Shown here in pieces: positions 1 through 64,000 of a stretch of DNA of 64,000 nt (position 1 is its first letter; the number at the start of each line of letters is the position of its first letter). Under the pieces are notes generated by a model, which searched no databases, had not been told where the DNA came from, and worked only from the letters and a program-made list of their open reading frames with translations. Made by a program: the position numbers and the translations under genes. Source of the DNA: Zanthoxylum bungeanum (Eukaryota; Streptophyta; Magnoliopsida; Sapindales; Rutaceae); assembly GCA_019454045.1 (NCBI GenBank), contig SKCR01001883.1, positions 1-64,000 on the forward strand, written 5' to 3'.

Positions 1-468
1 AAGGAGGAATGTGCCCTTAGCATCTCGGACACTCTTTGATCCATTCATCATTTGGATCCAAGAGAGGCGCAGCACGGGGATGCGTTGTGCCCCTGTAGCG
101 TGTACCTACTCCAGCGTGGTAAGGAGGAGCCCTCGCACAATACAAAGGCTCCACAGTGACCCGACGTATAGAGGATGTGCCCTTACCATTTTAAACGCTC
201 TCTAATCCAAATCTTGGTTTGCCGGGACACTGAATTGAAAGATTCATAATTGTGTTTTGGAGACCTCGGACAGGACGCTGTCTTGAGGCATCCGTGTTAT
301 TGTTTATACTTGCGAAACGTTTTGTTTTGGGATAAGCGATAAGTCGCCCCCGCCTTTTAATTTTATTTTCCAGAGATTTGTTTTTGTTTTTCACTGGTCT
401 GGTAAGGGGACGCCCGTGCCAGATTCGATAGGGTTTCAAAAGGTTGATTCACTTCCCTTCTGAATAAG
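1..468 (+). other. Tail of element G, no gene recognised
   Basis: The only structure seen is a loosely repeated phrase (GAGGA..TGTGCCCTTA near 4-19 and near 172-185). Short open frames on both strands lack any recognisable domain. It is interpreted as non-coding sequence between pol and the 3' LTR of element G. Confidence 0.5.
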
Positions 469-613
469 TCCCACTTGATTAATCGGCTCGGGCTGGATTC
501 GTTCCGCCGAGACCACTTGATTAATCGGCTCTGGGCTGGATTCGTTTCGCCGAGGCCACTTGATTAATCGACTCGGGGCTGGATTCATTCCGCTGAGGCC
601 ACTTGATTAATCA
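469..613 (+). repeat. 43-bp tandem repeat, about 3.4 copies
   Basis: The phrase CCACTTGATTAATCGGCTC followed by a GGGCTGGATTCGTTCCGCCGA-like segment recurs every 43 bases. The last partial unit runs directly into the 83-bp array: its CAGCTCGGGG becomes the start of the first 83-bp unit. The two arrays therefore share a short common word and may have arisen one from the other. Confidence 0.9.
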
Positions 614-1990
614 GCTCGGGGTCGGGGTACGTCCCACCGAGTCAGCCCTTCGGACTGGGGACGTAACATTCCCCCAGGTCCAAGTGCCTTTCTCAGCTCG
701 GGGTCAGGGTACGTCCCACCGAGTCAGCCCTTCGGTTTGGGGACGTAACATTCCCTCAGGTCCAAGTGCATTTCTCAACTCGGGGTCGGGGTACGTCCCA
801 TCGAGTCAGCCCTTCGGACTGGGGACGTAACATTCCCCCAGGTCCAAGTGCCTTTCTCAGCTCGGGGTCGGGGTACATCCCACCGGGTCAGCCCTTCGGA
901 CTGGGGACGTAACATTCCCCCAGGTCCAAATGCCTTTCTCAGCTCGGGGTCAGGGTACGTCCCACCGAGTCAGCCCTTCGTATTGGGGACGTAACATTCC
1001 CCCAAGTCCAAGTGCCTTTCTCAACTCGGGGTCGGGGTACGTCCCACCGAGTCAGCCCTTTGGACTGGGGACGTAACATTCCCCCAGGTCCAAGTGCCTC
1101 TCTTCACTTGGGGTCGGGTTATGTCCCACCGAGTCAGCCATTCGAACTGGGGACGTAACATTCCCTCAGGTCCAAGTGTCTTTCTCAGCTCGGGGTCGGG
1201 GTAACGTCCCACCGAGTCAGCCCTTCGGACTGGGGATGTAACATTCCACTAGGTCCAAGTGCCTTTCTCAGCTCGGGGTCGGGGTACGTCCCACCGAGTC
1301 AGCCCTTCGGACTGGGGACGTAACATTCCCTCAGGTCCAAGTGCCTTTCTCAGCTTGGGGTCGGGGTACGTCCCACCGAGTCAGCCCTTCGGATTGGGGA
1401 CGTAACATTCCCCCAGGTCCAAGTGCGTTTCTCAGCTCGGGGTCAGGGTACGTCCCACCGAGTCAGCCCTTCGGATTGGGGACGTAACTTTCCCCCAGGT
1501 CCAAGTGCCTTTCTCAGCTCGGGGTCGGGGTACGTCCCACCGAGTCAGCCCTTCGGACTGGGGACGTAACATTCCCCCAGGTCCAAGTGCCTCTCTTCAC
1601 TCGGGGTCGGGTTACGTCCCACCGAGTCAGCCATTCAGACTGAAGACGTAACATTCCCCGAGGTCCAAGTGGCTTTCTCAGCTCGGGGTCGCGGTACGTC
1701 CCACCGAGTCAGCCCTTCGGACTGGGGACGTAACATTCCCCCAGGTCCAAGTGCCTTTCTCAGCTCGGGGTCGGGGTACGTCCAACCGAGTCAGCCCTTC
1801 GGACTGGGGACGTAACATTCCCTCAGGTCCAAGTGCCTTTCTCAGCTCGGGGTCGGGGTACGTCCCACCGAGTCAGCCCTTCGGACTGGGGACGTAACAT
1901 TCCCCCAGGTCCAAATGTCTTTTCTCTCTCAAGGTCAGGTTGCGTCCCACCAAGTCAGCCATGCGGACTGGGGACGTAACATCCTTCCAG
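613..1990 (+). repeat. 82-83-bp tandem satellite-like array, about 17 copies
   Basis: The unit begins CTCAGCTCGGGGTCGGGG, continues through TACGTCCC, ACCGAGTCAGCCC and TTCGGACTGGGGACGTA, and ends at CCAGGTCCAAGTGCC. Counting the GGGGACGTAAC word gives about 17 units at 82-83-base spacing, the last one (1905-1990) being divergent. Within each unit TACGTCCC and GGGACGTA form a perfect 8-base inverted repeat. The open frames predicted across this array are by-products of the repeat. The array lies between the presumed pol end and the 3' LTR of element G. Confidence 0.95.
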
Positions 1991-2405
1991 GTCCAAGCAT
2001 CTCTCACAGCTCAAGACAGGATCACATGCCACCGAGCACATCATCGTTAGCTCAGAGGCAAAATTTTCTCCTCACAATCGAGATTGGATCAGTCAGGGGT
2101 CAGGACCTCTAAATCTCTGGTATAGATATTACAGAGGAGAAGTAATTTTTAGTTTGGACAACAAGATGAACTTCATCTCCTGATGGAACGACCCAAGTAA
2201 GCAATTTGCTTTGAGGTGGAGAATCGTTCTGAATAGGGTCAGCATCTCTAATAACCGAGGATATGAAGATAGAAACAGAAGACTTAGTTGATGGAAAAGG
2301 CAATTTCTCAGTGATTTCTGGAACGACCACCAGCAAGGCGATCAGCACACCATCTTTTTTTATAGTTCCCGGCATCAACTCGCAAACTCGTTGTTACCGA
2401 GAACT

Positions 2406-2415
2406 AGGGGACAGA
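2406..2415 (+). other. Polypurine tract of element G
   Basis: AGGGGACAGA lies immediately before the TGTTGATGG start of the 3' LTR, the position and composition expected of a plus-strand primer. Element F has a homologous tract (GAAATAGGGGAAAAA) before its second LTR. Confidence 0.8.
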
Positions 2416-3215
2416 TGTTGATGGTGTTTTCAGGACCTATGTTATTTAAGGAGTACGGCAGGGGTAAAAAGGGTAATTTCCTTCTCGGTCGAAATCATTA
2501 ATGCCGACCCGACCACTAAGAGCACTTTATGATCGGTAACCGAGCACTTGGGTTCAGATGACCGGGTAATTAAAAGATCGACAGTGGCATTCTCAGATCA
2601 AAAGACCATTATGACCGACCTCATGAAGACCGAGCATATGTCGAGGCGTGTTCCGGAAGATGACACCCTATTCTTGCGGATAAGATGACAAGTTATCCTA
2701 CTTTCATGGGGAAAACTGGTGAGTCAGAGTCCTAGTAGGATAAAGAAAGTAAAGGTAGTTTTGATTAGGAATCCTTATGGGAAAATGAAATATTTTTTAC
2801 TATGAATCTTTATGGGAAAAGGAAAGTATTTCAACTAGGAAATTCTTGTAGGAGAATGAATCTGATTTCTTCACTATTATAAATAGAAGGGTAGAGTGTG
2901 CATAAGAGGGAGAAGTTGAGAGAGAGAGGAGGAAGATCATCACGATCAGAATCATTATTATTAGACTTGTAAACACAAGAGATATCAGAGAAGTATATCT
3001 CAGTAATAAAAGTATCATCTTTTTGTGCCCGTGGACGTAGGTCGGACCAAGATCCACCGAACCACGTTAAATCTCTTTGTCGATTGGCGTATTTTTCTGT
3101 CTTTTGCTAAGTTTGCTTTTGGTCCCGCATAACCAAACAAATTCACTATTGATGGAGGATTGTCTCGGGAGTAATATTCCCATATTGCCCCTGAGACCAA
3201 AATCAGCCGTCAACA
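2416..3215 (+). repeat. 3' LTR of element G (800 bp)
   Basis: The LTR starts TGTTGATGGTG and ends GCCGTCAACA, a TG...CA LTR with short terminal inverted repeats (TGTTGA/TCAACA). A TATA box (TATAAATA) is at 2878-2885. The segment after about 3025 (CCCGTGGACGTAGGT...AACCACGTTAAATC...AACCAAACAAATTCAC) recurs in both LTRs of element F and, reversed, in the LTR at 62231, showing four LTRs of one superfamily in the window. The 5-base sequence after the LTR is TGTAT; the matching left copy of the target duplication is outside the window. Confidence 0.88.
2878..2885 (+). promoter_or_regulatory. TATA box in the LTR of element G
   Basis: TATAAATA lies 337 bases before the LTR end, in the usual position of an LTR core promoter. 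Confidence 0.6.
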
Positions 3216-4596
3216 TGTATATTGCATGATTTTTGAGAAAGCTACATAAAAATGATCTAATGGCCAAGGAATCGAACAATTATACAAGCAAAGAGATAGA
3301 AGTCATGGAAAAAAGCCAGGGAAAAGAACAGTTGTACAACCAAAAACACTTAATTACCTTTTTGTGTGAAAATTTTGACAATGAAAAAAGTGATTGTTTC
3401 ATCAATGATTAAGATGAGTTTTTAATAAAAATTTTGGCATAGTGAGTTGTCTCATGGTGGTCATTTTCCTCATGTTACTGTATAATATATTTTCTTAATG
3501 TAATACAATATTATTATTTTATGTTAAATTATCATATAATATTTTTTATTAATTTATTTTTAATTAATTATTTATAATATTAAATTTTAATTGAAAAATT
3601 AAAATATAATTTAATAAAAAAATCAAATAAAAAAATACAATACAATATAATTACTGACCGTAAGCAAATGAGATTTGTTTGACCGATAAGTCGGGAGTTT
3701 TACATATTCCGTTTAAGCCCGAATAAAATGATTTGGTGATGATATTTTCAACATTTCCAAAAATATATATATACATGGTGAGAGAATAAGCAAATGCATG
3801 AATGAGAAAAATCATATGCTATAGTTTTGAATTAATTGTTTAATATGTTGACATAAGCCAAAAGTGTTTATTTATTTATTTATTTATTACGTTCAGATGT
3901 TCTGAATTCCATTCAATAAAATGAAATAAGTGTAGGTTAGTTTATGGTGTCAAATTGCTAACGTGTGAGTTTCTCCATCGATCAAAAGCTTATGCAGTTG
4001 CGACAAACAAGTTGTTATGTGTCATCATAACTTCATCAATCACTCTATTATTATTAATCAATTGAATGTGGATCTCTTTAAGTGACCTAAACTACGGAAA
4101 TGAACATCGTAGTTGAGGAAATGAAATAAAAATACTACAAAATAAAGAATTTAGAATGAAAAATATGTAATTAAAAATTGTATTCGATCTATCATATTCT
4201 CGTTATAAATAATATTTGAAAAATATATGATCAAACGAATAGTATATTATTGTGTTATATATAATTTTCATGTAAAATCAAATTGGGGCCATAATCCCCG
4301 AGGCCACGATAATAAGTAATGTTGAGTAACATTCACATTAATTTGTCTAACTACCCATCAACTTATATTATTAGTATATGATTTGCGGGCCATCTACATG
4401 ATTGTAAATATTATGCCTAATAAGACAATTACAATACGACAATAATAATATATATAAATCAAGTCACCAATTTATACACGATCGAACTTAAAATGGAAAG
4501 TCAATTCAAACCCGATTGAACTTAAAATGGAAATAACACTATTGATCACCAATCCACACACGATTGAAACTAAAATGCAAATAATTATAACACAAC
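3216..4596. other. AT-rich sequence without recognised gene
   Basis: This is the flank between elements G and F. No open frame has a recognisable domain. It contains a (TTTA)n microsatellite at about 3867-3888. At 4478-4580 a phrase of the type ACACGATYGAA...TAAAATG recurs three times. The rest is A/T-rich and unassigned. Confidence 0.6.
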
Positions 4597-5609
4597 TGTC
4601 GTTTTTTGATAAGCCCTTAGTGATGGGAGGTCGAAATGTATAATAGTAACACTGCTCAAGAGAGAGAAATGCCCAATGACTCAATAATTAGAAGAGAGAA
4701 GAATATGACCCGACCATAATATGTAATGGAGATTCATAAATTTTGAGGTGGGGAAAATATAGATGGTGTCCAACCCAATCACATTGAAGAATGTTTTTGA
4801 GATGATTTGAGAATTGTTGAGGACCGACTCAATGAAATATCATATGTGTTAAAGACTGGTTTTGAAAGAATAAATTGTCTCGGTGACCTGACCCAATGAA
4901 TGAAGATGGGATCGCGACCGAGCATATGGGAGTAGGGTGATGTCTGCTCTACATGGGAGGAAGTGCGTCTAGAAGACTAATGATGAAAGAGATAAAGTAA
5001 CGGTCCACAATGATCGTAGACCTTGTTAGCCGCCATAGGATGGTACAGTGGTAGAGCAGTAGCCGTCTTTGACCGCCATAGGTCGCTGTAGTGGTAGGGA
5101 AATGAGCTTATTTGATTGGTTGAGAAGGTGGTAGAAACGATGATTAAAGTTTATTATGATGATATAGTGACATTAGCTGACGTCAGAGTCAGTAGCAATA
5201 TTAGATTTGGGCCACTATATAAAGGAAAAGAAACCACATTAGAATGGACTATCAGTTTTCACAATACTTGTAATTTGAGAGAAAACTAGTGAGAGAGAGA
5301 GAAAGTGAGAAAGTGAGTCGTGTATCTGACCAAACCTTGAACTAGAGTAGGAATTTGTTGTGTGAACCGTGTAATTTCCATGTTAGAGTTGGTATTAACC
5401 CCGAGCCTTATAAAAGTAAACTCATTTCTCCCATGGACATATGTTGGAGCGCTTCTTCGCTGAACCACGTAAATCATTGTTTCTGCAATACTTTTGTCTT
5501 TATCTAAGTTTGTGTGGTTCCCACTAACCAAACAATTCATAGTTAGGGGAGGTTTGTTCGAAGGGTGAGTTTTCTATACTGCCATTGGAATGAAAAACAG
5601 CCGTCAACA
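4597..5609 (+). repeat. 5' LTR of element F
   Basis: Begins TGTCGTTTTTTGATAAGCCC and ends GCCGTCAACA. It aligns by eye with 7136-8752 over most of its length (for example GACCGAGCA..TATGGGAG and GTAGACCTTGT.CCGCCATAGGA). A TATA box (TATATAAA) is at 5216-5223, with a palindromic TGACGTCA 31 bases upstream of it. Confidence 0.82.
5178..5223 (+). promoter_or_regulatory. Core promoter of the F LTR: TGACGTCA plus TATA box
   Basis: The palindrome TGACGTCA (5178-5185), a classical bZIP/TGA-factor site, lies 30 bases upstream of TATATAAA (5216-5223). In the second LTR the same positions read TGACATCA (8328-8335) and TATATAAA (8366-8373), one G-to-A change at the central CG. Confidence 0.55.
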
Positions 5610-5610
5610 A

Positions 5611-5629
5611 TTGGCGTTATCTATGGGGA
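5611..5629 (+). other. Primer-binding site of element F
   Basis: The segment TTGGCGTTATCTATGGGGA starts two bases after the LTR end. It resembles the TTGGCGCC...TGTGGGGA leader common to plant Gypsy elements. The exact tRNA primer was not determined. Confidence 0.6.
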
Positions 5630-6259
5630 AGCCAGTACGAAAAAGAAATCAACACACTAAGACGATTGTGGGAGATGGAAATCATAGAGGCCAGAGCCAT
5701 CGGCAGTAGACTGTGTGTAAAAAATAGAGGAGAGTTTGAGGCTAAAACGGGAGAAAGCAAAAAAAAAGAAGAAGCAGACTAGAACCTTCATGAAGATGAT
5801 GATGGAAAATATTGAGAGGTTGGATAAAAGGTCAAGAGAACAAGCTCCCGCGAGGCCTAAACGAGGGAGGGAAAAGATTGTCTGAGGAAATAGAGTAGTT
5901 GGTGGGGAAGGGGAACAAGAGGTCGAGAGGAGGAAACCATGCAAGATGAGATCGATGGTTGTAGCCAGCGAAGTACCATTGGAAGAGCCTGTAGAGAGGC
6001 ATGATGACAGACGAACACCCGAGTCACTAAGCAACAGCCTTTGTTATAGGGAATATGATTCGAGGCGATACTAAGAGCGAGAGCAAGGAACTCCGCGTGC
6101 GAGGAAGCACCATGGTTGGGAATATGATTGTTAGGAGATCTTCAGTTGTAGACAGGGAAATCTGGAGAGCCAATGGAGGAATTGGTTCAATTGAGAGATG
6201 ATGAGATGGGAGAAGGAAGTGCAAGGGTGTGCTCCCAAAGATTAGGATTTGGAACCAAA

Positions 6260-6820
6260 ATCTCTTTTTGCAAAGGAAATCCGGGATGCAAAGTTTCCCA
6301 AGAGGCTTACCATGCCATCGATAGATGTGTATAAGGGCAATATTGACCCAAAGTCACATATGGAGAGGTTTGTATTACTAATGTAGATTTAGGGCATCAT
6401 CGGGCAAGTATTCTGTCAGATATTCCCACTAACACTGGGATGGTCTGCCAATTTATGGTTCATAAACTTGACGCCCGGGAGTATTAACAGCTTTTCGCAA
6501 CTGTGAAAATCATTTGTGTGTTACTTCAAATGAGCTTGTACGCCAAGGAAAATGAAGTAGCGTGATGATGAGCCACTCAATACTTTTTTGGATCAGTATC
6601 ATAACCTGGTATTAAAGGTAGGGGTGTATGAGTCTCCAAAAGTTTTGGAGAGTTTGAAAGGTTCATTAAGGGTCTGGAGATTGTGATCCCACCTAAGAAT
6701 TCATGAGGTACCTAATTACACCACGACCTTGGTATGGTGGTCGCTGGAGAGAGCCAGGTCCGAGGCCATAGGATTTTAGGCCAATTATGCTTTCACATCT
6801 TCCCAGTGACGTTTCAGAAC
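6260..6820 (+). pseudogene. Gypsy gag remnant of element F
   Basis: One frame from about 6268 reads EIRDAKFPKRLTMPSIDVYK, then GNIDPKSHMERF and, further on, WSANLWFINLTPGSINSFSQL-like text. This is the retrotransposon gag capsid pattern (IRD..FP..F..PS...Y.G..DP..H...F and W...LP.GSI.SF). At least four in-frame stops interrupt it. The downstream part of gag and all of pol are absent before the second LTR. Confidence 0.75.
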
Positions 6821-7135
6821 CCAATGTGCTTCTTTTTAGATAATAATGAAATATAGACGATCGTAAGAAATATGGTATATTTGGCAGCAAGTGACGAGAT
6901 CTGCCAAGGTCGGTATATTTCCGAGGCATCCGATGTAGTAAAAAATGGGGGGAAGACAAATGCGACCCGAGGAGGATGTGTGGGAAAACTTCTCGATAAA
7001 AGGCGATAAGTTTGATGTTGAGATGATATGGAACATGGTCGTTCTGATCATGCTTTCCATGTTGGCTCCACCATCTTGTGTAAAGTTCTAGACATCAACT
7101 CACAAACTTATTGATACTGAGAAATAGGGGAAAAA

Positions 7136-8752
7136 TATTGATGGTGATTTTCTTATAAGTCATTGGCCTAGAGGAGGTCGAATGGTATAGTAGTAACACA
7201 ACTTAGTAAAAAGAATGGCCCAAGAGCCCAATACTTAGAAGAAGCGAAGAACTTGAACCGACCATGATGTGTAATGGAGATTCAAAGATTTTAAGATATG
7301 GAAAATATAGATGTAGGCTTGGCAAGCCCGGGCCCTCATGGGTTTTAGCCCGGCCCTTAAGAAAAATACTGGGGTTAGGGCTTTGAATAATAAGGCCCTT
7401 TAGTTAAAGGGCTGGTTAAGGGCTTTTAAAATAAAAGTCTCAGTCCTGCCTTTTATTACATATAATTTTAAAAACAATTATATATATTTATAGAATTATA
7501 TGTTTTCAGTTTAGAATTATTTACTATTAGTATTGTTTAATGTATTAGTGTAGTGTTTTATAACTTATTATTATTTTTAAGCCTGTTTAATTTGTAATAA
7601 TATTACTTGTTATTTTTTAGTTTTTTTTTTAATATTTAGAACTTATAATGTATTTTACATGGTGTAAACTTTTGAAAAATTCATTTATTATGAGGTTATG
7701 TCAATTTTTATTTTTAAAATACTACTATTTAATTATTAATTTTTAAAATTGTAAGGGCAGACTTGACCCCAGTACAACCCCATATCAAGTGTGCTAGTGC
7801 CGGGACAAGCCTTTTTATAAATAGATAGGGTTTTTTAGGACTTGGGTTTTAATATATTTTATTGCCTAAAGCTTGACCCATCCCGGCCCATTGCCAACCT
7901 TATATAGATGGTGCCTAACCCGATGACATTGAATGATGCCTTTGAGGTGCTTTCATAATTTTTGAGGACCAACCTGATGATGTATCATCTATGTGAACAA
8001 AATCATATTGAAGATTGGTTTTGAAAGAACAAACTATCTCAATGACCCGACTCGAGGAATAAAGATGGGATCGCGACCGAGCAGTATGGGAGCAGTGTGA
8101 TGTCTGCCCTATTCGGGAGGAAGTTCATCTAGAAGGCTAATGATTAAAGATATAAAGTAATCGTCCACAATCATCATAGACCTTGTCTTCCGCCATAGGA
8201 CGGTATAATGACAGAGTAGTAGCCGCCATAGGTCAGTGCAGTGGCAGGAAAATGAGCTTATTTTATTGGTTGAGAATGTGGTAGAAACAATGACTAAAGT
8301 TTATAATAATGATTTAGTAACATGATGTGACATCAAGGTCGGTCAAAATAATAAATTTGTGACACTATATAAAGAGATAGAAACCACTTTAGAAATGGTT
8401 AGCAATTTTCACATTTGACAACACATGTAATTTGATAGCAAACTAGTAAAAGATAGAAAAAGTGAGACGTGGACACGACCATACCTTGAACCTGATGAGG
8501 AATTTATTGTGTGGATCGTGTAATTTCTTTGTTAGAAGCTCGGATCGGTATTAACCCCGAGCCTAGTAAAAGTAAAAATATTTTTCCCATGGACGTATGT
8601 TGGTACCACTCTCCGTCGAACCACGTAAATCCTTTCTTCTGTGATACGTTTTTGTGTGCTAAATTTTTGTGATTCCCACAAACCAAACAAATTCATAACT
8701 TGCGGAATTTTGTTAGAGGTGTTTCTTATACTTCCCCTGGAACGAAAATAAG
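7136..8752 (+). repeat. 3' LTR of element F, interrupted by a hAT-type insertion
   Basis: Starts TATTGATGGTG (TGTTG with one change) after a purine-rich tract and matches LTR1 through the promoter region and the CCATGGACGTATGTTGG...AACCACGTAAATCC segment. The final bases match LTR1 only up to GGAACGAAAATAAG. With the 589-bp insertion removed it is about 1.0 kb, as LTR1. Confidence 0.75.
7314..7902. mobile_element. hAT-type miniature inverted-repeat element (589 bp)
   Basis: The left end is TAGGCTTGGCAA and the right end, read on the other strand, is TAAGGTTGGCAA: imperfect terminal inverted repeats (10 of 12). They are followed inward by GGGC/CCGGGC-rich sequence at both ends. It is flanked by a perfect 8-base duplication TATAGATG (7306-7313 and 7903-7910), the length produced by hAT transposases. 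There is no transposase ORF. The interior is A/T-rich with GC-rich ends. Removing it restores continuity with LTR1 of element F. Confidence 0.85.
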
Positions 8753-8842
8753 ATTATGTAAAGTGGAAATTGACTTTGTAGGATGACTGCTACACAATAT
8801 GAGAATTTGATTGACAATGATTTGTCAATTTATCATTACATT

Positions 8843-9823
8843 AATAGATGGTGAATTTCACCTTCGGTCCACAATCGAAAATTCATAGAATAAGGACACA
8901 AAATATCTTGCAAAATAATGGCAAAAAGAGTGCAAAGTAACTACCTACATGTGTGATGGATTCCATAGGCACTCCAACGCTCAAGTTAACATGGGTGATG
9001 AGCGAAAAAGAGGAAGAACGAGATAAAAAGGTTACCTCGATCTCCATAGTTTATTACTGTGAAGGCGGTAGGCTGGAGTTTAGAGAGTTATGTGCTTTAA
9101 GAACTCGAGTGTGAGAGCCAAAGCTTGAATGGCTCAATTACTTAGTCTCATTCTCCTTTTATAGGCTGTGGAAGTTACCTAGTAGTCGAATTAGGATTAC
9201 TTCGAATAGTAGAATTTCAATCCTACTATGAGAAGGTAGTTAAGTTGAAAAAGAATTAGTCATGTGTAGACTAAAGGATAATATTTATGGGATATTGCAT
9301 ATTATGGGATCGTCGGCTAGGATACTAATCAAGTAGTATAGCCCATGTCTCTTGGAGATCTTATGTCATGTGGACCTCTTACGCTTGTGGGTGTATGGGC
9401 TCGTGGGCCCTGCATGTGAGTCTTGTATGTAGGCTCAGGGCCGTAGGTAGCCAACTATTAATAATCATGCGATGAGTAGTCTAATTCCAATAGGAGTCAG
9501 TCGGACAGGCTGACGAAATGATGACTGTTGATAGCCTTGAATTTGAGCGTATTTTACCCAATAGACCATGTGTTGATTGGAAGTAATTGTCGACTAAAAT
9601 GTCCATGTCGTCTGGACTACATTATCGACTAGGACTCTGGTGTCGACTAAAACCATATTGATTGGGCCTTGGTAGAAGTCGATGGTGTCATTTGGGCCAG
9701 ATGAAGGCCATTAGACATAATCTCGAGCAAGTGGGCTTACTTGAAGCCCATGTGTTGTTTGGGCCAAAATGTTGATTGAGACACAATGATGTTTGGATCT
9801 TTAGCCCAAATTTGGTCAATACA
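8843..9823 (-). repeat. 3' LTR of element D
   Basis: Matches the two parts of the LTR at 57701-61426: for example CACAAAATATCTTGCAAAA, TTTTATAGGCTG, CCTAGTAGTCGAATTAGGAT and the end AATACA/CATACA. On the minus strand it starts TGTATTGACC. A TATA box on the minus strand (CCTATAAAAGG) is at 9155-9165. The minus-strand end reads CATCTATT rather than ending in CA, either decay or a family feature. Confidence 0.82.
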
Positions 9824-10163
9824 GTTTGTCTCATATTCTCTAAGTCAATGAGTTCTTGGCTTGGAGAGTAATCAACAAGTATATCGTCTGGATTTTCCAA
9901 GTTGATTGGGTCTTTAATAGAGGTTAGGATGTTGGTGGTAGTAGTGCCACCTATATGCCAAAAGATATAGTATATTTTAGGACCTTACCAGTTACCAGGG
10001 AGTCAAGTGGACCCTAATTACGAGTGAACCCACTAATATCCTCACAAAGAACCATGCTAGTCGTGTGACCGAACAAATGATGAGGGAAATGAAGTTGGTT
10101 TACAAATTACCTCGGTCGGTTTAACTGAGATTGGTTGTGTCAAATGAATTATAAGATCCTTGG
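9824..10163. other. Tail of element D between extra ORF and 3' LTR, no gene seen
   Basis: The sequence beside the LTR reads, on the minus strand, GAGAATATGAGACAAAC, a weak candidate polypurine tract. Nothing else was recognised. Confidence 0.4.
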
Positions 10164-11890
10164 GTGGATTGGGTTTATGAAAGCCTGTTTGAAGATGGAT
10201 TGAGGTTTCTAGAGCCTAGGCTGGCTAGGGAGGTATTGGAGCACTATTCGTTTCAATTGATACCCAACACTTGGAGGACTATAATGTCAGATGAGTGTAT
10301 GGCCCAACAGTTGGGAGTCAACTTTGGATTTGAGGACCTCATTTACACTTATTATTTGAAGAAACACTTAAATGAGAATGGTAGATACCACTTATATCTT
10401 CGGTAGAAGAGGAAGCACCTAGTGCTGGGTTTCACCACAAAAGATCGAGGGAACTGGCAACAATATTACTTTTTTTGTGAGGGGTGAGATGGTTTTTGGG
10501 TCATCTCGGCTGGTTGGATCCCATAACACTAGATGACGTTGAGTGTGTGTCTTACCTTTTATTGATAATTTTTCTCTTATATTTTACTGATGCTTATTTC
10601 TCTTTTGGTGGTAGGTACTTATCGAAATCGATCATTCGACACTACTGCAAAAGTCGTCTAAAATATTAAAAAGTATTCTGGTCTACCAGAGGCTGAAAGA
10701 AATTTGAGGTTTGTGTTATAAGAGAAAATGTTGAGGCTCACACCGTTGTGGCGACATGTTTTTGAAATGAAGGTATACCATTGGCCTATTGTAAGCTAAT
10801 TTTTACTATTGTGGTGGGCATTTGGTCGTGTTGGATTATGTTTTGGGGGCTTCTATTCTTAAAGCCACTAACGCCTGAAGAAATCTTATACACAGTAGAA
10901 ACAATGTCATGTCGATTCAAGATTCCCACTATTAATGAGATGAAGGTTAATAAGAGAAGTAATAAGGCCAAGGGTAATGAGGTGGAGGTGACGCATAATC
11001 CTCTGAAGTCGAAGGAAGCTACTCCCACTAAGGTCGAGTCCAATGTAGTTGTGCAGCGGTCGGCTTGAGCTGCTATTTTATCGAAAAAATGAAAGCCTCT
11101 GATAGACCCTGAGGAATATATCGAGAACGTGGTCATCAAGATCCCTCATGGGACTATTATTATATCGGATCCATCGGGCCTCTCCAAATTTATGGATAGG
11201 TTACGTTTCAAGGAGGATGAATGACGACTGACTAACTTGGGCCCTCTAGAGGCTTCGAAGCGGGAGCGACCCTTACTTATGAGGTAATGGTTTTCAAAGT
11301 TAAATTTGAATTTTTGTTTGTCATTCGAACCATTCATTATTGGCTTGTCTTGACTTTGCAGGCTTTGGAATGTACCTTCTTCCAACAGAAGTTTGTCGAG
11401 GCCAACCAGATGAGGGTCAATGACTTAGAGTAGTCCAACACCGCCTTGCGGAATGAGCTTACCGAGGCCAAGGCGTCGACTATGGTGGATAAAAAGCGTG
11501 TAAATAAGGCTAAATGTAAAGCCAAGATAGCTCGATCGGCCTTGAAATTTGAGATGATGAACATTGAGCCAAAATCCTACATGAAGGGTCTGGTGAGTTT
11601 GAATGTGGAAAAGGCTGAGCTAGTTGACCAGTTGGATGGGGTGGCTTATGAGGCTGTGATGAAAGAGATGTGCAACCTAATGAAACAGTACTTGGTCGGG
11701 GAGCAGAGCATTTGGATCTCGGTTAAATAGATCAGTTGATGAAAATGATGGTGAGGATTATACTCATAATGATGGAAAATAGGTTGTCAATGCTGTAGAA
11801 AGAGTTGCTGAAATGGAGGAGGATGCTCCCCATTCAAAGGTCGGAGATGTTGGGGATGTTTCAGGGGCTGATGATCCAGCCGCTGATGTG
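10164..11890 (+). pseudogene. Antisense extra ORF of element D (Tat-type), degenerate
   Basis: Read on the plus strand, opposite to gag-pol of the same element. The first open stretch (10164-10406) has a FEDGLRF..P..AREVLEHY-like pattern and NTWRTIM, which I recognise as the opening of the plant-transposon-like domain found in Tat-lineage extra ORFs. It is followed, across stops, by short tryptophan- and phenylalanine-rich segments. A second open stretch (11446-11730) is a charged, coiled-coil-like region rich in E, K and A. Several stops and frameshifts separate the parts. The role of such ORFs is unknown. Family assignment rests on pattern memory and on position. Confidence 0.6.
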
Positions 11891-12009
11891 TTATGAAACA
11901 ATTGATTGGAAAAGCTTCTTCAATGTAATATGGATTTTTCTCAAGTCTTGAGACTAAAAGTATTAAAAAACTTTAGAATAATTCTAAGTAAAAGTGATAT
12001 GAAGTAGTC

Positions 12010-14065
12010 TCTCTGCCCCCTCCCCCCAGCTAGAAAGTGGTCAATATCGAGTGGCTTGTCTCTGACTCCTTGCTTGACATGGCTACTGGTAGTATCGCTT
12101 GAGATTCACCAAGTTCCAGCTATTTTGGATGGGTTTTCCAGACTCAACTGTCTTCAGTTTTTAAGCTCCTTGCCTACGGACTTTGGTGATGATGTATGGG
12201 TCTTCCCATGTAGGCCCAAGCTTTCCATCTCCATTTTCCTTAGTGTTCCAAAAGCCACTACATAGAACATAATCTCCTTTCTAAAAATTTTGGCACCTGA
12301 CATTTTTGTTGAAGTTTTTGGTCATTCTATATTGGTGGGCAGCAAGTTGTACCAATGCATGTTTCCTTACTTCATCGATAGTGTTGAGACTCTGATTCAT
12401 GAGTTTTCTATTGGATTTATCCTCAATCCACTGGTATCATGGGGATGGAACGTTTTCTTCGGTAGGTATGACTGATTCATTTCAAAAGGCCAATGAGAAG
12501 GGTATTTTGACGGTCGAGAACGTACTATTGTTCAATATGACTAAAGTACTCCAGGGAGTTTGTCTGCACATGCTCCCTTAGCTTTCTCTAATCACTTATT
12601 CAAAGTATCAAGGTTGATCTTATTGGAAGACTCAGCTAATCCGTTGTCTTGGGGAAAGCGTGGGGTTGAGAAGTTGAGCTTGATTCCCTAAATTCTGCAT
12701 AAGTCATAGAAGCGGTGGCTGATGAATTGAGAGATATTGTCAGTGACTATCTCCATGGGAATCCTGAACCGACAAATGATATTCTTCTACACGAAGGCCC
12801 AAATATTTTGGTCTTAAACTATGGCAAAGGCCTCGACTTCAATCTACTTAGAGAAGCAGTCTGCAAGAGAAAACATATAAACTCGTTGACTTGGGGCTGT
12901 TGGAAGTTTGCCAATGATTTCCATCCCTCACTTCATGAATGGACATGGAGAAAGATTAGGGTTGATCTTTTCTAGTGGGAGATGAGAGACTTGGGTGAAC
13001 CTTTGGCACTTGTCGCATCAATAAGTAAATTATGGTGAATCGGATCATATGGTGGTCCAATAATAGCTTGTTGTAAGGGCTCGACACTGGTGAGTGGTTC
13101 TCATATTCTCCCTCATGAAACTCGACTAGCATATATTGGGCTTCTTCAGGGGTAACACACTTGATATAGGGCCTAGAGTAAGATCTCTTCAGAAGTTGGC
13201 TATCATACAGAGTGAATCTTGCAGCCTGACACTAGATCTTTCGAGCCTCAACTTTGTTGCATGTGAGGGTACTATCTCTCAAGTACTCATTCAATGGGGT
13301 CATCCAAGTGTCAGTTGGGCCGATCGAGATGACATCCTTGGATTCATTTTTCCAGATGGCTGGCCATTGCAAGAAAATAACTGGGATTGATAAGGGTTTG
13401 TCCTCTTACATCATTGATCCAAGGGTGGCTAAGGCATCCGCGTGGGAGTTGTTTACTCTAGGGACTTGTGAAATAGTGAACTCTTTGAATATCGACTGGA
13501 ACTCCTTCACCTTCACTACGTATAATGCCATTTATGAGTCTCTTGCTTGGTATGATCACTGGAGTTGGTTAACAATGAGTTTGGAATCTAATTAGACCTC
13601 AATCGTCTTTAGTCCAATACTTTTAGCGAAGTCCAGTCTGGCAATCAATTCTTCATATCCGACTTCTTTGTTTGTAACATTAAAGCCACACTTGATTGCC
13701 TGTCGTAGAATGTCTCATTCAGGTGTCGTTAGTAGAGTCCCAATTTGCATCCTCTGTCATTACTTGAGCCATCTACTGCTAGTTTCCATGTTGATGTCGA
13801 CTAGACACATTAGATTTCCAAGTTAGCTTGAGCTTGTAGGCTTGAGGAGAAGTCTGCCATAAAGTTAGACAATGTCTGAGACTTGATTGTGACTCAGTGT
13901 TGGTAAATTATATCATGTTCCCACATCTTGACTTCCCACTTGATCAGTATCTTGGAGAGCTCTTGCTTATGGAGGATGTTTTTAATGGGATAGGTGGTGT
14001 AGACTGTGATTTGATGCCTCTGTAATTATGGTCGTAACTTTCGAGCCGATGTTACAAGTGTTAGG
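12010..14065 (-). pseudogene. RNase H and integrase of element D (degenerate)
   Basis: On the minus strand the frame near 14060 reads LVTSARKLRP and on to a KILIKW-like segment, the tether and RNase H region of Gypsy pol. Near 13700 a TKKSDMKN..LPDW and SNSLLTN-like stretch matches a decayed second RNase H domain. Near 12780-12600 an integrase core reads [11 protein letters not shown] and [13 protein letters not shown], carrying the central Asp and the GxAE glutamate. Many stops and frameshifts interrupt all of it. It continues the reverse transcriptase at 54430-55620, from which it was separated by insertion of element C. Confidence 0.72.
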
Positions 14066-14070
14066 GCAGA

Positions 14071-16586
14071 TGTGGAACCCCAAGGGTCGGATCGGTGTCC
14101 CGCGCAGTGGAACTGGGTCTAACCTGTGGATATCAAGCATGGGTGTATTTTTTTAAAAATTTAATAAAATACAATATTTTATTTATCAAGTGTTTAGGAA
14201 AAACATAAATAAATCTGGATCTGGAAAAATCTAGTCAAGAAAAAAATCGGAAAAATTTTAAAAATTTTCGGACCCATGCGCACCTAGTGTGCTTGCAGCG
14301 CACGCTGCATGCAGCACATGCTGCATTTAGCACGTCATGTATGCAACGTGCTACATGCAGCGACTTGCTGTATGCAGCGTGCTACATGCAGCAAGTTGCT
14401 GCATGCACCCTCCAATGAGGGCGCTGCAGTGCCAATACTTGGAGCTACACCGCCTCCCTCTCGGGAAAAATGGCAGCATAAATTTTTTTTTTCTAAAAAC
14501 AAAACCTTAAACATTTATAAAATCACCCAAAATAATTTTAATTTCAAAACCAACCACAACACATGTTATACAAGAAACATATATAAATTCTAAATATATA
14601 TATGCATTTCTTTGAATCAAATTTCAACCCAAAATAGAATCCCGCAATGAAATGACTCATGAATAATTCTTGGTCACCCAAATGTGGTCAAGTGATTATA
14701 GAATGGTAGCCATAGCTCTAAGTTTTAATCTAGAGTTTCAAACTCTAATTTTATGTCTATGTGTAACATAAACATTTTGACCCAAATTACCAAGCATATT
14801 GCGTTTATACTTCCAAAGCATCCTAACATAATTTATTAGCGTTATTTCAACATTAAACTATTTAATCATGCATCTAATACATAAAAGAACATAATTTAAG
14901 AGAAGTTCAAACTTACCTAAAAAGTTTGATGCAAAGATCCAATCTCCTTCTCTTGTTGAAATGGTAGGAGAACCTCCAAGGTTTGCAAGCTTCACTCCAA
15001 GATCCAATTTTTGATTCCAATGTTAGCAAGCTTCAATCCAAGATCCAATCTTGATTTCTCCTAGATGAAATGTTTTAGAGACCTCACAAGCTTCTCTAAA
15101 CACTTCTCTAACTTAGGTTAATTTCTCTAAGAATTTGCTTGTACTTAGCTTTCTCAAGTTTTTGCTTTGCTTATACTTGTAATTAAAACCTTCCTAAAGC
15201 TTGCAATTTATAGTAAAAAATAGGTAATTTTTAATTAATAAAAGTTGTAATAAACTTTTAGGTAAGCTTAATCTAATTTGTTCAAATATGTATAATTAGG
15301 TGTGACTAATCTCCATTATCTCCCACTTTGATTTAATCCAATTAAATCAAGCCAAGCATTAGAAAACTGATCAGTTAAATATTTTTCACTTTGATTTAAT
15401 CCAATTAAATCAAGCCAAAACCATCTATTATTACATACTTACAATTACCATAATATCCTCAAATTGTAGAGATAATTATGATTTTACAATTAAGCCCTAG
15501 TGTAGTTATTGAATTAATCCAATTAGGTCAAAGTAAATAATCAATTTTATCCAATAACACTTGATTATCTTAGTTGATAATTATAATATTGAATATTATA
15601 TTTTATCAAAATTAATCGGCTACCCAAGTGCTCAACGAGTACAATTTATATTAGGACTCTCTAAGTTCAGACACGTTCGTCATCTAAGCCTAGCTAATAT
15701 GTACGTAATTCGGCCACCTCCGAATTCACGAAGAACACGAACGACCTTTCTGAACTATACAAGTCGAGGTCACCACATATGTTTAATAATCCCTTCATCG
15801 TATGCTATCCGAGTTGTGCTTAGAAAACATAGAATACACCGACAAGTTTTCGAGGCGCACATATCATGTCGACATGTCCATGATTCTTTATAACTGATGC
15901 AATCCACCCTAGGTGGTCGGCTTTGGCCAAAGCTTTAAGAATCGTGACTTTACTTACATGGATACGTAAACCCCTTAAGGTACACATACGAGCCGAAAGA
16001 TCTTATCTTGCTTCGCACTTGATTACTGAGTGCATCGGTCCACACCCAACGAACATCTAGAGGCCAGACCATGAAAGATTTTTGACATACATGGCATCAA
16101 AGTGTGAAGGATCTCACACAAAATCAATGTTATCCTATAGTCAAAGGGTTACATATGCTACTCGACTCGAGGAGATTTCTATTGACGGTGGTGTGTACTT
16201 CCAACTATTAAGAATCACTTGTGAGTCATTCAGTATTCGTTTCAATGAATACCTACATGTCTATGCGAGTTTCCAAAACTCACGGTACATCGACATGTGC
16301 TAGTCTTCTAGGTTATAGGAATTCTACCGTATTCTAAAACCAACGACTAGGAATATTTACTTTAGAATAATTTACAATAATAGTACTTATCTAAATATCG
16401 GACCACCTAGCGTTCAGTATTACTACAAGACTATTCTACGATCGATGTCATTCTTAGCATATTTATACATCAATCTAATGCGCATAATGACAATACCATT
16501 AATAAGATATAAAATGAAATAGTTATTTTATTAATAAATAGTAAAATGTATAATTCGGATTGGCACTCCAAGCGCCAACTCCAATA
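14071..16586 (-). repeat. 3' LTR of element C
   Basis: Matches 21284-21925 plus 52703-54428 throughout, for example TAATAAAATACAATATTTTA, GTCAAGTGATT.T.GAATGG, CTACTCGACTCGAGGAGATT and AGGAATATTTACTTT. The minus-strand start is TATTGGAGTTGGCGCTTGG, the normal TG changed to TA. It contains a GC-rich palindromic array at 14294-14407. By-eye similarity over a 140-base sample is about 93%. Confidence 0.82.
14294..14407. repeat. GCTGCATGCAGC-type palindromic repeat array in the LTR of C
   Basis: About nine overlapping words of the type GCAGC..GCTGCATGCAGC occur in 114 bases of otherwise AT-rich LTR. The other LTR of the same element (21421-21480) has only about 60 bases of it, so the array has changed length since insertion. 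Confidence 0.8.
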
Positions 16587-16599
16587 AACTCTCACTTGC

Positions 16600-17960
16600 T
16601 TAGTGCCAATTTGGATGGTACCGCAGTCCCATCTCGTCCACATGTTTATCGAAAAACTTAAGAGGTAAGGCCTTTGTAAGCGGGACTGCTATGTTGTCTA
16701 GTCCTTGAACCTTCAAGACCACTATGACTTTTTGTTTAATTATCTCTCTAATTACGCAGTATTTCCTTTCCACGTGCTTAGACTTGGAATGCGCCCTCGG
16801 ATCCTTAGCCTGTGCAATGGCTTTGTTATTATCACAATATAATCGGATCGAATCCGCAATACTAGGCACAACCCCAAGTTTTGTGATAAAATTTCTAATT
16901 CAAACAACTTCTTTAGCAGCTTCTAAATCTGCTATAATTCTGCCTCAGTGGTGGAATCAGTTGTTGAGCCTTGCTTTGAACATCGCCAACTAACCGCACC
17001 ACCGTTAAGGGTAAATTTATATCCTGATGTAGATTTTCTATCATCTGGATCTCCTTGGAAGTCGGAGTCTGTATAACCCTTAACTTGTAGCTCATTTTCT
17101 CCATATATCAGAAACTTATCTCTAGTACCCTTAAGATATTTTAGGATATGTTTCACAACTGTCCAATGATCATTACCTGGATTAGATTGATATCGGCTGG
17201 TCACACTGTCGCCGAAATTGATGTCAGATATAGTAAATATCATATCATACACTATGCTTCCAATACAAGAAGCATATGGTAAGTTAGAAATTCTAACTCT
17301 CTCTTCTTCAGTCTGAGGTGTTATTTTCTTTGAAAGATGTATGCCATATCGGAAAGGTACATTTGCTGCCTTACAGTTGGTAAAACTATACCTTTCTAAC
17401 ATCTAATCTATGTACGTAGATTGTGAAAATTCTATAAGCTTCCTAACTCTATCCCGGTAGAGCCTTATACCTAGTATATAGGAAGCTTCACCCATATCTT
17501 TAATGGAGAAGCTCTTGCAAAGGTAGGCTTTCACATTTTGCATCAATCCTATATAATTTCCTATGATAAGGATGCCATCTACATACAAGACTAGGAAAAC
17601 TATCATGCTCCCACTCACTTTCTTATAAACACATGGTTCTTCCTCATTCTTGATGAATCTAGATAATCTAATTATCTCATCAAAACGACGATTCCAGCTT
17701 TGGGATGCCTGTTTAGGTCTACAAATAGACTTCTGGAGCATACAAACCAAGTTTGAAGTCTCACTGGATATGAAACCCTCTGGTTATTCCATATAAATAT
17801 CCTCTTCAAGGAATCCATTTAGGAAAGCAATTTTCCCATCCATCTGTCATATCTCATAGTCATGATATGCAACAATAGCTAAAAGAATCCTAATGGATTT
17901 TAGCATAGCTACTAGTGAAAACTTTTCCTCATAGTCAACCCAGGACATTCAATATAACAT
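16600..17960 (-). pseudogene. Copia reverse transcriptase (C-terminal part) and RNase H of element C
   Basis: Minus-strand frames read KQASQSWNRRFDEIIR, then LYVDGILIIGN, KDMGEASYILGIRLYRDR, SNPGNDHWTVVKHILKYL and GGAVSWRCSKQGSTTDSTTEAE, the standard order of Copia reverse transcriptase into RNase H. The catalytic YVDD box reads YVDG, so the second aspartate is lost. There is a stop at 17403 and a frameshift near 16930. It is not expected to be functional. Confidence 0.88.
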
Positions 17961-19460
17961 TTCTCTACCAGTCGGGCCTTAAGGTTTCCACCTTTCCACC
18001 GGGCTCTCGCTTCCTTTTGTAAACCCATTTACAACAAATAGGTTTAACTCCTTCCGGAAGTTCAACCAAGTCGCAGACTTGATTTTCATGCATTGAATCC
18101 ATTTCGAATTTCATGGCTTCCTGCCATTTTCCCGAATCGATATCCAATATCGCTTTTTATACGTAGTCGGATCATTTTCCTCCAAGAGGAGAACATCAAG
18201 GCTCATTTCAGATGTTAAAAATAGTCTTTCAAGAAGCTTTGATATTCTATTTGACTTACGTAGAACCTATGTTGTAGATCCTTCACCTATTTGGATCTCT
18301 GGTTCCATCCCAGGTTCCCTACTGTTGGGATCAAACACATCAAGTTCAATCTTTCTACAACTTTCACTAGTTCTCAAAAATTCATTTAGAAAAGTGGCAA
18401 AGCGAATAACAAATACATTTTGTTACTCAGAATCATAGAATTGATATCCCAAAGAGTTTTCAGGATATACAACGAACCTATATTTATACCCTCTGAGTGC
18501 TAGTTTATCCTGCTACATAACTCTAATGTATGCAGGACAACCCCAAATATTTAAATACATAAGACTTGGATTTTTACCGAACCATATCTGATAGGGGTTC
18601 GTAGAAACAACTTTTGATGGAACCCTAATAATTATGTAGGCAGCAGTAAGTAAATCGTAACCCCAAAGGTAATAAGAAAGATCTGTATAGCTCATCATTG
18701 CTTGCACCATATCCAATAAAGTATGATTTCTACGCTCAGACTCTCCATTGTGTTGAGGTATTCCTGGTGGGCTAAATTGGGCAAGAATTCCATTCTCATT
18801 TAAATAACTTCTGAATTCTTCACTCATTCCTCAATCTGATCTAAGGTACTTGATGAATTTACTGGTTTGTTTTTGTACTTCGTTTTGGAATATTTTGAAC
18901 TTGTCAAATGTTTCCGATTTATGTTTCATCAGATAGACATATCTATATCTAAACTTGTCATCAGTGAAAGTCACAAAGTATGTTGAACCATCATGAGCAG
19001 CATGATTTAATGGACGCACACATCGTTGTGTACTATTTCTAATAAATCTCCATAACGGTGTCCAACACCTAGAAATGAGGCATTTGTCATCTTTCCTTGG
19101 ATACATGACTCACAAATCGGATAAGGATCTAAGGTAAGATTTTCAATCAAACCATCCTTTACTAATTTGGATAGATGTCTAACACCTATGTGGCCCCATC
19201 TCATATTTCATAATTCAGTATTATTTAATTCAGATTTCCTACTTGTATTTTCCTCAACATTAAAGATATATCTATATGTTTCCAAAATATAGTGACCGTT
19301 TGATAAAGAACATTCACATTTCAATAAATTATATTTATCATACAAACATAAAGTTTCATTCTTAATGTTTATTTTATATCCTTCTTTATCTATTATTGAC
19401 AATGATATTATTTGTTTGATAAGTGAAGGAACATAATAACAGTCATGCAAATCTAATTTA
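17961..19460 (-). pseudogene. Copia integrase and N-terminal reverse transcriptase of element C (degenerate)
   Basis: Minus-strand pieces include MRWGHIGVRHLSKLVKDG and CESCIQGKM (zinc-binding N-terminus of integrase), HNDVCVH (first catalytic Asp region), FTDDKFRYRYVYLMKHKSE, and PGIPQHNGESERRNHTLLDM with the catalytic Glu. WQEAMKFEMDSMHENQVCDL and PEGVKPICCKWVYKRK mark the start of reverse transcriptase. At least ten stops or frameshifts separate them. Confidence 0.82.
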
Positions 19461-20506
19461 CATCCATTTATGAGATCTAGAACAACTGTTCATATGGCCT
19501 TGAAATCCAATGTCTCGCCATTGCCAACTCTAAGCTGGATCTCCCATTTATTCAGCCTTATTCTTACCCTCATTACCTACAGGGAGTTGTAAATATGAGT
19601 AGGACTGCCAGTGTCTAACACCCATCCACTATTTTCATCTAAGGCTAATGAGATGTCAATAATTGAAAAAATACAAAGCGAACCTGAGGGTCCTTCTATT
19701 CTTATCAGCTTTAGACAGTCCTTCTTCCAGTGTCCAGACTTCTTGCATTGTAGACATTGATCACGAGCTACTTATTGTTTTGCACTTTTCCACTTCTTGG
19801 AGTTATTCTTTGCAATATTCTTCTTCCCCATCTTTATTTTCTTTGACTTCCCAGAAGTCTTTGAAGATCCAGCTCCACCATGGAGGTACAAAGTGGGGTT
19901 GCCTTTTCTCATATAATGCTCCGCCGTGTGTAACATGTTATGAAATTCTTCATAGTTGGCGTGCATCGAGTGCATAGGAAAGTTTAACACAAAGCCAGCA
20001 TAAGATCCAGGCAAAGAAGACAGAATTAAATTACGGCCCAGCATTTCATCAATCACAATGTCATGTCATTCCAGGTATCCCATCTGATCGATCTTGTTCA
20101 AAACATGAATGTTGACAACTTCTCCATCCTTGAGTTCAGCACAGAACAATTCCTTAGACCTTCGATAAAGTTCGATCTCTTGATTTTCCTCGAACAACTC
20201 CTTGAGTGTTTGCATGATACTCCAAGCATTCGGTACCTCTATGTACAGTCTCAGAAAATCTGGAAACATCAATCTCAAGATGTAGGATTTCACCTTCAGG
20301 TTATCATCATTCCATCTACTAAAAGTTTCTCGCTCTTTTGGAGTAGAGTTAGAATCGATTTCAACAAGCAGTGGATTGACAGTGACATAAGTCAACTTTT
20401 CAAACTCCAAGACAAGGCGTATGTTCATTTCCCATTCGAAATAGTTCTCGGCTCCTTTTAACTTATTGGTATCCAAAAGTCTCATCAATGGATTAGCGGC
20501 AGCCAT
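19461..20506 (-). pseudogene. Copia gag and protease of element C (degenerate)
   Basis: Gag opens at 20506 (MAAANPLMRLLDTNKLKG, then YFEWEMNIRLVLEFEKL, typical of the UBN2-type gag of plant Copia). It is broken by a stop at 20066 and continues to about 19772. A zinc knuckle CLQCKKSGHWKKDC (C-x2-C-x4-H-x4-C complete) follows near 19750, then the protease WVLDTGSPTHI with its DTG catalytic motif near 19620. Further stops lie in the protease. Confidence 0.82.
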
Positions 20507-21283
20507 CTACAAGACAATATTTTAAACAATAGCAGAACATTTTTTCATTTTAAAATAATAACACTAATTGATTATGGAATTTTAAATCTATTAGTGCCCT
20601 TTCACTACTTTACATAATTCTGTAATCTCCCTTAATAGAAAAATATGAATTATACTATCAAAATTCCATAGTGGGAAGTGGATCCCATGACATTTACTCT
20701 AGCCTCACACTATTGACGGTCTTGGCCTTCATAAACTCATTAGGTAGACCTCCAAGGTCAATCACATTCATGTGACTCCTAGTTTGGCCTTGAACCATTT
20801 CTTATACTCACATTATCGACGGTCTTAGATTAAGACATATTCTAGGTGTATACTTGTCAATGTGCACTAATGAGCTTCGTATGTACACCCTCACAATAAT
20901 GACGGTATTGGGTGACTGCATTAACTCATCACGCTACATCTAATGTTTTACCGGAGCGACCTAAGTTCCGAGCACTAATACCCTTACAATAATGATGGTC
21001 TTAGGCATTAGTAGTAAGAACTCATTCATCTCCATATTGATAAGGCGAACCATCCAAATACTTATTACTTAAAAGTAATCACCTAATCACGAGAGATTTA
21101 TGACAATCAAGTCACTAATTTAATTAGGTCAAAATTTTAATTTAAAACATGCAATACATATCCAATATGACTTATGCATAATTAAATTAAAATTACTATG
21201 GCATAGATTCAAAAACATTTATTATGTGGTTAAGCCTTGCTACTGATATCATTATGTGTAGTTAATCCTTGCTACTGATTTAT
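20507..21283 (-). other. Leader and primer-site region of element C
   Basis: Non-coding leader between the 5' LTR and gag on the minus strand. Near the LTR the minus strand reads TGATATCAGTAGCAAGGC, resembling the TGGTATCAGAGC site that pairs with initiator tRNA-Met. A second, shorter copy (ATCAGTAGCAAGGATTAAC) lies next to it. A 20-base phrase of the type CACAMTAWTGACGGTCTTRG recurs four times at 20706, 20809, 20892 and 20985. Confidence 0.65.
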
Positions 21284-21925
21284 TGTTTTAATAAAATACA
21301 ATATTTTATTTTTCAAGTGTTTAGGAAAAAAACAGAAATAAATCTGGATCCAGAAAAATCTAGTCAAGATAAAAACTAGAAAAAATTCAAAAAATTTCGG
21401 ACTTGTACGCAACACATGCGCTTGCAGCGCACGCTGCATGAAGCAACTTGCTGCATATAGCACGCTGCATGCAGCAAGCGCTCGGAAAAATGGTAGCACA
21501 TATTTTTTTATATTTTCTAAAAACAAAACCTTAAACACTTATAAAATCACCCAAAATAATTTTAATTTCAAAACCAACCACAACATATGTTATACAAGAA
21601 ACATATATAAATTCTAAATATATATATGCATTTCTTTGAATCAAATTTCAACCCAAAATAGAATTCCGCAATGAAATGACTCATGAACAATTCTAGGTCA
21701 CCCAAAGGTGGTCAAGTGATTCTGGAATGGTAGCCATAGCTCTAAACTTTAATTTAGAGTTTCAAACTCTAATTCTAGTTCTATGTCTAACATAAACATT
21801 TTGACCCAATTACCAAGCATATTGTGTTTATACTTCCAAAGCTTCCTAACATAATTTATTAACTTTATTTCAACATTAAGCTATGTAATCATGCATCCAA
21901 TACATAAAAGAACATAACTTAAGAG
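21284..21925 (-). repeat. 5' LTR of element C, left part
   Basis: Matches 14165-14910 of the other LTR. It stops at AAGAG (21921-21925), where element A is inserted, and resumes at 52703. A shorter version of the GCTGCATGCAGC array is at 21421-21480. Confidence 0.85.
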
Positions 21926-23839
21926 TGTTGGACAATTATGACCCATAGTGTCACTATTTGTAAAAGACATTGTGGTTTTTGTACAAATTAACTATGTGAT
22001 AAAGGAAATTGCTATTTTATCATTTTGTAATTTGATTACTTGAATATATATAAGTCCTTATGATTAGTTCCAGATTAATGTGATATGAGAATGTATTAAT
22101 CAACAAAGGTTTAATCATTAAATATCCATAGTCGTAGTATTATCGAGACTGGGCATCATTAATTCAGAATAGACTAGTATTGCACTTGTGCGTGTTATGG
22201 AAGCGTAACAGCATAGTTCTCATATATTTAAGTATTGGATACTTATGCAAGTGTGATAAGAGGTTGTGTTTACCGATGGTACGGAAACAGCTTCGCTCTA
22301 GATAGACCCCTCGGAATCCCATTGGTAGTATGACTATGTGTCTATGAGAATCCGAATCAGGGTAGGTATATTTGGTCTTAACCTGAGACTTGCATCGCTA
22401 GTAATTGCGACAATCAATACGCTTTGGTTTTGGTCGTCCAGGACTTTAACAGGTTCTGTATATGCCTCTTCTTGGTTTATTGAGAATCGTAATGTATTGG
22501 GTGTGATGTCAACATGGAAGTATCACTTCAGTCATATAGAGATGATGATCACGCATGGATACAGAACTGGTACTCTAATGTGTTGCAACCATCGGGATAA
22601 TATGAAAAGGTCATGATTATCCGATTAAAGAGACTAGTTGCTAATGATACGATATATGCTTCGTACGGGGCATACACTATTCCAGCCCTAGGCCTTGAAT
22701 GTGACATCTGATACTGGATCTCAATATGCAACACTTAGTATACTACGCCTGAAAAAGATTATATATTCCTTAAAGAATATTTCTGGAGAATTGGGTAGGC
22801 ACGACGCTTTGCTAGAAGCCAACCATTTCTTGTAAATCGGTAAGAAGACACACACGTATTCAGATAGTCCGAATATCGGATTTCCTGCCAACATATCCAG
22901 GGATCTCATGGGTCGCTTCCCGAAGATTCACCGATAACGTATGACTCGAACAGAATTAATCTGGGATTAATTATGAGAGAGAGAAAATTAATCTGGGATT
23001 AATTACGGCGAGAATTTATCTGGGATAAAATTCAATTAGAAGAGAGAGAACGATTAATTTGGAATTAATCGATAAAATAATATATTTGATATATTAAATG
23101 TAATTAGATTTCATAATGGAATTAAAATTGGATTTTAATTCGGGCGAACGAATTAATTTATAATTAATTCATGAGGGACTTTAATAGTAATTTTGCTAGG
23201 TATAATTATTTAATTTGATTTAATTACGTCGCAACGAAAAATTCGTTAATTCAGGATTAACGAACCCGAGTCCGGAATGTGTTTTGTGACCCACTCAGAT
23301 TTTGAATCAAGTGGGGCCCACTACAAGTCACATCACTAGTCAAACTACTTACATTATGGTGATGGATGTTAGTATTAGTTATGTTAACTTGTAAGACACA
23401 TTTCATTATTTAATTATGAAAAGTTGAGTGACCTTTACCAAATCTTGGATTTGGTATATGACTTTTGATTTTGAAAATCAATAACACTTAACACTTTCAC
23501 TCATCACTCACTCTTCTCTTTCCAATTAGCGTGAAGCTCTCCCTCTCTTTACTCTAAATTACCGAGAGTTACAAAGAACAAGAGGAAGATTTTCCTTGCA
23601 ATTTTCTTCCTTAGCTATCACTTAAAGGGTCAACAACGGTGATAGGGTAACAATCCCATTGAGTTTGGAATTCATTCATCAAGCTTGGAGCTCAACCACA
23701 CTACTTCAAAGGATTCAAAGTTTTGAACTTTCCTACATCCAAGAAACCGATCAATATAAGTTATTCCGCAAACTTCGTTGTTTATTCACACAACTAGTAT
23801 GCTTATTTGATCATTGGCAATGTTCTTAGAGAACCAACA
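21926..23839 (+). repeat. 5' LTR of element A (1914 bp)
   Basis: TGTTGGACAATTATGACCC...AGAGAACCAACA, with TGTTGG/CCAACA terminal inverted repeats. Same family as both LTRs of element B, which lie in the opposite orientation, and related to the partial LTR at 63066. Confidence 0.93.
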
Positions 23840-23840
23840 A

Positions 23841-23854
23841 TGGTATCATGAGCC
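23841..23854 (+). other. Primer-binding site of element A (initiator tRNA-Met type)
   Basis: TGGTATCATGAGCC lies one base after the LTR end. It matches the TGGTATCA-GAGC pattern complementary to the 3' end of plant initiator tRNA-Met, with a one-base insertion. Confidence 0.85.
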
Positions 23855-25741
23855 AAATTAAGCATGAAATTGATTAGGGTTCATAATCTTGAATTTGGGT
23901 ATTTTTGCTTGGAGTATGATTTTATCAAATTGATTTTTTGAGTATGCTTAGATTATGATAACTTAGAGTTATGTATGATTACTTTTATGAAAAATTGATT
24001 AGATTAATTTTCTCCAAATTTAATGGCTTGGCCGAATGTGATGGAGCCCTAATGTCATGGTGATTTTCGAATTTTAGACCATTGGATGTGTTTAAAATGC
24101 ATGACTATATTGATTTGTGATTTAATTGGATTGAAATCAAAATCGGATTTAAAATGCACATATTATCGTGACTTAAATAGCATGTAAATTGATATTTTGG
24201 AAATTTTAATTAATTAATTAATTATGGTTATACACTTTAATTAAATAAATTTTGATATTTGGAATACTGGAATTTAATTAATTAGGCTTAAATTTGGAAT
24301 TGGGCTAAAATTGTTATATTTGGGCCTAATGGGCTTAGTTGGGCCAAGTTGGTTTAGGACAATTGGATTGGATCCAAATTGGGCCTAAAACCATTTCGTG
24401 AAGTCCAAATATAATAAATGGGCCTTTTAAATTTAATTGGGCCTAATAGGCCGAAATTAATTTTATGGCAAATAGGGTGATTCCTTTATTGGGCCTTGGT
24501 ATTTGGATTTGACCCATATTGGCCAAAGCTCATGCCTTAAGAAATTAATTAAAAGCCCATTGGACTTTAATTAATTGACATTGGATGTTAATTGGGCCTT
24601 TGAGACCCATTAAGATTAGATTTAGAATCTAAGTCTAAAAGGCACATTAATAAAGTATAATTATTTAATTTGGAATAAAATAAGAATTAGTATTGAATAC
24701 AAATTAAATTGGATTTAAAATTATAGTTTGATATAATTCAAGAATACACACTTTGAGTATTTATTCTTAAACGAGTTGGACTCGCGCAAATCAAATCGTT
24801 GTTTGAACATTGGATGATCATTAATTCAAATATTAATTAATTGGATTAGATTGATTGAATAACATGCTTTGTGTGAATACATGGATGTATTGTATGAATA
24901 ATGTATATCAGATGGATAATAGAGGGGTGAGGGAAATTTTGGAAATTGTTGTAATAAATTTAGAATTTATTAAATTGGACCTGCGTTTCCAGCCTTTATC
25001 TCTTGACTCTTTGTAATTCTCTTCTCACCAATTACCCTCAATGTAAATGAGGTTTCTTTAATGTATTATGTAATTGGGTAGAAGTTAGAATAGTGCTAGC
25101 CGGGGAGAGGAAAGTGAGAGATTTGTTCTAGGAACAATTTGTTAAATATCCATCCCCATATTATTATTATTTTATTCGCGCCTTATTATGCTTTTAGAAT
25201 GCATGCTTAAGGGTGTATGATGAGACCTAATCAAAGATAATAAATTGGTTGCCAATTTAAGCGAAAACCCCTCAACAAATATTAAGCGATTTCCTTCTAT
25301 TGAGTGGTTCTTTCTCAAGATCCAAGATTGGCATTGGTTTGTTGACCAAAGTCAAGATCAATGTCCATCGCGGATGTGTTTGAACCATGAAAGCTTTGTT
25401 CCATATCACATGTCTTGGGCAAGTTGTGAATTGTTGGCCAAAGTCAAGATCACTTCTTGTTCATCGGCATGGATTACGCAGCTTTCCAAAGTCAATGGGT
25501 CCCGCTTAACTGGAATCATTAAGCTTGTTGAGCCAAAGCCAAGGCTTAGTTGATTCAGAGGAAAATGTTAGGAAAATATATTGGATATATTGGCATATAC
25601 ATTGTATATATGTTTCGGACTTGGAGGTCCACCTATCGGATCTAGGAATTGCATGAGATCCAATTGATCTTAGAGATCTACCTAGTTAAATATCATACAG
25701 TTTGTTGGCCAAAGTCAAGGTTGTGTGTTATTTAACGGGAT
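23855..25741 (+). other. 5' leader of element A, left part
   Basis: Non-coding leader, rich in TTGGGCC/TTAATTAATT words, homologous in reverse to 33772-35961 of element B. The word TTGGCCAAAGTCAAG, or close variants, occurs at 25341, 25434, 25485 and 25705. The open frame at 25245-25553 lies inside this leader, shows no domain and is not called a gene. Confidence 0.75.
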
Positions 25742-25746
25742 CCTAG

Positions 25747-27712
25747 TGTTGGTTTCTATTGATGTCCCAAGAACATTTTAAGCCACGAAATAGAATGAAT
25801 ACAATAAATAAATGTGGCGGAAACACACTTACATTGAACGGATTGGATGTGATGCTCAAAAAAATTTCTCCTCCAAGCTTTCCAAGAATTTGGCCAAGAT
25901 GAAATCAAAAGCTCCAAGCTTTGTTTTGTCTTTCCAAGCTCTTGATTAGGTTTCCCTATCACCTCTTGATGATCCTTGAAGAGTGCTAGTTCTATGAAAG
26001 ATTTTGCAACAAAATCCTTCAAGTTTTTCCCTTCCAAATTCGGTGAAGATGAAAGAAAAAACAGAGGGAAAAAGCTCGCTGGTTTCGGTCAAGAAAAAAT
26101 GGAGAGAGAGAGAGAGAGAGTTCTATTTTTCACTATTTGTTTTTCAAAAAAACGTATATGAAAAACAATTACAAATTTTGGTAAATGGCTTACAAAAAGT
26201 CAAAGCCAATTTTGGCTCCAATATTGTAATAAATGATCTCAACAACTTGCATCATGAATAGTGACAACATGTCACTCACAAAAAGTGACTTTGACATCTA
26301 TCACCTTTAAATGACAAGTGATGTGATTCGCGATGTGACTTGTGGGCCCCACTTGATTCAAAATGTGAGTGGCCCCGCAAACACTTTCGGGCTCGGTTTC
26401 GCTAATTCCAAATTAACGAACTTTCGTCGCAACGTAATTAAATAATTATGCCTAGCGAAATTACTATTCACGTCGCTAACGAATTAATTCTAAATTAACT
26501 CGTTTGCCCGAATTAAAATATAATTTTAATTTCACGTTGAAATCCAATTTCGTTTAATATATCGAATATATTATTTTATCGATGAATTCCAAATTAATCT
26601 TTCTCTCTCTTCAAATAGAACTTTATCCAAGATAAAGTTTCTCCGCAATTAATCCCAGCTTAATTATGCTCGAATCATACGTCATCGGTGAATCTTTGGG
26701 AAGCAACCCAAGAGATCCCTGGATATGTTGGCAGTAAATATGGTCGTTGGACTATCCGAACACGTGTGTACCTCGTACTACGTTTTTACCGATTTACGAG
26801 ACAAGGTTGACTTCTAGCAAAGCGCCATGCCTACCCAATTCTCCAGAAATATTCTTAATGGAATATACGATCTATATCAGGCGTAGTATATCGTAGTATT
26901 GTGTATTGCGATCCAGTATCGGATGTCACGTGTAAGGCCTGGGGCTGGGATAGTGTTTGCCCCGTATGAAGCACATATTGGATATCAAGCAACTAGTCTC
27001 TTTGAATCGGATAATCATGACCTTGTCATATTATCCCGATGGTTGCAACACAATAGAGAACCAGTTCTGAATCCCTGCGTGATCATCATCTCCATATGTC
27101 TGAAGTGATACTTCCGTCTTGACATCACATCCAATACACTACAATTCTCAATAAACCCAGAAGAGGCGTACACAGAACCTGTTAAAGCCCTGGACGACCA
27201 AAACCAAAGTTTACCGATTGTCGCAAGTACTAGCGATTCAAGTCTCAGGTTGAGACCAAATACACCTACCCTGAAGCGGACTCTCATAGACACATATACA
27301 TACTACCAATGGGATTCCGCGGGGTCTATCCAGAGCGAAGCTGTTTTCCGTACCATTGGTAAAACACAACCTCATATCGCACTTGCATAAGTATCCAATA
27401 CTTAAATATATGAGAACTATGCCGTTATGCCCTCACAATGCGCACAAGTGCAATACTAGTCTATTCCGCATTATCGATGTACAATCTCGATAATACTATG
27501 ACTAGTGACATTTAATGATTAAACCTTTATGGATTGATACTGTCTCATATCATCTCAATCAGGAACTAATCATAAGGACTTTTACCATTTATATATCAAA
27601 GTAAATAAATTACAAAACAGTAAAAGGAAATTTCATTACAACATAGTTAATTTTGTACAAAAATACAATGTCTTTTACAAATAGTGACGCTATGGGTCAT
27701 AACTGTCCAACA
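25747..27712 (-). repeat. 3' LTR of element B (1966 bp)
   Basis: Plus-strand text TGTTGGTTTCTATTG...CTGTCCAACA. The adjacent inner sequence on the minus strand is GGCCGAGTGGGAGAT, the polypurine tract (27713-27727). The other LTR is 35978-37351 plus 49781-50366 (1960 bp together). Confidence 0.93.
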
Positions 27713-27740
27713 ATCTCCCACTCGGCCTATAGCCAGTCAC

Positions 27741-28203
27741 TCAAGCATCTAATACCCGAACTATGTACATGTCGCTCAAACTTTTACTGAGGAATAGCGA
27801 TGCGACCTTCTCGACCTTCACATTGCCACGATGTATGATCTCTCGAATCAGATGGAAACGTCGAAGAACATGCTTGGATCGTTGATGAAACCGCGGTTCC
27901 TTAGCCTGTGCTATAGCCCCGTTATTGTCACAATACAATGGAACGGGCTCAGCTGCTAACGGAACTACTCCTAATCCAATTAGGAATTTTCGGATCCAAA
28001 CTGCTTCCTTTGCTGCTTCAGCTACAACAATGTACTCCGCTTCTGTTGTTGAATCGGCAACAGTCTCTTGCTTGGAAGATTTCCAGCTCACTGCTCCGTT
28101 ATTCAAACAAAATATGTACCCGGATTGCGACTTGCAGTCGTCTTTGTCAGTTTGGAAACTTGCATTGGTATACCCAGTTACCTCAAGTTCTCCATCTCCA
28201 TAA
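27741..28203 (-). pseudogene. Copia RNase H of element B
   Basis: Minus-strand frame reads GAVSWKSSKQETVADSTTEA, EYIVVAEAAKEAVWIRKFL and LYCDNNGAIAQAKEPRFHQR, the conserved end of Copia RNase H with its Asp and Glu residues. It is offset from the upstream reverse transcriptase frame by a break near 28210. The end lies about 15 bases before the polypurine tract, as is usual in Copia elements. Confidence 0.88.
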
Positions 28204-28223
28204 ATTAAGAAAGCATCCTTAGT

Positions 28224-28723
28224 TCATCTAAGATACTTAAGGATATTCTTAACCGTCATCCAGTGACCTTCACCTGGATCGGCCTGATATCGACTACATA
28301 TGTTCAAAGCATAGGAGACATCAGGTCGCGTACATATCATGGCATACATGATCGATCCGACTACCGAGGCGAACGGTATCCGACTCATGTTGTCTCTCTC
28401 ATCTTGAGTCTTATGACATATGTCCTTAGATTGATAGACGCCATGTGACACTGGAAACAGTCCTCTCTTGGACTGATCCATGTTGAATCTCTTCAACACT
28501 TTGTCAATGTACGTACTCTGGGAGAGTCCAAGCATCTTTCTAGATCTATCCCGGTAGATCTTTATTCCCAGAATAAAGGCTGCTTCTCCCAGATCTTTCA
28601 TGGAGAATTTCAATGAAAGGCAAGCTTTCACCGACGTTAGCATGGGAATGTCATTGCCTATAAGTAATACATCGTCAACATAAAGGACAATAAAAATCAG
28701 TGCTCTCCCACTAACCTTCTTAT
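28224..28723 (-). pseudogene. Copia reverse transcriptase, C-terminal half, of element B
   Basis: Minus-strand frame: VYKKVSGRALIFIVLYVDD with the intact YVDD catalytic box, KDLGEAAFILGIKIYRDR, QSTYIDKVLKRFNMDQSKRG and SRYQADPGEGHWMTVKNILK. It continues the frame that stops at 30845; the break is the insertion of solo LTR H between the two halves of the ATACA duplication. Confidence 0.92.
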
Positions 28724-29684
28724 ATACATGATGAGCGGAAAATATATCAATATTTACCGCCCGTTTCACTTAATATTTTGTTTAGTTTCTCGCGTTTGAT
28801 GAACGTTTTGATGTGTTTTAGTTTATTTTGCAGATAAAATAATATTGGGACTCAATGAAATCATTTAGGATGAAATATGGGTCAAATAAGGGTAAAAATT
28901 GGACTTGACATATTAATTTTGGAGATTGGAAACTTGAAAGGGCGTTTTAACGAAGTGCAGTTTTGGAAATTCCAGTTTTGTGAATCTGTCGTATTCTGGG
29001 CATAACCTTTCACTCCGATCGGATTGAGCTGATTCAAGTGCCAGATTAAAGAAGACTCGAAGATATACAACTGTGAAAGATAAAATAATTTCGAATTCTG
29101 AATATTTCATAACCGAAATTGATGAACCATCCATAAGTGTGTTGTGTGTAATTATTAAAGTCATTTTCAATCATTTTCAAAGTAAAAAATAAATTAATAA
29201 ATAAATTATCAAAATTATCAAATCACCACCAAACATGATAAGCAATTAGTGGAGCAATTAATAATGGATTTGGTGGAGTAATTAGTGGAGAAATTAATAA
29301 TGGATTTGGTGGAGAATTTGATGGATGATTTGATGGAGGCAAAATTTTGCCTATAAATACCAAGCCATTTCATTTGTAAATTTCATACTTTCTTCTTTGA
29401 AAATTCCTAATGAATAAATAAGAAGATTGTATCTTGTTTGTTTATTTACACCTTCCAGTAATTAATTTCCGCTTTCGCACTTTCTTTTCTTGACTTTTCA
29501 GTTTTTACTTTCCCCAATTTACTTTTACGCACAAACCTTTTCTTTATTTACTTTGCAGTTTTTATTTTTCAAGCAATGAGGAGGTAACTCCCCCTTGTTG
29601 GGGTAAAAGGTAAAGCTTTTATTATTGCTATCTAGATTAATCTCCCTTAAATATAAAATATAAACTATTTAAAACCTGACTTAA

Positions 29685-29830
29685 TGAGGATACCGCTATA
29701 TTGGCCGGTTGGAAATTAATTATAAATTGGTTTTAACCTGACTAAGTATGGATACCGCCTGGTTGGTCGGTTGGTAATTAATTATTAATTTGACTTAATC
29801 AGGATACCGCCTATATGGCTGGTTGGTAAT
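29685..29830 (+). repeat. Minisatellite in the H LTR (GGATACCGCCTATATGG type, 3 copies)
   Basis: The phrase GGATACCGC..(T)ATATTGGCCGGTTGG recurs three times about 60 bases apart. The reverse complement occurs five times in each LTR of element J. Confidence 0.75.
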
Positions 29831-29919
29831 TATCACGCAAAGTTAATATATTATATTAAGGGAGATATCTAAAATAGTAGTAATAAAAGTTGATCCTCTA
29901 ACCCCCATCATTTTCTTTT

Positions 29920-30110
29920 ATTGTACTTTTACTTTATTTAATTTCAGCAATTTACTTTTCAGCAATTTACTTTTAGTAATTTACTTTTTTTTTTTACTTT
30001 TTACTTTTACTTTTACTTTATTTACTTTTCAACAAATTACTTTTCAGTATTTAATTTTTAGTATTTTACTTTATGTCTTTTATTTTTTTACTACTTGTAA
30101 ATATGTGTCG
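29920..30110 (+). repeat. Pyrimidine-rich TTTACTTTT low-complexity stretch in the H LTR
   Basis: Irregular runs of TTTACTTTT and TTTACTTT. The LTRs of element J have the reverse complement (AAAAGTAAA) at corresponding places. Confidence 0.7.
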
Positions 30111-30844
30111 TAACTAAGCCAGTTATCTGGGGTTGTGATGAAATCCAATATCACCGGTTTATAAGGGATTAAATTATAGTTTGGGTAATATAAAGGTTTA
30201 TTTATTGAGTCTTAATATTAATGCTTTTTATTAACTGGCCATTAATAAAATTGAACTGGTAAACTTAAAATGAACTAGACTTAGGGATTTTAAGTTTAAA
30301 GCTTTAGACTCAATAGTCCACGATCTTCCTTGAGGATAAATAACCCTTTAATAGATTTCCTTACAGGATAGGAATATATATGTCGGGTGGGGGTAGCCAT
30401 AATTGGAACTTAATCTCAATGAATCCAGGTAATTTGGTTGACATAGACATATGGTTCAATTGAGTTATACTGGATATTTGTAGTTGACCATCGGAATAGG
30501 CTTTTACATAATTTGGTGTTCCAGGTTAATAAATCAATATTTTACCCAACTATAAGATAACCACTTCATCTTTAAAATGATATTGGAAGAAATCACAACC
30601 CTAGATAGTTTTTAATATTGAATTTTCTTAAACCTACTTTCGAACAATTTTATTTACTTATTTTTAAATTTAGAATCGTCACCTTTTCAAATCTATCAAA
30701 CAACCTGTTAGATACTAGTAATCATTTGACCTCATAAAATTAATAGCTTATGTATTAAGTCCTCGTGGGATCGATACTTTTTATACTACTTGAATGATAT
30801 GTGCGCTTGCGTTATACGCACGTGATTACGCACCGGTCAATACA

Positions 30845-32541
30845 CAAGGATCATCTTCGTTTTGAATGAAATCATATTCTTTTATGATCTCATCAAAATA
30901 TTGGTTCCATGACTGTGATGCTTGCTTCAGTCCATAAATGGACCGATTTAACTTAAAAACCTTGTTTGCAAGTCTAGGCACGATAAAACCGTCAGGCTGT
31001 TGCATATAAACATCCTCCAAAAGGTTTCCGTTAAGGAAAACGGTTTTAACGTCCATCTGCCATATCTCGTAATCGAAATATGCAGCAATTGCAAGCATTA
31101 TCCGAATGGATTTAATCATGGAAATCGGTGAGAAAGTTTCGTCGTAGTCGACACCATGTCGTTGACGATAGCCCTTCGCTACAAGCCTAGCTTTGTACAT
31201 TTGTACGTTTCCATCCATGACGGTCTTATTCCTGAAGACCCGTTTGCATCCAATAGGCTTTACACCTTCTGGTACATCAACCAGTGTCCAAACTTGGTTG
31301 GTATACATGGAGTCCATTTCGGACTTCATGGCTTCTTGCCATAAAGCGGAATTGATATCTTGTATCGCTTCCTTATACGTAGCTGGTTCCTTATCCTGAA
31401 TAAGATTAATATCTACATGAGGTGAGATTAGAAACCCATACCTCTCAGGTTGTTTCCTGACTCTTTCCGACCTACGCGGTCCTTGTGTAATAGAAGATTG
31501 TGGTACAGTCTCATCCCGGATGGACTGTTCTTGTTCCGCTGAGGATTCTATGCCGGAAACAGTATCACTCCGATTTTCATCGAGTTCTACTTTCCTCCCA
31601 CTAACCACTGCATTTAGGAATTCCTTCTCAAGGAAAACTGCATGTAGAGCAACAAATACTTTGTTCTCTCGTGGGTGATAGAAGTAATATCCTTTGGTTT
31701 CCCTAGGATATCCTACGAATAGGCATTTATCCAATTTGGGCTCAAGTTTGGTACCTTCCAAACGTTTGACGTATGCCCAGCATCCCCAAATCTTCAGGAA
31801 TGAGAAACCCGGTTTCTTTCCTGTCCATATCTCATATGGTGTCTGTTGTACAGACTTTGACGAAACCTTATTCAAAATAAGAATTGCACTGTTTAATGCA
31901 TATCCCCAGAAGGAAATAGGTAGCTTAGTTAGACTCATCATAGACCTAACCATGTCCAACAAAGTTCGGTTTCTCCGTTCGGACACACCATTTAATTGCG
32001 GTGTTCCAGGAGGAGTCCACTGTGAAAGAATACCATATTCTTTCAAGTAATCTAGAAACTCATTGCTCAAGTATTCGCCACCACGGTCCGACCGTAATGT
32101 CTTTATACTCTTACCGGTCTGTTTTTCTACTTCATGTCGAAACTCTTTGAATTTCTTAAAAGTTTCCGACTTGTGTCTCATAAGATACATATAACCATAA
32201 CGCGATGCATCATCTGTAAAGGTTATGAAGTATTCATATCCACCTCTAGCCTGGCTAGACATGGGCCCACATACGTCACTATGAACGAGGGCTAACAGTT
32301 CAGTGGCGCGTTCACCTTTACCGCTAAAAGGTGATTTAGGCATTTTGCCTAATAAGTAAGATTCGCATACGTCATATGAATTTGGATCAAATCCGTCCAA
32401 GTACCCACTCTTCGAAAGTGTGGATATGCGAGTCTTGTTTATGTGTCCCAGATGACAGTGCCACATATAAGTTTCATCTTTATTACTTATTTTAAGCATT
32501 TTGTTTGTTATATTACATGTTTGAGATTGATTTATATTCAA
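30845..32541 (-). pseudogene. Copia integrase and N-terminal reverse transcriptase of element B
   Basis: Open for about 565 residues. In order: HLGHINKTRISTLSKSGYL with C...C (zinc-binding integrase N-terminus); integrase core with HSDVCGP, SDRGGEY and GVSERRNRTLLDM (D, D, E catalytic residues); RSERVRKQPERY (end of the integrase C-terminal region); LWQEAMKSEMDSMYTNQVW (start of reverse transcriptase); KARLVAKGYRQRHGVDYDET; YEIWQMDVKTVFLNG with the first catalytic Asp; and KQASQSWNQYFDEIIK. The frame breaks at DPCV where solo LTR H is inserted, and the last residues predicted there are read from H. All catalytic residues are present. Confidence 0.93.
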
Positions 32542-32579
32542 AACATAAATATTATTATTTGCAACAGCAATGCAAATTT

Positions 32580-33104
32580 CTACATCATTTTATACACAAA
32601 ACACCCAGTGTTCCTGAATACAAATGTATACCCACATTGGGTTAACATAAATACAGAAATAATATTCCTAGTCAAACTAGGTACATAATAACAATCATTA
32701 AGTTCAAATACCTGCCCCGAGGGCAGTTCTAAAACAAAAGTGCCAACGGCCAAAATGGCGACTGGTGCCCCATTTCCGACGCGTAGATCAATCTCCCCTG
32801 AGGCCAGTCTCCTGCTAATCCGCAGATCCTGCACATCAGTACATATGTGAGTACCACAACCAGAATCAAAAATCCAATTTTTAAAACTAGAAATAGTCAT
32901 GTTTATCTCAATAACAAACATACTTGAAGCCGGTGCCTTGCCCGCTTTAATCTCCTTCTGGAGCGCCTTGTACTCGCGGTAGTCATGCTTCCAGTGACCC
33001 CACTTGCCGCACTGGAGGCAAACATCCTGAGATTTGTCCTTAGGCTTCCTAGAAGCCTTTGACGATTTGGCCTTGCCCTTTCTTTTATGCTTCTTCTTCT
33101 TCAC
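32580..33104 (-). pseudogene. Copia zinc knuckle and protease of element B
   Basis: A lysine-rich N-terminus is followed by the zinc knuckle CLQCGKWGHWKHDY, whose last cysteine is replaced by tyrosine. The protease has WIFDSGCGTHIC (DSG catalytic motif) and LNDCYYVPSLTRNIIS. Frameshifts near 33110 and near 32585 separate it from gag and from integrase. The tyrosine replacement would probably abolish zinc binding. Confidence 0.9.
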
Positions 33105-33264
33105 ACCTCCAGTCGCCTTGGGCCCAGCCCTCAGTGTCTGAGATGTCGAAGCAAAGTGCGCCTCGCGCTGTTTCCCTTAAGCATATCCTTTTCAGTTTCC
33201 TCGAGAATTGACAACACTCTCCAAGAGTATCATCAGTGTTCATCAGGTTATAGCTTATGATGAA

Positions 33265-33771
33265 CTATTTCCAAGTGTCGGGGAGAGATTGCAAGATCAT
33301 ATCTATGGTAATCTCAGCCTCTAAGACTATCCCCATCTTAGCCAGCTCATCTATGTCAGTAATCATCTGTGCCACATGGGACTCAACAGACATGCCTTCT
33401 GACATACGTGAACGGAAGAGCTTCTTTACTAACTCATATCTCTGCGACCTTCGGTTAGATCGGTGAAGATCGTGCAACCTCGCCAACATGTTATAGGGAT
33501 CCAAGTCCCTGTTCTGTTGACGGAAATGCTGAGTCATAACAGCAAGCATAATTGACTGAGCAGTTTCACAATCATCGCTGTGAGTCTTCCAAAGCTCCAG
33601 TTCAAGTAGCTCATCAGGTTTGGGCTTAGGCCCAAGAGGTCTCTGTATAGTATATAGCAGCCTCTCGGCTCCAATGACTATCCTCATATTCATTTCCCAA
33701 TCGGCAAAGTTTGTGCCCTTGAAGACATTTTTGCCCTTGATAATGTCTCGGACATTTTCCTTTCCTGTCAT
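33265..33771 (-). pseudogene. Copia gag of element B
   Basis: 168 residues from MTGKENVRDIIKGKNVFKG through ADWEMNMRIVIGAERLLYT to LPDTWK. This is the gag layout of plant Copia elements (W-x-x-x-M near the start, a DLHRSNRRSQRYELVKKLF helix, then the M..ESH...... I..L...G segment). A TAG stop after DTWK truncates it; translation beyond the stop continues the family pattern. The same gag start survives as a 45-codon stub in element A at 50608. Confidence 0.88.
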
Positions 33772-35961
33772 CTTGATTACGATAGTCTAACTATCTAATC
33801 AACGATATATGGGTACAGTCTAACTGTTACAAGAAAAATAACATTATATTAGTCCAACTAATAAAATAATTTTGACGAAATAACATGAAAGCGCGTAAAG
33901 CTAAGTATCTGAATGAAATTGCAAATTCAATACTAGCCTCCCACTATTTTTCGGCGAGCCTCTAACCCTCTGTCGAGTACTCGGGAAACCCAGTTTCCTA
34001 GTGGGCTAGGATCCCGTTAAATAACACACAACCTTGACTTTGGCCAACAAGCTGTATGATATTTAACTAGGTAGATCTCGAAGATCAATTGGATCTAATA
34101 CAATTCCTAGATCCGGTAGGTGGACATCCAAGTCCGAAACATATACAGTATATATGCCAATATATCCAATATATTTTCCTAACCTTTTTCCTCTGAATCA
34201 ACTAAGTCTTGGTTTTGGCACAACAAGTTTAATGATTCCAGTTAAGCGGGACCCATTGACATGGAAAGCTTCGTAATCAATGTCGATGGACAAGAAGTGA
34301 TCTTGACTTTGGCCAACAAATCACGACTTGGACAAGACACCGATATGGAACAAAACTCTCATGATTCAAACACATCCGCAATTGACAAAGGTCTTGACTT
34401 TGGCCAACAAACCAATGCCAACTTTGGATCTTGAGTAAGAATCACTCAACAGAAGGAAATAACGCTTAATATGTTTTGAGGGTTTTTTCGCGTAAATTGG
34501 CAACCAATTTATTATCTTTGTTAAGGTCTCATCATACACCCTTAAGCATGCATTTCTAAAACCATAATAAGGCGCGGAAAGTAAACTAATAACGATATGC
34601 GGATGGATATTTAAACAGATTGTTCCTAGAACAAATCGCTTCATTTACTCTCCCAGGCTAGCACTATTCTACTTCTACCTAATTACATAATACAATAAGA
34701 GAAACCTCATTAACATTGTGGGGAATTAGGTGAGAAGAGAATACAAAGAAATAATGAGAGAGAAGGCTGGACACGCAGGTCCAATATATAAATTCCGAAT
34801 TCACAATAATTTCGAAAATTGTCATTCCCTTCTAATATCCATCCGATATACGCTATTCATACATCACATCCATGTATTCATTCAAGCATGTTATTCATTC
34901 GAACTAATCAAATTAATTATCTTTGAATATTAGTGATCATCCAATATTCAAACAATGATTTGATTTACGCGAGTCCAACTCGTTTGAGAATAAGTACTTA
35001 AAGTACGAATTCTTGAATTATATCGAACTACTCGTTAAATCTAATTTAATTCATATTCAATACTAATCATGTATTTAATTCCAAATTAAATATCTACACT
35101 TTTTAATGTGCTTTAACGACTAAGATTCCAAATCTAATCTTATCGGGTCTCAAAGCCCAACTAACATCCAATGTTCGTTTAATTAAAGTCCGATGGGCTT
35201 TCAATTGATTTTATAAGGCATGGGCTTTGGTTAATATGGGTCAAACCCAATTACCAAGCCCAATTGAGGAATCACCCTCATATGCCAAAAAAACCAATTT
35301 TAGCCCATAAGGCCCAATTAAACTTTTAAAGCCCATTTATTACATTTTGACTTAATGGAATGATTTAGACCCAATTTGGATCCAATCCAATTGGCCTAAA
35401 CCAACTTGGCCCAACCAAGCCCATTATGCCCAAATATAACATTTTCAAGTCCAATACAAAATTAAACCCAATTAACCAAATTTTAAAATTCCAAATTTTA
35501 TAACTTAATTAATTAAAGTGTAATACATCAATTAATTAACTAAATCAATATTTCCAAAATACAATTTAACCAATTAATTATGTATCCTATTTGTTCAACT
35601 AATGTCCAACATTCTTGAATCAAAAATCAAGTCCATACATGCTAATTAGTTCTCGGCCAAGGTAAGGATTTTAGTCCGATTTCGTTTTTCAATCCGATCG
35701 AATTACAAATCGACATTTCCAATTCGTTTCAAGTCATCCAATGATCATCAAAACAAAAATTACCATGACTATAGGGTAACTACAAGATTCGGCCATGCCT
35801 CATTTTTGGGGAAAAATTCATCCAATTAGTTTTTCACAAAATTGATCATAAACAACTCAAAGTCATCCATCCATAAGCATGCTCAAACAAGTAATTTATT
35901 CAAAACATGCTCAAAATCAATTTACCCAAATTTTACCCTAAAATATTTCATGTTTAAACAA
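33772..35961 (-). other. 5' leader of element B
   Basis: About 2.2 kb of non-coding leader between primer site and gag. It is homologous in reverse to 23855-25741 and 50372-50607 of element A. The word TTGGCCAAAGTCAAG on the minus strand occurs at 34034, 34302 and 34393. No gene was seen. Confidence 0.75.
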
Positions 35962-35976
35962 GGCTCATTGATACCA
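35962..35976 (-). other. Primer-binding site of element B (initiator tRNA-Met type)
   Basis: Minus strand TGGTATCAATGAGCC starts one base after the LTR end. It has the same site and a similar insertion as in element A. Confidence 0.85.
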
Positions 35977-35977
35977 T

Positions 35978-37351
35978 TGTTGGTTTCTATTGATGTCCCA
36001 AGATCATTTTAAGCCACGAAATAGAATGAATACAATAAAGAAATGTGGCGGAAACACACTTACATTGAACGGATTGGATGTGATGCTCAACAAAATTTAT
36101 CCTCCAAGCTTTCCAAGAATTCGGCCAAGATGAAATCAAAATCTCCAAGCTTTGTTTTATCTTTCCAAGCTCTTGATTAGGTTTCCCTATCACTCTTGAT
36201 GATCCTTGAAGAGTGCTAGCTCTATGAAATATTTTGCAACAAAATCCTTCAAGTTTTTCCCTTCCAAATTCGGTGAAGATGAAAGAAAAAACAGAGAGGG
36301 AAAAAGCTCACTGGTTTCGGTCAAGAAAAAATTGAGAGAGAGAGAGTTATATTTTTCAATCTTTGTTTTTAAAAAAAACGTATATGAAAAACAATTACAA
36401 ATTTTGGTAAATGGCTTACAAAAAGTCAAAGCCAATTTTGGCTCCAAAATTGTTATAAATGATCTCAACAACTTGCATCATGAATAGTGACAACATGTCA
36501 CTCACAAAAAGTGACTTTGACATCTATCACCTTTAAATGACAAGTGATGTGATTCGCGATGTGACTTGTGGGCCCCACTTGATTCAAAATGCGAGTGGCC
36601 CCGCAAACACTTCCGGGCTCGGTTTCGCTAATTCCAAATTAACGAACTTCTGTCGCAACATAATTAAATAATTATGCCTAGCGAAATTACTATTCACATC
36701 GCTAACGAATTAATTCTAAATTAACTCGTTTGCCTGAATTAAAATCTAATTTTAATTCCGCGTTGAAATCCAATTTCCTTTAATATATCGAATATATTAT
36801 TTTGTCGATTAATTCCAAATTAATCTTTCTCTCTCTTCAAATAGTACTTTATCCAAGATAAAGTTTCTCCGCAATTAATCTCAGCTTAATTATGCTCGAA
36901 TCATATGTCATCGGTGAATCTTCGGGAAGCGACCAAGAGATCCCTGGATATGTTGGCAGTAAGTATGGTCGTCGGACTATCTGAACACGTGCGTACCTCG
37001 TACTACGTTTTTATCGATTTACGAGACAATGTTGGCTTCTAGCAAAGCGCCATGCCTACCCAATTCTCCAGAAATATTCTTAATGGAATATACGATCTAT
37101 ATCAGGCGTAGTATATCGTTGTATTGTGTATTGCAATCTAGTATTGGATGTCACATGCAAGGCCTGGGGCTGGAATAGTGTCTGCCCCGTACGAAGCACA
37201 TATCGGATATCAAGCAACTAGTCTCTTTGAATCGGATAATCATGACCTTGTCATATTATCTCGATGGTTGCAATACAATAGAGAACCAGTTCTGAATCCC
37301 TGCATGATCATCATCTCCATATGTCTGAAGTGATACTTCCGTCTTAACATC
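35978..37351 (-). repeat. 5' LTR of element B, left part
   Basis: Starts TGTTGGTTTCTATTG on the plus strand and matches 25747-27120 of the other LTR. It stops at ACATC (37347-37351), where element J is inserted, and resumes after the second ACATC at 49781-50366. Confidence 0.92.
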
Positions 37352-38202
37352 TGATCGGCGTAAACACACACGTATAACGCAAGCGCACGTATCGTTCAAG
37401 TAGTATAAAAATATCAATCCCACGAGGACTTAATATCTAATCTTTTAATTTTATGAGGTCAAATGATTACTAATATCTAACAGTTGATTTATTTATTTGA
37501 AATTGTGACGATTCTAAATTTAAAAGCAAGTAAATAAAATTATTCGAAAGTAGATTTTAAGAAAATTCAATATTAAAAACTATCTAGGGTTGTGAATCTT
37601 TCCAATAATATTTAAAGATGAAGTGGTTATCTTATAGCTGGGTAATATATTGATTTAATAACCTGGAACACTAAATTATGTGAAAGCCTCTGTCGATGGT
37701 CAGACACAAATACCCAGTTTAACCCAATTGAACCATATGTCTATGTCAACCAAATTATCTGGATTCATTAAGTTTAAGTTCCAATTATGGCTACCCCCGC
37801 CCAACAGCTATATGTCTATCCTGTAAGGAAATCTATTAAAGGGTTATCTATCCTCAAGGAAGATCGTGGGCTATTGAGTCTAAGGTCTCAAACTTAAAAT
37901 CCCTATATCTAGTTCATTTTAAGTTTACATAATCAATTTTATATTACCCAAACTATAATCTAACCCTTATAAACCGGTGATATTGAAATTCATCACAACC
38001 CTAGATAACTAACTTAGTTATGACACATGGCCAGGGCTAGTAAAAACTTAAAAGTAAAAGTCATAAAGTAAAAATGCGAAATAGTAAATGCGGTAAAGTA
38101 AATACTGAAAAGTAAAATAAAAAAAAAATGCTAAGGTAAAAGGAATTACTTTTACTATTTCAGATATCTCCCATAAAATAATATATAAACTTGTGATAAT
38201 AT

Positions 38203-38404
38203 TACCAACCAGCCATATAGGCGGTAACCTGATTAATTCAAATTAAGTCCGACCAGCCATAAAGGCGGTATGATTTGTCCATGAACCTGCCATATAGGCG
38301 GTAAGAAAATTTAATTACCAACCAGCCATATAGGCGGTATCCTTGATTAGTCAAGTTTAAACCAATTTAAATTTAATAGCCAACCGACCAATATGGCGGT
38401 ATCC
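38203..38404 (-). repeat. LTR minisatellite, CCAGCCATATAGGCGGTA type, 5 copies
   Basis: The phrase ACC(A/G)(A/G)CCA.ATAGGCGGTA occurs five times at 35-65 base spacing. The same set is in the other LTR at 48569-48770, and three copies in reverse orientation are in solo LTR H. Confidence 0.8.
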
Positions 38405-38710
38405 TTATTAAGTCGAATTTTAAATAGTAAATATATTAGATTTAAGGGAGATTAATCTAAATAGTAACAGTAAAAGAATTACCTTTCACCTTAGCAAGGA
38501 GAAGTTACCTCATCATGGTTGAATAGTAAAACTGAAACAGTAAAAACAAGAAAAATTACTATTACTATTACAAAAAGTAATCACTATTACATAATGTAAT
38601 TAAAAATTAATTACAAAACTTAAATTAAAAGAAATTAGAGAGAGAACCTCCCTATTTACATCAAAGAAATGAGAGAGAATGGTGCCATTAAAACTGAAAT
38701 CTCGAGCTCA

Positions 38711-39175
38711 ACTTATAGATAATTTTTGCGTCATGCGTCGCGACGCCAAGGGCTTGCGCGTCGCGATGCCAAGGGCTTGCGGGTCGCGACGCTGGCTCTG
38801 TTGACTTTGGTCCACGCGAGTTGACCACGCGTGTTCTGTCGGCAGAATCTGGTGATCACACGTGCCACGCGGTAAAGGTGGTGCAATGAGAAGACGACAC
38901 GTGGCAGACGGCGATTGGCTGAGCTTTCGGTCCAATGAACATCTGACACGTGGCACGCGTTTGGGATTGGTCCAATGAGAGATTAATACGTGGCAGCATG
39001 TGATTCATCGGTGATTCGGTCCAATGAAAACTCGACACGTGGCACGCCCTTGCTTGGTCCAATGAGATTTCGACACGTGGCAGACGACGCATTTTAGCAG
39101 ATCTTCTGTGATGATGACACGTGTCACGGCGAACGTTAGCAAGTCCAATTACTCAGATTTTGACACGTGTCCCTC
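38711..39175 (-). promoter_or_regulatory. U3 promoter region in the 3' LTR of J: G-box/CCAAT array and TATA
   Basis: Eight ACGTG cores (seven CACGTG, one TACGTG) start at 38859, 38898, 38947, 38987, 39036, 39074, 39118 and 39164, spaced 38-49 bases. Four GGTCCAATGA words (CCAAT boxes) lie between them. Reading on the minus strand, the array lies directly upstream of a TATA-like ATCTATAAGTT at 38711-38720. CACGTGGC is the core bound by plant bZIP factors of ABRE/G-box type and by bHLH factors. Function is inferred from arrangement only. Confidence 0.65.
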
Positions 39176-39362
39176 GGCGCACGTTAGCATGGCCGGCGCA
39201 CTTTAGATGTCGCGATGCGTAGAGTCTTGGCGTCGTGACGCGCCCAAATTACCAAAATGCCATTTTTTGCCAATTTTCACTGTTTTGCTCTAAATCACTT
39301 TCAAAATGTCCTGAAACTTTATTTATCTACAAAATAACAAAAAACACATCAAAATATTCACA

Positions 39363-39376
39363 CCCCCAAACCTAAC
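39363..39376 (-). other. Polypurine tract of element J
   Basis: Minus strand GTTAGGTTTGGGGG lies immediately before the 3' LTR, preceded by GAGGACTAGCAAAA. This arrangement (GACTAGCAAAA, then TTTGGGGG) is typical of plant Gypsy 3' ends. Confidence 0.85.
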
Positions 39377-40737
39377 ATTTTGCTAGTCCTCGAGCAAAAC
39401 ATAGAATAAAATAACATAATAAAATTTAATTAAGCCACTTTCGTAGGGATCACGATTGCATTTAGCGTATGCAACAAGCCTTTAAACCCCTAAGTGTCCC
39501 TAGTAGACGAGTTGTAGTCTCGTGAGGGTTTACAACAATGATACCCACAAACATTTTACAAAAGTAAAAAGGTAGTGAAACTAATACACACAAAAGCAAA
39601 AAGACAAGAAAAGAGAATAAAGAAGTTAGTGACTAATCAGGTGAAACTTCTACTCCAAGTTACTAGTTGTTTTCTTTCTTTCTAAATTACTGAATAAGTA
39701 AATTCTCCGATTATATTTACCATTCTTCATATACACAGCTTAACAAAATATTAAACAACTCATTTTTTCCAACAACAGTCACAAGTATAGTTGATAAGAG
39801 AGTAATATTTTTGTCCTAAAGTTTTATCAGAATTCACACCTTTTTTGCAGCAATGGAATAATTTTTCAGATTTTTCTGATTTTTTCTTTGATTTTTCTCT
39901 ATTTTTTATTTATATACAATACCTTCCGTCTATGTAGCGAGTGTTGGGTCGGTGGCTCCCAACCAGTTGGCTTTAGGGCACCAGGTGTTAAGACACCCCT
40001 AAGGACTTAATTACTCAGACTTCAGATATATATTTTGCAGCATATTTGATCCATGTAACGAGCTTTGGGCCAGTGACTCCCAACCAGTTGGCTTTAGGGC
40101 ACCAGGTGTTAAAACACCCTTACATACTTAATAACTCGGATCTCAGTTTTTTTTTTTTTTTACTCCATCATTTTTTGAGATGTTTCCTCCAATTAAACTA
40201 GAGCACTGAATATTACAAACTTTTCAATTACAACTCATGTCCGTATTTTACTATGCATGTTGATAATACCTGCCAATTGAGCATATGAAGGTCCATTTTA
40301 GTCAGTGTTAAGGAGAATTTACAAATTAAATAATTTAAAATGAAATAAACAAAATTTAACTTGTTCCGAAATAAATGGTTTGAGATACGTATCAGGAGTG
40401 GGAACTCCTTATTCAGCTATCTCTCACCAATTTCACCTTTTTAGTCAAAATAAAAACACAAAATATTTTTGTAATTTTTGAAAATTTTTCAATTTTTTGT
40501 ATTTTTCGAAAAATTTTGGACTAAAAATAAAAATAACAAACAAACTAAAAACAAGGTACTGATCAACTAATTCCCTCCCCTAAACCTAAATGAGACATTA
40601 TCCCCAATATCTTAAATAGTAAAAAGAGAGTTAAGAAGGTCGTACATGGTTAGCTGAAAATCTACAGGAAATTAAAGGTTAAGATCCAGATTAATCCGAC
40701 GCCTCTTACCACGATCGTCTTCGGACCAATTTATCTT
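39377..40737 (-). other. 3' tail of element J with a duplicated structured segment
   Basis: Non-coding between the LOG-type stop codon and the polypurine tract. It contains a 121-base-period duplication (39927-40019 and 40047-40140) in which the potential stems TTGGG/CCCAA and GGTGT/ACACC are kept in both copies while loop bases vary. The rest is A/T-rich; nothing else was recognised. Confidence 0.65.
39927..40140 (-). repeat. Duplicated 121-bp segment with conserved hairpins
   Basis: Both copies share GTARCGAG, CCCAACCAGTTGGCTTTAGG, GCACCAGGTGTTAA and ACACCC. TTGGG at 39944 and 40065 pairs with the following CCCAA across a variable 10-base loop. GGTGT pairs with ACACC across TAAG or TAAA. 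As the element transcript is antisense to this text, the complementary stems would form in its RNA. Confidence 0.7.
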
Positions 40738-41325
40738 TTAAAGGATATGGTCAACTCGTGGTTCATAGGCTAAGAGTTGTTCTATTAGATCCGGAGCAGT
40801 TCTGGCAGTAAAGATGAGTTCTTTCAAAGGTTTTGACACGAATCCATTTCTTCGGGCATCATCAAGAAACACACAAAGAAAATCATAAAATCCATCAACG
40901 TTGAGCAGTCGAATTGGTTTCTGGTGTATGTTCAGGTTCTTCCAAGATAGCACAATAAAAATTTCCTCCAATGTACCCAAACCACCTGGCAAAGCAATAA
41001 AAGCATCAGCACGGTTAATCATTTCTACCAGTCGTTCAGACATACCTGGCACGATCAGTTCCTCTACGTTTGATGGTTCAATAAGATTTGCTTCTGCCAA
41101 GGCTTTTGGGATGATTCCCAAAACATGACTGCCTCTTTCCTGTACCGCTTTTGAAACGATCCCCATAAGTCCAAGATTGCATCCGCCATATATTAAGTGC
41201 ATATTCCTTGTAGCTAAGACTCGACCCAATTTATGTGTTGCTTCTATGTATTGTGGTTTAGTTCCAACACTACTACCGCAAAACACACAGATGTTTTCAA
41301 CTCGTCTTCTTAAAGTGGCTTCCAT
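40738..41325 (-). CDS. LOG-type cytokinin riboside 5'-monophosphate phosphoribohydrolase, carried by element J
   Basis: Intact 195-residue ORF without introns. LOG enzymes release the ribose 5-phosphate from cytokinin nucleotides (such as iPRMP and tZRMP), giving active free-base cytokinin in one step in the cytosol. Visible family features: ICVFCGSSVG near the N-terminus (residues 12-21), GGCNLGLMG at 47-55 (the usual third Gly is Cys), MSERLVEM at 95-102 holding the conserved Arg98 and Glu101, and the signature PGGLGTLEE at 113-121 (PGGxGTxxE complete). KPIRLLNVDGFYDFL follows. Length is close to plant LOG proteins (about 210-220). Host LOG genes usually have several introns; their absence suggests capture of a spliced message. 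It lies between integrase and the 3' LTR on the coding strand of the element. The start Met is followed directly by the family's N-terminal region. Activity is not proven; the G-to-C change at residue 49 lies near the nucleotide-binding loop. Confidence 0.93.
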   Translation of the reverse strand: MEATLRRRVENICVFCGSSVGTKPQYIEATHKLGRVLATRNMHLIYGGCNLGLMGIVSKAVQERGSHVLGIIPKALAEANLIEPSNVEELIVPGMSERLVEMINRADAFIALPGGLGTLEEIFIVLSWKNLNIHQKPIRLLNVDGFYDFLCVFLDDARRNGFVSKPLKELIFTARTAPDLIEQLLAYEPRVDHIL

Positions 41326-41574
41326 GTTTTACTATGGATGTCTTCAAAAGTGCAATGATGGGTTGAATTTATAATACCTGAAAAGGGTGAGTAAAAATAG
41401 CACAAGTATTTTCCAATGGACGATTAGTAGCAAAATAGTAAAATAAATCGTGATAGTAAAAAAGGTCTGGATTCTGTCGGAGAAAATAAAAGAAAACAAC
41501 AAAACAAATAACAATTATTAGGAAAAGACAAAGAGATATAATATTTACAAGAAAAGTAACGGATTGATCGACGT

Positions 41575-42156
41575 CTATGCGTCAGGGACAAGCTTCCCAT
41601 CCAATTTTCTTATAAATTGGCAAACAGGGTCTTTTTGAGTCAGATACCCGAGACTTAACAGTTTTCTTTCTTTTTGAAATTGTGTATGTAATTTGCGAAA
41701 GGCTATGTGAACATATCCACTGGGATGCGTCTCAAGAGTCGAAGATATATCATCTAAAGACTCCTTACTCAAGCCATCCCTAATGAATTTAAATTTTTCT
41801 TCGCGATTATCAGACACCATTCCTAAAGAACGACAATGAGTATTGCAATTCCAGCATGCACATTTATAACAAACACCCATTTTCTTAGCTCTATGTTTCT
41901 TTGCATAGGTGCTTCTTCCAAAACCAGGCAGATATGAAATAAAAGAGTCAGAAGACTCACATGCCAATCGGACCCGTGCTTCATTTACCCAACAAATGTC
42001 ATTAGGAACACCATGGATTATTAGTATCCTCATCCGTTCCAAGCGAGCTTTGTAGACTTTCATCAGAGATTTTTGAGGGAGAGAAGGAAATTGCTTGTGA
42101 AGATTTGTGAGAGCTTCTTCCATCTTGAAATGTCTTAATCTGCAAAAACTAAACAC
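41575..42156 (-). CDS. Basic cysteine-rich protein, possible zinc-binding nucleic-acid-binding protein, carried by element J
   Basis: Intact 193-residue ORF between the integrase end (42262) and the LOG-type ORF, same strand. A second in-frame Met at residue 12 could be the true start. A basic block GRSTYAKKHRAKK (residues 80-92) is followed at once by a cysteine cluster with Cys at 96, 99, 101, 104 and 108 (CYKC then CWNCNTHC), then KFKFIRDGLSKE at 121-132. There is no signal peptide or membrane segment, so it is not an obvious env. The layout (GRSxYA, RA, then CxxC, then a downstream FIxxG) resembles, from memory, the small cysteine-rich nucleic-acid-binding proteins of carlaviruses (Pfam Carla_C4), some of which suppress RNA silencing; here the later cysteines are more tightly spaced. 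Homology is a proposal, not shown. An alternative is an unrelated captured or novel zinc-finger protein. Confidence 0.7.
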   Translation of the reverse strand: MFSFCRLRHFKMEEALTNLHKQFPSLPQKSLMKVYKARLERMRILIIHGVPNDICWVNEARVRLACESSDSFISYLPGFGRSTYAKKHRAKKMGVCYKCACWNCNTHCRSLGMVSDNREEKFKFIRDGLSKESLDDISSTLETHPSGYVHIAFRKLHTQFQKERKLLSLGYLTQKDPVCQFIRKLDGKLVPDA

Positions 42157-42261
42157 ACAAAATTAAATCACACCAAATCACAATATATACATAAATTGCA
42201 TGGGTTACCTCCCTGCGAGCACTAAGTTTAGAGTCGTTAGCTAGACTTGACTTCTCGAATG

Positions 42262-43170
42262 TTAAGCTGGATCTGAAAGTGTGACACTTTCTTTTTGTCG
42301 CTCAATTGATTCACCCCAGTAGTGTTTGACACGCTGACTGTTAACCTTGAACGTGTTATTGGTATTGGGATCCAGTAACTCAACAGCTCCATAAGGTAAA
42401 ACCTGAGTGATCACAAATGGACCTGACCACCTAGATTTCAACTTTCCAGGGAAAAGTTTCAACCTCGAGTTGTACAACAACACCTGTTGCCTTGGTTCCA
42501 ACTGTCTGTGCACTATTTTTTGGTCATGTCATTTTTTGGTCTTTTCCTTGTACAATTTGGCATTCTCATAAGCCTGTAGGTGAAATTCCTCCAATGCGTT
42601 GAGTTGGTGAAGTCTTTTCTCTCCTGTAGCTTGTGAATCAAAATTCAACTTCTTCAGTACCCAGTACGCCTTGTGCTCAAGCTCAACTGGTAGATGGCAC
42701 GCTTTCCCAAACACCAATTGATATGGGGACATACCAATGGGTGTCTTGTAAGCTGTCCGGTAGGCCCATAATGCATCATCTAGTTTTGTAGACCAGTCCC
42801 TCCTTGTTGATCCAACGGTTCTCTCTATGATTCTTTTGATCTCCCTGTTTGAAACCTCAACCTGTCCATTTGACTGTGGATGATAAGTTGTGGTAACCTT
42901 GTAAGTAACTCCATATTTGGATAGGAGTGCATCGAAGTATCTATTGCAGAAATGTGAGCCACCATCGCTGATGATTGTACGAGGTGTTCCGAATCGAGTG
43001 AATATGTTCTTTTTAAGGAATTTGATCACCACTTTTGAATCATTGGATGGCAGTGCAATTGCTTCGACCCATTTGGAGATGTAGTCTACATCAATCAGGA
43101 TGTACAGGTTTCTGAATGATAGAACAAAGGGTTCCATGAAATCAATACCCCACACATCGAATATTTCCAC
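42262..43170 (-). pseudogene. Gypsy integrase of element J
   Basis: Core: [13 protein letters not shown] (first Asp), [12 protein letters not shown] (second Asp), [19 protein letters not shown] (Glu), and [19 protein letters not shown]. After a single TGA stop at 42529 (family pattern has Trp) the GPF/GPY module follows: LYNSRLKLFPGKLKSRWSG, PFVITQVLPYGAVEL. Residues typical of Athila elements are preserved. The upstream zinc-binding part (43173-43730) is interrupted by several stops. Confidence 0.9.
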
Positions 43171-44066
43171 TTCTAGAATGTTTTACAACGGTCCTTCATT
43201 TCTCCTCGAAATATTCCCCGTTCTCTGGCACCTGACACATTGAAAAGCAAAAAGATAAGCATCTTTAAAAAGATTGGGCTACAACAAACCTGATTGAAGA
43301 ACTTTTGCTGCAGTTTTTTTTCTGCTGAAGTGTCCGCCATATGGTGATGAATGACAGTGCTACAAAACACTGTTGATTTCCTCATGTGGAACACACCGTC
43401 TTAATAATTGATCAGCACATCATTTAAACAAGTACGGTTCATCCCAAACATAGTGCTTGACTTCTTTGAAGAACTTCTTCCGTTGTTGAGTTGTCCATTC
43501 CAACGGCCATTTTCCTGACACAATGTAGTTGACATAATCAGCATACCAAGGGACTTTCTATTGTTTCATGGCAAACAGCTGTTCATCAAGAAAAGTTTCT
43601 TTGATTGACAGATCTTTGTCAGCTGTTTCTCCATTCTCGAGCCTCGATAGATGATCTGCCACCTGATTCTCTGTTTCTTTCCTATCTCTGATCTCCACAT
43701 CGAATTCTTGTAGAAGAAGTATCCGACGGATCAATCTGGGTTTGGCATATTTCTTGTGATCAGATATTTGATTGCTGAATGATCTGTATAGACCACCACT
43801 TTGGGACCCAGCAGATAGGAGCAGAATTTGTCAAAAGCATACACAACTGCGAGCAACTCATTTTCAGTGGTTATGTAGTTGAGTTGAGCTTCATTAAGAG
43901 TTCTGCTGGAGTAGTAAATGGTGTGGAAAATCTTTGCTTTGCGTTGTCCCAAAACTGTACCTACAGCAAAATCACTAGCATCGCACATCACTTCAAATGG
44001 AAGGGTCCAGTCTGGTGCTACAATGATGGGGGCAGAAATCAGCTTCTGTTTTAAGATCTCAAAAGC
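43171..44066 (-). pseudogene. Gypsy RNase H and integrase zinc-binding region of element J
   Basis: RNase H frame: [60 protein letters not shown] (conserved D, E, D). A frameshift near 43740 leads into [18 protein letters not shown] and [10 protein letters not shown], then the integrase N-terminal zinc region with HCHSSPYGGHFS and CVRCQRTGNISRR, broken by about four stops. Confidence 0.88.
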
Positions 44067-44975
44067 TTACTGGCATTCTTTGGTGAAGTTGAAAGGCACA
44101 TCCTTCTCCAGAATATTGCAAAGAGGTTTTGAAATCTTGGAAAAATCTTTGATAAATCTCATGTAAAAACCTGCATGTCCGAGAAAGCTCATAATCCCTT
44201 TGACAGATGTTGGTGGAGGTACTTTTTCAATTGTCTCTATCTTTGCTTTGTCTACCTCAATCCCCTTTTGTGAGATCTGGTGTCCAAGAACAACGCCCTC
44301 ATGTACCATGAAGTGGCATTTCTCACAGTTGAGTACCAGGTATGTATCTTCGCACCTTTGTAACACATGTTCCAAATTTTGCAAGCAATGGTCAAAAGAA
44401 TCTCCAAACACAGAAAAGTCATCCATAAAAACCTCCATACTCTGCTCCAGCATGTCTGAGAAGATGGCCATCATGCAACGCTGAAATGTAGCAGGGGCAT
44501 TACATAATCCAAATGGCATCATGCGGTAAGAAAAAGTACCATAGGGACATGTAAAGGTAGTTTTCTCCTGGTCTTCTGGTGTGATGGCAATCTGATTGTA
44601 CCCTGAATATCCGTCCAGAAAGCAATAGAACTCATGTCCTGCCAGTCTGTCTAACATCTGGTCAATAAATGGTAGCGGAAAATGATCATTTCTCGTGGCT
44701 TTGTTAAGTTTCCTGTAGTCCATGCATACTCTCCATCCAGTCACCGTTCTTGTTGGAATTAGCTCATTCTTTTCATTGGTAACCACAGTAATTCCTCCTT
44801 TCTTTGGTACACACTGCATGGGACTCACCCTACTGTTATCTGAAATTGGGTAAATGATGCCAGCATCCAACCATTTGATGATTTCTTTCTTCACGACTTC
44901 CTTCATGATTGGATTGAGTCTCCGTTGATGCTCCACTGTGGGTTTGTACTCATCGTTCATCAGAATCTTATGCAT
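44067..44975 (-). pseudogene. Gypsy reverse transcriptase of element J
   Basis: 302 open residues: RRLNPIMKEVVKKEIIKWLD, AGIIYPISDNSRVSPMQCVP, WRVCMDYRKLNKATRNDHFP, FYCFLDGYSGYNQI (first catalytic Asp), MPFGLCNAPATFQRCMM, and VFMDDFSVFGD (the F-M-D-D box used by Athila elements). A TAA at 44067 separates it from RNase H and one TGA at 44997 from protease. All catalytic residues are present within this segment. Confidence 0.93.
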
Positions 44976-44996
44976 GTAAAAAGATGGATTAATGCC

Positions 44997-45956
44997 TCAA
45001 ATGTCTGCTATAGTCCAGCCAATGGCTCTTTTGTGTTCTCGTAATACTCTCAGTAGCTTTTCTTCCTGCTCCAATGTTAGTGAAGAAGAAATAATAACAG
45101 GTAATTCAGAAGTGTTTCCAAGAAATTCATACCTGAGATGACTCGGAAGTAACTTCAGCTCCAGCTGTGGTGGTTCTTCAATCAAAGGCTTGATTCGATC
45201 TTTCTTGGGCAGTTCCAAGCTTTCAACTGGTGGTGTCACTTTGAATAGTAATGGTTTGTCAAGGTAGTTGATACATTCCAGGATTTCAGCATCTAGCTCA
45301 TTGTCAGTCTTGTTGGTGATGCAAGCTTCAAGTGTATCTGTGGTATTTGGCTCAGTATCCTGAACGATACTATCAACAACATCAACTCTGAAGCATTCTT
45401 CTTCCTTTGCATCACTCGGGAATTTCATGGCTTTGAAAGTATTAAAGGTCACTTCTTGGTCCTGTACTTTCATCGTCAGTTCTCCTTTTTGCACATCAAT
45501 CACAGTTTTACCTGTAGCCAAGAATGGTCTCCCAAGAATGATAGGTATTTCTTTGTCTTCTTCCATGTCAAGGATGATGAAATCTGCTGGGAGAATTAGT
45601 TTGTCGACTTTGACCAGCACATCTTCAACAACACCTCTTGGAAATACGAGTGTTCGGTCAGCAAGTTGTAATGAAACTGAGGTAGGCATCACTTCTCCAA
45701 TCTGCAGTTTCCTGTAAATAGAAAAAGGCATCAAGTTAACATTGGCTCCTAAATCACATAAAGCCTTACCGATGTAATGTTCTCCAATGGTGAATGGGAC
45801 AGTGAAACTGCCGGGAACTTTCAAATTCGGGGGAAGTTTCCTCTGAATGATGGCGCTGCATTCTTCTGTCAATGTTACTGTCTCATAGTCTCCCAATCTC
45901 CATTTTCGTGAAAGAATATCTTTCATGAATTTGACATAGCTGGGCATTTCTTCCAA
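44997..45956 (-). pseudogene. Gypsy protease and linker of element J
   Basis: KALCDLGANVNLMPFSIYRK is the Athila-type aspartic protease motif (DLGA in place of DSGA). IIILDMEEDKEIPIILGRPF-like text follows, with the ILGRPFLATG flap region, then a charged linker up to LREHKRAIGWTIADI, which marks the start of the reverse transcriptase module. It is joined to gag by a frameshift near 45950. Confidence 0.9.
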
Positions 45957-45959
45957 TGC

Positions 45960-47549
45960 TTATGCAAATGGAATGTTGATATGTAGCTTTTTGAATACCT
46001 CCAAGAAACGAGCAAACTGCTTGTCTAGTTTGTTTTTCTGAAGTCGCTGAGGAAAAAGGTGGAGGTAGAATGATCTGATCTTTTTCTTTTTCCTTTGCTT
46101 CTTTTTCCTCCATCTGTGGAACTGCATCTTTTGGAATTTTCTCAATTGTTGCCTTGATTCCTACATCTTTGTTGATCTCAGTACCATTTTTCAAAGTAAT
46201 GGCTTGAATTTGCTCCTTTCCTCGGTTCCTTGGATTTGGTTCTGTGTTGCTAGGAAGATTACCTGGTGGTCTGTAACTCTGAGCATTGGCCAGTTGTCCA
46301 ATTTGATTCTCCAGTGCTTTAATAGAAGCTGATTGGCTCTGAATCACAGCATCGTACTTTTTTAACTGAGCCAGCACTTATGCTATTCCTGGTTCATTTA
46401 TCTGCTCCTGGCCTTTGTTTTGTTGCTGAAATCCAGGTGGTGGATAGTTTTGTTGGAATCCAGGTGGTGGATTGTTCTTTTGCCCTGGATTGTTGCTCCA
46501 TGAAAAATTAGGATGATTTCTCCACCCTGGGTTGTAGGTGTTGGAATATGGATTGTTCCCCTGTCTGTTGAAATTATTGACATAATTCACCGTCTCTTCA
46601 AGTTGGTTTGGTTCTGGTGCTCGTCCATATGGTGAACTTGTGGATCCAGTGGTAAAAATCTCCATGAATTTGCATATCTGATCCAGCTTGTTATTGACTG
46701 CTGTATTGACTCCACTTTCATAAATTCCTGCAATTCTTTGGATCATGCTCCTTGCTGTTGGCCACAAAGAATTGTTGTTGGCCATTTCTTCGATTAGGTT
46801 CCAGGCTTGATCTTCTCCTTTTGCCATCAGAGCTCCTCCAGCAGCAGCATCGATTGTGGTTCTCATTATTCCAGAATGCCCATTATAGAAAGTTTGGACT
46901 TGAAGCCATTTTGGAATCTCATGGTGAGGACATTTCCGGATCAAATCTTTGTATCTTTCCCAAGCTTCGTAGAGAGATCCGAGTCTTGTTGTATAAAGGA
47001 TGTGATGTCATTTCTCAGTTTTCCAGTTCTGGCTGGTGGAAAGTACTTTGCAAGAAATTTGGTGGCTAAAATGTTCCAAGTTGTGATGGAACCTGCTGGT
47101 AGTGAATGTAGCTAAGCTTTAGTTCTGTCCTTCAAGGAGTATGGGAAAATATGCAGTCTCATTGCTTATTCATCTTCTCGGTTGTAATTGAAAGTGCCGC
47201 AAACTTCCAGGAAGTTTCTGATGTGGGTATTAGGGTCTTCAATTGCATTTCCTCCAAACTGAACTGACTGCTGAATCATCTGAATGCATGTTTTTATGTC
47301 ACCCGCATTTGCTGGTAATGGAGGAAGTACAATACAAGAAATGAGTCTGTCAACCACCGGAATGGTTCTGTCTCGAATGGGAATTGATGGTGCAACATTC
47401 AAAGGTTCAGGTTCCATGTTGACTAAATCTTCTTGGCCTTCTCGCCGTTCCCTTCTCAACTGTCTGATGGTTCTTTCAATTTCTGGGTCAAGCGGTTGAA
47501 GTTCAAAGCTTCTGGTTTGTCTCATGAAGTTTTTGAGAACCTGAAACAC
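45960..47549 (-). pseudogene. Gypsy gag of element J (degenerate)
   Basis: Starts at 47549 (MFQVLKNFMRQTRSFELQPL). It reads to HIRNFLEVCGTFNYNRED, then across in-frame stops at 47166 and 47112 through SLPAGSITTWNILATKFLAK and YFPPARTGKLRNDITSF, and again open from 46944 (MIRKCPHHEIPKWLQVQTFY). The C-terminal part is rich in Asn, Pro and Gln (PGFQQNYPPPGFQQQ) and is followed after a stop at 46378 by a coiled segment (ALENQIGQLANAQSYRPPG). This is the gag layout of Athila-type elements. No zinc knuckle was seen. Confidence 0.88.
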
Positions 47550-47634
47550 AAGAAAATAAAAACAATAAGTAAAAAGAAAATTAGATACAAGTAACGGTAT
47601 CTAACCTCAAAACTAAAAGTGAAAGATAAATAAG

Positions 47635-47650
47635 TCCCCGGCAACGGCGC
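47635..47650 (-). other. Primer-binding site of element J (tRNA-Asp type)
   Basis: Minus strand GCGCCGTTGCCGGGGA, seven bases inside the 5' LTR. It matches the TGGCGCCGTTGCCGGGGA site of Athila elements, complementary to the 3' end of tRNA-Asp, with one change in the first bases. Confidence 0.9.
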
Positions 47651-47657
47651 AAAAACT

Positions 47658-49775
47658 TGACCGGCGTAAACACACACGTATAACGCAAACGCACGTATCG
47701 TTCAAGTAGTATAAAAATATCGATCCCACGAGGACTTAATATCAATCTATTAATTTTATGAGGTCAAATGATTACTAATATCTAACAGGTTGATTTATTT
47801 ATTTGAAATAGTGACGATTCTAAATTAAAAGCAAGTAAATAAAATTATTCGAAAGTAGATTTTAAGAAAATTCAATATTAAAAACTATATAGGGTTGTGA
47901 ATCCTTCCAATAATATTTAAAGATGAAGTGGTTATCTTATAGCTGGGTAATATATTGATTTATTAACCTGGAACACTAAATTATGTGAAAGCCTCTGTCG
48001 ATGGTCAGACACAAATACCCAGTTTAACCCAATTGAACCATATGTCTGTGTCAACCAAATTATCTGGATTCATTAAGTTTAAGTTCCAATTATGGCTACC
48101 CCCGCCCAACAGGTATATGTCTATCCTGTAAGGAAATCTATTAAAGGGTTATTTATCCTCAAGGAAGATCGTTGACTATTGAGTCTAAGGTCTCAAACTT
48201 AAAATCTCTATGTCTAGTTCATTTTATGTTTACCTAATCAATTTTATTAATGGCCAGTTGATAAAAAGCATTTAGATTAAAACACAATAAATATATCTTT
48301 ATATTACCCAAACTATAATCTAACCCTTATAAACCGGTAATATTGAAATTCATCACAACCCTAGATAACTAACTTAGTTATGATACATGGCTAGGGCTAG
48401 TAAAAACTTAAAAGTAAAAGCCATAAAGTAAAAATGCGAAATAGTAAATGCGGTAAATTAAATACTGAAAAAGTAAAATAAAATAAAATGCTAAGGTAAA
48501 AGGAATTACTTTTACTATTTACTATTTCAGATATCTCCATAAAATAATATATAAACTTGTGATAATATTACCAACCAGCCATATAGGCGGTAACCTGATT
48601 AATTCAAATTAAGTCCGACCAGCCATAAAGGCGGTATGATTTGTCCATGAACCTGCCATATAGGCGGTAAGAAAATTTAATTACCAACCAGCCATATAGG
48701 CGGTATCCTTGATTAGTCAGGTTTAAACCAATTTAAATTTAATAGCCAACCGACCAATATGGCGGTATCCTTATTAAGTCAAATTTTAAATAGTAAATAT
48801 ATTATATTTAAGGGAGATTAATCTAAATAGTAACAGTAAAAGAATTACCTTTCACCTTAGCAATGAGAAGTTACCTCATCATGGTTGAATAGTAAAACTG
48901 AAACAGTAAAAACAAGATAAATTACTATTACTATTACAAAAAATAATCACTATTACAGAATGTAATTAAAAATTAATTACAAAACTTAAATTAAAAGAAA
49001 TTAGAGAGAGAAACTCCCTATTTACATCAAATAAATGAGAGAGAATGGTGCCATTAAAACTGAAATCTCGAGCTCAATTTATAGATAATTTTTGCGTCCA
49101 GCGTCGCGACGCCAAGGGCTTGCGCATCGCAATGCTAGCTCTGTTGACTTTGGTCCACGTGGGTTGACCACACGTGTTATGTCGGCAGAATCTGGTGATG
49201 ACATGTGGCACGCGGTAAAGGTGGTGTAATGAGAAGATGACATGTGGCAGACGACGATTGGCTGAGCTTTCGGTCCAATGAACATCTGACATGTGGCACG
49301 CGTTTGGGATTGGTCCAATGAGAGATTAATACATGGCAGCATGTGATTCGCTGGTGATTCGGTCCAATGAAAACTCAACACGTGGCACGCCCTTGCTTTG
49401 GTCCAATGAGATTTCGACACGTGGCAGACGGCACATTTTAGCAGATCTTCTGTGATGATGACACGTGTCACGGCGCACGTTAGCAAGTCCAATTACTCAG
49501 ATTCTGAAACGTGTCCCTCGACGCACGTTAGCATGGCCGGCGCACTTTAGGCGTCGCGACGCGTAGAGTTTTGGCGTCGCGACGCGCCCAAATTACCAAA
49601 ATGTCCCTTTTTGCCAATTTTCACTGTTTTGCTCCAAATCACCTTCAGAATGTCCTGAAACTTTATTTATCTACAAAATAACACAAAACACATCAAAATA
49701 TTCACAAAGCTCAAGAAACTATACAAAATATTAGGTTAGATGAATGGGAAATAGTGATAGATTTACCACTCATCA
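47658..49775 (-). repeat. 5' LTR of element J (2118 bp)
   Basis: Plus-strand start TGACCGGCGTAAACACACAC and end TTACCACTCATCA, abutting the ACATC duplication. It is fuller than the 3' LTR. TATA (minus strand ATCTATAAATT) is at 49076-49086, and the array of G-box positions (49156-49513) lies upstream of it. Confidence 0.93.
49076..49513 (-). promoter_or_regulatory. U3 promoter of the J 5' LTR: TATA plus G-box/CCAAT array
   Basis: ATCTATAAATT on the minus strand at 49076-49086. Upstream on that strand are CACGTG at 49156, 49171, 49379, 49418 and 49462, AACGTG at 49508, and four decayed sites (CATGTG at 49202, 49241 and 49290; TACATGG at 49330) that are intact ACGTG sites in the 3' LTR. GGTCCAATGA occurs four times. 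The palindrome GCGTCGCGACGC lies on both sides of the array (49101, 49551 and 49574). Confidence 0.65.
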
Positions 49776-49780
49776 ACATC

Positions 49781-50366
49781 ACATCCAATACACTACAATT
49801 CTCAATAAACCAATAAGAGGCGTACACATAACATGTTAAAGCCCTGGACGACCAAAACCAAAGTTTACCAATTGTCGCAAGTACTAGCGATACAAGTCTC
49901 AGGTTGAGACCAAATACACCTACCTTGAAGCGAACTCCCATAGACACATATATATACTACCAATGGGATTCCGCGGGGTCTATCCAGAGCGAAGCTGTTT
50001 TCCATACCATCGGTAAAACACAACCTCTTATCGCACTTGTATAAGTATCCAATACTTAAATATATGAGAACTATTTCGTTATGCCCTCACAATGTGCACA
50101 AGTGCAATACTAGTCTATTCCGCATTATCGATGTCCAATCTCGATAATACTACGACCAGGGACATTTAATGATTAAACCTTTAAGGATTGATACTGTCTC
50201 ATATCATCTCAATCCGGAACTAATCATAAAGACTTTTACCATTTATATATCAAAGTAAATAAATTACAAAACGGTAAAAGGCAATTTCATTACAACATAG
50301 TTAATTTTGTACAAAAACACAATGTCTTTTACAAACAGTGACACTATGGGTCATAACTGTCCAACA
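49781..50366 (-). repeat. 5' LTR of element B, right part
   Basis: Continues the LTR interrupted at 37351 and ends CTGTCCAACA. It is followed by the CCTAG duplication (50367-50371). Confidence 0.92.
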
Positions 50367-50371
50367 CCTAG

Positions 50372-50769
50372 CCCACTAGAAAACTAGGTTTCCTGAGTAC
50401 AAAACAGAGGGTTAGAGGCTCGCCGAAAAATAGTGGGAGGCCAGTATTGAATTTGCAATTGCGTTCAAATACTTGCCAAATACACACTTTCAAATTATTT
50501 CGTCATTTTATATATTTATTAGTTGGACTAATACTTTATTATTTTTCTTGTAACAATTGGACTGTACCCAAAATCGTTAATTGAATAGTTAGACTATTGC
50601 AATTAAGATGATGGGAAAGAACCGCGTTAAGGACATTGTCATGGGCGAAAATGTCTTTAATGACGCAAACTTTCCTGACTAGGAAATGAACATCAGGATT
50701 GTCCTGGGGTCTGAGAAGTTACTATATTCGATAGAGATTGAGTGACTGGCTATAGGCCAAGTGGGAGAT
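50372..50769 (+). pseudogene. Element A leader end, 45-codon gag stub and polypurine tract
   Basis: The leader resumes after element B. A gag start at 50608 reads MMGKNRVKDIVMGENVF, with a TAG where the homologous gag of B has Trp, then EMNIRIVLGSEKLLYSIE. It runs directly into TTGAGTGACTGGCTATAGGC and the polypurine tract GTGGGAGAT (50761-50769). In element B the same final sequence lies at the 3' end, so the whole region between early gag and the polypurine tract is deleted. Confidence 0.9.
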
Positions 50770-52697
50770 TATTGGACAATTATGACCCATAGTGTCACTA
50801 TTTGTAAAAGACATTGTGGTTTTTGTACAAATTAACTATGTGACAAAGAAAATTGCTATTTTATCATTTTTATAATTAGATTACTTGAATATATATATAT
50901 ATAAATGATAAAAGTCCTTATGATTAGTTCTGGATTAATAAGATATGAGACAATATTAATCCACAAAAGTTTAATCATTAAATATCCTTAGTCGTAGTAT
51001 TATCGAGACTAGACATCGATAATGCAGAATAGACTAGTATTGCACTTGTGCGTGTTATGGAAGTGTAATAGCATAGTTCTCATATATTTAAGTATTGGAT
51101 ACTTATGTAAGTGTGATATGAGGTTGTGTTTACCGATGGTACGAAAACAGCTTCGCTCTGGATAGACCCATCAGAATCTCATTGGTAGTATGACTATGTG
51201 TCTATGGGAATCCGAATCAGGGTAGGGGTATTTGGTCTTAACTTGAGACTTACATCGCTAGTACTTGCGACAATCAATACGCTTTGGTTTTGGTCGTCCA
51301 GGACTTTAACAGTTCTGTGTACGCCTCTTCTAGGTTTATTGAGAATCGTAGTGTATTGGGTGTGATGTCAAGATGGAAGTATCACTTCAGTCATATGGAG
51401 ATGATGATCACGCAGGGATACAGAACTGGTACTCTAATGTGTTTCAACCATCGGAAAATATGACAAGGTCATGATTATCAGATTAAAGTGACTAGTGGTT
51501 GTGATCTGATATATCCTTCGTGGGGGGGGCAGACACTATTCCAGCCCTAGGCCTAGCATGTGACATCCGATACTGGATCGCAATACGCAATACTTAGTAT
51601 ACTACACCTGACAAAGATTATATATTCCTTAAAGAATATTTCTGGAGAATTGGGTAGGCACGACCCTTTGCTAGAAGCCAACCATGTCTTGTAAATCGGT
51701 AAGAAGACACACGTATTCGGATAGTCCAAATACCGGATTTCCTACCAACATATCCAGGGATCTCATGGGTCGCTTCCCGAAGATTCACCGATGACGTATG
51801 ACGCGAACAGAATTAATCAAGGATTAATTATGAGATAGAGAAAATTAATCTGGGATTAATTACGGTGAGAATTTATCTGGGATAAAATTCAATTAGAAGA
51901 GATAGAACGATTAATTTGGAATTAATCAATAAAATAATATATTTGATATATTAAATGTAATTAGATTTCATAATGGAATTAAAATTGGATTTTAATTCGA
52001 GCGAACGAATTAATATAGAATTAATTCGCAAGCGACTTTAATAGTAATTTTGCTAGGCATAATTATTTAATTTGATTTAATTACGTCGCAACGGAAAATT
52101 CGTTAATTCAGGATTAACGAACCCGAGCCCGAAATGTGTTTTGCGGGCCTACTCGGATTTTGAATCAAGTGGGGCCCACTACAAGTCACATCACTAGTCA
52201 AACTACTTACTTTATGGTGATGGATGTTAGTATTAGTTATGTTAACTTGTAAGACACATCTCATTATTTAATTATGAAAAGTTGAGTGACCTTTACCAAA
52301 TCTTGGATTTGGTATATGACTTTTGATTTTGAAAATCAATAGCACTTAACACTTTCACTGATCACTCACTCTTCTCTTTCCAATTACTGTGAAGTTATCC
52401 CTCTCTTTACTCCATATTGTCGAGAGTTACAAAGAACAAGAGGAAGATTTTTGTTGCAATTTTCTTCATTAGCTATCACTTAAAGGGTCAACAAAGGTGC
52501 TAGGGAAATAATCTCATTGATTTTGGAATTCATACATCAAGCTTGGAGCTCAACCACACTACTTCAAAGGATTCAAATTTTTGAACTTTCCTACATCCAA
52601 GAAACCGATCAATGTAAGTTATTCCGCAAACTTCATTTTTTATTCACACAACTAGTATGCTTATTTGATCCTTGGCAATGTTCTTAGAGAACCAACA
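50770..52697 (+). repeat. 3' LTR of element A (1928 bp)
   Basis: Starts TATTGGACAATT (TG changed to TA) after the polypurine tract and ends GAGAACCAACA, followed by the duplication AAGAG (52698-52702). Confidence 0.93.
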
Positions 52698-52702
52698 AAG
52701 AG

Positions 52703-54428
52703 AACTTCAAACTTACCTAACAAGTTTGATGTAAAGATCCAATCTTCTTCTCTTGTTGAAATGGTAGGAGAACCTCCAAGGTTTGCAAGTTTCACTCGAA
52801 GATCCAAACTTGATTCCAATGTTAGCAAGCTTCAATCAAAGATCCAATCTTGATTTCTCCTAGATGAAATGTTGTAGAGACATCATAAGCTTCTCTAAAC
52901 GCTTCTCTAACTTAGGCCAATTTCTCTAATAATTTGCTTGTACTTAGCTTTTTCAAGCCTTTTTTTTCTTATACTTGTAATTAAAACCTTCCTAAAGCTT
53001 GCTATTTATAGCAAAACTTAGGTAATTTTTAATTAATAAAAGTTGTAATCAATTTTTAGGTGGGCTTAATCTAATTTGTCCAAATATTTATAATTAGGTG
53101 TGACTAATCTCCATTATCTCCCATTTTGATTTAATCCAATTAAATCAAGCCAATGATTAGGAAACGAATTAGTTAAATGTTTTCCACTTTGATTTAATCC
53201 AATTAAATCAAGCCAAAATCACTTATTATTATATACTTAAAATTACCATAATATCCTCAAATGGTAGAGATAATTATGATTTTACAATTAAGCCCTTGTA
53301 TAATTATTGAATTAACCCAATTAATCTAAGTAGGTCAAAGTAAATAATCATTGTTATCCAATAACAGCTGATTATCTTAGTTGATAATTATAATATCGAA
53401 TATTATATTTTATCAAAATTAATCGACTACTCAAGTGCTCAACGAGTACACTTCATATTGGGACTCTAATTCCATACATGTTTTTCATATAAATCTAGCT
53501 AATATATACGTAATTCGGCCACCTCTGAATTCACGAAGAACACGAATGACCTTTCTGAACTATACAAGTCGAGGACATCATATATGTTTAATAATCCCTC
53601 CGTCGTAGGCTATCCGAGTTGTGCTTAGGAAATATAGAATACATCGTCAAGTTTATGAGGCGCACATCTCATGTCGACATGTCCACGATTCTTTATAACT
53701 GATGTGATCCACCCTAGGTGATCGACTTTGGCCAAAGATTTAAGAATCGTGAATTTACTCATATGGATACCTAAACCCTTTTATGGTACACATACGGGCC
53801 GACAGATCCTATCTTGCTCCACACTCGATTATTGAGTGCATCAGTCCATGCCCAACGAACATCTAGAGGCAAGACCATGAAAGGTTTCTGACATATATGG
53901 CATCAAAGTGTGGAGGATCTCATAAAATCAATATTATCATATAGTCAAAGGATTACATATGCTACTCGACTCGAGGAGATTCCTATTGACTGTAGTGTGT
54001 ACTTCCAACTATTAGGAATCACATGTGAGTAATTCGGTATTCGTTTCAACGAATACCCACAAGTCTGTACGAGTTTCCAAAACTCATGGTACATCGAGTT
54101 AAATCATTGGAACTCCAATTCCAATATACGGCATGTGCTAGTCTTCTAGGTTATAGGAATTCTACCTTATTACAAAACCAACGACTAGGAATATTTACTT
54201 TAAGAATGATTTACAATAGTAATACTTATCTCAATGTTGGGCCATCTAGTGTCCAGTATTACTACAAGACTATTCTAAAGTCGATGTCATTCTTAGCATA
54301 TCTATAAATCAATCTAATACGCATAATGACAATGCCATTAATAAGATATGAAATGAAAATGTAATTATTTTATTAATAAATAATAAAATGTACAATTAGG
54401 ATTGGCACTTCAAGCACCAACTCCAACA
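52703..54428 (-). repeat. 5' LTR of element C, right part
   Basis: Continues the LTR broken at 21925 (AACTTCAAACTTACCTAACAAG matches 14908 onward) and ends CACCAACTCCAACA. The plus-strand open frames here (for example 54086-54307) are chance frames within the LTR. Confidence 0.88.
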
Positions 54429-54429
54429 A

Positions 54430-57400
54430 TAAAGGATAGCACCAGCTCATCTATCTAAGTGTAGCGTATCTCTACATCAAGAAGGGTTTTGCATACATAG
54501 TAGATTGGGAGTTGTGTCTCGTTGTCTTCTCATACTAGGACTGCGCTCACTGCATATTTAGATACGCACAAGTAAATATAGAGTCGCTCTTCGTTGACTA
54601 GCTTGGAGAGATAATGTGGAATGGTCAAATACTTCTTTAGTTTCTCTAGGGCTTCCTCGCAGGCTGGGGTCCATTCAAAGTATTTAGCTTTTCGTAGAGC
54701 AAAGAAAAATAAAAATAACATGTAGTTGACTTTGAAATAAATTTGTTTAGAGCGGCCATTCTACCCGCCAGTCACATGACATCCTTAGGGTATGTGGATA
54801 AGGGAATCTCGAGTATGGACTTGATCTAATCTGGGCTGGACTCTGTCTCTCATTGAGTCACCATGTACCCGGGGAATTTCTTAGACGACAACCCGAAAGC
54901 ACACTAGGTGTGGTTCAGTATCATTTTATATTTATTCATTATGTCGAATGTCTGACTCAAGTGCTCCAGGTGTTGCTCCACATTTAGTGACTTCAACAGT
55001 ATATCGTTGATGTACACCTCCACTGTTTTCCCTATATGTTGAGAAAATATCTTGTTGACAAGGCGTTAGTAGGTAACTCCTATATTTTTAGTCCCAAATG
55101 CATTACTTTGTAACAGTAGATTCCTTTGTTGGTGATGAATGACGTTTTCTCCACGTTAATCTAGGTGCAATAGGATCTGACCGTAGCCTGAATATGCATC
55201 CACATCAATTCATGCCCAGTTGTAGCATCGACCATAATATCAATATGGGGCAGATGGAATGAGTCTTTTGGGAAGTTTTGTTCAAGTTAGTGAAATCGAT
55301 GCAGAAGCGCAGCTTGCCATCCTTTTTTTTGAACTACCATAACGTTGGCGAGCCAGTCAGGATACATAATTTCCATGATCGCTATAGTTTCTAGAAGTTT
55401 TCAAACCTTCTAATTGATGACTTGGTTTCATTTTGAATTAAACTTTCTCATTTTTTTTGCCTCATTTGGGTAGTCTGGATCTACATGAAGCTCGTGAATT
55501 ATCAACTCGGGGTCGATCCCGGTCATATCTTGGTACGACCAAGTAAAACAGTCTTGTTGATCTTTGAGGAATCTAATCAATTCTAAAAGTAGATTAGGCT
55601 CAAATTGGGCCCCAATCTATACTTTGTGATCCGCTAGCTGGGGGTGGATCTAGACTTCTTCGAGTTCTTCTATTTTGGACTGGTCTACTCGGCTTGTTGA
55701 GGCCCTTGCTATAATTACTTACAGAGGCTGATTTTGGCCTTCAAGGTCATTTGATAGCAACTCTTTGAGGCCTACTAATCACTCTTTATCTCATTCACCC
55801 CATATTTGGTGGGGAATCTGATCACTTGATGGAAGGTTGAGGAGATTGTCTCTATGTTATGGATCCAAGGTCGCCCCATGATCATGTTGTATACTGAAGG
55901 GCAGTCCAACACCAAAAATATAGTTATCATATTCATTCATCCCACGTATACTGGGAGTATGACTTCTCCCATTGTGAATTTATATACTCCACTGAACCCA
56001 ATCAACACAATAGAAAGTCGGTTGATGGTACTTAACTCTATGTCCATGACGGCTAAAGTTTTCATAAATATGATGTTGGCTAAAAGTTCGGAATCAGCCG
56101 ATACTAATTTGATCATGAAGTTAGCCACCTATAGAGATATTGTAAGAGCGTCATGATGGGGGTTCATTAGGACTGAATTCTTCTCAACTGTAAACCCAAC
56201 TATCAAGAAGTGAAAGATTCTTCGAGCGACTTCGTTGACTAGGGAATTCCAGTTGACACTTCCCTTGTATGTCGCTTGGCGGCTGAGTAAGAAACAATAT
56301 TGATTTATGATCCTCTAGTGATCCTTATTGTCGATTGGAGATGGTGAAGGGGGTCCATCATCTCTCTCACCATCAATAATTTCAGTACCTCAAACCTCAA
56401 GGCTACGCAATCAGCGGTCTGATGCCCGTAGTCTTGGTGGAACTCGCACCACTTCGTAGTATCGTATTTGGATGATCCTTCTCTTGGTCGATCTGGCCAT
56501 TATACTGTGCATCCATCTTTTTTAGAATGGAGACCAAATCTCTGATGACACAATGAAGTTGTAGTCTATGAGTCTAGATCGGTTGGATGAATGATTGCAC
56601 TGAACTATGTAGGTTGAGGGTCTCCGCTCATATTCTTTGTTAATATAGTGATGCTTCATTGGATGTGGGTTCCTCAATTTGCTAACTGACGAGTCCCTAC
56701 TTCAGACTCCTTCGGTTGTTTGAAGGTGTTTGGAGCTCTCTCCTCACTGTGACTGCATGGGCCATCACGCTTTTTGTTCATTTCATCTTCCTCCAAATAG
56801 ATTTCAATTAGTGCTTGGGAAATCGTTTGGTCTATGGTGTAACACTTGAACTTTGTAAACTTCTTATATAGTCCACTGTCAGCGAGTAGAGTGTTGTGGA
56901 AGGCTTCAACCACCGTTGGTTGGTGGAGGTCCGATATGGAAGTCTTATCTCTATTGAAGAGTGTAACATAGCTTCGCAGGAATTCTCCCTTTCGCTAATA
57001 AATGGAGTTCAAGTCATCTATGGTCTTCTCAAACTTACAAGATCTTGCAAAATACTCCAAGATCTTATATGCTAGCTTCTAGTAGGATCCGATGGATCGG
57101 ATGATTGTATGGATCAGTAGACCCATCATATAGCCTTATATTTGGGCGTTGAACGTCTAAAGGAGTCTGCCAGAATGATAGACTCGTGAAAGGGTATGTC
57201 TGAGATTATTCTAGCCCAGCTCTTCTTGATTGGCATCCTTACATTGATAGGCTGCAGATGACCGCTTCTTTAAATTCTTCCATCTCTTTTTGTATACAAT
57301 AGATGATTTGTTGCGCAGGGTTTTCTAGATGCTGATTTTCGAGCGATTGATGCCCCTATGAGTGGTATGCTGGGTGCCGGTCATGGTTAATAGCATCATC

Positions 57401-57690
57401 AAAAGCCTCTAACAATTAGTTTGGAGCGTGAGGCCACTGGGCTAATTATGGGATCCCTGGTGCTGAGAAGTTGATGTTATCTACTGTAAATGCCTCTGGT
57501 GATTGGTGTTGGTACTCCGCATTGTGAGGTTTTTTTCTTCTATTGCTTGTAATCATTCTTATAAAGTAACCAATTGAGCAGACATGGTGTTTAGGGTGTT
57601 TTCGTTCCTGGAAGTCAATGATGGTTGTGAGTTTGATCGAAGACTTATAGAAAGCTTTATTTGCAATGAATCGTCGGGGCCCCACGGTGG
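54430..57690 (-). pseudogene. Gag, protease, reverse transcriptase and start of RNase H of element D
   Basis: Minus strand. Gag fragments at 56913-56674 (VVEAFHNTLLADSGLYKKF, then ISQALIEIYLEED). Protease at 56128-55937 (VSADSELLANIIFMKTLAVM, then LIGFSGVYKFTMGEVILPVY). Reverse transcriptase near 55020-54900 (KTVEVYINDILLKS, where the YVDD box reads YIND). Tether and RNase H at 54721-54440 (YFEWTPACEEALEKLKKYLT, then TQLPIYYVCKTLLDVEIRYT). Many stops and frameshifts occur. The reading stops at ELVLSF, where element C is inserted. Confidence 0.75.
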
Positions 57691-57695
57691 CCACC
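57674..57695 (-). other. Primer-binding site region of element D
   Basis: Minus strand GGTGGCCACCGTGGGGCCCC, five to seven bases inside the LTR. This GGTGGC.ACCGTGGGGCC leader is common in plant Tat-type Gypsy elements. The primer tRNA was not identified. Confidence 0.6.
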
Positions 57696-57700
57696 TAATT

Positions 57701-58018
57701 ATAGATGATGAATTTCACTTTTAGTCCACAATCAAAAATTTGTAGGATGGGGGCACCAAATATCTTGCAAAACAAAGGCAGAATATGAGCGGATTAACTA
57801 CCCAGTAGTGTGGTGGATTCGGTAGGCACTCTGATGCTTAAGTCAGTAAGGGTGATAAGCGGAAAAGAAGAAGAACAAGAAAAATGATTACCTCGATCTC
57901 CGTAGTTTATTTCTGCGAGGGCGGTAGGCTAGTGTTTAGGGAGTTATGTACTTTGAAAGCCAAAGCTTGAATGCCTCAATCCCCCTGAACCCTATTCTCT
58001 TTTATAGGTTGCGAAAGT
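57701..58018 (-). repeat. 5' LTR of element D, left part
   Basis: Matches 8845-9170 of the 3' LTR and contains the minus-strand TATA box (CCTATAAAAGAG, 57997-58008). It is interrupted at AAAGT (58014-58018) by solo LTR E. Confidence 0.8.
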
Positions 58019-60454
58019 TGTTAGGGTTGGTGCTCGGAGCGCCAATCCTGATCGTATTTATGTTTGATTCATGAATACGAACAATTCTTTTTCTATAATA
58101 TTACATATTAATGGTTGCACTTCTTGTTTTTATATACATATTCGATCTAATTACGATTAGATTGTCACTAAATCAGATTTAGTGATATGTATATATTAGA
58201 CAAAGCCCCAAGTATTTACAACATAGTGCGTAGTTATAACGTAATTTGTAATTGACATTAGGAAATGTCACTATAAGTTGTATATTCTCAAATAAAGTTC
58301 ATGGTCAAGATTTACTAACACAGGTCGGTTAGTAAAATCCGCTGAGACCAGTACATGTCGTATATCGGGACTTGGTCCAATGGTTTACCTAATGAACCAT
58401 GAGTCTCGGGAGACTCGTATAGACGTGTAGGAATTTATTTGATAAAACCTATACGACTCACTCGAATATTTCCTAATAGATGATACAACAACGTCAATAG
58501 GAATCTTCTCGAGTCGAGTAGCATAGTGGTCCTTGGACTTGAGATACCACTGTGGATATATGAGACATCCTCCACACTTTGATGGCAGTCACTTCACCGA
58601 TCTATATAGATCAGACTTCCGTCTGTTTGTTGGATGTGGACCCATGCTCATGATATCTTGTGAATATCAGATAGAATCCGTTAGTCATGTATACAGGGCA
58701 TAGGTATCATGTACGTATTTACGATCTAGTAAATCCATGACTGTCGTATACTTCGGAAGCGAGTTCTAAGTGTTATTTAGAGATCATAAATTTGTAAGTC
58801 GACTATATTATACCTTAGGGATTTGACGTACCTATATATATCCCCGATATAATATTGATAGCCTGTGACGGGGGGATTATACGTATGCAATGACCTCGAC
58901 TTGCATAGTTTAGCGAGAATATATTTGGTCGTCATAATTTATGAGTGGGTGAATTTATGGACACGAAATTTGATTCTGTGACGGATAAACCTAAACTTAG
59001 AGAGTCCCACAATATGAAGTGTACTAGTTGAGTACTTGGACAACGCGTTATGAATAATACAGATTATTCATAATACTTTGTCAGATAAAATAAATTAATT
59101 CGAATCGTTTAACGGTTAAACGAAAGATACATGCATAGGGACTTTTCGGTCATTTCCTAATTAATGTGTATTTGTATTTAATATATGATTTTATAAAATA
59201 CACATTAATTAATTGTCAAATAAGATATTTGACATATATCAGAAATATATGTATTTTGATTATTTAAAGTAAATATAACACATATAATTAGATATTTGTA
59301 TTTAAATAATTATTTAATTGTTAAATAATTAAAGTAATTGAAATACAAATAGCTAAAGTGATATTTATGATTGAAAATGATTAAAGTGTAAAAGTTTGAC
59401 TTATTTATATTTATGGAAAAAAGGTTATCAAATTGGATTTGGCTTCTTTAATTTGATTAAATGATTTTTTTTCTTAACCATTTTGTTCTCCAAGCTCACG
59501 CCCATTAGCATATATAAAAGGAAAATATTTTTCCTTTGCTTAAAAAAATGTTAACCTAGCCTTGAAATGTCATAAAAAGCTCTCCAATAATTTTAGAGAA
59601 GAAAATTCCTACAAGAACAAAAGTTAAATGAGCTTAAGTAAGATTAAGGTAATCTTTTGTTTTCTTTAGCTTAGAAAATTATTTTTGTTGTTCTTGCTTG
59701 AATTTTATGTTGTACAGATTCTTTATACTCTAAAATTTGGGACTTTTTGATTTGGTTGATGGTTTTAGTGTAATATTAGTTCAATTTTATCATATGATGA
59801 CTTTTTGTCATTCTAGAGTTTTATGACCACTCTTGTAATACCTAGAATTGTTCTTGAGTTCTTCATTGGTGGTGGCTTTGATTGGTGTAAATATTAATAT
59901 GATTAATATTGAGAAAATTGGATTTAAAGCATGAAAAATGATGATTTTTGCATCCAGATCATATCTACAAAATTCTGGAAAATTTTTAATGAATAATATA
60001 TTATTTAAATGTATTGGATGTGTATTGGACATTGGAATAATTTCCGAAAATTGTTTCGGATTGAAAATATGCGAAAACAGCGAAAAACGACATTACCGGG
60101 TGAGTTTTCGGGCTTACCGAATAACGACTGCCCAAACAGTTAATTTGTCACTGTTCTGGCAGCCCATGAACTGCCCAAGTACTATTGGGGCTGACTTGGG
60201 CAATCCTCGTGTGTATTGGTTGCTCGGTTCGGTCAAAAATGTGTTTTATGCTATTTTGTGGAAAAATATTTTCGTAAATATTTCACGATGTTTTCTAAAT
60301 TATTTATATAATTATTTGATATCGAATATAATATGTTTAGGTGAAATATGAATGAATTATTCATATTGGATATTGAATTATTTATTTGGTAAGTTTAAAA
60401 TTTTAAACTACGATTTCGCCCGAACCGCGCCTTCCACTACGCCTGACCCCAACA
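58019..60454 (+). mobile_element. Solo LTR E (Copia), 2436 bp
   Basis: TGTTAGGGTTGGTGCTCGG...CGCCTGACCCCAACA, flanked by AAAGT (58014-58018 and 60455-60459). Its start resembles the element C LTR start (TGTTGGAGTTGGTGCTTGAA...GCCAATCCTAATTG), and the internal CTCGAGTCGAGTAGCATA block is shared, so it is a related Copia family in the opposite orientation. No coding domain, primer site or second LTR was seen inside. The plus-strand frame at 59938-60351 has no recognisable domain. Confidence 0.88.
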
Positions 60455-60459
60455 AAAGT

Positions 60460-61426
60460 TGCCTAGTAGTCGAATTAGGATTCCTTTGAATATCCAATCC
60501 TATTAAGAGAGGGTAGTTGAGTTGGGATAGAGTTAGGTGTAATCCTAGTTATATTTGGACTTTGATTACAATATTTATTGGTGGTTTGTCTTGATCAAAA
60601 TACTTAGTTTTCTTGTTTGAAAGTGAAATGGTTGTGTGTAGATTGACAGACAATGTCTTTTGGGACATTGGATATTATGGGACTGTCAGTTGGGAAATTA
60701 ATCAACTATTATAGCCCGCATCTATTGGAGATCATCTGGTTGTACGGACCTCTTACCCTTGTAGGTGTATGGGCTTATGGGCCATGTATTTGAGTCATAT
60801 GTGTAGGCTCAGGGCTATAGATAATTGACTATTTATAGTCATACAATGAGCAGTCTAATTCCAATAGGAGTCAACAGGTAGTACTTCAGTAGATTAGAAT
60901 CATAATAAGCTTATGAGTAGGCCTAATTGGTAGGCTCACAAAAACCAAACTGTCGATAGCCTTGTGTTTGAGCATATTTTACCAAAGAGACCTGTAGCTA
61001 GCTGACTGTTGATAATCATGCGATGAGCACTCTAATTCAATATAGGATTCAGCTGGAAGTACTTCAGTAGATTGGAATTGGAATGAGCTTAGAAGTAGGC
61101 CCAATTAGTATGCTAATGAAAGTCTGGCTATTGATAGCCTTTCATTTGAGCGTATTTTACCCAATAAACTAGGTGTCGACTGGAAGTAAATGTAACTGGA
61201 ATGTAAATTTTGTCTGGACTCCACAAGTCGCTTGCGGCTCTAGTGTGGACTAGAACCTATGTTGTTAGGCGTTGGTAGAAGCTCATGGTGTCATTTGGGC
61301 TAGATGAACTCCATCAGACATAATCTGGAGAAAATGGGATTGCTGGAAGCCCATGTGTTGTTTGGGTCCAAATGTTGACTGAACTACAATGATGTTTGGG
61401 TCTTTAGCCTAAATTTAACCCATACA
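60460..61426 (-). repeat. 5' LTR of element D, right part
   Basis: Continues at TGCCTAGTAGTCGAATTAGG and ends AACCCATACA, matching 9174-9823. An internal part (about 60840-61110) shows a near-duplicate (GACTATTTATAGTCATACAATG and GACTGTTGATAATCATGCGATG) that the 3' LTR has once, so this copy has a local duplication of about 190-200 bases. Confidence 0.8.
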
Positions 61427-61431
61427 ACATT

Positions 61432-61571
61432 AATTTGTAAATGTTTAGATAATCAATTTATATTTATTTATCGGTCTTTCCATATATGTTTATCTTGATT
61501 ATCTTCAAACTTCCTCAAGCTGAGAGAATTTTTTTAACTTAAAGCTTGTCTTAGGATGTAATTCCTAGCTT
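61432..61571. other. Unassigned flank between elements D and K
   Basis: AT-rich and without recognised features. It should be the pre-insertion neighbour of 8753-8837, since D lies between the two ACATT copies. Confidence 0.5.
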
Positions 61572-61576
61572 CTCTT

Positions 61577-62125
61577 TGTACGGGCCAAAATTGGGCCAGG
61601 GGTAAAATCGACTTTTACCACAAAGCCAGCTGCAAGACCGGGGCCAAGAAGAAGATCCATGGGCCGCCTCACGAGCCCAAATTCATTACAGACGGATAAA
61701 CGGACACCAGTTACAAAGATCAGGAGCGGATCCGAATTCATTACCATCATCATGAAGTCGACGGTTATGGGATCTAAAGGACCTAAATGAATACATCATT
61801 GAAGAAGTCTCCAACGGGCAGAAGATGGATCCTATAAAAGAGTAAGGCAAAGAAAAAGAAGGGATCCAGGCACAACTCCTATCATCAGATAAAATCCAAT
61901 AGTCCGCCCTCACGGTAATTGATCAGTGGTTTAGGTATCCTAAAACCTGAATCCTTTCGACTTAGATTCATTCATACTTTGGCTAACTTGAGCGTCGGAG
62001 TGCCTACGGTTTCCATCACACCGGTGGGCAGTAACCACCTCTTTTGTTCTATTTTATTTTGCAGGTTCGCTTGTGCCCCTCTACTCATTCTCAATTGTGG
62101 ACCTCGACCGAAATCAGGATCTACA
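61577..62125 (+). mobile_element. Solo LTR K (Gypsy), 549 bp
   Basis: TGTACGGGCCAAAATTGGG...GAAATCAGGATCTACA, flanked by a perfect CTCTT duplication (61572-61576 and 62126-62130). A TATA box (TATAAAAG) is at 61833-61840. The block CTTGAGCGTCGGAGTGCCTA is shared with the D LTR (minus strand, near 8970-8985) and is typical of Tat-type Gypsy LTRs. No internal region is present. Confidence 0.9.
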
Positions 62126-62230
62126 CTCTTATGTTCTTCTCTTTATTTTTTCTTGATATTTTTTTGTCAATTAGGATCATCTTATTAATTTTCTTCAATA
62201 TATTGTTATCTAATGACATCTGACATTTAT

Positions 62231-63018
62231 TGTTAACCAATGTTTTTTGTCGAATGGCAAAATAGAGAATTCACCCTATGAATAAACCTCCCTCGAACTG
62301 TGAATTTGTTTAGTTAGTAGGGAATTGCACAAACTTAGCAACCAGACAGGATAATCATAGAGTTTACGTGGCTCGGCGGATAATGGCTCCTACCTATGTC
62401 CACGGGAGAAATGGTGATATTTTAGTATTACTCAGGATCAAGAGCGATCCGAGTTACAAATAGGGGAGTAAAGCATAATGATAAAACACATCAGGTCTTA
62501 GCATACCCGGTACAACTCTCTCAAGTGGTTGGTTAACTGAACAACTTTCTCTCTTTATCTCAAGCTCTTAATCTCTTGACCTTTTTCAAGTTGTGTGATG
62601 TGGAAATTACTAACCCTTGAATTGGTGTATTCAACCCCTTTATACAGGCTTCAAAAAGATACTATTCCATCAACCATGATGCCAGCCAATGTCACAAAGT
62701 CATCATTTTAGTTGCAGCCATCTCCAATTGCCCACAATCCATCCAATCAAACTAGCTCATTTTCTGTTACTGGACTGGCCTATGGAGATGGAGGCTTATA
62801 GCAACTCTTCTTGCCACTATTCTGCCAATGCATCGGCATATGGTGGCTGGCAGGGTCTACGATCACTATGGACCACTACTTTCCTTCTGTCATCATTAGT
62901 CTTTGATGCACACCTTCCCAGTAGGGCATACGTCATACGACTTCAATATTGGTCGTCCTGTGATCCCATATTCATTCCTCAGGTCGGCACACCAAGGTAG
63001 ATGATACTGGTCAAATGT
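62231..63018 (-). repeat. Gypsy LTR L (solo or truncated), related to LTRs of F and G
   Basis: On the minus strand the segment ends CATTGGTTAACA (plus-strand TGTTAACCAATG at 62231). It contains TCCCGTGGACATAGGTAGG, GCCGAGCCACGTAAACTC and CTAACTAAACAAATTCAC, the same blocks found near the ends of the F and G LTRs, and a TATA box (TGTATAAAGG, 62638-62647). The start on the minus strand is uncertain; TTTAT before 62231 and TTTAG at 63019 differ by one base and may be the target duplication. Confidence 0.65.
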
Positions 63019-63065
63019 CCATTTAGCTCTTTCAAACAGGTCAGATTCACAGACAATGACCTCCT

Positions 63066-64000
63066 TGTTGGTTTCTAATTAGGTCCCAAGATCATGAAAT
63101 CAAGCAATGAAACAAGTGAATACACATCAAAGGAGGTACGAAATATACTCACATTGACCGGATCTTGCGACGCGAAGAAGACAACTCCTCCAAGAAACTC
63201 GGCAGTGGCTCTTCTAGCTCGTGGACTGCTCGGTTTGGGCTGTGAAACTCCTTCAAGAATTCGGCCATTGATGACTCCATGGAAGCTCCAAGCTTCAAGC
63301 TTCAAAAACGGATTCCAAGCTCACAAGAACACTGCCCTAACACCTTAGGATGACTCATAGTGTGTGCTAGCACTTTGTTTTTGCCACAAAAACGTCTCAC
63401 TTGCTTCTCTTTTGCGTTCGGCAGAACCAGAAATAGAGAAGAAGAAACAGCTCAAAGCCGAGTGAGAGAAGAGAGGGAAAAGAGAAAACCGTGTGGAGTG
63501 AAGTGGAGAGAGAGAAAAGAAAAAGAAAAATGTTTTATATTTATTTGATTTTCCAAAAATCAAATACAAAAACCTATTTCCATTTTCCAAAAAGTAAAAA
63601 GCAAAAGCAATTAATGTTTTTCAATCAACTCATATCAATCACTCAATCAATCAATCAAATTGTCACATCACTCAAAGTGACATGTGATTTGACGCTTAAT
63701 GTGACTAGCGATATGACGCTTGATTTGACTTGCGTGCTGCATACGAATTTGAAATGCGAATGCGCTCACAAATAATCCCGGGCTCTGGTTTGCTAATTCT
63801 GAATTAACGAATTTTCCGTCGCGACGCAATTAAACGATTACGCCTAGCGAAATCACTATTCACATCGCTAACGAATTAATTCTAAATTAATTCGTTCGCC
63901 CGAATTAAAATCTAATTTTAATTCCGCGTCGAAATCCAATTTCGCATAATATATCGAATATATTATTTTATCGATTAATTCCAAATTAATCGTTCTCTCT
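63066..64000 (-). repeat. Copia LTR M, partial, runs off the window
   Basis: Plus-strand TGTTGGTTTCTAATTAGGTC, then blocks shared with the element B LTR: CGAAATCACTATTCACATCG, TTTTATCGATTAATTCC and AATATATCGAATATATTA. It is the same LTR family as A and B but more divergent, in the orientation of B. The open frames here contain no domain. Confidence 0.88.

What the first reader, a model, noticed from the sequence alone, without database searches (positions are those of the whole stretch)
40738..41325. Intact intronless LOG cytokinin-activating enzyme gene inside an LTR retrotransposon
A full-length LOG-type ORF with PGGLGTLEE, GGCNLGLMG and the conserved Arg and Glu lies between integrase and the 3' LTR of element J, in the sense orientation, inside a unit bounded by LTRs and a perfect ACATC duplication. 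A mobile element that could raise active cytokinin in its host cell would be remarkable: cytokinin promotes meristem and cell division, which could favour germline transmission. Lack of introns points to capture of a spliced message. I am not aware of a described LOG-carrying Athila family, but cannot search.
Basis: partly seen in the sequence, partly recalled or inferred. Interest (0 to 1): 0.93.

Follow-up and report, generated by a model that had tools for sequence, protein, structure and literature searches.

The report
Retrotransposon-borne, remodelled LOG gene
A plant jumping gene carries an old, slightly broken copy of a hormone-activating enzyme gene; in its relatives the binding pocket has changed and a tail that looks like a nuclear repressor signal has been added, next to a virus-like zinc-finger gene.

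Summary
The LOG-type ORF is real (minus strand 41325-40738, PF03641 E 4e-36) and sits sense-wise between integrase and 3' LTR of an LTR element at 37352-49775 with an ACATC duplication. It is not full length: close relatives have 217 aa, this copy stops after codon 195 and departs from ten otherwise conserved positions. LOG in Ty3/gypsy elements (Citrus, Populus) is already in print. Ten capped paper searches showed no report of the following. (1) Element-type LOGs form one clade apart from six host LOGs. (2) 124 of 136 rows of at least 214 aa have LxLxL (EAR-type) within the last 12 residues and 129 a basic run (NLS-like); four host LOGs lack the LxLxL. (3) Catalytic Arg and Glu are kept (141 and 148 of 151), but the pocket His-Lys-Glu is complete in only 11 of 151. 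(4) A second accessory ORF (42123-41575) resembles carlavirus-type nucleic-acid-binding proteins (34 of 35 relatives match). Reading: an ancient accessory pair of an element lineage, probably nuclear and host-reprogramming, less likely a cytokinin activator. Anatomy and evolution are shown; mechanism is inferred, without expression data or biochemistry.

The parts
37352..49775 (-).
   Evidence: LTR pair plus ACATC duplication at 37347-37351 and 49776-49780
47658..49706 (-). 5' LTR (aligned part)
   Evidence: blastn with 37352-39362, 92% with gaps; K2P 0.0405 over 1984 aligned columns
37352..39362 (-). 3' LTR
47635..47650 (-). primer-binding-site-like stretch GCGCCGTTGCCGGGGA (tRNA-Asp type, recalled)
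44067..44996 (-). reverse transcriptase piece (PF00078)
43731..43991 (-). RNase H piece (PF17917)
42529..43170 (-). integrase core (PF00665)
41575..42123 (-). accessory ORF 1: 182-aa protein of the viral nucleic-acid-binding (CRP/NABP) kind, frame complete
   Evidence: PF05515 6.2e-05 and PF01623 3.9e-04 for the 193-aa frame; relatives
40738..41325 (-). accessory ORF 2: LOG-fold protein, 195 aa, cut short by an early stop
40672..40737 (-). rest of the LOG frame beyond the early stop: 21 codons of the family tail (basic run + LDLNL), then a stop
39363..39372 (-). polypurine-tract-like stretch GGTTTGGGGG at the 3' LTR

Best explanation
The ORF is a decaying copy of an ancient accessory gene of a lineage of Ty3/gypsy (probably Athila-like) elements. 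A spliced host LOG message was taken up, most simply once, behind an accessory gene of the viral cysteine-rich nucleic-acid-binding kind. On the line of descent it gained a C-terminal basic run (NLS-like), then a terminal LxLxL (EAR-like, binder of TOPLESS corepressors), then lost the His-Lys-Glu of the adenine/prenyl pocket while keeping the phosphate loop and the catalytic Arg and Glu. I propose that the intact protein works in the nucleus as a LOG-fold dimer that recruits corepressor and binds or splits a nucleotide other than the usual cytokinin precursor, while its neighbour dampens silencing, both favouring the element. Shown here: clade, tail, pocket change, neighbour, break in this copy. 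Inferred: capture route, order of gains, nuclear site, TOPLESS binding, substrate, benefit.
For: One clade of element-type LOGs against six host LOGs (branch 100/100, tail columns left out of the tree) and a single change of the pocket label (96/85; one change in 98% of 200 bootstrap trees). LxLxL within the last 12 residues in 124 of 136 rows of at least 214 aa, basic run in the last 20 in 129 of 136; in 36 non-redundant rows L213, L215 and L217 are each Leu in 33 while 214 and 216 vary; of all 173 non-host rows, short ones included, 133 have LxLxL at or within two of the C-terminus and 128 also the basic run, against 0.35% LxLxL in shuffled proteins. R98 in 141 and E121 in 148 of 151; H96 38, K99 12, E124 11 of 151, all three in 11; 6 of 6 host LOGs have His-Lys-Glu. 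CgLOG: Lys100 adenine and prenyl site, His97 and Glu125 prenyl site; alanine swaps of AMP-site residues, S19A excepted, nearly abolish activity (PMC4979012 section 6); positions matched by structure with an offset of one. Neighbour: PF05515 and PF01623 each match 34 of 35 relatives at E up to 0.01; four Cys invariant in 35 and nearly so in 51 rows; dN/dS 0.27 against L024. Linkage elsewhere: Citrus gene model P0236 is CRP then LOG; equal contig lengths 8723 and 4511 for a LOG and a CRP hit, chance 0.0036 by jitter. Viral CRPs with NLS and zinc finger are silencing suppressors, and one acts as a transcription factor causing hyperplasia (passages of PMC12172455).
Against: No test of localisation, TOPLESS binding, enzyme activity or expression. 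EAR and NLS are short motifs. 12 of 136 long rows lack the LxLxL, and basal rows such as P0030 and P0051 end in KRRRLD or KKRRLA with the old pocket. Arg98 is missing in 10 of 151 rows, so catalysis is not universal. Plant LOGs that share the critical residues can differ in product (passages of PMC11593424), so residues do not fix activity; the same paper reports a C-terminal motif 8 in land-plant LOGs, whose sequence I did not see. Only this window shows a LOG inside an element at DNA level; the relatives are known to me as proteins, many on short unnamed contigs, and are called element-type by tree, copy number and tail. The host set is six sequences, two of them fragments without a tail, and the hits were drawn by similarity to retro-type queries from capped lists. 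L024, a related element, has no LOG.
Confidence: 0.42

Rival explanations
1. The element LOG is a working cytokinin activator: it frees iP from iPRMP in the host cell, promotes division and so helps germline spread.
For: LOG fold, PGGxGTxxE, Arg and Glu kept; a basal group (11 of 151 rows) keeps His-Lys-Glu; residues alone do not predict the product of plant LOGs; the neighbour resembles a viral protein family one member of which causes hyperplasia.
Against: His-Lys-Glu is not complete in 140 of 151 rows nor in this copy; alanine swaps of AMP-site residues nearly abolish CgLOG activity; this copy is truncated and has lost four conserved glycines.
Confidence: 0.22
2. The protein is a catalytically idle scaffold: the LOG fold serves only to dimerise the NLS/EAR-like tail.
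For: Pocket change with kept fold and tail; Arg98 missing in 10 of 151 rows.
Against: Arg98 and Glu121 kept in 141 and 148 of 151 rows, hard to explain without chemistry or ligand binding.
Confidence: 0.17
3. The LOG is a passenger with no use to the element: captured once, carried along by copying.
For: This copy is broken; a related element, L024, has integrase, CRP and a polypurine-like tract but no LOG.
Against: Reading frame, catalytic residues and a patterned tail kept over deep branches; a passenger would not keep alternating leucines.
Confidence: 0.12
4. One-off recent capture of a host LOG by this single insertion.
For: No introns in the ORF.
Against: Nearest rows are element-type LOGs at 81-84% identity, the four full-length host LOGs 49-50%.
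Confidence: 0.01

Closest known systems
LOG/YgdH domain in plant Ty3/gypsy elements (Citrus, Populus; PMC9289625, abstract and section 12 seen; Steinbauerova et al. 2011, content recalled, paper not held)
   Same: LOG-type extra ORF in Ty3/gypsy elements
   Different: Tail, pocket change, CRP neighbour and single clade are not mentioned in the section that I read
Host LONELY GUY enzymes (AtLOG3 2a33, AtLOG8 1ydh)
   Different: Three pocket residues replaced; family tail with basic run and LxLxL; inside an element
Carlavirus/mandarivirus cysteine-rich nucleic-acid-binding proteins (PF01623, PF05515)
   Same: Basic run followed by four cysteines; Pfam match in 34 of 35 relatives
   Different: Encoded by an LTR element; about 182 aa with long conserved flanks; usual cysteine spacing Cx2Cx4Cx3C (100 of 120 rows)
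Orchid Ty3/gypsy with captured AlkB m6A demethylase (PMC9289625, abstract and section 12 seen)
   Same: Captured enzyme domain fixed in an element lineage, with a proposed role against host surveillance
   Different: Different enzyme; there the activity was shown in vitro

Membership tests
LONELY GUY (LOG) family | LOG fold and Pfam PF03641 | tested here: met
LONELY GUY (LOG) family | PGGxGTxxE with catalytic Arg and Glu | tested here: met
   (window; 141 and 148 of 151 relatives)
LONELY GUY (LOG) family | adenine/prenyl pocket His-Lys-Glu of cytokinin-active LOGs | tested here: not met
   window S-L-I; 11 of 151 relatives have all three; so filed as LOG fold, not as a cytokinin-active LOG
LONELY GUY (LOG) family | iPRMP phosphoribohydrolase activity | not testable with these tools
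   needs enzyme assay
Ty3/gypsy LTR retrotransposon | LTR pair, 5-bp duplication, PBS-like and PPT-like stretches | tested here: met
Ty3/gypsy LTR retrotransposon | RT-RNase H-integrase order | tested here: met
   (44996 down to 42529, minus strand)
Athila lineage | placement by RT/RH/INT phylogeny | not tested
   no reference set of plant element domains at hand
Athila lineage | no chromodomain or second RNase H, tRNA-Asp-like PBS, extra 3' ORF | tested here: inconclusive
   no such Pfam match in the pieces scanned, PBS-like stretch, two 3' ORFs; non-chromoviruses use several tRNAs (passage of PMC6317226)
Viral CRP/NABP (PF01623, PF05515) | profile match above the curated cut-off | tested here: met
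   window: PF05515 23.5 bits (cut-off 23) met, PF01623 20.8 (cut-off 20.9) just missed; relative P0121 passes both
Viral CRP/NABP (PF01623, PF05515) | silencing suppression, nuclear site | not testable with these tools
   needs plant assay
EAR-motif repressors | LxLxL motif | tested here: met
   124 of 136 long relatives; in the window it lies beyond the early stop
EAR-motif repressors | TOPLESS binding | not testable with these tools
   needs interaction assay

The most novel reading that the evidence does not exclude
A lineage of plant LTR retrotransposons has turned a captured hormone enzyme into a nuclear, TOPLESS-recruiting LOG-fold protein with a new nucleotide substrate, and deploys it together with a carlavirus-type zinc-finger silencing suppressor: a two-protein host-manipulation module carried by a retrotransposon.
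Probability: 0.3. Interest if true: 0.85.

Novelty: new variant of a known kind. Interest (0 to 1): 0.6.

Why it matters
Most extra ORFs of plant retrotransposons have no known use. Here one can be read: a captured enzyme whose pocket and tail changed on a tree in what looks like a definite order, beside a protein of a viral silencing-suppressor family. That gives clear tests of whether retrotransposons carry effectors against host transcription and silencing. It also warns that plant genes annotated as LOGL10 (P0041, P0052, P0055 in Populus) may be element genes and not cytokinin enzymes.

Tried and rejected
One-off capture: rejected. Plain cytokinin activator: kept as a rival. PTS1-type peroxisomal tail: considered from the last residues and dropped, since position -3 is Leu and the alternating pattern fits LxLxL better (rule recalled). 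Relatives in viral contigs: CRP none; LOG none with the window protein, 23 weak LOG-fold loci with A1, not followed. CRP structure: mean pLDDT 58.5, too poor to search. PDB sequence search with the CRP profile: one match at E 0.7, ignored. L024 tblastx against the window gave, beyond the CRP, only pieces of about 11-45 residues as part of chained scores; one of 11 residues falls in the LOG frame's span, taken as noise. Papers: ten searches, whose listings are capped at 10-20 papers, showed no paper on a CRP/NABP gene in a retrotransposon or on an element LOG with an EAR-like tail; subscription papers and supplements were not searched. dN/dS of LOG copies: not possible, no second DNA copy. Integrase dS saturated (pS 0.865).

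Full report

It is not full length. Its nearest full-length database relatives have 217 aa (P0001 and P0002 84%, P0003 81%). In the window the frame stops after codon 195 and beyond the stop still reads a 21-residue tail with a basic run and LDLNL before a further stop. The window protein differs at ten positions that are one residue in at least 90% of 151 relatives, including G49, G83, G87 and G139. So this copy is a relic, and any function must be read from relatives.

A family, not an accident. Two searches listed 177 distinct LOG hits (lists capped at 120 each, of 7864 and 7739 that passed). Reevesia gives nine listed genes under eight name prefixes that I take for chromosomes, and one cluster holds 205 members (P0289), as expected of repeats. 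A tree of 47 rows with the tail columns removed separates six host LOGs (branch 100/100, length 0.5) from the rest; the loss of the His-Lys-Glu pocket needs one change (96/85). I call the rest element-type; only for the window do I see the element itself.

The tail. Of 151 element-type rows 136 have at least 214 residues; 124 of these have LxLxL in the last 12 residues and 129 a basic run in the last 20. In 36 non-redundant rows position 208 is Lys or Arg in all, 210 likewise, and 213, 215, 217 are Leu in 33 each, with 214 and 216 variable. Over all 173 non-host rows, short ones included, 133 have LxLxL at or within two of the C-terminus and 128 have both features; shuffled proteins have the LxLxL in 0.35%. 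The four host rows whose ends were visible lack it. LxLxL is the EAR motif that binds TOPLESS corepressors (recalled). Basal rows P0030 and P0051 have the basic run but end in KRRRLD and KKRRLA and keep the old pocket; P0038 has old pocket and LxLxL; in most other tree rows LxLxL and a changed pocket go together. The order basic run, then LxLxL, then pocket is an inference from that tree with host LOGs as outgroup; loss of LxLxL in the basal rows is not excluded.

The pocket. PMC4979012, section 6 (read), names Arg99 and Glu122 as proposed catalytic residues, Met96, Lys100 and Glu121 as adenine site, and Met96, His97, Lys100, Glu125, Trp129 as inferred prenyl site. Window numbering is one less (model 2-195 on chain 3-196). 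Kept: Met95, Arg98, Glu120, Glu121, Trp128. Changed: Ser96, Leu99, Ile124. Among 151 relatives Lys99 is found in 12, His96 in 38, Glu124 in 11, all three in 11, while Arg98 is found in 141 and Glu121 in 148. This speaks against a normal cytokinin activator but does not exclude it: plant LOGs with the same critical residues can make different products (passages of PMC11593424).

The neighbour. The ORF 42123-41575 (182 aa) scores with Viral_NABP 23.5 bits (cut-off 23) and Carla_C4 20.8 (cut-off 20.9) in the window; of 35 relatives, 34 match each of the two families at E up to 0.01. Its four cysteines and the KKRRA run are invariant or nearly so. Viral CRPs of this kind have NLS and zinc finger, act as silencing suppressors, and chrysanthemum virus B p12 acts as a transcription factor that causes hyperplasia (passages of PMC12172455). 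CRP and LOG go together elsewhere: the Citrus model P0236 is CRP followed by LOG ending in LDLTLRL, and hits P0071/P0154 and P0078/P0145 share contig lengths of 8723 and 4511 (chance 0.0036 by jitter of hand-copied lengths). But the CRP also occurs without LOG: L024, a 3330-base plant-type contig binned in a bacterial MAG, has integrase, an open CRP frame and a polypurine-like tract about 250 bases on, and no LOG by tblastn with four LOG queries. So the LOG probably joined an element that already had the CRP, or was lost in L024's line. CRP dN/dS between window and L024 is 0.27.

What is in print. PMC9289625 (abstract and section 12 seen) found the YgdH domain in Ty3/gypsy consensuses of Citrus and, with a filter off, Populus, and cites Steinbauerova et al. 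2011; I recall that paper as reporting two Athila-like elements with LOGL4 similarity, but it is not held. Ten searches of the library (listed under Tried and rejected, listings capped) showed nothing on a CRP gene in a retrotransposon, on the EAR-like tail or on the pocket change.

Verdict. The most likely account is an ancient accessory pair, viral-type CRP plus a remodelled LOG, that acts on host transcription and silencing. The anatomy and evolution are shown here; the mechanism is not.

Noticed in passing
window 42123-41575 against L024 1799-2347: The CRP gene keeps codons unusually well: of 112 identical residues 32 have a changed codon, against 80 of 135 in the integrase core, and only 1 of 20 in the last 26 codons. 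No other frame is open in either copy, so an RNA element or exchange between elements is possible.
   Followed up: partly
window 49707-49775: 69 bases lie between the start of the 5' LTR, as set by the polypurine-like tract of the other end, and the target duplication; the 3' LTR lacks them.
   Followed up: partly
L024 1-3330: A plant-type retroelement contig sits in a MAG labelled Candidatus Nomurabacteria, probably contamination of the public record.
   Followed up: partly
L001-L023: IMG/VR contigs encode distant LOG-fold proteins (27-59% identity over the best segment).
   Followed up: no
window 529-2141: A tandem array with an 82-base period; 17 register copies of a 300-base reference were listed.
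   Followed up: no
window 30826-32589: Ty1/copia-type integrase and RVT_2 frame on the minus strand, 587 codons.
   Followed up: no
P0041, P0052, P0055: Populus proteins named LOGL10 in public records carry the element-type tail and, for P0041, the changed pocket, so they may be element genes.
   Followed up: partly
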